NCBI GenBank assembly: GCA_937921555.1
Contig: CAKZUV010000277.1
Location: 1 to 38,184, forward strand
Source of the DNA: an uncultured Saprospiraceae bacterium
GTDB taxonomy: Bacteria; Bacteroidota; Bacteroidia; Chitinophagales; Saprospiraceae
Direction: 5' to 3'
DNA: 38,184 bases
Part shown: positions 1-38,184 of the stretch, in pieces
Position numbering within the stretch: the first letter of the stretch is position 1
How the letters are laid out: the number at the start of each line of letters is the position of its first letter
Program-made: the position numbers and the translations under genes
The notes under the pieces: generated by a model
What the model saw: the letters and a program-made list of their open reading frames with translations, nothing else
Database searches by the model: none
What the model was told of the DNA's origin: nothing

Positions 1-223
1 TTTTTCGGAATCAGGTAATTTTTTTAATAGTTGATAAACAAGACCAACTATCTCCATCCCTAAATTCCAACAATGCATTTTCTTAAAGTTTCTCATGTTT
101 TTTTCACAAAAAAAAATTAAAAAAATCAATTTTCTAAAAAAATTAATATTTCTTTAGTTTTTCCCACGATTAATGAAAACAGAAAGTTCTCATTTTATAA
201 CAGGCCAGAAAAGTTCTTCTTAT

Positions 224-241
224 TACGATAGAGGGAAGCAA
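224..241 (+). repeat. left arm of an 18-bp perfect inverted repeat
   Basis: TACGATAGAGGGAAGCAA occurs here, and its exact reverse complement lies at 2070-2087. The two arms bracket the AAE transporter gene almost exactly: the gene's stop codon is about 18 bp inside the left arm. The similarity is seen directly; whether this is a mobile cassette boundary or two copies of a dispersed repeat is unknown. Confidence 0.8.
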
Positions 242-259
242 GAAGCAAACACCAGAAAA

Positions 260-1888
260 TTACCCCAAAAATAAATACAATAACTGCACAAATAAAATCT
301 TCGTAATCAAGGCCACCGGCAGCATGAGAATATACCCGATCGTCGGCAACCGATTTCCTGCCTGTTCCAGTGCGTAGTCGAGAATGGCCGGTTGATTAGA
401 GACCATACCTGTCAGAAAGCTAAACGGAATTTTAAATAATTTATAACCTACAAAAAGCGTAATAAATGCAGTCAGCGTACTGATAATCGCACCGCATAAA
501 AACAACAAACCACCACTACCACCGGCCAAGGTCGTCATAAACGTATGGCCCGACCGAATCCCGATCCCGGCCAGCAACAAAATCAATCCGAACTGCCGCA
601 GCGTCAAATTGGCACTGTGCGGCAATGTCCACACAATTGAACCCGTCCTCCGCCACTTACTCAATAACAAAGACACAATCAATGCCCCACCGGCTGCACC
701 CAATTTAAAATTAATTCCGCCCGGTAAAGAAAAAGTAATCATGCCCAGTAATAATCCCATCGCGATTCCCAGCCCGAAAGACAACAAATTGATATGACTC
801 ATCGCTTCGTAAGAGTTACCAAAAAAAGCGTTGATCTCCGCCATGTCTTCCCGCTTGGCCAGCAGCCGGACCCGATCCCCGAATTCGAGTACCGTTTCGC
901 TGTTGGCGAGCAACTCCATATCACCCCTGTTGATCCGTGTGATGAGTACCGGAAACCGTTCGCTGAGATTGAGCGAAGCAATATTCCGGCCCACAATATC
1001 CGGATTGGAAACAAACATCCTGCGAACATCGTAAATTCGCCGGTCATCCGAAAGATGGTGCTCGGTCCGGGTGCCTAACAATTCAATGGTCCGGTTAATC
1101 GTATCGTGTGAGCCAATCAAAACGATTTGGTCGTCCAGTTCAATGCGGGTGTCCCACGTGATGATAGACGTTTCACTGCCTCGATTCATCCGGGCGAAAA
1201 CGAGGCGTCCGTCAATTTTTTTATAAATATCTCTGATCGTATTGCCCGCAATATCAGCATTGGTAATGCGGACGGTGGCTCTTTCAAGTTGTTCACTGAT
1301 CGGGTAGGCGGATTGTAGTTCCGTTGCTTCTTTTTTAAAATCAATTTTCAACCATTTTCTCATAAAAAAAATAGCCAGCAGCGTTCCAAAAACACCCATC
1401 GGGTAGGAGAGTGAATAACCGATTACGGCGTGGTCACTAAGATTCGAAACTTCGCCTGTATTTGAATTTTCAATCAAATCGAGTAGCCCGGCCAGCGAAG
1501 GAGTATTAGTGGTACTGCCCGCAAAAAGTCCTCCCGAGGTGGCGGCGTCCAGTTCAAATAAAAAATGTAAACCCACCGTAATGGACGCCGAAAGGGTCAG
1601 CATCCCGATTACAAAAAAGACATTTCGCAATCCCTGTTTTTCAAAAATGGTAAAGAATCCGGGCCCGCTACTGAGTCCGATGGTATAGATAAAAATGACC
1701 AGACCGAGCGATACGATAATCTCCGGGACACTCATATCGGGGTCCAGAGCACCGAAGGCCAATCCGACAAAAAGTACGGCGGCGACACCCATTTTGTTAC
1801 CCCGGATGGTGATACTTCCTACGAGGTAGCCCACGGCGGAGACGACAAACAGAAGGAGTAAAGGTGATTGTTTAAAGAGTTCGACCAA
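260..1888 (-). CDS. AAE-family (YidE/YbjL-like) transporter with two RCK_C/TrkA-C domains
   Basis: This is a predicted inner-membrane transporter of the aspartate:alanine exchanger family, 542 residues, within the usual family size. Membrane segments fill roughly residues 5-180 and 365-540. Between them lie two cytoplasmic RCK_C/TrkA-C-like domains, about residues 203-272 and 285-357, which in this family are thought to sense ligands. The duplicated transporter half carries the family signature STTNTPSLAG (about 125-134), mirrored by MVSNQPAILDYA (about 495-506). The ATG start leads straight into the first hydrophobic helix. The substrate cannot be read from sequence: family members move amino or dicarboxylic acids, but many are uncharacterised. 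The gene stands alone on the minus strand and is bracketed by the 18-bp inverted repeat at 224-241 and 2070-2087. Confidence 0.9.
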   Translation of the reverse strand: MVELFKQSPLLLLFVVSAVGYLVGSITIRGNKMGVAAVLFVGLAFGALDPDMSVPEIIVSLGLVIFIYTIGLSSGPGFFTIFEKQGLRNVFFVIGMLTLSASITVGLHFLFELDAATSGGLFAGSTTNTPSLAGLLDLIENSNTGEVSNLSDHAVIGYSLSYPMGVFGTLLAIFFMRKWLKIDFKKEATELQSAYPISEQLERATVRITNADIAGNTIRDIYKKIDGRLVFARMNRGSETSIITWDTRIELDDQIVLIGSHDTINRTIELLGTRTEHHLSDDRRIYDVRRMFVSNPDIVGRNIASLNLSERFPVLITRINRGDMELLANSETVLEFGDRVRLLAKREDMAEINAFFGNSYEAMSHINLLSFGLGIAMGLLLGMITFSLPGGINFKLGAAGGALIVSLLLSKWRRTGSIVWTLPHSANLTLRQFGLILLLAGIGIRSGHTFMTTLAGGSGGLLFLCGAIISTLTAFITLFVGYKLFKIPFSFLTGMVSNQPAILDYALEQAGNRLPTIGYILMLPVALITKILFVQLLYLFLG

Positions 1889-2069
1889 AGTTTAAGGAGA
1901 TTTTAAATGATCCTAAGAATCATAGAAAAAAAATGTAGCAAAAAAGTTAATCAAAATAACCCATTTTTTCATAAAAAAACGTTAATCCACCGAATAGAAG
2001 AACTTATGGCACGTAATATGTGCATTTTTGTAATGTTTGAGAGGCTATTGGCCATTTGCTACTAGCTAT

Positions 2070-2087
2070 TTGCTTCCCTCTATCGTA
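2070..2087 (-). repeat. right arm of an 18-bp perfect inverted repeat
   Basis: This is the exact reverse complement of 224-241. It sits in a short stretch with further self-similarity: ATTTGC and AGCTATTTGC direct repeats at 2053-2072 and an AAATAGCAA echo near 2117. It lies between the transporter's upstream region and the FKBP gene. Confidence 0.8.
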
Positions 2088-2145
2088 CTTGCCTCCTAAC
2101 AGCAGGGTAAAAGGCAGTAAATAGCAATCAATTAATTATTCAGTC

Positions 2146-3066
2146 ATGAAATTATTTAAAATACTTTGCTTTCTTTTCTTTCCATTATTATCATTTGCCA
2201 CGTCGATCGATTCGCTGGATATTCCTTCTTACATTGCGCATCATCAATTGGATGCTGAAGACGATGGGAACGGAATTTTCTACGCCTTTGAAAAAAAGGG
2301 AACGGGTGCTTTACCAAAGCCTGGTGATTACGTCAAGATGAAATACGTCGGTAAGATGCTCGACGGAACCGTTTTTGATCAGTCGCCGTCCGGAGATCCT
2401 TTTGTCTTCCGGGTGGGATACCGGATTGTGATTCAGGGATGGGACAAAGGAATTCAGAAATTACCCGTGGGTAGTAAAGCGACGTTGCTCGTACCGGCCA
2501 AACTGGCGTACGGAAGTTCTGGCCTGGGAGAAATTCCACCGAATACACCGTTGTTATTTGATCTGGAAGTTCTGGATATTCTAAGTCCTGAAGCGTACGA
2601 TCAGTACATGATGCGCGTCGAGAAAAAAGAAAGAGAAGCATACGAAAAGCACGTTGCCGAACAATTCAAAAAAGATAAAAGACTCATCAATGATTACGCG
2701 CTGGACCAGAAGATGCGGGTACAGCGAACCAGTAAAGGGGTCAGTTACGTAATTAATAAAAAAGGAAAAGGCGATTTACTGAAAAGAGGTGACAAAGTAA
2801 CGGTACATTACGAAGGTAGTTTGCTGGATGGAACTAAGTTTGATTCTTCCTACGACCGGAAAGAGCCATTTACCTTTATCCTGGGTCACAGAAAAGTAAT
2901 TGACGGCTGGGAAGATGCGCTGGTGAATTTTAAAAAAGGGAGTAAAGGAGTTCTAATGATTCCCAGTAAAATGGCGTACGGCCGTTTGGCGATTCGCGAG
3001 AAAGGAATTAATATTCCGGGAGATTCGGTGTTGATTTTTAAGATTGAGGTGGTGAAGGTCGAGTAA
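2146..3066 (+). CDS. secreted FKBP-type peptidyl-prolyl isomerase with two FKBP domains
   Basis: The protein should catalyse cis-trans isomerisation of X-Pro bonds and help secreted proteins fold in the periplasm or outer envelope. It has 306 residues: a signal peptide at about 1-18, a first FKBP domain at about 50-147 (YVGKMLDGTVFDQS, then GWDKGIQKLPVGSKATLLVP), a charged linker rich in Lys and Glu at about 155-190, and a second FKBP domain at about 205-305 (HYEGSLLDGTKFDSS, then GWEDALVNFKKGSKGVLMIP). Both domains keep the VIxGW core and the AYG motif near the active site. The signal peptide supports the ATG chosen. It appears monocistronic, followed by a strong hairpin terminator at 3089-3124. 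Confidence 0.93.
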   Translation: MKLFKILCFLFFPLLSFATSIDSLDIPSYIAHHQLDAEDDGNGIFYAFEKKGTGALPKPGDYVKMKYVGKMLDGTVFDQSPSGDPFVFRVGYRIVIQGWDKGIQKLPVGSKATLLVPAKLAYGSSGLGEIPPNTPLLFDLEVLDILSPEAYDQYMMRVEKKEREAYEKHVAEQFKKDKRLINDYALDQKMRVQRTSKGVSYVINKKGKGDLLKRGDKVTVHYEGSLLDGTKFDSSYDRKEPFTFILGHRKVIDGWEDALVNFKKGSKGVLMIPSKMAYGRLAIREKGINIPGDSVLIFKIEVVKVE

Positions 3067-3088
3067 GGTGGTTTAACTTTATGGTTAG

Positions 3089-3124
3089 AAAAACGGACGT
3101 AGCGGGAGTTGCGTCCGTTTTTTT
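3089..3124 (+). terminator. rho-independent terminator after the FKBP gene
   Basis: AAACGGACG at 3091-3099 pairs with CGTCCGTTT at 3112-3120 around a 12-nt loop. Two extra A residues precede the stem and T residues follow it. It lies about 25 bp past the FKBP stop codon. Confidence 0.85.
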
Positions 3125-3268
3125 GTGAAAGAATGTTTGAGTTGTATAACAATATTTTACATAATTATAAAAATTTAATTGTTTTTTTCATTTTTTCGAA
3201 AGGTATTGTTTAACTTTAGCTTATAAGGTACTTGTGATTGCTCTAAAGATTGAGTTTTACAACTATAC

Positions 3269-3412
3269 ATGATTGATTGTGTTCAGGAATATTGTAATCC
3301 TTACCTTAATTGTACTGAGGAACCGATTGCTTATTCCATAATACAGGTAATCAATGGAGTTTCAGACGGTTTTATTTCCGAAGATTCACAAAAGAGGGCG
3401 GTTACTGATTAA
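3269..3412 (+). CDS. possible 47-aa ORF or gene remnant (unrecognised)
   Basis: Between the FKBP terminator and the PQQ-propeller gene (3125-3535, about 410 bp) the only open frame of note encodes 47 residues, from MIDCVQEYCN to QKRAVTD. It has three Cys residues near the N-terminus and no signal peptide. No family is recognised. The sequence beyond it (3413-3535) shows no start or hairpin that would make a clear operon. It could be a genuine small protein, the tail of a decayed gene, or chance. Confidence 0.2.
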   Translation: MIDCVQEYCNPYLNCTEEPIAYSIIQVINGVSDGFISEDSQKRAVTD

Positions 3413-3535
3413 GATATATTTAAAGTAGGTTAGGCTAATCATGCAGAGGAAGTCATACACGTCAATGTAGAGGAAAACATAAGACAAGTTTTAGGCAGGC
3501 CAGGTTCTTTTTTTGAAACTAATTAAATCAGCGTT

Positions 3536-4822
3536 ATGAAGTACCCTTATTTTATTTTTCTGTGTTTCTTCTTTATTTCAATTAGTTGCGGAAAGACAGA
3601 TGAAAGTGATTCAACTGCAAAAAATTCAAGAGGCCAAATTGAATTTCTTCCTCCTATCTGGATCAACACTCATACAGAGAGCGGTCGGTGGTTAGATTAT
3701 TCTTCGTCTACTGGTGGAAATTGGATATTTGGTAATATTGCCGTCGTGCCATTTAGTAACCTGGAAGGAAAAATGACTTTGCGTGGGTTCGATATTTCAT
3801 CTGGAGAATTGATTTGGGAGTGGGGTGACTTTTTCTATCCTGAGCAGGAGGCAATAAATGGGAGATATATTTTTGAAGAGGATGGGATACTTCACTGGAA
3901 AACAGGAAACAAAGCTTACTGGGTAGATATAAGAAACGGGACAACGGTTCAAAAATATGAAACAGATACTTTTGTTACTATTTACAGAAATGACTTGAAT
4001 GGTACCATTTATTGGAATGGACTTGAGACAGATTCTTTACCCGGATTAAAAGTGACAGGAGTATTCACGGGTGATTTTTACGAACCATCACCTACCCTTA
4101 CCCTTCTTCCTGATGTAGATACCACAAAAGTATTTGCTGATGGAAGAGCTACCTCAATTACAACTTCATTGCCGGTAGTTATAGATGGTCAACCTCATTT
4201 AGTAGTTGGATGGCAGCAAATATTTCCTCCACAGTGGATTGTACAATCTTATATGGGATTATACAATTTGGACGAAAAAGAATGGGTCTATAATAATGTA
4301 GTGCTGGGAGAGCAACACGCTTGGGGTAATATCGAAAACCCTTTAGTAAAAAATGATAATACTATAATATCTAATATTAGAACCAAATTATTTTGTTATA
4401 ATTACCTGACCGGTCAGGAAATATGGTCTAAAGAATTTGATCATAAATTTACGTTTTCTGGTTATGAAATTAGCGATGGAATCCTTGTTGCAAATTGTGA
4501 GAATGGAGTGTTGTTTGGTATTAACCCCGAGACCGGTCAAACTATCTGGACTGGAGAAGGTGCAGGGACAAGCAGTTATATCCATGATCGAATCCTCAAT
4601 GGGGTTGTTTACTTTGTAGGTGGTAGTTCAAAATATTTTCATGCGGTGGATATACAAACTGGTCAAACACTATGGAAACTTGATCCTGATCGATACCAGG
4701 AAACATCTAATACATATTGGAATGTAGGTACCGTGTATTGTGCTGACCTTGAAGATGAAAAAAATGGATACATTATTATACAGAATGCGCTTAACACGTA
4801 TTGTTTTGAAGCTGCAAAATAA
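3536..4822 (+). CDS. PQQ-like beta-propeller lipoprotein
   Basis: The 428-residue protein is predicted to be exported and lipidated: a hydrophobic N-terminus (FFFISISC) ends in a lipobox with Cys18. The rest is a beta-propeller of PQQ/BamB-like repeats, visible as recurring 'G-x-x-(I/L)-W' blades: SGELIWEWGDF, TGQEIWSKEFDH, TGQTIWTGEGAG and TGQTLWKLDPDR. Such propellers bind partner proteins or, in dehydrogenases, PQQ; nothing here indicates an enzyme. The ATG is fixed by the lipobox signal. The gene stands alone, facing the minus-strand DUF4197 gene, and the DNA is visibly more AT-rich than that of the FKBP gene. The molecular function remains unknown. Confidence 0.8.
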   Translation: MKYPYFIFLCFFFISISCGKTDESDSTAKNSRGQIEFLPPIWINTHTESGRWLDYSSSTGGNWIFGNIAVVPFSNLEGKMTLRGFDISSGELIWEWGDFFYPEQEAINGRYIFEEDGILHWKTGNKAYWVDIRNGTTVQKYETDTFVTIYRNDLNGTIYWNGLETDSLPGLKVTGVFTGDFYEPSPTLTLLPDVDTTKVFADGRATSITTSLPVVIDGQPHLVVGWQQIFPPQWIVQSYMGLYNLDEKEWVYNNVVLGEQHAWGNIENPLVKNDNTIISNIRTKLFCYNYLTGQEIWSKEFDHKFTFSGYEISDGILVANCENGVLFGINPETGQTIWTGEGAGTSSYIHDRILNGVVYFVGGSSKYFHAVDIQTGQTLWKLDPDRYQETSNTYWNVGTVYCADLEDEKNGYIIIQNALNTYCFEAAK

Positions 4823-4890
4823 GTAATCTTAAATGTGGTCGCGTTTGAAATAGAACAAAAATTCGCATAAATGTAGTTGGACTTTGTCAC

Positions 4891-4929
4891 AAAAAAAATC
4901 CCGAACACTCCTGAAAGCATCCGGGATTT
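4891..4929 (-). terminator. conserved-loop terminator, copy A (after the DUF4197 gene)
   Basis: AAATCCCG at 4896-4903 pairs with CGGGATTT at 4922-4929 around an 18-nt loop. On the minus strand it is followed by eight T residues, so it terminates transcripts coming from the DUF4197 gene. The loop is closely similar to those at 5901-5936 and 6664-6701. Confidence 0.8.
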
Positions 4930-5051
4930 CCCAATAATTTTATTACTAAACAAATAAAAAATATTTAAGTAATTTTTATTTGTTTTTCTATTCGCTACCG
5001 CCTTCCACGATCACGTCCAAGTGACGCCAGCAACCAGCAGCATTCATGTTG

Positions 5052-5072
5052 GTTTGGACGTCCTCGTCCAGA
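5052..5072 (-). repeat. 21-bp repeat with internal TGGACG/CGTCCA hairpin, copy 1
   Basis: TTTGGACGTCCTCGTCCAGA plus the preceding G is found identically at 6715-6735. It contains the inverted repeat TGGACG-TCCT-CGTCCA. Both copies lie a few bases past the stop codon of a minus-strand gene and upstream of a conserved-loop terminator. Confidence 0.8.
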
Positions 5073-5076
5073 AACC

Positions 5077-5739
5077 TTATTTCCCAAAAATATCTTTCAA
5101 TACCGGATCCGTTGGGTTTTCGCGTTCCGCTTTTTCGGCATTGCCCATCATGCTGAAAAGACCATCTACCGCACCCGTCGTTGCGAGGTCTGCGATTCCC
5201 GGCTTTCCGGCTCCAAGTAAACTGGAAGCCTGACCTCCCAACGCAGAAGTAATGGCACTAAGTCCGCCGTTGGCCGTCAGATTTTTTGTAATCGCTGGCA
5301 ATAAAGCCGCCGATAATTTTTGACCCACTGCATTTTTCAGGAAGTCGGTCGCTCCCGTATCGCCGCCTTTCAGCAGGCTCAAAGCATTCGACGCAGCAAT
5401 TCCTTTGGTCGCATCACCCAACACGGAAGAAGCTACATTCGGTACCGCCGAAGTAATCGCACTATTCAATAAGCCGAGGGCTTTGGTTCCCTTAGGTGTG
5501 TTACCAAGTAAGCTGGTAATGTTGGAAAGTCCGCTTGGCAACGCTTTTTGCATAACCGCATTTCCCAGTACATTCCCCGTAAAACCATTCAAGGCACTCT
5601 GGGTAGAATTACCCAACAAGGATTGTACGGCCGTCAGCGCCTGAGCAGGGGAAAGACCCGCTAATCCTTTATTGACACCACAGGATTGTGTCATGGCAAC
5701 GAAGGAAATTGTTAAAAACAAAGAAAGAAACTTTTTCAT
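5077..5739 (-). CDS. DUF4197 family lipoprotein
   Basis: The 220-residue protein has an N-terminal export signal ending in a lipobox (MTQSC, Cys20), so it is probably an envelope lipoprotein. The family signature is clear: NALSLLKGGDTGATDFLK near residues 118-135 matches the DUF4197 'DALxxLKGGDTAAT' block, and the C-terminus AVDGLFSMMGNAEKAERENP fits the family's 'ALDGLF...ENPxxxxxxLLKxVF' ending. The first half is low in complexity (repeated LLGN, VLGN and AL steps) and is predicted mostly helical. DUF4197 has no established biochemical role. The gene is monocistronic on the minus strand, followed by a hairpin-containing repeat (5052-5072) and a terminator (4891-4929). Confidence 0.87.
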   Translation of the reverse strand: MKKFLSLFLTISFVAMTQSCGVNKGLAGLSPAQALTAVQSLLGNSTQSALNGFTGNVLGNAVMQKALPSGLSNITSLLGNTPKGTKALGLLNSAITSAVPNVASSVLGDATKGIAASNALSLLKGGDTGATDFLKNAVGQKLSAALLPAITKNLTANGGLSAITSALGGQASSLLGAGKPGIADLATTGAVDGLFSMMGNAEKAERENPTDPVLKDIFGK

Positions 5740-5816
5740 GATTAATTTTATTTTTTTAGTGATTTGAATTACCCTTTGGACGTCGGATACGGATTAAGTA
5801 ACAACCAGCGATGATT

Positions 5817-5834
5817 AGAAGCTGTTTGAAAATA
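5817..5834. repeat. short repeat end (AGAAGCTGTTTGAAAATA)
   Basis: Its reverse complement, TATTTTCAAACAGCTTCT, is nearly identical to TTTTTAAACAGCTTCT at 16091-16106 and resembles the outer arm of the MITE-like element at 12125-12140. It may be a solo end of the same repeat family. Confidence 0.4.
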
Positions 5835-5900
5835 TACCGGGCGTCAATGTTTTTGATCAAAGGATAGCTGATAGTTGGCAGTACAACTCATTTTTATCAA

Positions 5901-5936
5901 AAAAATCCCGAACACGCCTCAACGCATCCGAGATTT
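5901..5936 (-). terminator. conserved-loop terminator, copy B (after the toxin remnant)
   Basis: AAATCCCG at 5903-5910 pairs with CGAGATTT at 5929-5936. Read on the minus strand, the one difference is a U-G wobble, so the stem is intact for minus-strand transcripts, and a run of T follows. It starts 18 bp past the stop codon of the truncated toxin. Confidence 0.75.
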
Positions 5937-5953
5937 TGTGTTTGCTTTTTTTG

Positions 5954-6130
5954 TTACTTTACTAAATCTGATAAATTAGAAGGATTTCTTTCTAGCTTGA
6001 GTGTAGATTCATAAACTCCGTCTATATAATCATCTGCAGCTTGCTCACTTTTTTCACTGATATATTCATGAACTTCCGCTAACATTTCCAATGCTGAAAA
6101 GGACCAGATTATTTTTATTTTTTCTTCCAA
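5954..6130 (-). pseudogene. C-terminally truncated ParE/RelE-like toxin
   Basis: A 58-codon frame directly follows and overlaps the antitoxin. Read from a TTG at 6130, it begins LEEKIKIIWSFSALEML and continues through AEVHEYISEKSEQAADDY to LERNPSNLSDLVK. This matches the first half of ParE/RelE-superfamily toxins: the beta strand YKIIWS, 'SALEML-EVHEYI', then 'AADDYID' and 'LERNP'. Family members run to about 90-100 residues. The second half, with the strands that carry the active or contact residues, is missing: a TAA follows, and no frame downstream restores it before terminator copy B. No ATG is available, so the start is uncertain. It is probably an inactivated remnant of a type II toxin-antitoxin pair. 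Confidence 0.65.
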
Positions 6131-6360
6131 CTTGTGATCTGGCTTTTAACTTCGTCCATTGTAAATGATTTGCCGTCTTTAATTTCTTTCTTTGAATTTT
6201 CAAGGATGTTTAAAAACGTTTCTTCGTCTAAGGAGTCTCCTTCCCGAACAAGATCTTTTGTGGATTTAAAAGACTCAATAACTCCTAAGCTTTTTAAAGA
6301 AGCTATAATTTGTAAAAATTCTTTGATATTTGTTTTCCTTACATTTATATGATAGGTCAT
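6115..6360 (-). CDS. antitoxin-like small protein upstream of a truncated toxin
   Basis: The 81-residue protein has the layout common to antitoxins of RelE/ParE toxins: a structured N-terminus (MTYHINVRKTNIKEFLQIIA), then a charged helical tail ending in 'KSFTMDEVKSQITSWKKK'. That ending resembles the usual 'GKxYxxEEVKxxIxxWK' antitoxin tail. The assignment rests mainly on the neighbour: the next frame on the same strand overlaps it by about 16 nt and reads as a ParE/RelE-like toxin. An imperfect inverted repeat about 40 bp upstream (6401-6431) could be the autoregulatory operator. The specific antitoxin family is not recognised with confidence. Confidence 0.55.
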   Translation of the reverse strand: MTYHINVRKTNIKEFLQIIASLKSLGVIESFKSTKDLVREGDSLDEETFLNILENSKKEIKDGKSFTMDEVKSQITSWKKK

Positions 6361-6400
6361 AATTTGATTATTTAATTATCAATATGGCTACTTTTTATTT

Positions 6401-6431
6401 AGTGGACATTCTTTACTAATAAATATCCACT
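6401..6431. promoter_or_regulatory. imperfect inverted repeat upstream of the antitoxin
   Basis: AGTGGACAT at 6401-6409 faces ATATCCACT at 6423-6431, with one mismatch in nine. It lies about 40 bp upstream of the antitoxin start, where type II systems usually place the operator. The role is inferred from position only. Confidence 0.3.
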
Positions 6432-6663
6432 ATTTTTTTGGAATTAACAACTCGGAATAAATAAAAGAAACAGTCAAATGCTATAGGTTATTCTTTTGTT
6501 GATCTTTAAATAGTAGCTAATTTGTCTGAGAACATGCGCCAAGTATTCAGAATTCTGTACATCTTAGTTGATTAGTGACCTGTTAGCTTACACTTCCTAG
6601 GCCTGGATACGACCTCCGATATATTTCAATATTTGGCAACTTATATAATTATCATTCCTACCC

Positions 6664-6701
6664 AAAAAAATCCCGAACACGCATCAACGCATCCGGGATT
6701 T
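6664..6701 (-). terminator. conserved-loop terminator, copy C (after htpG)
   Basis: AAATCCCG at 6668-6675 pairs with CGGGATTT at 6694-6701. The loop AACACGCATCAACGCATC differs from copy B at one base. On the minus strand seven T residues follow. It lies downstream of htpG. Confidence 0.85.
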
Positions 6702-6714
6702 ACTATATTCGCTA

Positions 6715-6735
6715 GTTTGGACGTCCTCGTCCAGA
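6715..6735 (-). repeat. 21-bp repeat with internal TGGACG/CGTCCA hairpin, copy 2
   Basis: Identical to 5052-5072. It lies 25 bp past the htpG stop and 13 bp from terminator copy C. The neighbouring TAGCGAATA (read on the minus strand) is also found in the copy 1 region. Confidence 0.8.
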
Positions 6736-6759
6736 TACGACATCCCAACAGTAACGAAC

Positions 6760-8622
6760 CTACTTCAAAAAGTCAATACTACTGTTAATAAACTTCGTCA
6801 GATCCGCGCCTTTCAGCATACCCTGATTCAGCAAGGCCAGATTATAAAGGTGCTTTACAAATGCCGTTTTCTTTTCCGCTTTTTTCATACCCACCAACTT
6901 GTTGGCAATCAGATCGTGATTCGTATTCACCACTACATTATAGTGTTCCGGAAAAGCACCTGTATCCATACCTTGCATTTTCTGCATCTCCATCATCCGG
7001 CGCATAAATTCCGGACGCGTAATTACCACCGGCAAATCTTCGGGAGACATCGCCTTCATATCCACGCTGCCACCCGTCGTTCCAACTTCCGTGGTGAATA
7101 ACTCCTTGATTTTCTCCTGCTGTGTTTCACTCAGCACCGATTCTTTTACCTCATCCGTCTGCACCAGATTGTCCACGATATCCGAGTCCACACGCACAAA
7201 CGTTACGTCGCCCAGTTTTTGTTCCAGTTGCTGCATAAAGTGGTTATCAATCACGGTATCAAATTTCAGTATTTGATAACTACGATTCTTCGCCGCCTGA
7301 ATAAAGCTGTCGTGTTCCGTCGGATTATTCGTATAAATCATAATCAGCTTTCCGTGCTTATCCGTCTGCGTGGCTTTGATTTTTTCTTTGTATTCTTCGA
7401 TGGTAAAAAATTCACCGTCTACTGTTTCCAGTAACGCAAATTTCTGGGCCTTGTCGTAAAATTTCTCTTCGGAGATCATTCCGTATTTAACGAAAATACC
7501 GAGGTCTGACCATTTGCTTTCAAAATCCTCGCGGTCCTTTTTAAATAAACTGGCCAGTTTTTCCGCTACCTTTTTGGTAATATATCCGGTGATCTTTTTT
7601 ACGTTAGAATCACTTTGCAGGTAACTACGAGAAACGTTCAACGGAATATCCGGCGAATCAATTACCCCGTGCAACATCGTTAAAAACTCGGGTACAATTT
7701 CTTTTACGTCGTCGGTAACAAATACCTGATTAGAATAAAGCTGAATTTTATTTTTAGAAACTTCAAAATTATTATTCAACTTCGGGAAATATAAAATCCC
7801 CGTCAGATTAAATGGAAAATCGATATTCAGATGAATCCAGAAGAGTGGGGGCTTGCTGTACGGATACAGTTCGTTATAGAAAGACTTATAATCTTCGTCC
7901 TTCAGATTACGGGGACTTTTCTTCCACGCCGGACTCGGGTTGTTGATAATATTGTCAACTTCCGTTTTGATTTCTTTCTGATCATCACCTTCGCCTTCAA
8001 AAGAAGTTTCCGTTTTCGTACCGAACTTAATTTCTATCGGTAAAAATTTACAATACTTATTTAGTAGTGTCTCAATTCGGCCTTCTTCCAGAAATTCGGT
8101 CGCATCGTCGCTGATGTGCAGAATCACGTCGGTACCACGCGGCTTGGTTTCCGCCTTTTCAATTTGGTATTCCGGATCACCATCACAAATCCAGCGTACG
8201 GCACTGCTCTTTTTGTAAGACTTGGTGACCACCTCTACTTTGTCTGCTACCATAAAAGCAGAATAAAATCCCAGACCGAAATGTCCGATGATGCTCGCTT
8301 CGTCTTTATACTTTTTAATAAAATCTTCTGCGCTGGAAAAAGCGACCTGATTCAGGTATTTTTCTACCTCTTTTTCCGTCATTCCGATACCCTTGTCCCG
8401 GATGGTAATTTTTTTGCCGGGTTTGTCCAGAATGATTTCAATAGTTGTGTCTCCGATTTCGCCTTTGACCTCATCTCTGCCGGCCATAGTTTTGAGTTTC
8501 GAAGTCGCATCAACCGCGTTGGCGATCAATTCTCGGAGGAAGATTTCCTGATCAGAGTAGAGGAATTTTTTAATAATGGGGAATATATTTTCCGTTTGTA
8601 CGGAAATTTTACCTTTTGTCAT
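6760..8622 (-). CDS. htpG: molecular chaperone HtpG (Hsp90)
   Basis: This is a cytosolic ATP-dependent Hsp90 chaperone of 620 residues, a typical bacterial length. The GHKL ATPase domain is at the N-terminus: ELIANAVDATSKL (about 31-43, with the Mg-binding Asn), the Asp-containing DKGIGMTE (about 76-83), and the lid/glycine motif GHFGLGFYSAFM (about 113-124). The middle domain carries 'GILYFPK' and the catalytic-loop 'VSRSYLQSD' (Arg about 334). The C-terminal dimerisation region ends in NSSIDFLK. Start and end fit family alignment. It is monocistronic on the minus strand, with an upstream region of about 330 bp shared with the divergent sigma-54 unit. No CIRCE element was seen, so heat control is not evident from sequence. 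Confidence 0.97.
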   Translation of the reverse strand: MTKGKISVQTENIFPIIKKFLYSDQEIFLRELIANAVDATSKLKTMAGRDEVKGEIGDTTIEIILDKPGKKITIRDKGIGMTEKEVEKYLNQVAFSSAEDFIKKYKDEASIIGHFGLGFYSAFMVADKVEVVTKSYKKSSAVRWICDGDPEYQIEKAETKPRGTDVILHISDDATEFLEEGRIETLLNKYCKFLPIEIKFGTKTETSFEGEGDDQKEIKTEVDNIINNPSPAWKKSPRNLKDEDYKSFYNELYPYSKPPLFWIHLNIDFPFNLTGILYFPKLNNNFEVSKNKIQLYSNQVFVTDDVKEIVPEFLTMLHGVIDSPDIPLNVSRSYLQSDSNVKKITGYITKKVAEKLASLFKKDREDFESKWSDLGIFVKYGMISEEKFYDKAQKFALLETVDGEFFTIEEYKEKIKATQTDKHGKLIMIYTNNPTEHDSFIQAAKNRSYQILKFDTVIDNHFMQQLEQKLGDVTFVRVDSDIVDNLVQTDEVKESVLSETQQEKIKELFTTEVGTTGGSVDMKAMSPEDLPVVITRPEFMRRMMEMQKMQGMDTGAFPEHYNVVVNTNHDLIANKLVGMKKAEKKTAFVKHLYNLALLNQGMLKGADLTKFINSSIDFLK

Positions 8623-8821
8623 AGTAAATTGATTTGGTTAAAAAAATAAGGATACGTTGAACTTACAAAGGATTGGTCCTTTTTAAAAAACAACGACGGA
8701 CTTAATGCCAGGCATAAAAAGTACGATATAATAATAGTCAAAGCCTGTACCATCATCTATTTTGTGCCAAATTGACGGTTTTTACACTAAGATACCTTCA
8801 ATAAGCGGCAACTTGGGCAGA

Positions 8822-8852
8822 CAGAACACCCCTTAACTGGAAATTCTGTCAC
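8822..8852. promoter_or_regulatory. inverted repeat, candidate enhancer-binding site
   Basis: GACAGAA at 8822-8828 faces TTCTGTC at 8846-8852, seven perfect bases. The centre lies about 78 bp upstream of the predicted start point of the sigma-54 promoter. Sigma-54 promoters need a bound enhancer protein upstream; this is the only clear dyad in the right place. Confidence 0.4.
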
Positions 8853-8889
8853 GATTTTATTTTATAAAAAATCAAATATTGTTCGTAGT

Positions 8890-8905
8890 TGGCACACCTA
8901 TTGCA
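8890..8905 (+). promoter_or_regulatory. sigma-54 (RpoN) promoter
   Basis: TGGCAC-ACCTA-TTGCA gives an exact GG-N10-GC arrangement (GG 8891-8892, GC 8903-8904) and matches the consensus TGGCAC-N5-TTGCA at every core position. Transcription is expected to start near 8915, leaving a leader of about 37 nt before the ATG at 8952. Confidence 0.85.
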
Positions 8906-8951
8906 AATACCTTAACCATACAACGATAACTTAATTTAAAAGATTACTACC

Positions 8952-9200
8952 ATGAATAAATTTGAAACTTTAAACCAGAAAATCGACGATTTGATTACCC
9001 GCTTTTTTTACAAAGAAGAGCAATTGTATTTTCGGATCATGATTAAGTTAAATGGTGGAACGATGCTTCCGTACAATGATTATGCGGATTATAACGAGTA
9101 TAAGAAAGCTTATGCCAGTTTAGTAGAAAAAAAGCGTTCCGGAGATGCTATTATGAATATCGAATCAGTGGCAAAAACAAGCCAAATGGATTTCGCCTAA
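8952..9200 (+). CDS. small unknown protein under a sigma-54 promoter
   Basis: The 82-residue protein starts MNKFETLNQKIDDLITRFF. It is not recognised. It is soluble, predicted helical, with aromatic residues concentrated in YKEEQLYFRIMIKLNGGTM and YNDYADYNEYKKAYASL, and it lacks a signal peptide or Cys. It is considered real because the ATG lies at a natural distance (about 37 nt) from the sigma-54 promoter at 8890-8905 and no competing start fits. Sigma-54 dependence implies control by an enhancer-binding protein not encoded here. Immediately after its stop lies a second, degenerate sigma-54-like site. Confidence 0.65.
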   Translation: MNKFETLNQKIDDLITRFFYKEEQLYFRIMIKLNGGTMLPYNDYADYNEYKKAYASLVEKKRSGDAIMNIESVAKTSQMDFA

Positions 9201-9214
9201 TGGCACGGTTATTG
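9201..9214 (+). promoter_or_regulatory. degenerate sigma-54-like site
   Basis: TGGCACG-GTTA-TTGAA has a perfect -24 box but GA instead of GC at -12, at the correct N10 spacing. It begins right after the stop of the 82-residue gene and about 55 bp before the next ORF. It could be a weak or decayed promoter, or chance. Confidence 0.3.
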
Positions 9215-9255
9215 AAACTATAAAGAAGGAAACAGAGCGGAACTGAGAAAACTAA

Positions 9256-9453
9256 ATGACTTTCCAATCGTTCAAAATTCCAAATAAAAAAATAACATTA
9301 TCGTCGGCTAAAGAGCCGGAAAGATTGACTAATAGATATTGCGCGTTTGCAGCTACTCCTTTAGGAGGCTGGGAGGTTAGAAATGAAAAAATATTTATTA
9401 TTCAACCGGAAAGATATTTAAGAATTAGGGTCACTTGTGATCTTAAAAGGTGA
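9256..9453 (+). CDS. possible 65-aa protein ending in a hairpin repeat
   Basis: The 65-residue frame (MTFQSFKIPNKKITLSS to RVTCDLKR) is not recognised. It has no signal peptide, is basic, and contains a Gly/Trp patch (TPLGGWEVRNEK). Support is contextual: it follows the 82-residue gene on the same strand, a sigma-54-like site lies 55 bp upstream, and its TGA stop sits at the same place in hairpin copy 1 as the stop of the 23-codon frame in hairpin copy 2. It may be a small protein or a non-coding transcript. Confidence 0.4.
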   Translation: MTFQSFKIPNKKITLSSAKEPERLTNRYCAFAATPLGGWEVRNEKIFIIQPERYLRIRVTCDLKR

Positions 9454-9503
9454 GTGGGACCAGTTTATTGGGGGGTAAAGTTGGTCCCATCGCTCACTTT
9501 TTT
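9450..9503 (+). repeat. G6-loop hairpin, copy 1 (terminator-like)
   Basis: GTGAG (9450-9454) and TGGGACCA (9455-9462) pair with TGGTCCCA (9482-9489) and CTCAC (9493-9497), with a 3-nt bulge. Inside, TTTA pairs with TAAA and presents the loop TTGGGGGG. Six T residues follow. The loop is strictly conserved in copy 2. It can act as a terminator, but the G6 loop is not needed for that. Confidence 0.85.
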
Positions 9504-9552
9504 AATAAAAAATTCTTAAAAAATATTGAAGAACAGATCTTTTGTAGAACCT

Positions 9553-9570
9553 CCCCCCTGAGTTCCCCCC
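9553..9570. other. two C6 tracts between the G6-loop hairpins
   Basis: CCCCCC at 9553-9558 and again at 9565-9570 lie between the two hairpins whose loops each show GGGGGG. In RNA they could pair with the loops. No other C6 tract was noticed in this AT-rich stretch. Confidence 0.6.
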
Positions 9571-9582
9571 GAGTGCAATGTG

Positions 9583-9654
9583 ATGATTAGTACTGGTAAT
9601 GATATAGGGAAATATACAAAGATCTTTAGTGCCAGCAATGGTGCTAATGGGTGA
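9583..9654 (+). CDS. possible 23-aa peptide ending in hairpin copy 2
   Basis: A short frame (MISTGNDIGKYTKIF, ending NGANG) stops at a TGA inside the left arm of hairpin copy 2, exactly at the position where the 65-residue frame stops in copy 1. This may be chance, because the repeat itself supplies the TGA. Confidence 0.15.
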   Translation: MISTGNDIGKYTKIFSASNGANG

Positions 9655-9709
9655 GTGGGACCACTTTATTGGGGGGTAAAATTGGTCCTAACTCACCTTA
9701 ATTTTTTTT
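9650..9709 (+). repeat. G6-loop hairpin, copy 2 (terminator-like)
   Basis: GGTGAG (9650-9655) pairs with CTCACC (9692-9697) and TGGGACCA (9656-9663) pairs with TGGTCCTA (9683-9690). The one arm change relative to copy 1 leaves a G-U wobble, so pairing survives. The core TTTATTGGGGGGTAAA is identical to copy 1. A T-rich tail follows. Confidence 0.85.
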
Positions 9710-9716
9710 AAATAAG

Positions 9717-9752
9717 AAACCTGTTTTGGCTTTTAGCCGAAACAGGTTTTTT
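9717..9752 (+). terminator. rho-independent terminator
   Basis: AAACCTGTTT (9717-9726) pairs with AAACAGGTTT (9740-9749), with GGC/GCC closing the loop and a run of six T at the end. It sits just after hairpin copy 2 and would end any transcript that passes it. Confidence 0.85.
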
Positions 9753-9892
9753 GCGTTTGAGGTTCTCTTTATTGAAAAAATGGCTGCGCTTTTCTGATGG
9801 TTTATTTTGAGATTTTGTTAAATGAAACCCGTCATTTTTTCGCTAAATCAGAAGTAATAAATCGGTATCAAATTCCTTTTTCTCAAGACCAA

Positions 9893-9960
9893 TGACCGCA
9901 GAGCGGTCAAATTATGTTAGCCACAGGCGAAACGATAGCAGGTCGATCTCAGAGAGATCG
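9893..9960. repeat. pair of short palindromes with AGA loops (REP-like)
   Basis: TGACCGC-AGA-GCGGTCA (9893-9909) and CGATCTC-AGA-GAGATCG (9944-9960) are two perfect 7-bp hairpins with the same trinucleotide loop but unrelated arms. Between them GCC-ACA-GGC forms a smaller one. Such sets resemble REP-like intergenic elements; no transposase is nearby. Confidence 0.55.
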
Positions 9961-10098
9961 CATTATTTTCTGCTTTGAAGATGAAATTAAAAAAGATTGT
10001 CAGCAGGAAATCCCAGCAAAAATTCCCAAAACTTTACCCCGACCCCGAGGGGAGATTTTAAGATTTTTTGCTTAGCTATAATCAATGGAAAACCGTTC

Positions 10099-10173
10099 AA
10101 CAATTCAACAAGCGCAGCGCCTCAACGATTCAACAAGCGTAGCGCCTCAACGATTCAACAAGCGCAGCGCCTC
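10099..10173. repeat. 25-bp tandem repeat, three units
   Basis: Three head-to-tail units of the form AACGATTCAACAAGCG, followed by (C/T)AGCGCCTC, at 10099-10123, 10124-10148 and 10149-10173. They differ at one base each and contain a GCGCAGCGC palindrome (GCGTAGCGC in unit 2). The array ends seven bases before the stop codon of the M28 peptidase gene. Confidence 0.85.
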
Positions 10174-10179
10174 AACAAA

Positions 10180-11784
10180 CTAATCCACCACATCCACCTC
10201 AATCCGCTTCGCCCGATTCGCTAGTTCCCAGGCCGTATAAAAAACCAATCTTCCGATCGTTTCCATTTTATCAAAATTAATTTTATCCACCGTATCGCTC
10301 GGTCGGTGATAATCGTCGTGTGTACCATTGAAATAAAAAATAGCCGGAATGCCCTTTTCCGCAAAGTTATAATGATCAGACCGGTAGTAATAGCGGTTCG
10401 GATCATCTTCGGCATTGTACGTATAATCGAGTTTCAGGTTGGTGTATCGTTCGTTCATCTGCTCGTTGATTTCGTGCAGCTCAGAACTGAGCCGGTCAGA
10501 ACCGATCACATAAATATAGTTGGGAGCCTCTTTGTAGCGGTCATCCACGCGGCCTACCATGTCCACGTTCACGTCGGCAATGGTATTTTCCAATGGGAAA
10601 ATCGGACGTTCTGCGTAGTATTTGGAACCCAATAATCCCTTTTCTTCTCCCGTCATCATCAAAAACAGTACGCTTCGTTTGGGCCCTTGCCCATTTCTTT
10701 TGGCTATAGACATAGCCTCGGCGACTTCCAGGACCGTGGTCGTTCCGGAACCATTATCATCCGCACCGTTGTAAATAACCGGACCCTGTTTGCCCAGGTG
10801 ATCGTAATGCGCAGAAACGACCACAATCTCTTTTTTTAATACGGGATCACTACCTTCGATGTAGCCGAGTACGTTACGACCAATTAATTTTCTTTCGTCT
10901 TTTCCCTGATTGAGCACTAACTTTACAGGTAACGAAACGTTTTTTGCTTTTCCTCTTTTCTGAATTTTTTTACGTGCTTTAATTACTTTCTTATAACGAT
11001 CTCCCATAATTTCTCTGGCCATATCCGTCGAGATAAAAGCACTATTGGCAAAATTGGTTTTTGGATCATCCATTTGACCTAAAGTAATCTGTGAACCAAT
11101 CAGAAATTTGAGCGATTCGGTCAGCATCTTTTTAATTTCGTGATCAATAATCAAAACCGCTTTTGCGCCTTTCTGGTGGGCTGTTCGTAATTTTTTGGAC
11201 CAATCGGTGGACCATTCCGATAATTCTTTTGAGCCAGTAATCCGGGATTTACCATTCTTTTTTAGCGGTTCATTGTTATAAATTAATAAAACCTTTCCGG
11301 TAACGTCAACTCCTTTATAATCGCTGTACCGCTCGTCGTCGATTCCATAACCTAAAAATAAAATTTCGTCGGTTGTCAGATTTGGCAGATCACTGTTCCG
11401 GGTAGGAAAACTGATAAAATCTTTTTTGTGCCGGTAGGACTGTCCGTTGATATTCATTTTTAAATCCCGCCAGGAGTTCCACGTAAAAATGACATTCTGA
11501 AAATAAGAATTATCGTCACCAATTTTTGGCAGTCCCATTCCGATGAATTGATTGGCCAGATACTGAGCGGCCAGATCATTACCGGGGGTACCCGTTTCTC
11601 GTCCTTCAAATTCGTCCGAGGCGATAATCGTAAGGTGGCGACGCATATCTTCCTTCGTAATCGTAGCGGCCAGTTCTTCGACCATACTGAGTTTTTTATC
11701 GTCCGTGGTAATTACCTGGTTCTGGGCCGGGAGAAAATTCAATCCGGACATAATTATTAGAAAAGGAAGTAGTAAGCGTTTCAT
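10180..11784 (-). CDS. secreted M28-family zinc metallopeptidase (aminopeptidase type) with PA domain
   Basis: The 534-residue protein has a signal peptide at about 1-20 (FLPAQ). Its catalytic M28 domain is at about 300-520, with a protease-associated-like insertion at about 135-290 (GVDVTGKVLLIYNN, GAKAVLIIDH). The two-zinc site is complete: His326 in SAHYDHLG, Asp342 in GADDNGSG, the Glu380-Glu381 pair in MMTGEEKGLLGS, Asp408 in VNVDMVGR, and His493 in DDYHRPSDT. It should remove N-terminal residues from peptides in the periplasm or outside the cell. No T9SS tail is present; the C-terminus is short and charged. A TATCTTTA box on the minus strand (11834-11841) is a plausible -7 element. The tandem repeat at 10099-10173 abuts its 3' end. 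Confidence 0.93.
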   Translation of the reverse strand: MKRLLLPFLIIMSGLNFLPAQNQVITTDDKKLSMVEELAATITKEDMRRHLTIIASDEFEGRETGTPGNDLAAQYLANQFIGMGLPKIGDDNSYFQNVIFTWNSWRDLKMNINGQSYRHKKDFISFPTRNSDLPNLTTDEILFLGYGIDDERYSDYKGVDVTGKVLLIYNNEPLKKNGKSRITGSKELSEWSTDWSKKLRTAHQKGAKAVLIIDHEIKKMLTESLKFLIGSQITLGQMDDPKTNFANSAFISTDMAREIMGDRYKKVIKARKKIQKRGKAKNVSLPVKLVLNQGKDERKLIGRNVLGYIEGSDPVLKKEIVVVSAHYDHLGKQGPVIYNGADDNGSGTTTVLEVAEAMSIAKRNGQGPKRSVLFLMMTGEEKGLLGSKYYAERPIFPLENTIADVNVDMVGRVDDRYKEAPNYIYVIGSDRLSSELHEINEQMNERYTNLKLDYTYNAEDDPNRYYYRSDHYNFAEKGIPAIFYFNGTHDDYHRPSDTVDKINFDKMETIGRLVFYTAWELANRAKRIEVDVVD

Positions 11785-11950
11785 TATTTTGATTTTTGAA
11801 AATGAGCAGATAGTAACCTGACTTTAGTATTAGTAAAGATACCAATAAAGAAGAATATTTTCCTGATCATCGTGTGTCAGGAAAATATGCTGATGGAAAA
11901 GTTATTTATTTGAAACGTAAAATTGAACGATGAAGTTGCTCTGAAACTTC

Positions 11951-12140
11951 GAGGTTGTTTAAGAATTCCAAAAGAAGCTGAGGCAGGAAGATTTTTTTGT
12001 CAATCGACCCTCTTTTTAGAGCCTGCCTACCAAGCAAGGTACGCAGGCAGGTGCGTAGCCGCGCTACGGGCGATAAAAAAGGGGAAGAGAGACAGAAAAA
12101 GATCCTGACGGAAGCCTTTTTGGAGTTTTTAAACAACTTC
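11951..12140. repeat. MITE-like inverted repeat element
   Basis: The left arm from 11954 and the reverse complement of the right arm from 12137 run parallel for about 48 bp, both beginning GTTGTTTAA and sharing TCCAAAA, CAGGA and TTTTT-TGTC with scattered mismatches. The centre holds a second inverted repeat, CCTGCCT/AGGCAGG (about 12023-12052). About 190 bp in total, with no transposase and no convincing ORF. It fills most of the 383-bp gap between the M28 gene and rpiB. An open frame across it on the minus strand is a by-product of the repeat. Confidence 0.6.
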
Positions 12141-12167
12141 TTCGATAATAGAGATGAGTTATAGATT

Positions 12168-12605
12168 TTAAACCGGAATTTTGCTAACCCGTCGCGCGTG
12201 TCTGCCACCTTCAAAATCGGTAGCTAAAAAAGTTTTTACCATTCTTAGTGCCAATTGTTTGGTAACGAAACGGGCAGGAATAGAAAGCACATTCGCATCG
12301 TTGTGTTTGCGCGCCAGTGCGGCCAGCTCTTCCGTCCAGCAGAGGGCCGCCCGGATGCCTTTGTGTTTGTTAGCAGCAATGGCAATTCCATTACCGCTGC
12401 CGCAAAGCGTAATACCAAAAGGCGCTTTTCCTTCCTCAATCCATCTGGCCAGCGGATGCGCGTAATCCGGATAATCTACCGAATCCGTGGAATGGGTCCC
12501 CATGTCTTTGACCGTATATCCCATCTCTTCCAGCATTTTAATAATACTGGCTTTGTACGCAAAACCAGCGTGGTCTCCACCGATCACAATTGATTTTTCT
12601 TTCAT
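12168..12605 (-). CDS. rpiB: ribose 5-phosphate isomerase B
   Basis: This cytosolic enzyme interconverts ribose 5-phosphate and ribulose 5-phosphate in the pentose phosphate pathway. It has 145 residues, the normal RpiB length. Visible signatures: GGDHAGFAYK (Asp11-His12, phosphate and substrate contacts), YPDYAHPLA (His50), the catalytic Cys68 in GITLCGSGNG, HNDANVLSIPAR (His101) and the C-terminal FEGGRHARRVSKI. The ATG overlaps the TAA of the upstream GT117 gene by one base, so the two are translationally coupled. The same pairing is common in Bacteroidota and may only reflect operon history. Confidence 0.95.
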   Translation of the reverse strand: MKEKSIVIGGDHAGFAYKASIIKMLEEMGYTVKDMGTHSTDSVDYPDYAHPLARWIEEGKAPFGITLCGSGNGIAIAANKHKGIRAALCWTEELAALARKHNDANVLSIPARFVTKQLALRMVKTFLATDFEGGRHARRVSKIPV

Positions 12606-15600
12606 TAATTAGGCATTTTACTACCAGCAAATTTATTAAACATGTTGTCAAATTTATCTATCAGTGCCTGATCTTTCTGACTGGCCACGATTCGTTTCAG
12701 CTCGTCCATCAACGCCCGGTAAGTACCAAAATCATCACTAAACCCTTTTCGCAACGTCTCCGGATCCATGCTGAACATATAGTAGTTGAGTCGCTCGGCG
12801 GTTTCGTTGGCCAGTGTTTCGAGGTAAGGTTTTGCCTGTTGGTATCCACCCGCCTGAATCATATTTTGCAACATAAACATAGTGTAGCGATCAAATGTGA
12901 AATTCATGTGCGGGAATTTCTTAAAGTACGTATCTATCAGTTGTACTGCTTGTTGCTTTTGGCCATTGTTGATCATTGCTTCACTGGCACGCATCACTCC
13001 TACCTGCATGGTCTGTACACTCGGGCCGTAGCTGCGATCCACGAATAAATCCATCTTGTCAAAATTTCCAAAACGGAAGTCTTCCGTAAAATGCTTGTAA
13101 AACGCATCGGTGTTAACCCGGCCTTTTCCGACCATTCCGTACCGCGGATCTCCTTCCGATTTGATCGGCACGAGTCGCAATGACAGTCCTTCGAGTTGCA
13201 GATAATTACCGAGGCCTAAAAGGGAAGAAGGCCGGCAGGTAACCGCAAAGTAGACCGGACGTTTGAAGGCGTTAGCCGCAATAATATCCAGTAAAGCCAA
13301 TTCTCCTTTTTGAATATAATTGCTTCTTGGAAAGGTGAAGTCGACCCGGTTAGCAATTTGGTCGGCGAGTTCCGGCTTGACCGTTCCGTTAGCAACTACC
13401 TGTTGCTTATTAACCGGAATAAAATATTTTCTGGTCGGTGCAAAACTCTCCAGCGTTCGATCCCGTACGGGACGTGGATTCTCATTTCCCATAAATTCAA
13501 CCGCTTTTCTGAGTGGCATTTCCGGGTTTTCCGCTGAGATGAAAAACAATTGTTGGCGTTTTTTGCCCCGGTAGGCTTCCGACGGAATAGTCATATCAAT
13601 GGCTGGAGAATCATTTATTTTACGACGTAACTGGTCGATATACCAGTCCACCGCAATCAAACTCAGGTTGACTACCCGGACATCCGTACGGATGCCTTCT
13701 ACTTCCTGAGCGTACCAGAGCGGATACGTATCGTTATCTCCGTAGGTAAAAATGATGGAATTGGGTTCGCAGGAATTAAGGAAATTACTTGCATAATCCC
13801 GGCTCGCCGTATGGTGTTTACGCGAATGATCGTCAAAGTTCTGGAAACCCATCAGCAGTGGAGCGATCATAATCACCGCACTGGCAACACCCGCCGCGGC
13901 CGTCTGTGACATTCTGTCCCGTAGAATACTAAACAAAGCCAGCACACCCATTCCGATCCAGATAGCGTAGGTGAAAAATGATCCTACGAGAACGTAATCC
14001 CGTTCCCTGGGTTCGTTCGGAGGTTGGTTGGAATAAACGATAATACCAAGCCCCGTGATAATAAACAATGTGAGCAGCGCCAGAAAATCTTTATCTCGAT
14101 TTTTCGCGTGAAAAAACATTCCTAATAAACCAAAGAGAAACGGTAACATATAATACGCATTCCGTCCTTCATTGGAACTACCCATAGATTCGGGCATCTC
14201 ATCGGTCGTAGGTAAACCTAATATATTGGTATCAATAAAATTAATTCCGGTAATCCAGTTTCCACTTTTTTTATCCCAGTCGTAAAAACCCTGTTCACCG
14301 TTTTGCCGCCCGGAAAAATTCCACATAAAGTACCGCCAGTACATCCAGCGTACCTGGTAGCGGAAGAAAAAGGCAATATTGTCGCCCATTGTTGGGTTGG
14401 ATTTCTTCCCATTCATCCACCGTTTGTACAGTTCTTTTCTGGCTTCGTCCTGATGTCCCATTCTGGGGAACAGCATTTCGTCACGGCTATTATATTTATA
14501 AGAAGCTTTCAGATCAACGTTTTCGTAGCGTCCGTTCACCAGTCCGAGTCGGTCTTCGGTTTCGACTTCGGTGACGGGAGCGTTAAAGTGCGGACCTTTC
14601 AGTAATGGTCTTTCTCCGTATTGTTCCCGGTTCAGGTAGGGTAGCAAGCGCATCGCGTCGCTTGGATCGTTCATGTTAATCGGGGTATTTGCGTTGGCAC
14701 GAACAACGACGATTCCGATGGTAGAAAAAGCCATGACGACCAGCGCAAAAGCAACGAAGAGTTGCTGTAACAAACCATTTTGTTTTTTATGAGCATATTT
14801 CAATCCACCAAAAATAACTCCGAACAGAATTAAGATCAGCGGAATTAATCCAGTGTGTACCGGCATTCCCAGACCATTCACCATCATTAAGTCGAGGATA
14901 CTCCATAATTTTGGAATACCCGTAATAACAAAAGTCTGAATAGCTGCTACGAATACGATTCCGATAGCCGCAGAGGCAATCATGCCTAACAGGTTGTGAT
15001 TTTTATATTTTTTAAAATAGTAAAATAACGCCAACGCTGGAAAGGTCAACAAACTCAACAGGTGAACTCCCATAGAAAGTCCGGCAGCGTAGACGGAAAA
15101 TACGAGCCAGCGGTCGTGTTGCGCTTCGTTGGGCAAACTGTACCATTTGATGGCGGCCCATAAGGTAAGGGCTGTGAAGAAAGTAGACATTGCGTATACC
15201 TCTCCTTCCACCGCCGAAAACCAGATAGAAGTACAAAAAGCGGTGGTTAAACCTGCCACGGCACCGGCACCCATCAGTGCGATGGTTTCTCCGTTCGTGG
15301 GATCTTCGTTTCTGCCCACGAGGGCCAGTTTACCCAGAATAGTGGTCACCCAGCACACAAAAGTAGCGGCAAAAGCACTACAAATTCCAGAGAGCATATT
15401 TACGGCGAAGGAAATATCTTCCGGGTTACTGGAAAAAATCTCGGCTATAAAAGTAAACATCCGGCCGATTAAGAGAAATATGGGGGCGCCCGGTGGGTGA
15501 ACTACCTGTAATTTGTAGGCTCCGGTGATAAATTCACCACAATCCCAGAGACTGCCTACCCGTTCGGCGGAAAAATAATAGACGACCAGCGCAATGGTAA

Positions 15601-15643
15601 AAACCGCCCAGCCGGTGATATTATTAATTTTTTTGTAATTCAT
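12605..15643 (-). CDS. DUF2723 / GT117 family membrane protein, probable protein O-glycosyltransferase
   Basis: This large polytopic membrane protein has an N-terminal half of about a dozen helices and a soluble C-terminal half with helical repeats. It belongs to DUF2723 (glycosyltransferase family 117, GT-C fold; the human relative TMEM260 is a protein O-mannosyltransferase). The expected acidic loop motif is present: GSLWDCGEFITGAYKLQVVH followed by PPGAP, with Asp34 and Glu37. An ATG 63 bases further out (15706) gives 1033 residues, but the 1012-residue start at 15643 is preferred: it begins MNYKKINNITGW, the usual beginning in this family, and a TACCTTTG -7 box at 15704-15711 puts the transcription start inside the longer version. 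The donor sugar and protein targets are unknown. It is cotranscribed with rpiB. Confidence 0.9.
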   Translation of the reverse strand: MNYKKINNITGWAVFTIALVVYYFSAERVGSLWDCGEFITGAYKLQVVHPPGAPIFLLIGRMFTFIAEIFSSNPEDISFAVNMLSGICSAFAATFVCWVTTILGKLALVGRNEDPTNGETIALMGAGAVAGLTTAFCTSIWFSAVEGEVYAMSTFFTALTLWAAIKWYSLPNEAQHDRWLVFSVYAAGLSMGVHLLSLLTFPALALFYYFKKYKNHNLLGMIASAAIGIVFVAAIQTFVITGIPKLWSILDLMMVNGLGMPVHTGLIPLILILFGVIFGGLKYAHKKQNGLLQQLFVAFALVVMAFSTIGIVVVRANANTPINMNDPSDAMRLLPYLNREQYGERPLLKGPHFNAPVTEVETEDRLGLVNGRYENVDLKASYKYNSRDEMLFPRMGHQDEARKELYKRWMNGKKSNPTMGDNIAFFFRYQVRWMYWRYFMWNFSGRQNGEQGFYDWDKKSGNWITGINFIDTNILGLPTTDEMPESMGSSNEGRNAYYMLPFLFGLLGMFFHAKNRDKDFLALLTLFIITGLGIIVYSNQPPNEPRERDYVLVGSFFTYAIWIGMGVLALFSILRDRMSQTAAAGVASAVIMIAPLLMGFQNFDDHSRKHHTASRDYASNFLNSCEPNSIIFTYGDNDTYPLWYAQEVEGIRTDVRVVNLSLIAVDWYIDQLRRKINDSPAIDMTIPSEAYRGKKRQQLFFISAENPEMPLRKAVEFMGNENPRPVRDRTLESFAPTRKYFIPVNKQQVVANGTVKPELADQIANRVDFTFPRSNYIQKGELALLDIIAANAFKRPVYFAVTCRPSSLLGLGNYLQLEGLSLRLVPIKSEGDPRYGMVGKGRVNTDAFYKHFTEDFRFGNFDKMDLFVDRSYGPSVQTMQVGVMRASEAMINNGQKQQAVQLIDTYFKKFPHMNFTFDRYTMFMLQNMIQAGGYQQAKPYLETLANETAERLNYYMFSMDPETLRKGFSDDFGTYRALMDELKRIVASQKDQALIDKFDNMFNKFAGSKMPN

Positions 15644-15703
15644 TGATTGTATATTAAAATTATCGGAGGAAATTACGATTCCCCCATAACCGAAATTAAG
15701 GGG

Positions 15704-15711
15704 CAAAGGTA
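15704..15711 (-). promoter_or_regulatory. Bacteroidota -7 promoter box for the GT117-rpiB operon
   Basis: TACCTTTG on the minus strand matches TAnnTTTG. The predicted start point is near 15697, about 55 bp before the chosen ATG at 15643. No good -33 TTG is seen. Confidence 0.45.
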
Positions 15712-15760
15712 AGAAAAATACCCAAATTGAATAAAAGGATGTTCGTATATGATCACGGTC

Positions 15761-15768
15761 TATATTTG
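15761..15768 (+). promoter_or_regulatory. possible Bacteroidota -7 box (TATATTTG)
   Basis: TATATTTG fits TAnnTTTG and lies about 75 bp before the 48-residue mini-protein gene. A second match, TATTTTTG, lies at 15820-15827, only 16 bp before the ATG; either could serve. No convincing -33 element is seen. Confidence 0.35.
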
Positions 15769-15842
15769 TTCATTACACCGCAAATAGTAGATGGTTCGGA
15801 TAAATTGGTGGCAAAAGTTTATTTTTGTTAAAAACCCACGCG

Positions 15843-15989
15843 ATGAAATTAATTTTTTGGTTGGTAATTGGCTTTCTTGGGTATCGTTTCTGGTATGTTC
15901 CCCGTCAGTTGAAGGAGGCAAAGGAGGAAGAGATTCCCCAGGAGCCGGATAGCGAAGAATTTACCGATTACGAAGAGGTGGATGATTGA
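15843..15989 (+). CDS. 48-aa single-helix membrane mini-protein, DUF4834-like
   Basis: The frame encodes MKLIFWLVIGFLGYRFWYVP, then an acidic, charged tail ending EEFTDYEEVDD. One membrane helix (about residues 2-18) followed by an acidic tail with a (D/E)YEE(V/I)D ending matches the short Bacteroidota DUF4834 type. Function is unknown. Two TAnnTTTG boxes upstream (15761, 15820) and a clean ATG support it. It lies alone between the divergent GT117 gene and the RluA-like gene. Confidence 0.7.
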   Translation: MKLIFWLVIGFLGYRFWYVPRQLKEAKEEEIPQEPDSEEFTDYEEVDD

Positions 15990-16090
15990 TGATTATTAGA
16001 ATGGTAATGTAATAATTCTTGAATGAAGAATTAATAATGGTCTGCTTACGTGGAAATTTTAAATAGTGGCATTCGTCCATTTTATCTTCA

Positions 16091-16106
16091 TTTTTAAACA
16101 GCTTCT
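16091..16106. repeat. solo repeat end (TTTTTAAACAGCTTCT)
   Basis: The sequence resembles the right arm of the MITE-like element (TTTTTAAACAACTTCT, 12126-12141) and the reverse complement of 5817-5834. It lies 19 bp before the pseudouridine synthase ATG. No matching left arm is seen nearby. Confidence 0.45.
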
Positions 16107-16124
16107 ATAAAAGCCCCCGGACCT

Positions 16125-16787
16125 ATGCAGATTTCTGATCAGATTATTTATAAAAATAAACAACTCATCGCATTCAATAAGCCGGGAGGTATTCCGGTCC
16201 AGCCGGACAAAACGGGAGATAAGTCGCTGACAGATTTGGCGGGCATCTATGCTAAAATTCCGGTCTTCGCCATCCACCGTATTGATCGCCCCGCCAGCGG
16301 GATTGTATTGTTGGCTAAAAATAAAAAGTGCCTGGCGGCGCTGAGTGAGCAGTTCAAAAAACGCACCATCGATAAGACTTATCTGGCGGTGGTTAAAAAA
16401 CTACCGACTCCATCGTCCGGCGAATTGACCCACCACATTTACGTACAAAAAAATAATAAATCGATAGCTTCGGATGAGCCGGGCAAAAACACAAAAGAAG
16501 CCCGCCTGACTTATCGGCTACTCGCCTCCAGCGATAATTATCATCTCCTCGAAATAAAACTCCTGACCGGAAGGCAGCACCAGATTCGGGCACAACTCGC
16601 AGCGATTGGATCACCGATCAAAGGCGATGTAAAATACGGTGCCCGCCGTGGCAACAAGGATCGTTCTATTCAGCTGCATAGCTGGAAGATGGCTTTTGAT
16701 CATCCCGTGACGAATGAGCGTGTAAGCTTGCAAGCGCCGATTCCCGAGGGTGGCGTGTGGGAGGCGTTTCGGGAAGTGGTGGGGTAG
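16125..16787 (+). CDS. RluA-family RNA pseudouridine synthase (no S4 domain)
   Basis: This cytosolic enzyme converts uridine to pseudouridine in rRNA or tRNA. At 220 residues it is a compact, catalytic-domain-only member. The catalytic Asp54 lies in HRIDRPASG (canonical HRLDRxTSG), with Asn18-Lys19-Pro20-Gly21 (FNKPGG) upstream and the RluA motifs TYLAVVKK, LLTGRQHQIRAQLAAIG and LHSWKMAFDHP downstream. There is no N-terminal S4 RNA-binding domain. Similar short proteins in Bacteroidota are annotated RluA-like without a known target uridine. The start is the ATG just past the repeat end at 16091-16106. Confidence 0.92.
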   Translation: MQISDQIIYKNKQLIAFNKPGGIPVQPDKTGDKSLTDLAGIYAKIPVFAIHRIDRPASGIVLLAKNKKCLAALSEQFKKRTIDKTYLAVVKKLPTPSSGELTHHIYVQKNNKSIASDEPGKNTKEARLTYRLLASSDNYHLLEIKLLTGRQHQIRAQLAAIGSPIKGDVKYGARRGNKDRSIQLHSWKMAFDHPVTNERVSLQAPIPEGGVWEAFREVVG

Positions 16788-16850
16788 GGAAGCATAGTTA
16801 AGTGTTTAATATTTTTTTTGTTAAAATTATGTTTATTAAATAATTTGTTT

Positions 16851-16858
16851 TATATTTG
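16851..16858 (+). promoter_or_regulatory. Bacteroidota -7 promoter box upstream of the DUF488 gene
   Basis: TATATTTG matches TAnnTTTG. The predicted start point (about 16863-16866) falls at the second in-frame ATG (16866), suggesting a leaderless or very short-leader mRNA and making an ATG at 16818 an unlikely start. Confidence 0.45.
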
Positions 16859-16865
16859 TGTGATT

Positions 16866-17762
16866 ATGTATTATAGAAGAAAGGTAATATTAGGTTTGTT
16901 AGAAACTTTTGAAGGTAAATTGAACAGGACAGTCTTTCAAAAATTGTTGTTTATACTATCTAAAGCTCAAGAGAAGCCTTCTTTTGAATTTGTTCCGTAT
17001 AAATTTGGTTGTTTTTCTTTTCAATCTTATGCTGATATTAGAACAATGATTAAGTATGATCAAATCCATGAAGATAAATCTGATCTAGAATCATTTTGGA
17101 TAAAAAAAGATATGAATAAATATTATCCAACCTTAAAGAAAAGAGACCAGTTACTTTTAAATTATTTAAAAAGTAATTTTTCAGATTATTCTCCCGAAGA
17201 TTTAATTAAATACACATATAGGAAATATCCCTATTATGCAATTAAGAGTACAATTGCAGAAGAACTATTAACAGCGGAAGAATTGGAACAAGTTTATCAA
17301 CAACGCCCAGTCAATAAATTAAAAGCACTTTACACAATTGGATATGAAGGAATATCACAAGAGAATTATTTAAATCGCTTAATTCAAAATGATATTAAGG
17401 TTTTATGTGATGTAAGACGGAATCCCTTGAGTATGAAATATGGATTTTCTAAAAACCAACTTCGTAAAGCATGCGAAGGATTAGGAATAGAGTATGTCCA
17501 TGTTCCTGAAGTTGGGATTGCTAGTAGTAAAAGGAAAGAATTAAATACACAAAAGGATTATGATATTCTTTTTGAAAATTATAATTACACTTTGTCAGAA
17601 GATAAACCGTCTGAAGGCGTTGAAAAAATTAAAAAATTGCTTTCTGCTAATGATCGAATAGCTATTACTTGTTTTGAGGCGAATATACATCAATGTCATA
17701 GGAAGCATTTAGCTATTAATATGTTAAAAAATTCTAATATTTTTAAACTGATTCACATATGA
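16866..17762 (+). CDS. DUF488 protein fused to an N-terminal Panacea/DUF4065-like domain
   Basis: The 298-residue protein has two parts. The C-terminal half (about residues 153-298) is a DUF488 domain: YTIGYEGISQENYL, CDVRRNPLSMKYGFSK (181-196), YVHVPEVGI, and ITCFEANIHQCHRKHLA with Cys269, Cys277 and His278. The N-terminal half (about 1-90) carries LNRTVFQKLLFILSK and FVPYKFGCFSFQSY, resembling SocA/Panacea (DUF4065) domains. DUF488 function is not established; Panacea domains act as antitoxins in panAT systems. An ATG 48 bases upstream (16818) would add 16 residues but lies before the likely -7 box. Four bases separate its stop from the next gene, so the two form one operon, visibly more AT-rich than its surroundings. 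Confidence 0.8.
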   Translation: MYYRRKVILGLLETFEGKLNRTVFQKLLFILSKAQEKPSFEFVPYKFGCFSFQSYADIRTMIKYDQIHEDKSDLESFWIKKDMNKYYPTLKKRDQLLLNYLKSNFSDYSPEDLIKYTYRKYPYYAIKSTIAEELLTAEELEQVYQQRPVNKLKALYTIGYEGISQENYLNRLIQNDIKVLCDVRRNPLSMKYGFSKNQLRKACEGLGIEYVHVPEVGIASSKRKELNTQKDYDILFENYNYTLSEDKPSEGVEKIKKLLSANDRIAITCFEANIHQCHRKHLAINMLKNSNIFKLIHI

Positions 17763-17766
17763 TCTT

Positions 17767-18591
17767 ATGACTAAAGAACGAATACTAATCACAGTTAAAA
17801 CATATCCGACTTTATCTAGTAAGTACGATGAACTAGTTTGCACTGCAGGATTTAGAGAGAATGGTACTTGGGTTAGAATTTATCCCATTCCTTTTAGAAA
17901 ACTTGATTATGATTCAAGGTATTCTAAATACCAATGGATTGAATTAGATTTGATTAAGAATAAAACAGATCCAAGGCCTGAATCCTTTAGACCTTTTGAT
18001 TACGAAAAAATAATACCTGGTAATGTTATTTCTACCGGAAGAAATAGATTGTGGATTGAAAGAAAAAGGTATGCATTAGCAAATGTTTATACAGATTTAA
18101 GTAAACTAATCGCAGAAGCAAAAGACAAAAAAGTATGTACTTCTTTGGCGACATTTAAGCCTACTGAAATTTTGGATTTTAAGATTGAGAAAGTTGCTAG
18201 AAATTGGGACCCTAAAAAATTAGCTAACTTAGTAGCAAAAGCTAAACAAGTTCAGCTTTTTGAAAATGCCGAAAATCCGTTTAAGGTTGTGATGAAAGTT
18301 CCTTATAAATTTTCCTACCGCTTTATAGATGAAAATGGGAAAGAATCAACGCTAATGATTGAAGATTGGGAAATTTGTCAGTTATATTGGAATGTTTTAA
18401 AACATCATAACGGTGATGAGTTAAAGGCATGTAATGATGTAAGGAAAAAATACTTTGATGACTTTGCTAAAACTAAAGATTTGTACTTCTTTCTAGGCAC
18501 TACTAGACGATATCATTTTATGGCACCAAACCCATTCCTAATAATTGGAACATTTCATCCCAAGCCGGAAATTCAAGGTCGATTATTTTGA
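17767..18591 (+). CDS. conserved-looking unknown protein, partner of the DUF488 gene
   Basis: The 274-residue soluble protein begins MTKERILITVKTYPTLSSKY. I do not recognise a named domain. It has patches that look conserved: KTYPTLSSKYDELVCTAGF (11-29), WVRIYPIPFRKL (about 36-47), EDWEICQLYW (about 200-209) and a C-terminal block with FFLGTTRRYHFMAPNPFLII. The Trp/Arg/Tyr-rich opening suggests nucleic-acid or nucleotide binding, but that is only an impression. The gene starts 4 bp after the DUF488 gene, shares its AT-rich composition, and ends 11 bp from the convergent DUF5682 gene. Tight coupling implies a joint function with the DUF488 protein. Confidence 0.75.
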   Translation: MTKERILITVKTYPTLSSKYDELVCTAGFRENGTWVRIYPIPFRKLDYDSRYSKYQWIELDLIKNKTDPRPESFRPFDYEKIIPGNVISTGRNRLWIERKRYALANVYTDLSKLIAEAKDKKVCTSLATFKPTEILDFKIEKVARNWDPKKLANLVAKAKQVQLFENAENPFKVVMKVPYKFSYRFIDENGKESTLMIEDWEICQLYWNVLKHHNGDELKACNDVRKKYFDDFAKTKDLYFFLGTTRRYHFMAPNPFLIIGTFHPKPEIQGRLF

Positions 18592-18602
18592 AAGACACTC
18601 TC

Positions 18603-20843
18603 TCATCCCAACAACCGCCTCACCGTTCCCAAGACCAACGCCGCCCGCTTTTCCTCAATCCGGTCGGTATCCACATCATTATCTACGGTTACCGCTGCAC
18701 CGTCCTTCGCCAGTGCCATCATTTTCCGTCGTTCCGGATCACTAAAAACAGAAAAAGTACGGCGTAACAGCGGCAATAATTCCATAAAGACCTCCATCGG
18801 AATCGCATCAATCCAATCATCAATAATCTGCCACAAACGGGGATTGTGAATTAACAACAATCCGCTGCCATAACAAAATCCTTCCAGCGCCGCCGCTGCG
18901 TTTTCGCGGGACTGCCCGGCGGACAACGTGTAGTTCAACCAGTCACCAACCGTCTCGATATCCAGTATTTCTTTATCCAGCAAAATTCGGGTAATCGCTC
19001 CCTGTAACAAGGGCGCCGTCTGCGTATCCTGCTGAATGGTCAACAGGGCGGTCAGCCATAAATTAATCAGCGACGGGTCGTTAACAATAAAAAGATTCCG
19101 GTTGGTCGCGTTAATTCGCTTAAACATAATCGCCGTCGCTGCGTCGTCCAGATTTTTACATTCTCCCGGCAGTGCGATCGTGATACGTGGCACAAATTGC
19201 TCAATCAATAAATTCAAATCAGCGGTATCCAGACCCCGGGTGCTTCCGTAACGGGCTGCATTTACCAGTGGCGTCAGGGCGTCCATCAATTGGGCAACAT
19301 CATAGATGTCCACGGAAATATTGCTGATTTTTTTAATCAACTCCGTCACTATCTCCGGTAAGTCTGCGTTAAAAACCGCTTCGATGAGCTGGGTCAGTTC
19401 GGACAGCACCTTTAGCTGTTCCATCTCGTGACGGACCTTATTCGCAGCTGCCACGGAAACCGTATTTCCCCACATACCCGCTTCGATTATTTTTAGTAAA
19501 AATTCCGGTTGCCATTCCAGTTTCCAGTTTTCACTAAACGCTCCGGCATTACTTCCTTTCGTAATTTTAGTCAGTTGCCCCCAGGGAATATCGAGAATCA
19601 GCATTCGATGCAACAAATGACTGGCTTTTAGTTGGGTAGGCTTCCGTAAATCCAGTATTTTTTCCTGACTGGACATTACCATCCAGATTTTTGAAAAACG
19701 AACCGAGCGAACTGTTTTTTCCAGATCAATTTGTAAAGGAATCTTGGGAATACTCGCCGGAACACGACCCATTTTTTCACCGATGATTATTTTATCTTCC
19801 ACCAGCGCCAGCTGGGCTTCATCTCCATTACAAAAAATAGCAATCGCCGCCGCCCGTAGCTCCGCAATTCCCACAATATGCTGTTCACTGACTGCTGCCA
19901 GCGTTTCAGCCAGGTTAACCGCTTCGATCGCGTGTGCGGGCGAACCATCCATATCTTCCGCCCGGAACAAACGGGCCAGTTTACTCATCCACTGCAGGAC
20001 GGCTTCGTCGGGTGCCCGGAATAAAAGTTGATACCAGCCCGGTGCGGTGACACCCGCTCCGTAACCCCGCTGCGTGGCCAGCCGGCTGTACGTCCACGGA
20101 ATCCACGTGCCGGTAACATTTGTTTTTTTCAATCCCTTGAGCAGACGGCTGTCGTCCGCCGCTTTGTACTGGTCCAGTTCGTGCAATGGCGGGGCGTGCC
20201 AGGCACCACAGACCACGGCGATCCGTTCGGCTCCGTCTTTGAGGGCAGTACGCATCGTCTTTCGCATCCAGGCCTCCCGCAGCAAGGTGTTGGGGGTGGT
20301 ATAATCCTGACTTGCTTCGCGCAGGCCCGTCATCAACTCCAGCAGGGCGGGAAAAATTTCCGTATCCTCGAATTGTTCTTCGAAAGTTGCTTCCCACCAG
20401 CGTTCGCTGTCACTGTATCCGGCGGTTTCTGCGAGAAAAGTAAGTGGATCGGTGACGTATTTTGGTAAAGGCTGGTCTGGATTATTTTTAGCATTCTGAA
20501 TGGCTGGCTGGACTTTTTCTTTCGCTCTGTTTGCGAAGACCATGCCCTGCGGCAAATCCATAAATCTGACCGGAATATTTTTATTCAGCGCATATTTTAT
20601 GGCCTGCCATTCGGGGGAAAATTCCGCAAAGGGAAAATAACTGGCTTTTGATAAATCCTTTTTGTCGTAGAGTAGCATGGCCACGGGGGGAATCAAATCT
20701 GGCAGCGACATATTTTCCAGTAGTCCTTCCGCGTCGGCGGGTGCTTCTACTAATAAAATATCCGGTTGCATCGCCTCCAGTGCGTGTAGTAGTCGGCGTG
20801 CCGAGCCGGGACCATGATGACGAATGCCGAAAACCTGAATCAT
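18603..20843 (-). CDS. DUF5682 family protein (orphan)
   Basis: The 746-residue cytosolic protein opens with MIQVFGIRHHGPGSARRLLH, the DUF5682 hallmark, followed by PDILLVEAPADAEGLL and, at 207-220, RIAVVCGAWHAPPL. The first third resembles the TraB/ChaN/erythromycin-esterase-like fold, with His9-His10 and His216 as candidate site residues. The rest (about 260-746) is alpha-helical without a named motif. In other genomes DUF5682 genes lie with MoxR-type AAA ATPase, von Willebrand-domain and SWIM zinc-finger genes, a proposed chaperone or defence-like set. None of these is in this window: the gene is flanked by the DUF488 unit and metF. No catalytic activity is known. Confidence 0.85.
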   Translation of the reverse strand: MIQVFGIRHHGPGSARRLLHALEAMQPDILLVEAPADAEGLLENMSLPDLIPPVAMLLYDKKDLSKASYFPFAEFSPEWQAIKYALNKNIPVRFMDLPQGMVFANRAKEKVQPAIQNAKNNPDQPLPKYVTDPLTFLAETAGYSDSERWWEATFEEQFEDTEIFPALLELMTGLREASQDYTTPNTLLREAWMRKTMRTALKDGAERIAVVCGAWHAPPLHELDQYKAADDSRLLKGLKKTNVTGTWIPWTYSRLATQRGYGAGVTAPGWYQLLFRAPDEAVLQWMSKLARLFRAEDMDGSPAHAIEAVNLAETLAAVSEQHIVGIAELRAAAIAIFCNGDEAQLALVEDKIIIGEKMGRVPASIPKIPLQIDLEKTVRSVRFSKIWMVMSSQEKILDLRKPTQLKASHLLHRMLILDIPWGQLTKITKGSNAGAFSENWKLEWQPEFLLKIIEAGMWGNTVSVAAANKVRHEMEQLKVLSELTQLIEAVFNADLPEIVTELIKKISNISVDIYDVAQLMDALTPLVNAARYGSTRGLDTADLNLLIEQFVPRITIALPGECKNLDDAATAIMFKRINATNRNLFIVNDPSLINLWLTALLTIQQDTQTAPLLQGAITRILLDKEILDIETVGDWLNYTLSAGQSRENAAAALEGFCYGSGLLLIHNPRLWQIIDDWIDAIPMEVFMELLPLLRRTFSVFSDPERRKMMALAKDGAAVTVDNDVDTDRIEEKRAALVLGTVRRLLG

Positions 20844-20947
20844 AAAGCTGAATTGTTTACCATTACTCCAGAAACCAAAGGTAGTTAACTTTGACTAAAC
20901 ACTGACAGCATATCAGGCGTACCGTTAAATCATTCCTTTGACTTTCG

Positions 20948-20955
20948 TATCTTTG
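20948..20955 (+). promoter_or_regulatory. Bacteroidota -7 promoter box for metF
   Basis: TATCTTTG fits TAnnTTTG, with a GTTA at about 20924-20927 near the -33 spacing. The leader to the metF ATG would be about 50 nt. Confidence 0.5.
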
Positions 20956-21011
20956 TCCTTCCAAATAAAACCACGGTAATTACAATTACAAGCTGTTCTT
21001 AATTTTAATAA

Positions 21012-21968
21012 ATGAAAGTCACCGAATATTTTGAAAAAGCGGATGGAAAAACATTGATTTCTTTCGAGGTACTTCCACCGCTGAAGGGAGGAGGAATGAA
21101 AGCTATTTTTGATGTTTTGGATCCATTAATGGAGTTTAAACCTCCTTTTATTGACGTAACTTACCACCGCGAGGAGTTTATTTACAATAAAAGAGCAAGT
21201 GGGTATTACGAAAAAATTGCCATCCGGAAACGACCCGGAACAGTTGGAATCTGTGCTTCGATTATGCACCGTTACGGAGTAGATGCAGTGCCGCACCTGA
21301 TCTGTGGTGGATTTACCAAGGAAGATACGGAAAATGCGCTGATCGACCTTAACTTTCTTAATATCAACAATGTACTGGCACTGCGGGGAGACGCCCGGAA
21401 ATTTGACGGAAAGTTTATTCCCGAGCCGGACGGACATCATTTTGCCCTCGATCTGGTAAAGCAGATGAATGAGATGAATCAGGGAATTTATCTGGATTCA
21501 AATATTGAGAATGGTGAAAAAATGGATTTCTGTATCGGGATTGCAGGTTATCCTGAAAAGCACATCGAAGCACCGAGTATGAAAGCAGATTTATTGCGCA
21601 CCAAAGAAAAAATTGACGCAGGAGCAGATTATATTGTCACGCAGATGTTTTTTGATAACCAAAAGTATTTTGATTATGTGGATGCTTGCCGCGAAATGGG
21701 GATCAATGTGCCCATCGTACCGGGACTGAAGCCGCTCACTAAGCGCTACCAGCTGAACTCTTTACCAAGACTGTTTTTTATAAACTTACCAGATGACCTG
21801 GTAAGCGCAGCGATGGGTGCTAATAATTCTGCGGCGATCAAAGAAATCGGAATCGAATGGTGTATCGCACAATCCAAAGAACTCAAAGCGAAAGGAGCAC
21901 CTTGTTTACATTATTATACCATGGGTGATACGGAAACTATCCGGCGAATTGCCGAAGCTGTTTACTAA
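21012..21968 (+). CDS. metF: methylenetetrahydrofolate reductase
   Basis: This cytosolic flavoenzyme reduces 5,10-methylene-THF to 5-methyl-THF, the methyl donor for methionine synthesis. It has 318 residues, close to bacterial MetF. Signatures: ISFEVLPPLKGGG (16-28, with Glu19 at the position of the catalytic Glu), PPFIDVTYH, HLICGG, the FAD-contacting ALRGDA (Asp127), and TQMFFDNQKYFDY plus VPIVPGLKPL in the second half of the barrel. There is no C-terminal SAM-regulatory domain, as is normal in bacteria. A -7 box lies at 20948. The M14 peptidase gene follows 11 bp after its stop, suggesting cotranscription although the functions are unrelated. No riboswitch-like structure was seen in the short leader. 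Confidence 0.95.
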   Translation: MKVTEYFEKADGKTLISFEVLPPLKGGGMKAIFDVLDPLMEFKPPFIDVTYHREEFIYNKRASGYYEKIAIRKRPGTVGICASIMHRYGVDAVPHLICGGFTKEDTENALIDLNFLNINNVLALRGDARKFDGKFIPEPDGHHFALDLVKQMNEMNQGIYLDSNIENGEKMDFCIGIAGYPEKHIEAPSMKADLLRTKEKIDAGADYIVTQMFFDNQKYFDYVDACREMGINVPIVPGLKPLTKRYQLNSLPRLFFINLPDDLVSAAMGANNSAAIKEIGIEWCIAQSKELKAKGAPCLHYYTMGDTETIRRIAEAVY

Positions 21969-21979
21969 ATAAAAACTAC

Positions 21980-24505
21980 ATGCTACCAAAAAAAATTGCC
22001 GGAATACTCGCAGTGTGCTTTCTGCTAACAAACCTCCTGTCAGCACAGAACCGTTTATTATCTCCCGAAGATTTTCTGCCTTCTTCTTACGGAAAACATT
22101 TTACTCCTCACCATTTACTGGTCGACTATTACGAACACGTAGCGGAAAATAGTGAACAGGTGCAGGTGCAAACCTACGGACGAACCAATCAGCGACGTCC
22201 ACTGCTTTATACCATTGTGACCAGCAAAGAGAATTTTGACCGGCTGGAGGAAATCAGACGAAATAATCTCCGCCGTACGGGACTCGTCGAAGGAACGGTA
22301 ACCGACGATAATATCGCGATTGTCTGGTTAAGTTTCGGGGTCCACGGTAACGAAGCGGGTGCCTCCGAAAGTGCCTTGGCTACGCTTTATGATCTGGCCA
22401 GACCTGACAATGCCGCCGCTCAGCAATGGCTGAAAAATACCATTGTTATTCTGGATCCTGCGATCAATCCTGACGGATTTTCGCGTTATACGCACTGGAA
22501 CTGGAACGTCGGTAACCACCTGCCAAATCCACTGACCGAGGCGGCGGAACACCACGAACCCTGGCCGGGTGGTCGTGTCAATCACTACCTATTTGATTTA
22601 AACCGGGACTGGGCCTGGCAGACGCAGATAGAGTCTCAGCAAAGATTAAAAGTTTATCACGAATGGATGCCACATATCCACGTTGATTTTCACGAACAAT
22701 ATCATAATGATCCTTACTATTTTGCTCCGGCTGCTCAACCGTTCCACGCCTACATCACGCAATGGCAGGGAGATTTTCAAACTACTATTGGAAAAAACAA
22801 TGCAAAGTATTTTGATGAAAAAGGATGGTTGTATTACACCAGGGAAGTTTTTGATCTTTTTTATCCAAGTTATGGGGATACCTATCCGACTTTCAATGGT
22901 GCCATTGGTATGACCTACGAGCAGGGTGGTCACAGTATGGCGGGTCGGGCTATTTTATTGGAAAATGGAGACACATTACAATTAACTGACCGGATCATTC
23001 ATCATAAGACAACGGCGCTTTCTACCATAGAAGTGGCTTCTGATAACGCTCAGCAATTGACCAGTCAGTTTGCGGATTATTTTAAGGACAGTAAGGCCAA
23101 TCCGAGTGGTGAGTATCTGAGTTTTGTGATAAAAGCGGAGAATGGAAAGGACAAAATTAAATTCCTCTGTGATTTTCTGGATAGTCACGGCATCGAATAC
23201 GGACTGGCAGGAAAAAAACAATCTGTAAAATCTGCTTTTAATTATCGTACCGGAACGACCGGTGATTTTAATCTGGCGGCTGATGATCTGATAATTAATG
23301 CGCACCAGCCGATGTCCATTTTGACACAGGTACTTTTCGAACCCGAACCTTTTTTAGTGGATTCGCTTACCTATGATATTACCGCCTGGGCGCTGCCTTA
23401 TGCTTATGGACTGGATGCCTACGCGCTCAAAACAGATTTAAAATCCACGAAAGAATACACCAAAAAGAATTTCGAAAAATACAACCTGAACGCCGCTCCT
23501 GCCTACGCGTATCTCGTCGCCTGGGATGGTCTGGAAGATGCTCAGTTTTTGAGTGCATTACAAGAAAAGAAAGTGGCGGTAAGAGTAGCCTCCGTTGATT
23601 TTGGTTTAGAAAATAAAAACTTTCCGACGGGTACATTAATTATCAACCGGGGTGATAACCGTAAACTGGGAAAATCTTTTGACCGCATTGTTTTAGAAAC
23701 GGCCAATGAAATGGAGGCGACAATCACCCCCGTGATGACCGGTTTTTCTACCAATGGCAAAGATCTGGGGTCTGATAAAATGAAGCTTTTGAAAAAACCG
23801 GAAATTATGATCGTAGGTGGAGCAGGTACCGACCCGAATTCCTTCGGTTATCTGTGGCACTTTTTTGATCAGGAATTAGAATTTCAGGTGACGAACGTCT
23901 ACGCGGATGATTTTAAAAAAACGAGTCTGAACGACTATAATGTGCTGGTACTGGCTGATGGCCGGTATCCGGAAATGGATAGCACCGCCATGGCAAAAAT
24001 TACGGACTGGGTACGGAATGGTGGTAAATTAATTACGCTCGGATCGGCGGTCAGGAAGGTAAGCAGATCTCCTGATTTTAAAATAAAAAGAAAGAAAAAT
24101 ACGAGTAGTGGTAATCAGGAAAAAGCGTCGCCCGCAAGAACGCACTACGCGGGACAGGAACGCAGATCGATTACGAATGCGATGCCTGGCGCTATTTACA
24201 AAATAAAACTGGATAATACTCATCCATTGGCTTACGGCCTCCCGGATTATTACCATACCTTAAAAACAAGTACCGCTGCTTACCAGTATCTGGACGGTGG
24301 ATGGAACGTGGGGTACGTTGGCAAAAATCCACAAATCACCGGCTTCGTAGGATTTGAAGCAAAAAAGAAGCTGGAAGAAACGGCCGTTTTTGGGGTACAA
24401 CACCTTGGGCGTGGAAAAGTCGTATACATGGTAGACAATCCGCTATTCCGTGGCTTCTGGCGACAAGGGAAATTTATTTTTATTAACGCTGTCTTTCTTT
24501 TGTAA
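21980..24505 (+). CDS. secreted M14-family zinc carboxypeptidase
   Basis: The 841-residue protein has a signal peptide at about 1-22 and an M14 domain at about 40-340. The zinc-binding His122 and Glu125 lie in FGVHGNEAGASES, and the third ligand His238 in HVDFHEQYHND. NPDGFSRY and FDLNRDW (Arg209) are the usual substrate-binding blocks, and Glu314 in TYEQGG is a fitting general base. It should trim C-terminal residues from peptides in the periplasm or outside. The second half (about 350-841) includes a GATase1-like stretch, IMIVGGAGTDPNSFGYLW to YNVLVLADGRYP (about 615-665), often seen behind this M14 type. No T9SS tail is evident. Probably cotranscribed with metF. Confidence 0.92.
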   Translation: MLPKKIAGILAVCFLLTNLLSAQNRLLSPEDFLPSSYGKHFTPHHLLVDYYEHVAENSEQVQVQTYGRTNQRRPLLYTIVTSKENFDRLEEIRRNNLRRTGLVEGTVTDDNIAIVWLSFGVHGNEAGASESALATLYDLARPDNAAAQQWLKNTIVILDPAINPDGFSRYTHWNWNVGNHLPNPLTEAAEHHEPWPGGRVNHYLFDLNRDWAWQTQIESQQRLKVYHEWMPHIHVDFHEQYHNDPYYFAPAAQPFHAYITQWQGDFQTTIGKNNAKYFDEKGWLYYTREVFDLFYPSYGDTYPTFNGAIGMTYEQGGHSMAGRAILLENGDTLQLTDRIIHHKTTALSTIEVASDNAQQLTSQFADYFKDSKANPSGEYLSFVIKAENGKDKIKFLCDFLDSHGIEYGLAGKKQSVKSAFNYRTGTTGDFNLAADDLIINAHQPMSILTQVLFEPEPFLVDSLTYDITAWALPYAYGLDAYALKTDLKSTKEYTKKNFEKYNLNAAPAYAYLVAWDGLEDAQFLSALQEKKVAVRVASVDFGLENKNFPTGTLIINRGDNRKLGKSFDRIVLETANEMEATITPVMTGFSTNGKDLGSDKMKLLKKPEIMIVGGAGTDPNSFGYLWHFFDQELEFQVTNVYADDFKKTSLNDYNVLVLADGRYPEMDSTAMAKITDWVRNGGKLITLGSAVRKVSRSPDFKIKRKKNTSSGNQEKASPARTHYAGQERRSITNAMPGAIYKIKLDNTHPLAYGLPDYYHTLKTSTAAYQYLDGGWNVGYVGKNPQITGFVGFEAKKKLEETAVFGVQHLGRGKVVYMVDNPLFRGFWRQGKFIFINAVFLL

Positions 24506-24558
24506 AAAAGAACTATTACTTATTTCTTAATCGGCCTTTGGCCACTGAATACTAAATA

Positions 24559-25107
24559 TTGGCATTTGATCGACTCATTAAGGGTTTGCGTAAAGTTCGT
24601 ATCTGGCACCGATACCTGGGACTGATGCTGGCTGTCCTGCTCATCATCAGTGCCGGTACTGGAATTTTACTGGCATTAAAAAAAGACATCGCGGCGATTC
24701 AGCCGGCTACTCAAAAAGGAGCGGTCCATGATCTGACTCAGTGGAAAGATCTTTCCGAATTAGCGCTGCTGGGCAAGGAAGAACTCTACCGGCAATATCC
24801 AGCACAAATTGGCAATCCGATTGACCGGATAGATGTCCGGCCTACGAAGGGAATGGTTAAAGTTTTATTTAAAAACGATAACTGGGAAGTACAACTGGAC
24901 GGGGCAACGGGAGCCGTTTTATCCGTAGATGTCCGTTATTCTGATTGGATAGAATCATTGCACGACGGATCTATTTTTGGAGATATTTTTAAACTGACTG
25001 CTATGAATTTTCTGGGATGGGGAGTTATTATATTAGCCTCTACTGGTTTTTGGTTGTGGTACGGGCCTAAGCGATTACGCGGACTTAGGTGGAAAAGAAA
25101 AGAATAA
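24559..25107 (+). CDS. PepSY-domain membrane protein (TTG start)
   Basis: The 182-residue protein has an N-terminal helix (about 17-40, RYLGLMLAVLLIISAGTGIL), a periplasmic PepSY-like part with IDRIDVRPTKGMVKVLFKND and WEVQLDGATGAVLSVD, and a second helix (about 148-170) ending WLWYGPKRLRGL. This is the half-size PepSY_TM type often linked to iron or haem reduction. A stop codon (TAA 24553-24555) sits just before the frame and the first in-frame ATG falls inside the membrane helix, so TTG at 24559 is the best start, giving MAFDRLIKGLRKVRIWHRY, a basic N-terminus suited to membrane insertion. It lies 53 bp behind the M14 gene; a GGCC-TTT-GGCC palindrome sits in the gap. Confidence 0.8.
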   Translation: MAFDRLIKGLRKVRIWHRYLGLMLAVLLIISAGTGILLALKKDIAAIQPATQKGAVHDLTQWKDLSELALLGKEELYRQYPAQIGNPIDRIDVRPTKGMVKVLFKNDNWEVQLDGATGAVLSVDVRYSDWIESLHDGSIFGDIFKLTAMNFLGWGVIILASTGFWLWYGPKRLRGLRWKRKE

Positions 25108-25261
25108 GTCAGTATAAAATTGTTTACCAGATAACATATCGCCCCGAAAAGTCAACATTGAAGTACTATTCGCATTATTTTTGGGATTTGATTTTTCTTT
25201 AAAAAATATTCAAAAACAATTTATCAGAACTTTCGTACTGTAATATTCAAAATTATATATC

Positions 25262-26314
25262 ATGATACAAAAAATTACGCTTAGCATTGCATTTTCCCTT
25301 TTAGCCTTTGTGGGCTACACACAGGATGCTCCTGAAACACAATCCACTTTAATCACCAAAATCAGTGCGACCTGGTGTCCTCCCTGCGGTGGTTGGGGAT
25401 GGGATATGTTTCACGATCTGATTGAGGATAACGAAGAAAAAGCGACCCTGATCGCGGTTCATCACAGTGGTAATTTACTGACCCCAACCTCTGGTGCACT
25501 GGCCGAAAATTTTATGATTACCGGACAACCTCAATTTTTTATGGGTAATGTAAATCAGGGAATTTTTAGTAGCAACTCCGTAACGAAACGAGCAGAAATT
25601 CAACAGGCTGTAGACGAAGCCGCCGGACAGGCACCCATCGTAAATACCGGGATCAGTGCTTCTTATACGGATGATACGCAGGAAATTAACGTTAATACCA
25701 GAACCGAATTTTTTCAGAATGCGGATGCTAATTATTATCTGGGGCTGTATATTGTTAATGATGGCTACGTTGGCTTTCAGCAAAGTCAAGGTGCCAACGC
25801 GGAGCATGAAAAAGTATTGGTAACTTCTTTTACAACCTCACACTTTGGTGATCCGTTAACATCGGGCGTTGTAACCGATGGTACGATCATAGAGGGGATG
25901 TATTCTATTGCGATTGATCCGGAATGGGAAGTGGAAAAACTGGAAGTTATTTCAATTATCTGGTCGGAGGTAAACGGTGTTTACACATACGTAAATTCTA
26001 ATATCACCAACGATATCGGTCTGGCAGTCAGCAGTAATTTTTTACAGGAAGCAGTCAGTGATTTCACCATCGAACCAACTATCATGAACAGTGGTGAGTC
26101 TACGATTAATTTTGAATTATTTGATCAGGATTATTACACTATTAATATCATGGATCAAACTGGCAAATTAGTAAAGTCGGTATTTCAAGGAGAATTGAGT
26201 GCAGGTACGCACCGGTTTGCGGTAAAGCGCAGTGATCTGGGAGCTGCCGGAATTTACTACGTGACGGTTGATGCTGCGGCGGGAAAATCTACGCGTGAAT
26301 TGATTGTAAAATAA
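25262..26314 (+). CDS. Omp28-like thioredoxin-fold protein with T9SS sorting domain
   Basis: The 350-residue secreted protein has a signal peptide at about 1-20 and a thioredoxin-fold core with Cys39 and Cys42 in SATWCPPCGGW. The following GQPQFFMGNVNQG matches Omp28-related proteins. The C-terminal 75 residues form a type A T9SS sorting domain: YYTINIMDQTGKLVKSVFQG, then HRFAVKRSDLGAAGIYYVTV, ending with a short basic tail. It should be exported by Sec, translocated by the type IX system and anchored or released at the surface. A redox role is suggested by the CxxC but not shown. The gene stands 154 bp after the PepSY gene and faces the sensor-kinase gene; a strong terminator lies at 26581. 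Confidence 0.9.
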   Translation: MIQKITLSIAFSLLAFVGYTQDAPETQSTLITKISATWCPPCGGWGWDMFHDLIEDNEEKATLIAVHHSGNLLTPTSGALAENFMITGQPQFFMGNVNQGIFSSNSVTKRAEIQQAVDEAAGQAPIVNTGISASYTDDTQEINVNTRTEFFQNADANYYLGLYIVNDGYVGFQQSQGANAEHEKVLVTSFTTSHFGDPLTSGVVTDGTIIEGMYSIAIDPEWEVEKLEVISIIWSEVNGVYTYVNSNITNDIGLAVSSNFLQEAVSDFTIEPTIMNSGESTINFELFDQDYYTINIMDQTGKLVKSVFQGELSAGTHRFAVKRSDLGAAGIYYVTVDAAAGKSTRELIVK

Positions 26315-26356
26315 AATGTTGGTGCCGAAGGCGCTAAATTCTTGCTTTTAAGGATT

Positions 26357-26406
26357 GCCACTAAGACGCTAAGAACACGAAGTTATTTCTTCGTGTTCTT
26401 TGTGGC
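26357..26406. repeat. long hairpin (REP-like) after the Omp28 gene
   Basis: AAGAACACGAAG (26371-26382) and CTTCGTGTTCTT (26389-26400) form a perfect 12-bp stem with a 6-nt loop; GCCAC/GTGGC extend it after an internal loop. There is no T tract, so it is not an obvious terminator. The text resembles dispersed 'CCACTAAGACGCTAAG' intergenic repeats seen in many genomes. Nothing else is recognised in 26315-26580. Confidence 0.75.
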
Positions 26407-26580
26407 GAAATCAAAATCTAGGAATGGCAAATAAATAAGTGCAGATTCTAGGCGAACTATTTTTGTATCAATCAAAGAAGCAAAATGAGAGTTATGCTGT
26501 GTATAATGACCATTTTGTTGATGAAGAGTGATGCAAAAAGAGGAAGTATAGAATCGTATTTTATTTATTTAACATTCCTT

Positions 26581-26622
26581 AAGCCCTGCTTTCGATTCAA
26601 AGGAAGCAGGGCTTGATTTTTT
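26581..26622 (+). terminator. rho-independent terminator between convergent genes
   Basis: AAGCCCTGCTT (26581-26591) pairs perfectly with AAGCAGGGCTT (26604-26614) and is followed by GATTTTTT. The T tract is on the plus strand, so it serves the Omp28 side; it ends at the stop codon of the kinase gene. Confidence 0.85.
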
Positions 26623-29600
26623 AGATACGTAGTATAACGGTGGTTCCGGCTGCTTCTCCATTTTTATAAATATCCTCAATTTCAAGCCGTTTTAGTCCGT
26701 TTGGTTGTGTGTCCAGCAAGCTTAGCCGCTCTTGTGTAACCGTGAGTGCGAGTGATTTATGCTGCGCTTCGACCTGACTTTTTCGCTCTTTGGCGGCGGT
26801 TCTTCCAATTCCGTTATCCGAAATTATCGCTTCTAAAAAACCGTTTCTTTGCGTAAATTTAACTTCAATTTTTCCCCCTTCCGGTACGTGGGCTACTCCG
26901 TGAATAATGGCATTTTCCACGAAAGGCTGAATCAGCATGGGCGGAATTAAAGTCTCCGGGTCGGTGCTGCCAACTATCTCAATCTGATAATCAAAACTAT
27001 TATTCCGGCTCATTTTTTCCATCGCCAGATAATTCTCCAGACTTTGTATTTCTTCTGATAACGGGATCGCTGACTCCCTCGAATTTTCGAGCGTTGCCCG
27101 CATGAGTTTAGAAAATTTGGCGAGTTGATAGCGGGCATCGCGGTGGTCCGTGGCGTTTATTTTACTTTGAATGGTATTTAAAACATTAAAAATAAAATGA
27201 GGATTCATCTGCAGTTGAAGTGCTTTTTGTTCCAGTTCAAGGAGATGTTTTTCCATTTTTAACCGTTCTGTTTTTTGCCGGGATTCCTGCCGGATAGCAC
27301 GGATGCGGGCAAAGAAGAAAGTGCCGACGAGTAAAATTCCCAACAAGATAATTCCGATTTTAAATAATCCCGTTTGCCAGAATGGAGTGCGGATAGAAAA
27401 GGCTACGGACTCTTCGGAACTTTTAATACCCGCATCGCTGATCGCACGTACCCGGAATACATATTTTCTGGAAGGCAGATAAGGAAAATCACTTTTTTGA
27501 TCAGTCCTTGGTTGTGACCATTCGGTGGTCAGACCATCCATTTTCCACTCGTACTTCAGAGGAGATGACTGGCCGAGGTGTAATCCGGTATATTCAAAGC
27601 TGACGTTGTTATCCACGTAATCAAAAATGAGCACAGAATCTACTTCCCCCCATTGGTTTAGCACGTTTTGATATAAAGTATTTTGTAGCGAATCGTAAGA
27701 TAACCTTACATTCGTAATTTTAACTTTTGGAATGTTTGAATCTTCTTTCAGATTTTGCGGTGTATACTGCATCAGGCCACCGATCGTTCCAAACCATAAA
27801 TTTTTTCCATCCCTTATAACCGCACTTTCACAGGTTTCTCCACCTTTAAACCCTTCTTTATTTCCATAAAATTTTACCACTCCGATTTCGTCCCGGCCAC
27901 TACTTACCGCTACCTGATCTACCCCCGACTGGTTGCCCACCCAAAGTTGATCATCAGATGAAAAAATCAAAGAATAAACATTGTCAGAACTGAGTCCTTC
28001 CCGCTCACTAAAACTGGAAAACTGAGGTTGCTGTCCGTAAAGATGAATATTAAAAATACCTTTATCCGCCGTTCCGCCCCAGAGATATCCCAGAGAATCT
28101 TCGGTCAGCGTCCGTACATGCATGGAAGGCAAACCATCGGCAGCAGAAAAATTCACAAGGGTACTGTCATTTTCCCAATACCCGATTCCTCCGCCTCTCG
28201 TTGCGTACCAAAGCCGCTGCCACCGATCCAGGTGCAAGTCATAAATGGCGTTAACGGGCAATCCGTTTTTTCGCGTGAAGCGGTCAATGCGGTAAGTCGT
28301 ACCACTGCTGTCCCGGTCGTCCACCGCCAGCCGGGCAATGCCCGCGTCCATCATGCCCACCCAGATATTTCCCAGACTATCTTCGACAATATCCTGAATC
28401 AAATTACCTTCGATGCCGTCCCAGGGTTGAAATTGCTGGTAACTATTGCCGTCATAAAGTTTGAGTCCTTCACCTTCGGTACCTATCCAAATCCGATTTT
28501 TCTGATCCGCCAGAATCGCCCGGCATTTAAGGTCGGCAAAATTTCTTTGCTGGCTAAAATTGTTAAATTGTTTACCGTCAAACGTGCTCACCCCGCGACT
28601 AGTCGCCAGCCAGAGCCTTCCCGAACTATCCTGACTAATGGCGTACACTTCTTTGTCCGCCAGACCGTCTGCTTCGTTGTATTGTCTGAATTGCTCGGTA
28701 CTTTCTGCGTACCGGGTCAGCCCACCACCAGAGGTTCCCAACCAGTAATTACCCCACTGGTCGGATAAAGTAATTTTAATGTTATCACTTTCCAGGCCGG
28801 CCGTGGTTCGTTCGCGCAGCCAGAATCCGGTGAGCTTGCCCGGATCATAACAATAGACGCCCTCGTTGACCATGCCAATCCAGATACGTCCCAGCTGATC
28901 GGTAGCGATTGTGTTGATTCCGAGTCCTTCTTCCAGTTGATCTGATTCGGAAAAACGGGTAATCGAATTTCTGTGATAAATATCCACTCCACCGGTGATG
29001 GTGGCGAGCCAGATTTTGCCGTCATCGGTAGCGGTGATGGCGCGGATGTGATCCCGGCTAAGTCCGTCGATGGTACTGATTTTATTAAAGAAATTATTTT
29101 CAAAATAATAAGCACCTGCTTCGGTGGCAATCCAGAGGATACCGGTTTTAGTCAGAAATAAATCTTCTACATTTAGATTATCCGGAAAAGAGGGAACGGC
29201 GATTAATTTATCTTTTTTCAGAAAGAATAAACCCCGGTCCGTGGCTACCCATATTTTTTTGTCCGGTGTCTGAATCAGGTCATTGATCTGCTGTACGTTG
29301 GGTGGCAGGGTAGGGAGCGAATGAAAAATCCGGCCGTCAAAAATAGTGAGGTTTCCGGCGCCGCCGATGAGGATGTTTTGCTGGTCATCTTCGAGCAGGG
29401 CGTTGATGTAGCGGGTTCCCGGCTGATTTTTTCCGGTAAATTTTTTAAAAGTCTGGCCGTCGTACAAGGTCAGTCCGCCACCCCAGGTGCCGATCCAGAG
29501 ATATCCGTGGTGGTCTTCGAGCAGGCTGTAAATCTGGGAATGACCGACGGTAAATGACGGGTAATTTTTGGCGGCAAAATTCTGGGCATTGGTTGAAATA

Positions 29601-29812
29601 ATAAAAGTGCAGAGGAAAAAAACAGAAAGTAAAATCCGTTTTTTCTGAGATCCCTGAGATCCGGAAAGCTGAATAATTTGAGACTTAACAAATATTAATT
29701 CATTAATTAAATTTATTTTGTTTTTTATTGAAAATAAATTACTGGCCAAAAATAGAAATTTGTATTTCAGGTTTAGAAGCAGGTAGTTATATTTTTTTAC
29801 AGATTTTTTCAA
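26621..29812 (-). CDS. two-component-propeller sensor histidine kinase, LytS type (PF06580)
   Basis: The 1063-residue protein combines an N-terminal export signal (FFLCTFIISTNAQ, about 65-77), a large periplasmic sensor of propeller repeats (about 80-700; repeated WIGT-GGGLTLYDG, LWLATSRGVSTFDG and IWIGMVNEG), a Y_Y_Y-like domain (about 745-808, ending KYVFRVRAIS), one membrane helix (about 817-836), a coiled linker, and a cytoplasmic LytS-type kinase: His872 in MNPHFIFN, N-box QPFVENAIIHG and SDNGIGR. There is no receiver or DNA-binding domain, so it needs a separate LytTR-type regulator, not seen here. The frame opens with a TTG overlapping the previous gene's TGA. The first 50 residues are unusually Lys/Leu/Asn-rich and precede the signal peptide, so translation may start later; no ATG is available there. 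Confidence 0.88.
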   Translation of the reverse strand: MKKSVKKYNYLLLNLKYKFLFLASNLFSIKNKINLINELIFVKSQIIQLSGSQGSQKKRILLSVFFLCTFIISTNAQNFAAKNYPSFTVGHSQIYSLLEDHHGYLWIGTWGGGLTLYDGQTFKKFTGKNQPGTRYINALLEDDQQNILIGGAGNLTIFDGRIFHSLPTLPPNVQQINDLIQTPDKKIWVATDRGLFFLKKDKLIAVPSFPDNLNVEDLFLTKTGILWIATEAGAYYFENNFFNKISTIDGLSRDHIRAITATDDGKIWLATITGGVDIYHRNSITRFSESDQLEEGLGINTIATDQLGRIWIGMVNEGVYCYDPGKLTGFWLRERTTAGLESDNIKITLSDQWGNYWLGTSGGGLTRYAESTEQFRQYNEADGLADKEVYAISQDSSGRLWLATSRGVSTFDGKQFNNFSQQRNFADLKCRAILADQKNRIWIGTEGEGLKLYDGNSYQQFQPWDGIEGNLIQDIVEDSLGNIWVGMMDAGIARLAVDDRDSSGTTYRIDRFTRKNGLPVNAIYDLHLDRWQRLWYATRGGGIGYWENDSTLVNFSAADGLPSMHVRTLTEDSLGYLWGGTADKGIFNIHLYGQQPQFSSFSEREGLSSDNVYSLIFSSDDQLWVGNQSGVDQVAVSSGRDEIGVVKFYGNKEGFKGGETCESAVIRDGKNLWFGTIGGLMQYTPQNLKEDSNIPKVKITNVRLSYDSLQNTLYQNVLNQWGEVDSVLIFDYVDNNVSFEYTGLHLGQSSPLKYEWKMDGLTTEWSQPRTDQKSDFPYLPSRKYVFRVRAISDAGIKSSEESVAFSIRTPFWQTGLFKIGIILLGILLVGTFFFARIRAIRQESRQKTERLKMEKHLLELEQKALQLQMNPHFIFNVLNTIQSKINATDHRDARYQLAKFSKLMRATLENSRESAIPLSEEIQSLENYLAMEKMSRNNSFDYQIEIVGSTDPETLIPPMLIQPFVENAIIHGVAHVPEGGKIEVKFTQRNGFLEAIISDNGIGRTAAKERKSQVEAQHKSLALTVTQERLSLLDTQPNGLKRLEIEDIYKNGEAAGTTVILRI

Positions 29813-30516
29813 TCTTGTGGTGCGTTGTTTTTTGGTGGAAATAATTTATATCCTAATCCAATTTGAAAACTTCGTTCTCCCTGGGTGTCAAAATCAAAGC
29901 CGCCTGTCTTTTGTTGGCGTTCCGTCCAGGCGGGATTAAATTTGCGCTGAAAATCTAATCCAAAACTAATGTTGATAAAATTGATATTCAAATCTAAAAA
30001 CAATCTTTCTCCCAGTGGAATTTCTATGTGTGGAATAAAAGACAACATCATTCCTCCGCTGATGGAGGAAACCGGAAAGTCTAAACCCGATATTGGCTGC
30101 GCATCTCCGTCGTAGAAATACAAATCAATGGCAGGGTTTAAAGTGAAAATAATATAATTGAATAGTTTTTTCTCTAGCCGTACGCCCCATTCGAAACGGG
30201 CAGCTGCTTCAAAATCCTTAATCGCATAAGTTACGCTATCGAAGGTGACATTACGCGTTTGGGTCCACAATCCCAACTCCAGTTCTTTGCTGTACTTTTT
30301 TTCTGGATTTACTATTTGGTAAGCTACGGTTATGCCTTTCAGTTTTTGCTGATCGAACCGACCGAGGTATAAGTTGGGTTCGCCACGACTCGTTTTTCCG
30401 AGATAAAAGTCCCCATAAATTTTTATCGCATCAAACGTTTCCTGAGCGGTAAGTAAACTGCCACAAAAAAGCGCGCAGCATAGAAAACCATATAATTGCC
30501 AATTTCTTTTTTTCAC
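29809..30516 (-). CDS. secreted outer-membrane-type beta protein, coupled to the sensor kinase
   Basis: The 235-residue protein has a signal peptide (about 1-24, LLTAQ). The rest alternates in the manner of an outer-membrane barrel: IKIYGDFYLGKTSRG, FNYIIFTLNPAIDLYFYDGD, RLFLDLNINFINISFGLDF, and a C-terminal strand FQIGLGYKLF, after which a short tail follows. I recognise no named family. Its TGA overlaps the TTG of the kinase gene (TTGA, four bases), so the two are probably translated together. The gene may supply a surface component whose state the kinase reads, but that is inference. A TATTTTTG -7 box lies at 30540-30547 on the minus strand. Confidence 0.75.
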   Translation of the reverse strand: MKKRNWQLYGFLCCALFCGSLLTAQETFDAIKIYGDFYLGKTSRGEPNLYLGRFDQQKLKGITVAYQIVNPEKKYSKELELGLWTQTRNVTFDSVTYAIKDFEAAARFEWGVRLEKKLFNYIIFTLNPAIDLYFYDGDAQPISGLDFPVSSISGGMMLSFIPHIEIPLGERLFLDLNINFINISFGLDFQRKFNPAWTERQQKTGGFDFDTQGERSFQIGLGYKLFPPKNNAPQD

Positions 30517-30539
30517 TTGTTAAATTTTATAAGTTTCTA

Positions 30540-30547
30540 CAAAAATA
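30540..30547 (-). promoter_or_regulatory. Bacteroidota -7 box for the barrel-kinase operon
   Basis: TATTTTTG on the minus strand fits TAnnTTTG and lies 24 bp upstream of the ATG. No clear -33 TTG is seen. Confidence 0.4.
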
Positions 30548-30609
30548 ATCCAATTCGGGAAGAGACGTATTTTTGAAAAACATATTACAAATTTGGCTTA
30601 ATTGTTGAA

Positions 30610-30646
30610 ACGTGTATTTTAAAGCAAGATTAAAAAATTAACACGT
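30610..30646. promoter_or_regulatory. spaced dyad upstream of parA
   Basis: ACGTGT (30610-30615) and ACACGT (30641-30646) face each other across 25 bp, just upstream of the parA -7 box. It could be an operator, or a site for the RHH partner; position is the only support. Confidence 0.25.
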
Positions 30647-30674
30647 ATAAGTTTCAGAAGAGGACAGAATTTTT

Positions 30675-30682
30675 TATATTTG
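30675..30682 (+). promoter_or_regulatory. Bacteroidota -7 promoter box for parA
   Basis: TATATTTG fits TAnnTTTG. It is flanked by GGACA (30662-30666) and TGTCC (30681-30685), an inverted repeat over the promoter that would suit a repressor. The leader to the ATG is about 90 nt. Confidence 0.5.
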
Positions 30683-30776
30683 TCCACAGGGGTTGGAAAT
30701 TTTTTCGTATTTTCAACACTTACAGAAGGAACTTTTTATATTCAGACATTTTTAGAAACACTATAATTAACCGTAC

Positions 30777-31541
30777 ATGGGAAAGATAATCTCTCTTTTG
30801 AACCACAAAGGTGGTGTAGGAAAAACGACCAGCGCCATTAATATTGGTGCCGGATTAGTAGAATTAGGACAAAAAGTCCTCTTGATTGACCTGGATCCTC
30901 AGGCCAACCTCACCCTTTCACTGGGTATTCCAAGACAAAAATATACGATTTATGAATCTATTCGCGGCGAAAGCGAATTGGTTCCTTATACCGCTAAGGA
31001 AGGAATGGACGTGATTACTTCCAGCCTGGATTTGTCCGGTGCGGAGATGGAACTGATCAACGAAGCGGGCCGGGAGTATATTCTGCAGGAATTATTTCAG
31101 CCGGTTTTAGAAGAATACGATTATATCATTATTGATTGTCCGCCATCCCTTGGACTGTTGACGCTGAACGCTTTGACGACGAGTGACTATGTTTATATTC
31201 CACTGCAAACAGAATTTCTCGCCTTACAGGGTTTAACAAAAATCAAGCAGGTAATTGATAAAGTACGGTTCCGGCTAAACAAAAAACTGGAAATTGGTGG
31301 TGTGATCGCTACCATGTACGACGCACGAAAAGTACTGAACCGTGACGTAGTTGCTACCATTCAAAAATATTTTGGTGATAAAGTTTTTAAGACTTTAATT
31401 CGTGATAATGTAACCCTGGCCGAAGCACCGGCCCAGCGCATGGATATCTTTTCTTACGCAAAAGGCAGTAACGGAGCCAAAGATTATCTGGATCTTTGCA
31501 AAGAAATTCTGGAACGGACTGCCGTAAAAGAAGAAGCCTAA
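30777..31541 (+). CDS. parA: ParA/Soj-type partition ATPase
   Basis: The 254-residue cytosolic P-loop ATPase has the deviant Walker A KGGVGKTT at 11-18 (signature Lys11, Lys16), the A' motif DLDPQAN at 38-44 and Walker B IIIDCPPS at 117-124. There is no N-terminal HTH, so it is the small chromosomal (Soj) type. It binds DNA non-specifically when ATP-bound and moves a partner-loaded cargo. The next gene is not a canonical ParB but a ribbon-helix-helix protein with ParB-like N-terminal motifs, which probably acts as the partner. The ATG follows a leader of about 90 nt containing the -7 box at 30675. It may serve chromosome, plasmid-derived or subcellular cargo positioning. Confidence 0.93.
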   Translation: MGKIISLLNHKGGVGKTTSAINIGAGLVELGQKVLLIDLDPQANLTLSLGIPRQKYTIYESIRGESELVPYTAKEGMDVITSSLDLSGAEMELINEAGREYILQELFQPVLEEYDYIIIDCPPSLGLLTLNALTTSDYVYIPLQTEFLALQGLTKIKQVIDKVRFRLNKKLEIGGVIATMYDARKVLNRDVVATIQKYFGDKVFKTLIRDNVTLAEAPAQRMDIFSYAKGSNGAKDYLDLCKEILERTAVKEEA

Positions 31542-31595
31542 AACCGCAATCGCACTAATAAGCTATTATTTTAAGAACCATTAAATCCCAGGATT

Positions 31596-32162
31596 GTGAG
31601 TAAGAAAACATTAAAAGACGGGTTAGAAAGTCTGTTTGGAATGTCCCCGGCTTCCGTAGAAGAAGAGACGGCATTTATGGGAGACAACGTATTGCCGGGA
31701 AGTAAAAAAGCGAAAAAAACTTCTCAAAAAAAGGTTTCGGACAACCGAAGCCGGTCCGGTAGCAGCAAAAGTTTTACCGCGGATCTGGAATCTTTATTCC
31801 AGACCGTTGTCAAAGAATCGGTCGCCGAAGAAAAGAAAAAAATAGCCCGCGAAAAGAAGCGGACACTTGGCACTTCTCATACAGATACGGGGTCTGCCGA
31901 AACCACTCGCCGGCCCATGAGCGGTCTCGATGCATTGATCAGAAAAACGGTTGACCCTAACAAAGAAGAAATAAAACAAGCCGTTATTCCAAAAGAAAAA
32001 AAGCGGGTGACTTTTGTTTTTGATAAGAAGAAACTGATGAAATTAAAAACCATCGCTAAACTTGAAAAGGCTTACCTGAAAGATATTATTGGCGGACTTA
32101 TTTCAGAATACCTGGAGGAATACGATATTCCCGAAAATCCTTCTTCGGAATCTTCCAAGTAG
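31596..32162 (+). CDS. RHH DNA-binding ParA partner with three ParB-type contact motifs
   Basis: The 188-residue protein starts at GTG (31596), 54 bp after parA. Its C-terminal end is a ribbon-helix-helix domain: strand KKRVTFVFDKKKL (about 135-147), helix MKLKTIAKLEK, helix KDIIGGLISEYLEEY. The first 125 residues are disordered, Lys/Ser/Glu-rich and carry three copies of one short motif: KDGLESLFG (7-15), TADLESLFQ (61-69) and MSGLDALIRK (108-117). Canonical ParB proteins begin with a single such GRGLDALI-type box, which contacts ParA and triggers its ATPase. This suggests a non-ParB centromere-binding or cargo-adaptor protein with three ParA contacts. The centromere site and cargo are unknown. 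No ParB/Srx CTPase domain is present. Confidence 0.8.
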   Translation: MSKKTLKDGLESLFGMSPASVEEETAFMGDNVLPGSKKAKKTSQKKVSDNRSRSGSSKSFTADLESLFQTVVKESVAEEKKKIAREKKRTLGTSHTDTGSAETTRRPMSGLDALIRKTVDPNKEEIKQAVIPKEKKRVTFVFDKKKLMKLKTIAKLEKAYLKDIIGGLISEYLEEYDIPENPSSESSK

Positions 32163-32221
32163 TGGGAGTCCGGTAAGTTAATAAACTTTCCTAATGTAAA
32201 TCATCCCGAATTACTTGGAAA

Positions 32222-32308
32222 AACGCTTATGAGTTTTTTGCCAGTTGGTTAGTTAGCCCTCTTTTTACGATAAAAAGGGGGCTAACTGGCTAAAAGGCTG
32301 TTAGCGTT
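32222..32308. other. nested inverted repeats between the parA operon and the DUF3137 gene
   Basis: A 15-bp hairpin, GTTAGCCCTCTTTTT (32252-32266) against AAAAAGGGGGCTAAC (32272-32286), one mismatch, is enclosed by further matching text (GCCAGTT with AACTGGC, and AACGCT with AGCGTT). The inner stem lacks a T tract outside, but its A/T half could let it act as a terminator. A structured RNA or a partition-site dyad is possible. Confidence 0.6.
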
Positions 32309-32317
32309 CTGCCTCAA

Positions 32318-33280
32318 ATGTATCGCATGGATCGACTCGCCGAATTTCGTATTTTTTACAACCATACCATTCACCCTGAATTGATCAGAATGGAGAACAG
32401 GCGTAAGAAATTACTCTGGCTTTCTCTGGTTAGTATCCTGTTGTTTCTGGCCATCGGCTTTGTATCGATGTATCTGAATATTCCTACCGTTACCTTTTTT
32501 CTGATGATTCCGCTCGGCCTTTATCTCGGTTATTTGAGTTACCGGATGAAGCAATTTGTTACTACTTTCAAACCCAACGTTGTCAACCTTGTACTGGATT
32601 TTATTGACGATGATCTGAATTTTGATACCCTGCGTTATGATGGTGAAAAATTTATCGGAAAAGATCAGTTCAGAAAAAGCAGAATTTTTACTTCTAACGC
32701 TTCGTTTTACAAAGGAGAAGATTATATCAGTGGAAAAATCGGAGAGGTTCCCTTTGAGATGTGCGAGTTAAAAGTAAGAGAATTGTCAAAAGTACGGGAC
32801 CGTTATAATTACGTTTTTCGTGGTGTTTTTATGCGGGCTACCATGAAACGACCCGTAAGAGGATCTATTCTGATTTTACCAGCTGCTTTTAAACAATACC
32901 TTACCCGTACCATCAAATCTTTTAACCGTGCGGGAGGCAGACAATTGGATGAATCTTTTATGAATCCGGTTTTCGGAGAATTATTCGATGTGTACGTTTC
33001 GCCCGACGCGCAGCCACGGTACGTCCTGGACGAAGACATACAAATCAAGATTGCCCGCTACAGAGAACAAATAGGTAAAGAAATTTACCTTAGCTTTGTA
33101 AATAACGATATATACGTCGCAGTGACTGAACCAAAAGACATTCTGGAACCTTATATATTCCGTTCTAATGTTAGTTTTACACTGGTCCTGGAATTTTTTA
33201 AAGACATTCAGCTTCTATTGGGCATTGTTCAGGATTTTGATGGTAGAAGTGCGGACGATTCACAAAAATTATTATCATGA
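32318..33280 (+). CDS. DUF3137 family membrane protein
   Basis: The 320-residue protein has two adjacent membrane helices, about residues 29-50 and 54-72 (LLWLSLVSILLFLAIGFVSM, then FFLMIPLGLYLGYL), and a long cytosolic domain. RIFTSNASFYKGEDYISGKI and FRGVFMRATMKRPVRGSILI followed by the C-terminal EIYLSFVNNDIYVAV match DUF3137. The family has no assigned activity. An alternative start is Met4 (32327). The stop overlaps the ATG of the next gene (ATGA, 33277-33280), so it is translationally coupled to the TraB/GumN lipoprotein. Confidence 0.85.
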   Translation: MYRMDRLAEFRIFYNHTIHPELIRMENRRKKLLWLSLVSILLFLAIGFVSMYLNIPTVTFFLMIPLGLYLGYLSYRMKQFVTTFKPNVVNLVLDFIDDDLNFDTLRYDGEKFIGKDQFRKSRIFTSNASFYKGEDYISGKIGEVPFEMCELKVRELSKVRDRYNYVFRGVFMRATMKRPVRGSILILPAAFKQYLTRTIKSFNRAGGRQLDESFMNPVFGELFDVYVSPDAQPRYVLDEDIQIKIARYREQIGKEIYLSFVNNDIYVAVTEPKDILEPYIFRSNVSFTLVLEFFKDIQLLLGIVQDFDGRSADDSQKLLS

Positions 33281-34269
33281 AAAAATTAGCTATTCCATAT
33301 TTCTTCCTTTTATTATTAATCCTGGCCGCCTGTAGTCCGAAGACGACTGAAAAAGTGGTGACGGAAACGATTGTTCCCGTTCCCACCGAAAAATCTCTGC
33401 TGTGGAAAATAGCGGGAAAGGATTTGACGCAGCCTTCGTACCTCTACGGAACCATCCACATGATTGATAAAAAAGATTTCTTTTTGACCGATTCTACCGT
33501 GGCTGTATTTGACCGGATGGATCAGATTATTTTTGAAATCAATATGGAGGATATGTCGGATATGAGTGCGATGATGGGGATGATCGGCAAAATTATGATG
33601 GATGACGGAACGACGTTAAGAGATCTTTTGAGCAAGGAAGATTATAAAATGGTCAGCGATCATTTTTCGGGACTGGGACTGCCCATGATGATGCTGGAAA
33701 GAATCAAACCGATGTTTTTGTCCGCAATGGCCGGAGGAGATTTTGATTTCACAAGCCCCTCGCCGGGAGGTGGTATGGGCGAGGATATAAAGTCCTATGA
33801 AATGGAATTTATGGAAATGGCTACCGCCGACGAAAAGAAAATGGGAGGACTGGAAACCATCGAATATCAGATGAGCGTATTTGACAGTATTCCGTATACC
33901 GATCAGGCTGCTATGCTGGTAACGTCGATTCGCGGAGGCGAAAGTGGCGATGAGGATGAGTTGAGTAAAATGACGGAGGTTTACAAACAACAGGATATTG
34001 CTGGCATGCAGCAAATGTTTAAATCAGATGTCAACGGAATTGGAAAATACGAAGATATTTTTTTGAAAAACAGAAATCAAAACTGGATTCCCATCATGGC
34101 AGAAATGGCGAAAGAACAACCTACCTTTTTTGCGGTTGGTGCCGGTCACCTGGGCGGCGAATTTGGCGTGATCGCCTTATTACGACAGGCAGGTTACGAA
34201 GTGACCCCGGTCATGTCCACGCCGCTAAAAGAATTGCCAAAGAAAAAAAGAAAGGCGACCAGGATGTAG
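33277..34269 (+). CDS. TraB/GumN family lipoprotein
   Basis: The 330-residue protein has a lipobox signal LLILAACS with Cys19, so it is probably lipidated. The TraB/GumN fold is visible: LLWKIAGKDLTQPSYLYGTI with His61 just after it, then IIFEINMED (acidic residue of the site), and near the C-terminus FFAVGAGHLGGEFGVIALLR followed by GYEVTPV. This resembles the Tiki/TraB metalloprotease-like group, in which the GTIH His and the GxGH His are thought to bind a metal. The Met-rich middle (MEDMSDMSAMMGMIGKIMMD) is unusual and may bind metal or simply be flexible. It is translationally coupled to the DUF3137 gene and followed by a terminator at 34296. Confidence 0.9.
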   Translation: MKKLAIPYFFLLLLILAACSPKTTEKVVTETIVPVPTEKSLLWKIAGKDLTQPSYLYGTIHMIDKKDFFLTDSTVAVFDRMDQIIFEINMEDMSDMSAMMGMIGKIMMDDGTTLRDLLSKEDYKMVSDHFSGLGLPMMMLERIKPMFLSAMAGGDFDFTSPSPGGGMGEDIKSYEMEFMEMATADEKKMGGLETIEYQMSVFDSIPYTDQAAMLVTSIRGGESGDEDELSKMTEVYKQQDIAGMQQMFKSDVNGIGKYEDIFLKNRNQNWIPIMAEMAKEQPTFFAVGAGHLGGEFGVIALLRQAGYEVTPVMSTPLKELPKKKRKATRM

Positions 34270-34295
34270 AAAGAAGATAAATTTTAAATAAAAGA

Positions 34296-34328
34296 AAACG
34301 CTTACCTGACAAAAGGTAAGCGTTTTTT
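34296..34328 (+). terminator. rho-independent terminator after the TraB/GumN gene
   Basis: AAACGCTTACC (34296-34306) pairs perfectly with GGTAAGCGTTT (34315-34325), with T residues following. The A-rich left side lets it work in both directions, so it may also serve the convergent minus-strand surface-protein gene. Confidence 0.9.
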
Positions 34329-34349
34329 TCTGAACGAAAGTTAAAGGTA

Positions 34350-37300
34350 TTAATCCCTTTCAATCACTAATCTGGAATACATAGCTTTTCGTTTTCCTGC
34401 CTGAAACCTCACCAGATAAATTCCATTAGGATAGCCACTCACATCCAGGATAATCCGTTGATCCGCCGTCGCATCATATTGCTTTTGGTGGATAACTTGT
34501 CCCAAACTGTTGGTAAGCATAAGATTGACAGAATGTTCGGTCAATAGGTCACTCGCAAAGGTGACTTGCAAAATGGCTGGATTCGGAAAGATATGCAATC
34601 GGTTTACAGACGTTCCTAAATCAATGGCTTGAATATTGGTCAACAATTTTGATCCGTTATTTTGTATTGCAGCAATTCTGTATTCGTAACTACCGTGGGT
34701 AACCGAGCGATCGGTATATTGATAAAAATGGGTTTGCTGGCTTTCACCGTAGGAAGGTAGCTGATCAATTTCCGTAAATTCTCCGTCTTTTTCTTTTCTT
34801 TCAATATTGTAAAAACTGGTAGTTGCATCCAAATTTGAGGCCCAGTTTAGTCTGACCGTTCTTGCCTCGGCCTGCGCCGAAAGATGATACAAGACTTCCG
34901 TATTCACAATCGCACTGAGGGGAGCATTCCCAATATTGATCGTATAATCTTCTACTTCTCCGGCGATGAAATTTTCACATGGACCAACTGCGGCATTACG
35001 GCTCATCGTGACACGCATACGAGTAGTACCCGTAAGGGCGTCGGTTGGAATTGTAATATCACCGGTGATGAGAGGAGCAACTGTTCCGTTGATGCCATTC
35101 TCATACACGGTAGAAATTACGAGTTCTCCGGGGTCATTAAAATTCTCATTGCCATTGAAATCTATCCAGACTTGAAAGTATTCTGTAAAATGGGTATAGC
35201 TGAAAACAGGTTGAATAGATAAATCGTAAGACTCACCTTTGATTACATTGGCTGTGAACGCCGTAAAGTTGCCGTATCCATTTTTTCCACTTGTATTGTT
35301 TATATTACTAAGGCTGACATTTCCGATCCATTCCTGCCAGGGAGCAGAAGCGGTGGAATTACAATAGCCATTTCCGACTGGACCTCCGTCGTTTACAGTA
35401 ATGGTAAAGGAACAAGTTTCAATATTTCCACAATCATCCGAAGCCTCGTAGGTAATGGTATTTATACCGGTCGGAAAATCACTTCCACTGGGTAGTCCTT
35501 CAATTTGTAGGGTTGTGACCAAACTGGCCGGACAAGAGGTAACAGGCGTTGGAATATTCCAGGTTGCCAGCGCAGTAGTGACACCAGATACAGTTGTCAA
35601 AGTCTGATTTGGAGGACAACTGATAGAGATTGCAGTAGGATCGCTGGTCAGAGAAATCGTAAAAGTACAGTCTTCAATATTTCCACAATCATCAGTCGCT
35701 TCGTAAGTAATAGTGTAAGTTCCAACCGATTGGGTGCTGCCATTTGCTGGTCCACTGGTCTGGATTAGTGCGGTGGTACCAGCAGGACAAGTACTCAAAG
35801 CGGTGGGCGTATTCCAGGCTATAACGCCTGTGGTAGCACCAACACCTGCGCTGATATTCAGATCAGCTGAACAGTTAAGCGTCAAGTTAGGGCCACTATT
35901 GCTGATATTAACGGTATAGTCCTCTACTTCTCCAAATTCAAAAAATTCGCATGGGTCTGATGCTTCGGTACGATTCATTGCTACCCGCATTCGGGTATTT
36001 CCCGTAAGGGCTCCATTAGGAATAGTTATATTTTGAGTGATTGGACTCGCAGTCGTCCCGTTGATTCCGTTAGCATAAATAGCAGAAACAACCAGTTCCC
36101 CCGGATCAGCAAAACTTTCATTTTGATTAAAATCAATCCATACCTGAATATATTCTGTAAAATGGGTATAGCTGAAAGCAGGCTGGATCGTAATCGGATA
36201 ATTCTCACCTATATCTACGTTAGCAACCAGACTGGTAAAATCACTGTATCCGGATTTATTACTGTTATTATTCAAATCATTTAAGCTGACATTACCAATC
36301 CAATCTACCCACGGAGATGACGCTGACGATTCGCAGTATCCGTTACCAGTGGGACCACCATCATTAACAGTGATAGTGAAAGAACAGGTTTCAATATTTC
36401 CACAATCGTCGCTCGCTTCGTATGTAACTGTATTGATACCAATGGGGAAGGAGCTTCCGGAATTAAGGCCGGTGGTTTGTAAGATATTGGTAATTCCTGA
36501 CGGGCAATTCGTAACAGGAACGGGCGTATTCCAAGTCGTAGTAATCGTACTTTCGCCTGGGATAGTAGCTAAGGTTTGATTAGTCGGACAATCCAGACTC
36601 AGGGTAGTTACACCTCCATCATTCACGGTAATGGTAAAAGAACAGGTTTCTATATTACCACAATCGTCAGTCGCTTCGTAAGTAATCGTATTGACACCAA
36701 CAGGAAAATCATCACCGGGAGCAAGACCTGCTGTTTGGCTAAGTAGAGTGGAACCGGTTGGGCAATCAGAATCAGTAGCCGGAATGGTCCAGCTAGCTGT
36801 GGCGGTTGATGCACCAGGTAAAGTAGAAATTATCTGGTCGGCCGGACAATTAAGCGTAAGTATTGCTGACTGGCTTTCGATGGTGATCTCAAAAGAACAG
36901 GTTTCTATATTTCCACAATTATCCGTTGCTTCGTAAGTAATGGTATAGTTACCTACTGGTTGTGTACTTCCATTTGCCGGTCCACTAATTTGTATTAAAT
37001 TAAGACTTTCGTCCGGGCAGGTAGTTGAAATAGCGGGTTCATTCCATGCAACTACCCCGGAAGTCGCATTCACTCCGGCGACAATGGTAAAATCATCAAC
37101 GCAAAGGAGGGTAAGCGACGGGCCATTACTGGTTATATTAATTGTATAGTCTTCTACTTCTCCAAGCATAAATATTTCGCACGGGGTACTAGCCTGACCT
37201 CTCTGCATTGCCACGCGCATTCGTGTATTTCCGGAAATTGCGTCAGTGGGAATAAGGATATTTTCCGAAACAGGCACGGCGGCTGTTCCATTGGTTCCGT

Positions 37301-38184
37301 TATTATAGACCGCAGAAATAACTAGCTCTCCCGGATCATTGAAATTTTCATTTCCATTATAATCAATCCATACCTGAATATATTCGGTATAGTGGGTATA
37401 GCTGAAAACAGGCTGTACAGATAATTGATAATTTTCTCCCGTATTTACGTTAGCTGTTAAATTTGTGAAATCACTGTACCCGGATTTTGTACTGGAATTA
37501 TTTAAGTCGTTGAGTGTTACATTACCAATCCATTCTACCCAGGGCTGATCTGCGCCGGAAGCACAATAACCATTGCCGGTCGGCCCTCCGTCATTGACGA
37601 CAATATCAAAAGAACAAGTTTCCGTATTACCACAATCGTCGGTTGCTTCGTAGGTAATGGTATTTACACCGATGGGGAAATCACTTCCCGGAGGTAGTCC
37701 TGCGGTTTGTGAGATGGTTGGAGTCCCCGTTGGGCAATTAGAAAGCGGAGTTGGAATCTCCCAGGCTGCGGTGACGGTAGTCGCACCGATGGGGGTGGTG
37801 AGGGTTTGATCTGCCGGGCATGAGAGCGAAAGGGTAGGACCATCATTAATAATATTGACTGAATAATCTTCTACCTCCCCAAACTCAAAACTTTCACAGG
37901 GATCAGCATAATCATCTCTTTTCATACTGATCCGCATACGTGTACTGCCGGGAGTAGCCGTAGCGGGGATAAATATATCCCCACTTAAAAAGGGGGGAAG
38001 TGTTCCATCCGGTCCCGTTGGATGAATTGCATCCAGGACCAGCTCTCCATCATCCTCAAAATCGGCATCCTGATTAAAATCGATCCAGATACGAATATAT
38101 TCGTCAAAATGCGGATACGCAAAATCAGCCTGAATGGTAATGGGAAAAGTACTGCCAATGGAAACGTCGGTTGTCAGTCCGGTG
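34350..38184 (-). CDS. giant modular surface protein (HYR and GEVEDY domains) with T9SS sorting domain; 5' end beyond the window
   Basis: The reading frame continues unbroken to the right edge, so an ATG at 37937 is internal and the visible part is about 1277 residues. Going from the edge to the C-terminus: a partial GEVEDY domain, HYR, GEVEDY, three HYR, GEVEDY, two HYR, GEVEDY, a fibronectin-like domain (LNWASNLDATTSFYNIERKE), then a type A sorting domain at the end (LHIFPNPAILQVTFASDL, GIYLVRFQAGKRKAMYSRLV). GEVEDY domains carry NGYC-xxxxx-PWVxWIGNVxLNDLNN and FxQVWIDFNxNExFxDPGELV; HYR modules carry CPxxQTL and YEATDDCGNIETCSF. Such arrays are extracellular adhesins or scaffolds. The modules are so similar at DNA level (same stretches recurring) that recombination between them is likely. 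Confidence 0.92.
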   Translation of the reverse strand, partial: TGLTTDVSIGSTFPITIQADFAYPHFDEYIRIWIDFNQDADFEDDGELVLDAIHPTGPDGTLPPFLSGDIFIPATATPGSTRMRISMKRDDYADPCESFEFGEVEDYSVNIINDGPTLSLSCPADQTLTTPIGATTVTAAWEIPTPLSNCPTGTPTISQTAGLPPGSDFPIGVNTITYEATDDCGNTETCSFDIVVNDGGPTGNGYCASGADQPWVEWIGNVTLNDLNNSSTKSGYSDFTNLTANVNTGENYQLSVQPVFSYTHYTEYIQVWIDYNGNENFNDPGELVISAVYNNGTNGTAAVPVSENILIPTDAISGNTRMRVAMQRGQASTPCEIFMLGEVEDYTINITSNGPSLTLLCVDDFTIVAGVNATSGVVAWNEPAISTTCPDESLNLIQISGPANGSTQPVGNYTITYEATDNCGNIETCSFEITIESQSAILTLNCPADQIISTLPGASTATASWTIPATDSDCPTGSTLLSQTAGLAPGDDFPVGVNTITYEATDDCGNIETCSFTITVNDGGVTTLSLDCPTNQTLATIPGESTITTTWNTPVPVTNCPSGITNILQTTGLNSGSSFPIGINTVTYEASDDCGNIETCSFTITVNDGGPTGNGYCESSASSPWVDWIGNVSLNDLNNNSNKSGYSDFTSLVANVDIGENYPITIQPAFSYTHFTEYIQVWIDFNQNESFADPGELVVSAIYANGINGTTASPITQNITIPNGALTGNTRMRVAMNRTEASDPCEFFEFGEVEDYTVNISNSGPNLTLNCSADLNISAGVGATTGVIAWNTPTALSTCPAGTTALIQTSGPANGSTQSVGTYTITYEATDDCGNIEDCTFTISLTSDPTAISISCPPNQTLTTVSGVTTALATWNIPTPVTSCPASLVTTLQIEGLPSGSDFPTGINTITYEASDDCGNIETCSFTITVNDGGPVGNGYCNSTASAPWQEWIGNVSLSNINNTSGKNGYGNFTAFTANVIKGESYDLSIQPVFSYTHFTEYFQVWIDFNGNENFNDPGELVISTVYENGINGTVAPLITGDITIPTDALTGTTRMRVTMSRNAAVGPCENFIAGEVEDYTINIGNAPLSAIVNTEVLYHLSAQAEARTVRLNWASNLDATTSFYNIERKEKDGEFTEIDQLPSYGESQQTHFYQYTDRSVTHGSYEYRIAAIQNNGSKLLTNIQAIDLGTSVNRLHIFPNPAILQVTFASDLLTEHSVNLMLTNSLGQVIHQKQYDATADQRIILDVSGYPNGIYLVRFQAGKRKAMYSRLVIERD

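Follow-up and report, generated by a model that had tools for sequence, protein, structure and literature searches.

Small RNAs controlled by sigma-54, such as Qrr of Vibrio, GlmY, and CrcZ of Pseudomonas, are transcribed from promoters of the −24/−12 type (consensus TGGCAC-N5-TTGCA). Here we describe a candidate small RNA of the Saprospiraceae, a family of bacteria often encountered in wastewater and aquatic samples, that resembles these RNAs (compared by description and by Rfam scan) in lying downstream of a −24/−12-type promoter motif, and resembles Qrr in the presence of several near-identical copies per genome, but that differs from all three in having no Rfam match, in its tandem arrangement within one locus, in its conserved G6 loop, and in belonging to Bacteroidota. 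Serial hairpins that repeat one short loop motif are also the hallmark of sponge RNAs of the CsrB/RsmZ type, among which CsrB sequesters CsrA; in contrast to the (A)NGGA loops of those RNAs, present in a dozen or more copies, the locus described here has one to four copies of a GGGGGGUA loop, and the (A)NGGA motif did not fit the loops of the 55 copies that we aligned. Type III toxin–antitoxin RNAs such as ToxI likewise consist of tandem structured repeats beside a small protein gene, the adjacent toxin gene being of the ToxN/CptN/TenpN type, whereas in our case the small protein gene lies upstream, is not found in most loci, and had no toxin match in the Pfam, NCBIfam, and PHROG searches, and the repeats measure ~60 to 210 nt. 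Finally, RepG of Helicobacter pylori, as described in the excerpt cited, is a small RNA whose target is a G-repeat in the leader of an mRNA, and while regulation through a homopolymeric G run is a candidate role here too, the G run that RepG meets in its target is in our case located on the candidate small RNA (PMC8295292).

The window, by which we mean the whole 38,184-nt stretch of DNA that was analyzed, comes from an uncultured Saprospiraceae bacterium. On its reverse strand lie htpG (6760–8622; Pfam HSP90, E 9e-49), the HSP90 gene and the conserved divergent neighbor of the RNA, and a gene for an M28 peptidase (10180–11784), and the ~1.5 kb between them reads rightward, comprising a small ORF, a pair of G6-loop hairpins at a distance of 201 nt, and a terminator-like palindromic repeat. 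Each conserved unit consists of two hairpins, a small one (P2) and, after it, a long one (P3). In unit 1, P2 spans 9425–9446 and P3 9448–9501 (both forward strand; match of P3 to the hairpin model R1, E 4e-16), with the six Gs of the GGGGGGUA loop at 9470–9475; in unit 2, P2 spans 9626–9647 and P3 9649–9700 (forward strand; E 6e-14), with the same loop, its G6 at 9671–9676, and a T run behind it. Long units add a further stem, P1, with arms of GATTTTTGC / GCAAAGATC type around C tracts (16 spacers aligned). P1 of unit 2 (9536–9624, forward strand) has the arms GATCTTTTGTA (9536–9546) and TACAAAGATC (9615–9624) around both C6 tracts, whose positions in the first-pass annotation, 9553–9558 and 9565–9570, we could confirm. 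Support for P1 comes from sequence conservation and roughly one compensatory change and is weaker than that for P2 and P3.

The two hairpin copies form a 63-nt direct repeat of 79% identity. That annotation had described them as a pair, at 9450–9503 and 9650–9709, sharing an exact core, and indeed TTTATTGGGGGGTAAA occurs in the window only at 9464–9479 and 9665–9680, these copies being the sole matches with fewer than two mismatches in the 5.4-Mb genome. With up to two mismatches the genome gave 11 matches (8 for a backwards control), and the nine others look like background. Because 22 of 100 window shuffles also yield two matches when three mismatches are allowed, the exactness and context of the copies are decisive. 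Both folds bear out the proposal that the differences between the arms preserve pairing and that the bulges differ in size: copy 1 folds at −28.3 kcal/mol (z −5.8) with a 3-nt bulge and copy 2 at −25.8 kcal/mol (z −3.4) with a 1-nt bulge, and the C-to-T change gives a G-U pair. A role for the short frames was not supported. Their TGA stops, which fall at the same place in each copy, belong to GGTGAGTG, a conserved sequence in the 5′ arm of the stem, and the 65-codon frame that precedes copy 1 runs across an inserted MITE-like element. We also rejected the idea that the repeat encodes a peptide (GEWDxFIGG and a stop), given this crossing of the MITE-like element and given that in more distant copies the stem letters differ while pairing is kept.

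We found strong support for the initial view of the pair as an RNA element rather than a plain terminator in conservation, covariation, and an excess of G-U pairs; the outcome named in advance as refuting it, an absence of covariation and of conservation, clearly did not occur. Out of 80 listed hairpins (51 last and 29 internal), 55 copies were aligned by sequence and 25 were left out by hand (near-duplicates, truncated copies, and a number of divergent ones); because members were chosen with R1, itself built on the G6 hairpin, structure and loop are favored in this alignment. Across the 27 base pairs counted, 91.1% of cells are paired. Changes on both sides occur in 22 of the 27 pairs, compared with 15.7 in shuffles, and in 177 cells, compared with 53.8 in shuffles and 41 to 62 in slid controls; none of 500 shuffles reached either value. 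Covariation is present in all three helices, and in P2 eight of nine pairs have changes on both sides. The loop reads GGGGGG in 55 of 55 copies, with TA next in 54, and is of ATTGGGGGGTA type in most of them, an invariance that is partly due to ascertainment because the first search pattern and R1 were both built on G6; similar hairpins with GGGGGGA occur in family genomes at loci L140 and L152. G-U cells outnumber A-C cells 172 to 29, which singles out this strand as a folded RNA. The same asymmetry weighs against a DNA element, such as a cruciform or a recombination site, a reading to which the tandem copies and the contigs of several relatives that begin or end near the array would otherwise lend themselves. 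The window hairpins moreover score 77.1 and 68.9 bits on the forward strand versus 14.9 and 22.4 on the reverse, and their orientation to htpG is fixed, leaving this reading highly improbable.

That we are dealing with a genuine conserved structured RNA is near certain. Rfam 15 gave no match in the whole window, and no gathering threshold was reached in the window locus or in L035, a related locus with four units (RsaE scored 26.2 bits against a threshold of 79); nor did we find, in the literature searched, a published description of a tandem G6-loop RNA opposite htpG. Small structured RNAs governed by an alternative sigma factor are a familiar kind of element, while the G6-loop tandem family is, as far as we searched, apparently undescribed. 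It adds to the Saprospiraceae a well-supported structured RNA family that is absent from Rfam 15 as tested.

Conceivably, ordinary intrinsic terminators or 3′ UTR ends were duplicated in tandem and the G6 loop is incidental. A T-rich tail (at least 6 T of 8) follows 28 of the 51 last hairpins and 12 of the 29 internal ones, and several short forms consist of a stem directly before a T run; by the criterion of a G+C-rich hairpin with a T run directly behind it, some G6 hairpins qualify as intrinsic terminators and many do not. Such an origin fits poorly with a loop that stays G6 in every aligned copy above drifting stems, with matches in 41 genera that lie mostly at one site, and with the conserved P2 and tandem copies alongside. 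The window also has a separate terminator-like palindromic repeat behind the array (9714–9752, forward strand), with 18-nt arms that are 89% complementary, a 3-nt loop, and T6 at its end. We consider duplicated terminators improbable. A terminator scan of the window included neither the G6 hairpins nor the 9714–9752 repeat among its predictions.

At E ≤ 0.01, R1 (the covariance model made from 14 hairpin copies) matched 52 of 150 Saprospiraceae genomes, in 41 of 112 genera; the 52 are a lower bound because searches across more than 40 genomes had stricter filters. By DNA search, the same locus was found in four genus-mates (G001, G002, G005, and G006), with weaker matches in remoter relatives. 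Hairpins number one in 30 of 49 loci, two in 14, three in four, and four in one, such that tandem units are present in 19; in the locus with four (L035), they lie beside htpG at intervals of 180 to 192 nt. htpG is present in 42 of the 50 fetched loci. In all 41 htpG-containing loci tested, the RNA is divergent from htpG, upstream of it on the opposite strand, with 243 to 867 nt between the htpG start and the nearest hairpin, and by coordinates the 42nd (L117) has the same placement; the weakest R1 match (E 0.0086, L114) is at htpG as well. We rejected a mobile hairpin element, since this synteny favors descent in place; what is mobile here is the separate MITE-like element. We likewise discarded a cis-acting htpG leader: the RNA is on the opposite strand and has no overlap with htpG. 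Among the eight fetched loci without htpG, four have the M28 neighbor (L086, L087, L102, and L107), of which L086, L087, and L102 stop at a contig end, and at L095 to L098 neither htpG nor an M28 peptidase was found within ~5 kb of the RNA.

A second model, R2, covering P2 and P3, was run at E ≤ 0.01 against 348 genomes of the order, of which 39 matched, and against 395 of the phylum, of which 5 matched; in each set, all matching genomes but one are Saprospiraceae. Because the two exceptions (G223 in the order and G519 in the phylum) were without a G6 loop on inspection, we count them as false positives, and R2 thus gave no convincing match outside the family in these 348 and 395 genomes. Within the family, we followed up 30 genomes without a listed R1 match. 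htpG was found in 29, one of them with just 388 nt upstream, and GGGGGGT lies no more than 1,100 nt upstream of htpG in nine of the 29 on the RNA strand versus one on the other strand. In remoter genomes the RNA takes a short form of stem, G6 loop, and T-run. Short-form G6-loop hairpins with T-runs were also seen at 4159–4242 of L153 (G072) and 4264–4339 of L155 (G078), 9-kb stretches in which htpG was not found, and the RNA may have been moved or copied there. We also set aside a viral origin, for which a search with one exact degenerate pattern returned no viral contigs.

Sigma-54-type promoter motifs are enriched on the RNA strand. In the window, TGGCACACCTATTGCA (8890–8905, forward strand) agrees with the consensus at 11 of 11 positions and lies 5′ of the small ORF (shuffle mean 0.03 sites in the region), while a second site, TGGCACGGTTATTGAA (9201–9216, forward strand; 10 of 11), lies right behind the ORF stop and 5′ of the RNA; by motif, both are −24/−12 sites on the correct strand. 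We scored the 11 consensus positions at a fixed 5-nt spacing, on the RNA strand 5′ of the first hairpin, in 43 loci (44 entered the scan, and L110 was dropped because it has no GGGGGGT). Sites scoring at least 9 were present in 23 of the 43 and sites scoring at least 8 in 28, the other 15 having none even at 8 with this spacing. At a score of at least 9, the 22,717 bases scanned contain 30 sites, a density of 1.32 per kb, compared with 0.11 per kb in a background that comprises both strands of the 50 fetched loci and includes the upstream sites themselves. Shuffles for the sigma-54 counts, and for the C-run counts given below, permute non-overlapping 2-mers. htpG itself has a sigma-54-like promoter in the window, TGGTACAGGCTTTGAC, with an upstream imperfect palindrome, GTCAATTTGGCAC (together 8737–8776, reverse strand), and on the htpG strand 39 of the 43 loci have a site of at least 8 (background 0.37 per kb at that score). 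By eye, many of the 44 htpG loci have a GTCAWWWTGRCA-type palindrome ~20 nt upstream of the −24 element of htpG; the composite pattern of palindrome and sigma-54 site occurs once in the genome, at htpG, and the palindrome is a candidate site for a sigma-54 activator. According to the part of the source cited, the mapped HtpG start of Flavobacterium psychrophilum, another member of Bacteroidota, (2117454) carries a −24/−12 sigma-54 motif, a second start with such a motif lies 118 bp away (2117336, lipoprotein genes), and the starts of GroESL, DnaK, GrpE-DnaJ, Lon, and ClpB also carry it (PMC9723704). Excerpts of a second study report that chaperone genes are enriched under predicted sigma-54 sites in Bacteroidota, as is COG0326 (HSP90) in the class Bacteroidia (PMC12316311).

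Taken with the position of the RNA, these motifs lead us to favor, as the probable explanation, a small RNA that sigma-54 controls, that belongs to the chaperone response, and that acts through its G6 loop; we infer its transcription, its control by sigma-54, and its regulatory function. In this model, a Saprospiraceae-specific small RNA gene would be transcribed rightward, away from htpG, from the sigma-54-type promoters, whose presence makes it probable that the RNA and HtpG are produced jointly as part of a protein-quality-control response under sigma-54. A functional unit would consist of P2, a few nucleotides, and P3, which would present GGGGGG-UA in a loop of ~11 nt and often double as an intrinsic terminator, and tandem units would raise dose or valency. 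The G6 loop would be the binding face, either pairing with a C-rich RNA in trans or being held by a protein, and in long units C tracts of the same RNA could fold back and mask the loops. The RNA is tied to the chaperone response by position and promoter motif, and its conserved G6 loop on covarying stems raises the testable question of what the loop contacts and whether the C tracts mask it.

The main rival is an RNA–protein module in which the RNA would be the landing site or decoy of a small protein encoded upstream, serving autoregulation or acting as a sponge. It owes this rank to the loci L095 and L098, where the small ORF accompanies the RNA in the absence of htpG. In the window the ORF (8952–9200, forward strand; 82 aa) has its own promoter-like site and one copy was found in the genome; it precedes the RNA in 15 of the 50 fetched loci and was found in addition at L132, L144, and L157. 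An alignment of 20 sequences has invariant F, D, and Y and near-invariant T, L, F, Y, and L, and the protein is predicted to fold as beta-beta-beta-alpha (pLDDT 79.5). A loop that is constant while the stems drift is also seen in protein-binding loops. Against the module, the ORF was undetected in 35 of the 50 loci, some of them cut by contig ends, and the RNA thus seems not to need it, making the ORF an optional companion. Searches of Pfam (within the cut-off), NCBIfam, and PHROG gave no match for the protein, and its predicted fold has no clear structural relative (Foldseek best E 0.038; VIA Z ≤ 6.7); Z is below 8 for the structural rows, among them PH-like domains and toxin B subunits, and these rows prove nothing. 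No clear match to a nucleic-acid-binding fold was among them, although this excludes nothing. On balance, we regard the module as unlikely, if less so than duplicated terminators.

For the small RNA that we favor, the C tracts suggest a way in which the G6 loops could be masked. A kissing or pseudoknot state between the two had been proposed at the outset, and the proposal is partly supported. C tracts are enriched: with the G6 hairpins set aside, the RNA strand of the 43 loci has 41 runs of at least five Cs compared with four such runs of G and 6.6 C runs in shuffles. Long spacers (169 to 317 nt between G6 starts) have a run of at least four Cs in 17 of 17 cases, and two such runs in 13, whereas short spacers (60 to 165 nt) have one in none of 13; runs of at least four Gs number three across all 30 spacers. 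Where aligned, the tracts of the long spacers sit between the arms of the further stem, and other C runs lie 82 to 343 nt ahead of the first G6. At least one run of five or more Cs is present in 23 of the 43 loci and absent from 20, so kissing cannot be the general mechanism. The computed energies of the G6 loop with the C6 tracts are −14.3 and −16.1 kcal/mol, which makes such a state chemically likely where C tracts and G6 loops co-occur and plausible overall. Because G6 is invariant, C6–G6 pairing is of a kind for which covariation is unobservable.

With regard to targets in trans, genomic sites for the loop complement TACCCCCC number 30, two of them the loops themselves, compared with 36 for the control; with no enrichment, no C-rich target set is apparent, and we dropped this candidate. 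Of the 28 sites other than the loops, six have an ORF start no more than 250 nt downstream, a figure without a control. A bolder elaboration, which we consider doubtful, is that the stress-induced array is a self-locking switch, in which C tracts in the spacers would shut the G6 loops and loops once opened would grip a shared C-rich target, with the strength of the switch set by tandem copy number. The target might possibly be the ACCUCCU sequence, which we take to be the end of 16S rRNA, and translation would then be retuned during chaperone production; the computed energy of the G6 loop with this assumed 3′ end is −10.7 kcal/mol.

The MITE-like element is an insertion of ~80 bp in the RNA leader (9326–9405, forward strand) and is not part of the RNA family. 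A 10-bp repeat, CCGGAAAGAT, flanks it at 9316–9325 and 9406–9415. A 25-nt core of the element, with up to three mismatches, has 19 matches in the genome compared with none for a backwards control; the copies have complementary arms that differ from copy to copy and, by eye, flanking repeats of ~8 to 10 bp at several. The element also occurs in six other genomes, and G002 and G006 lack it at the corresponding position. The 65-codon frame 5′ of hairpin 1 arose through the insertion and, running through sequence that these two genus-mates do not have there, is not a conserved gene. Elsewhere in the window, a TCAACAATTCAACAAGCGCAGCGCC-type unit with 25-bp spacing occurs three times in tandem at 10097–10176, just past where the M28 peptidase gene ends.
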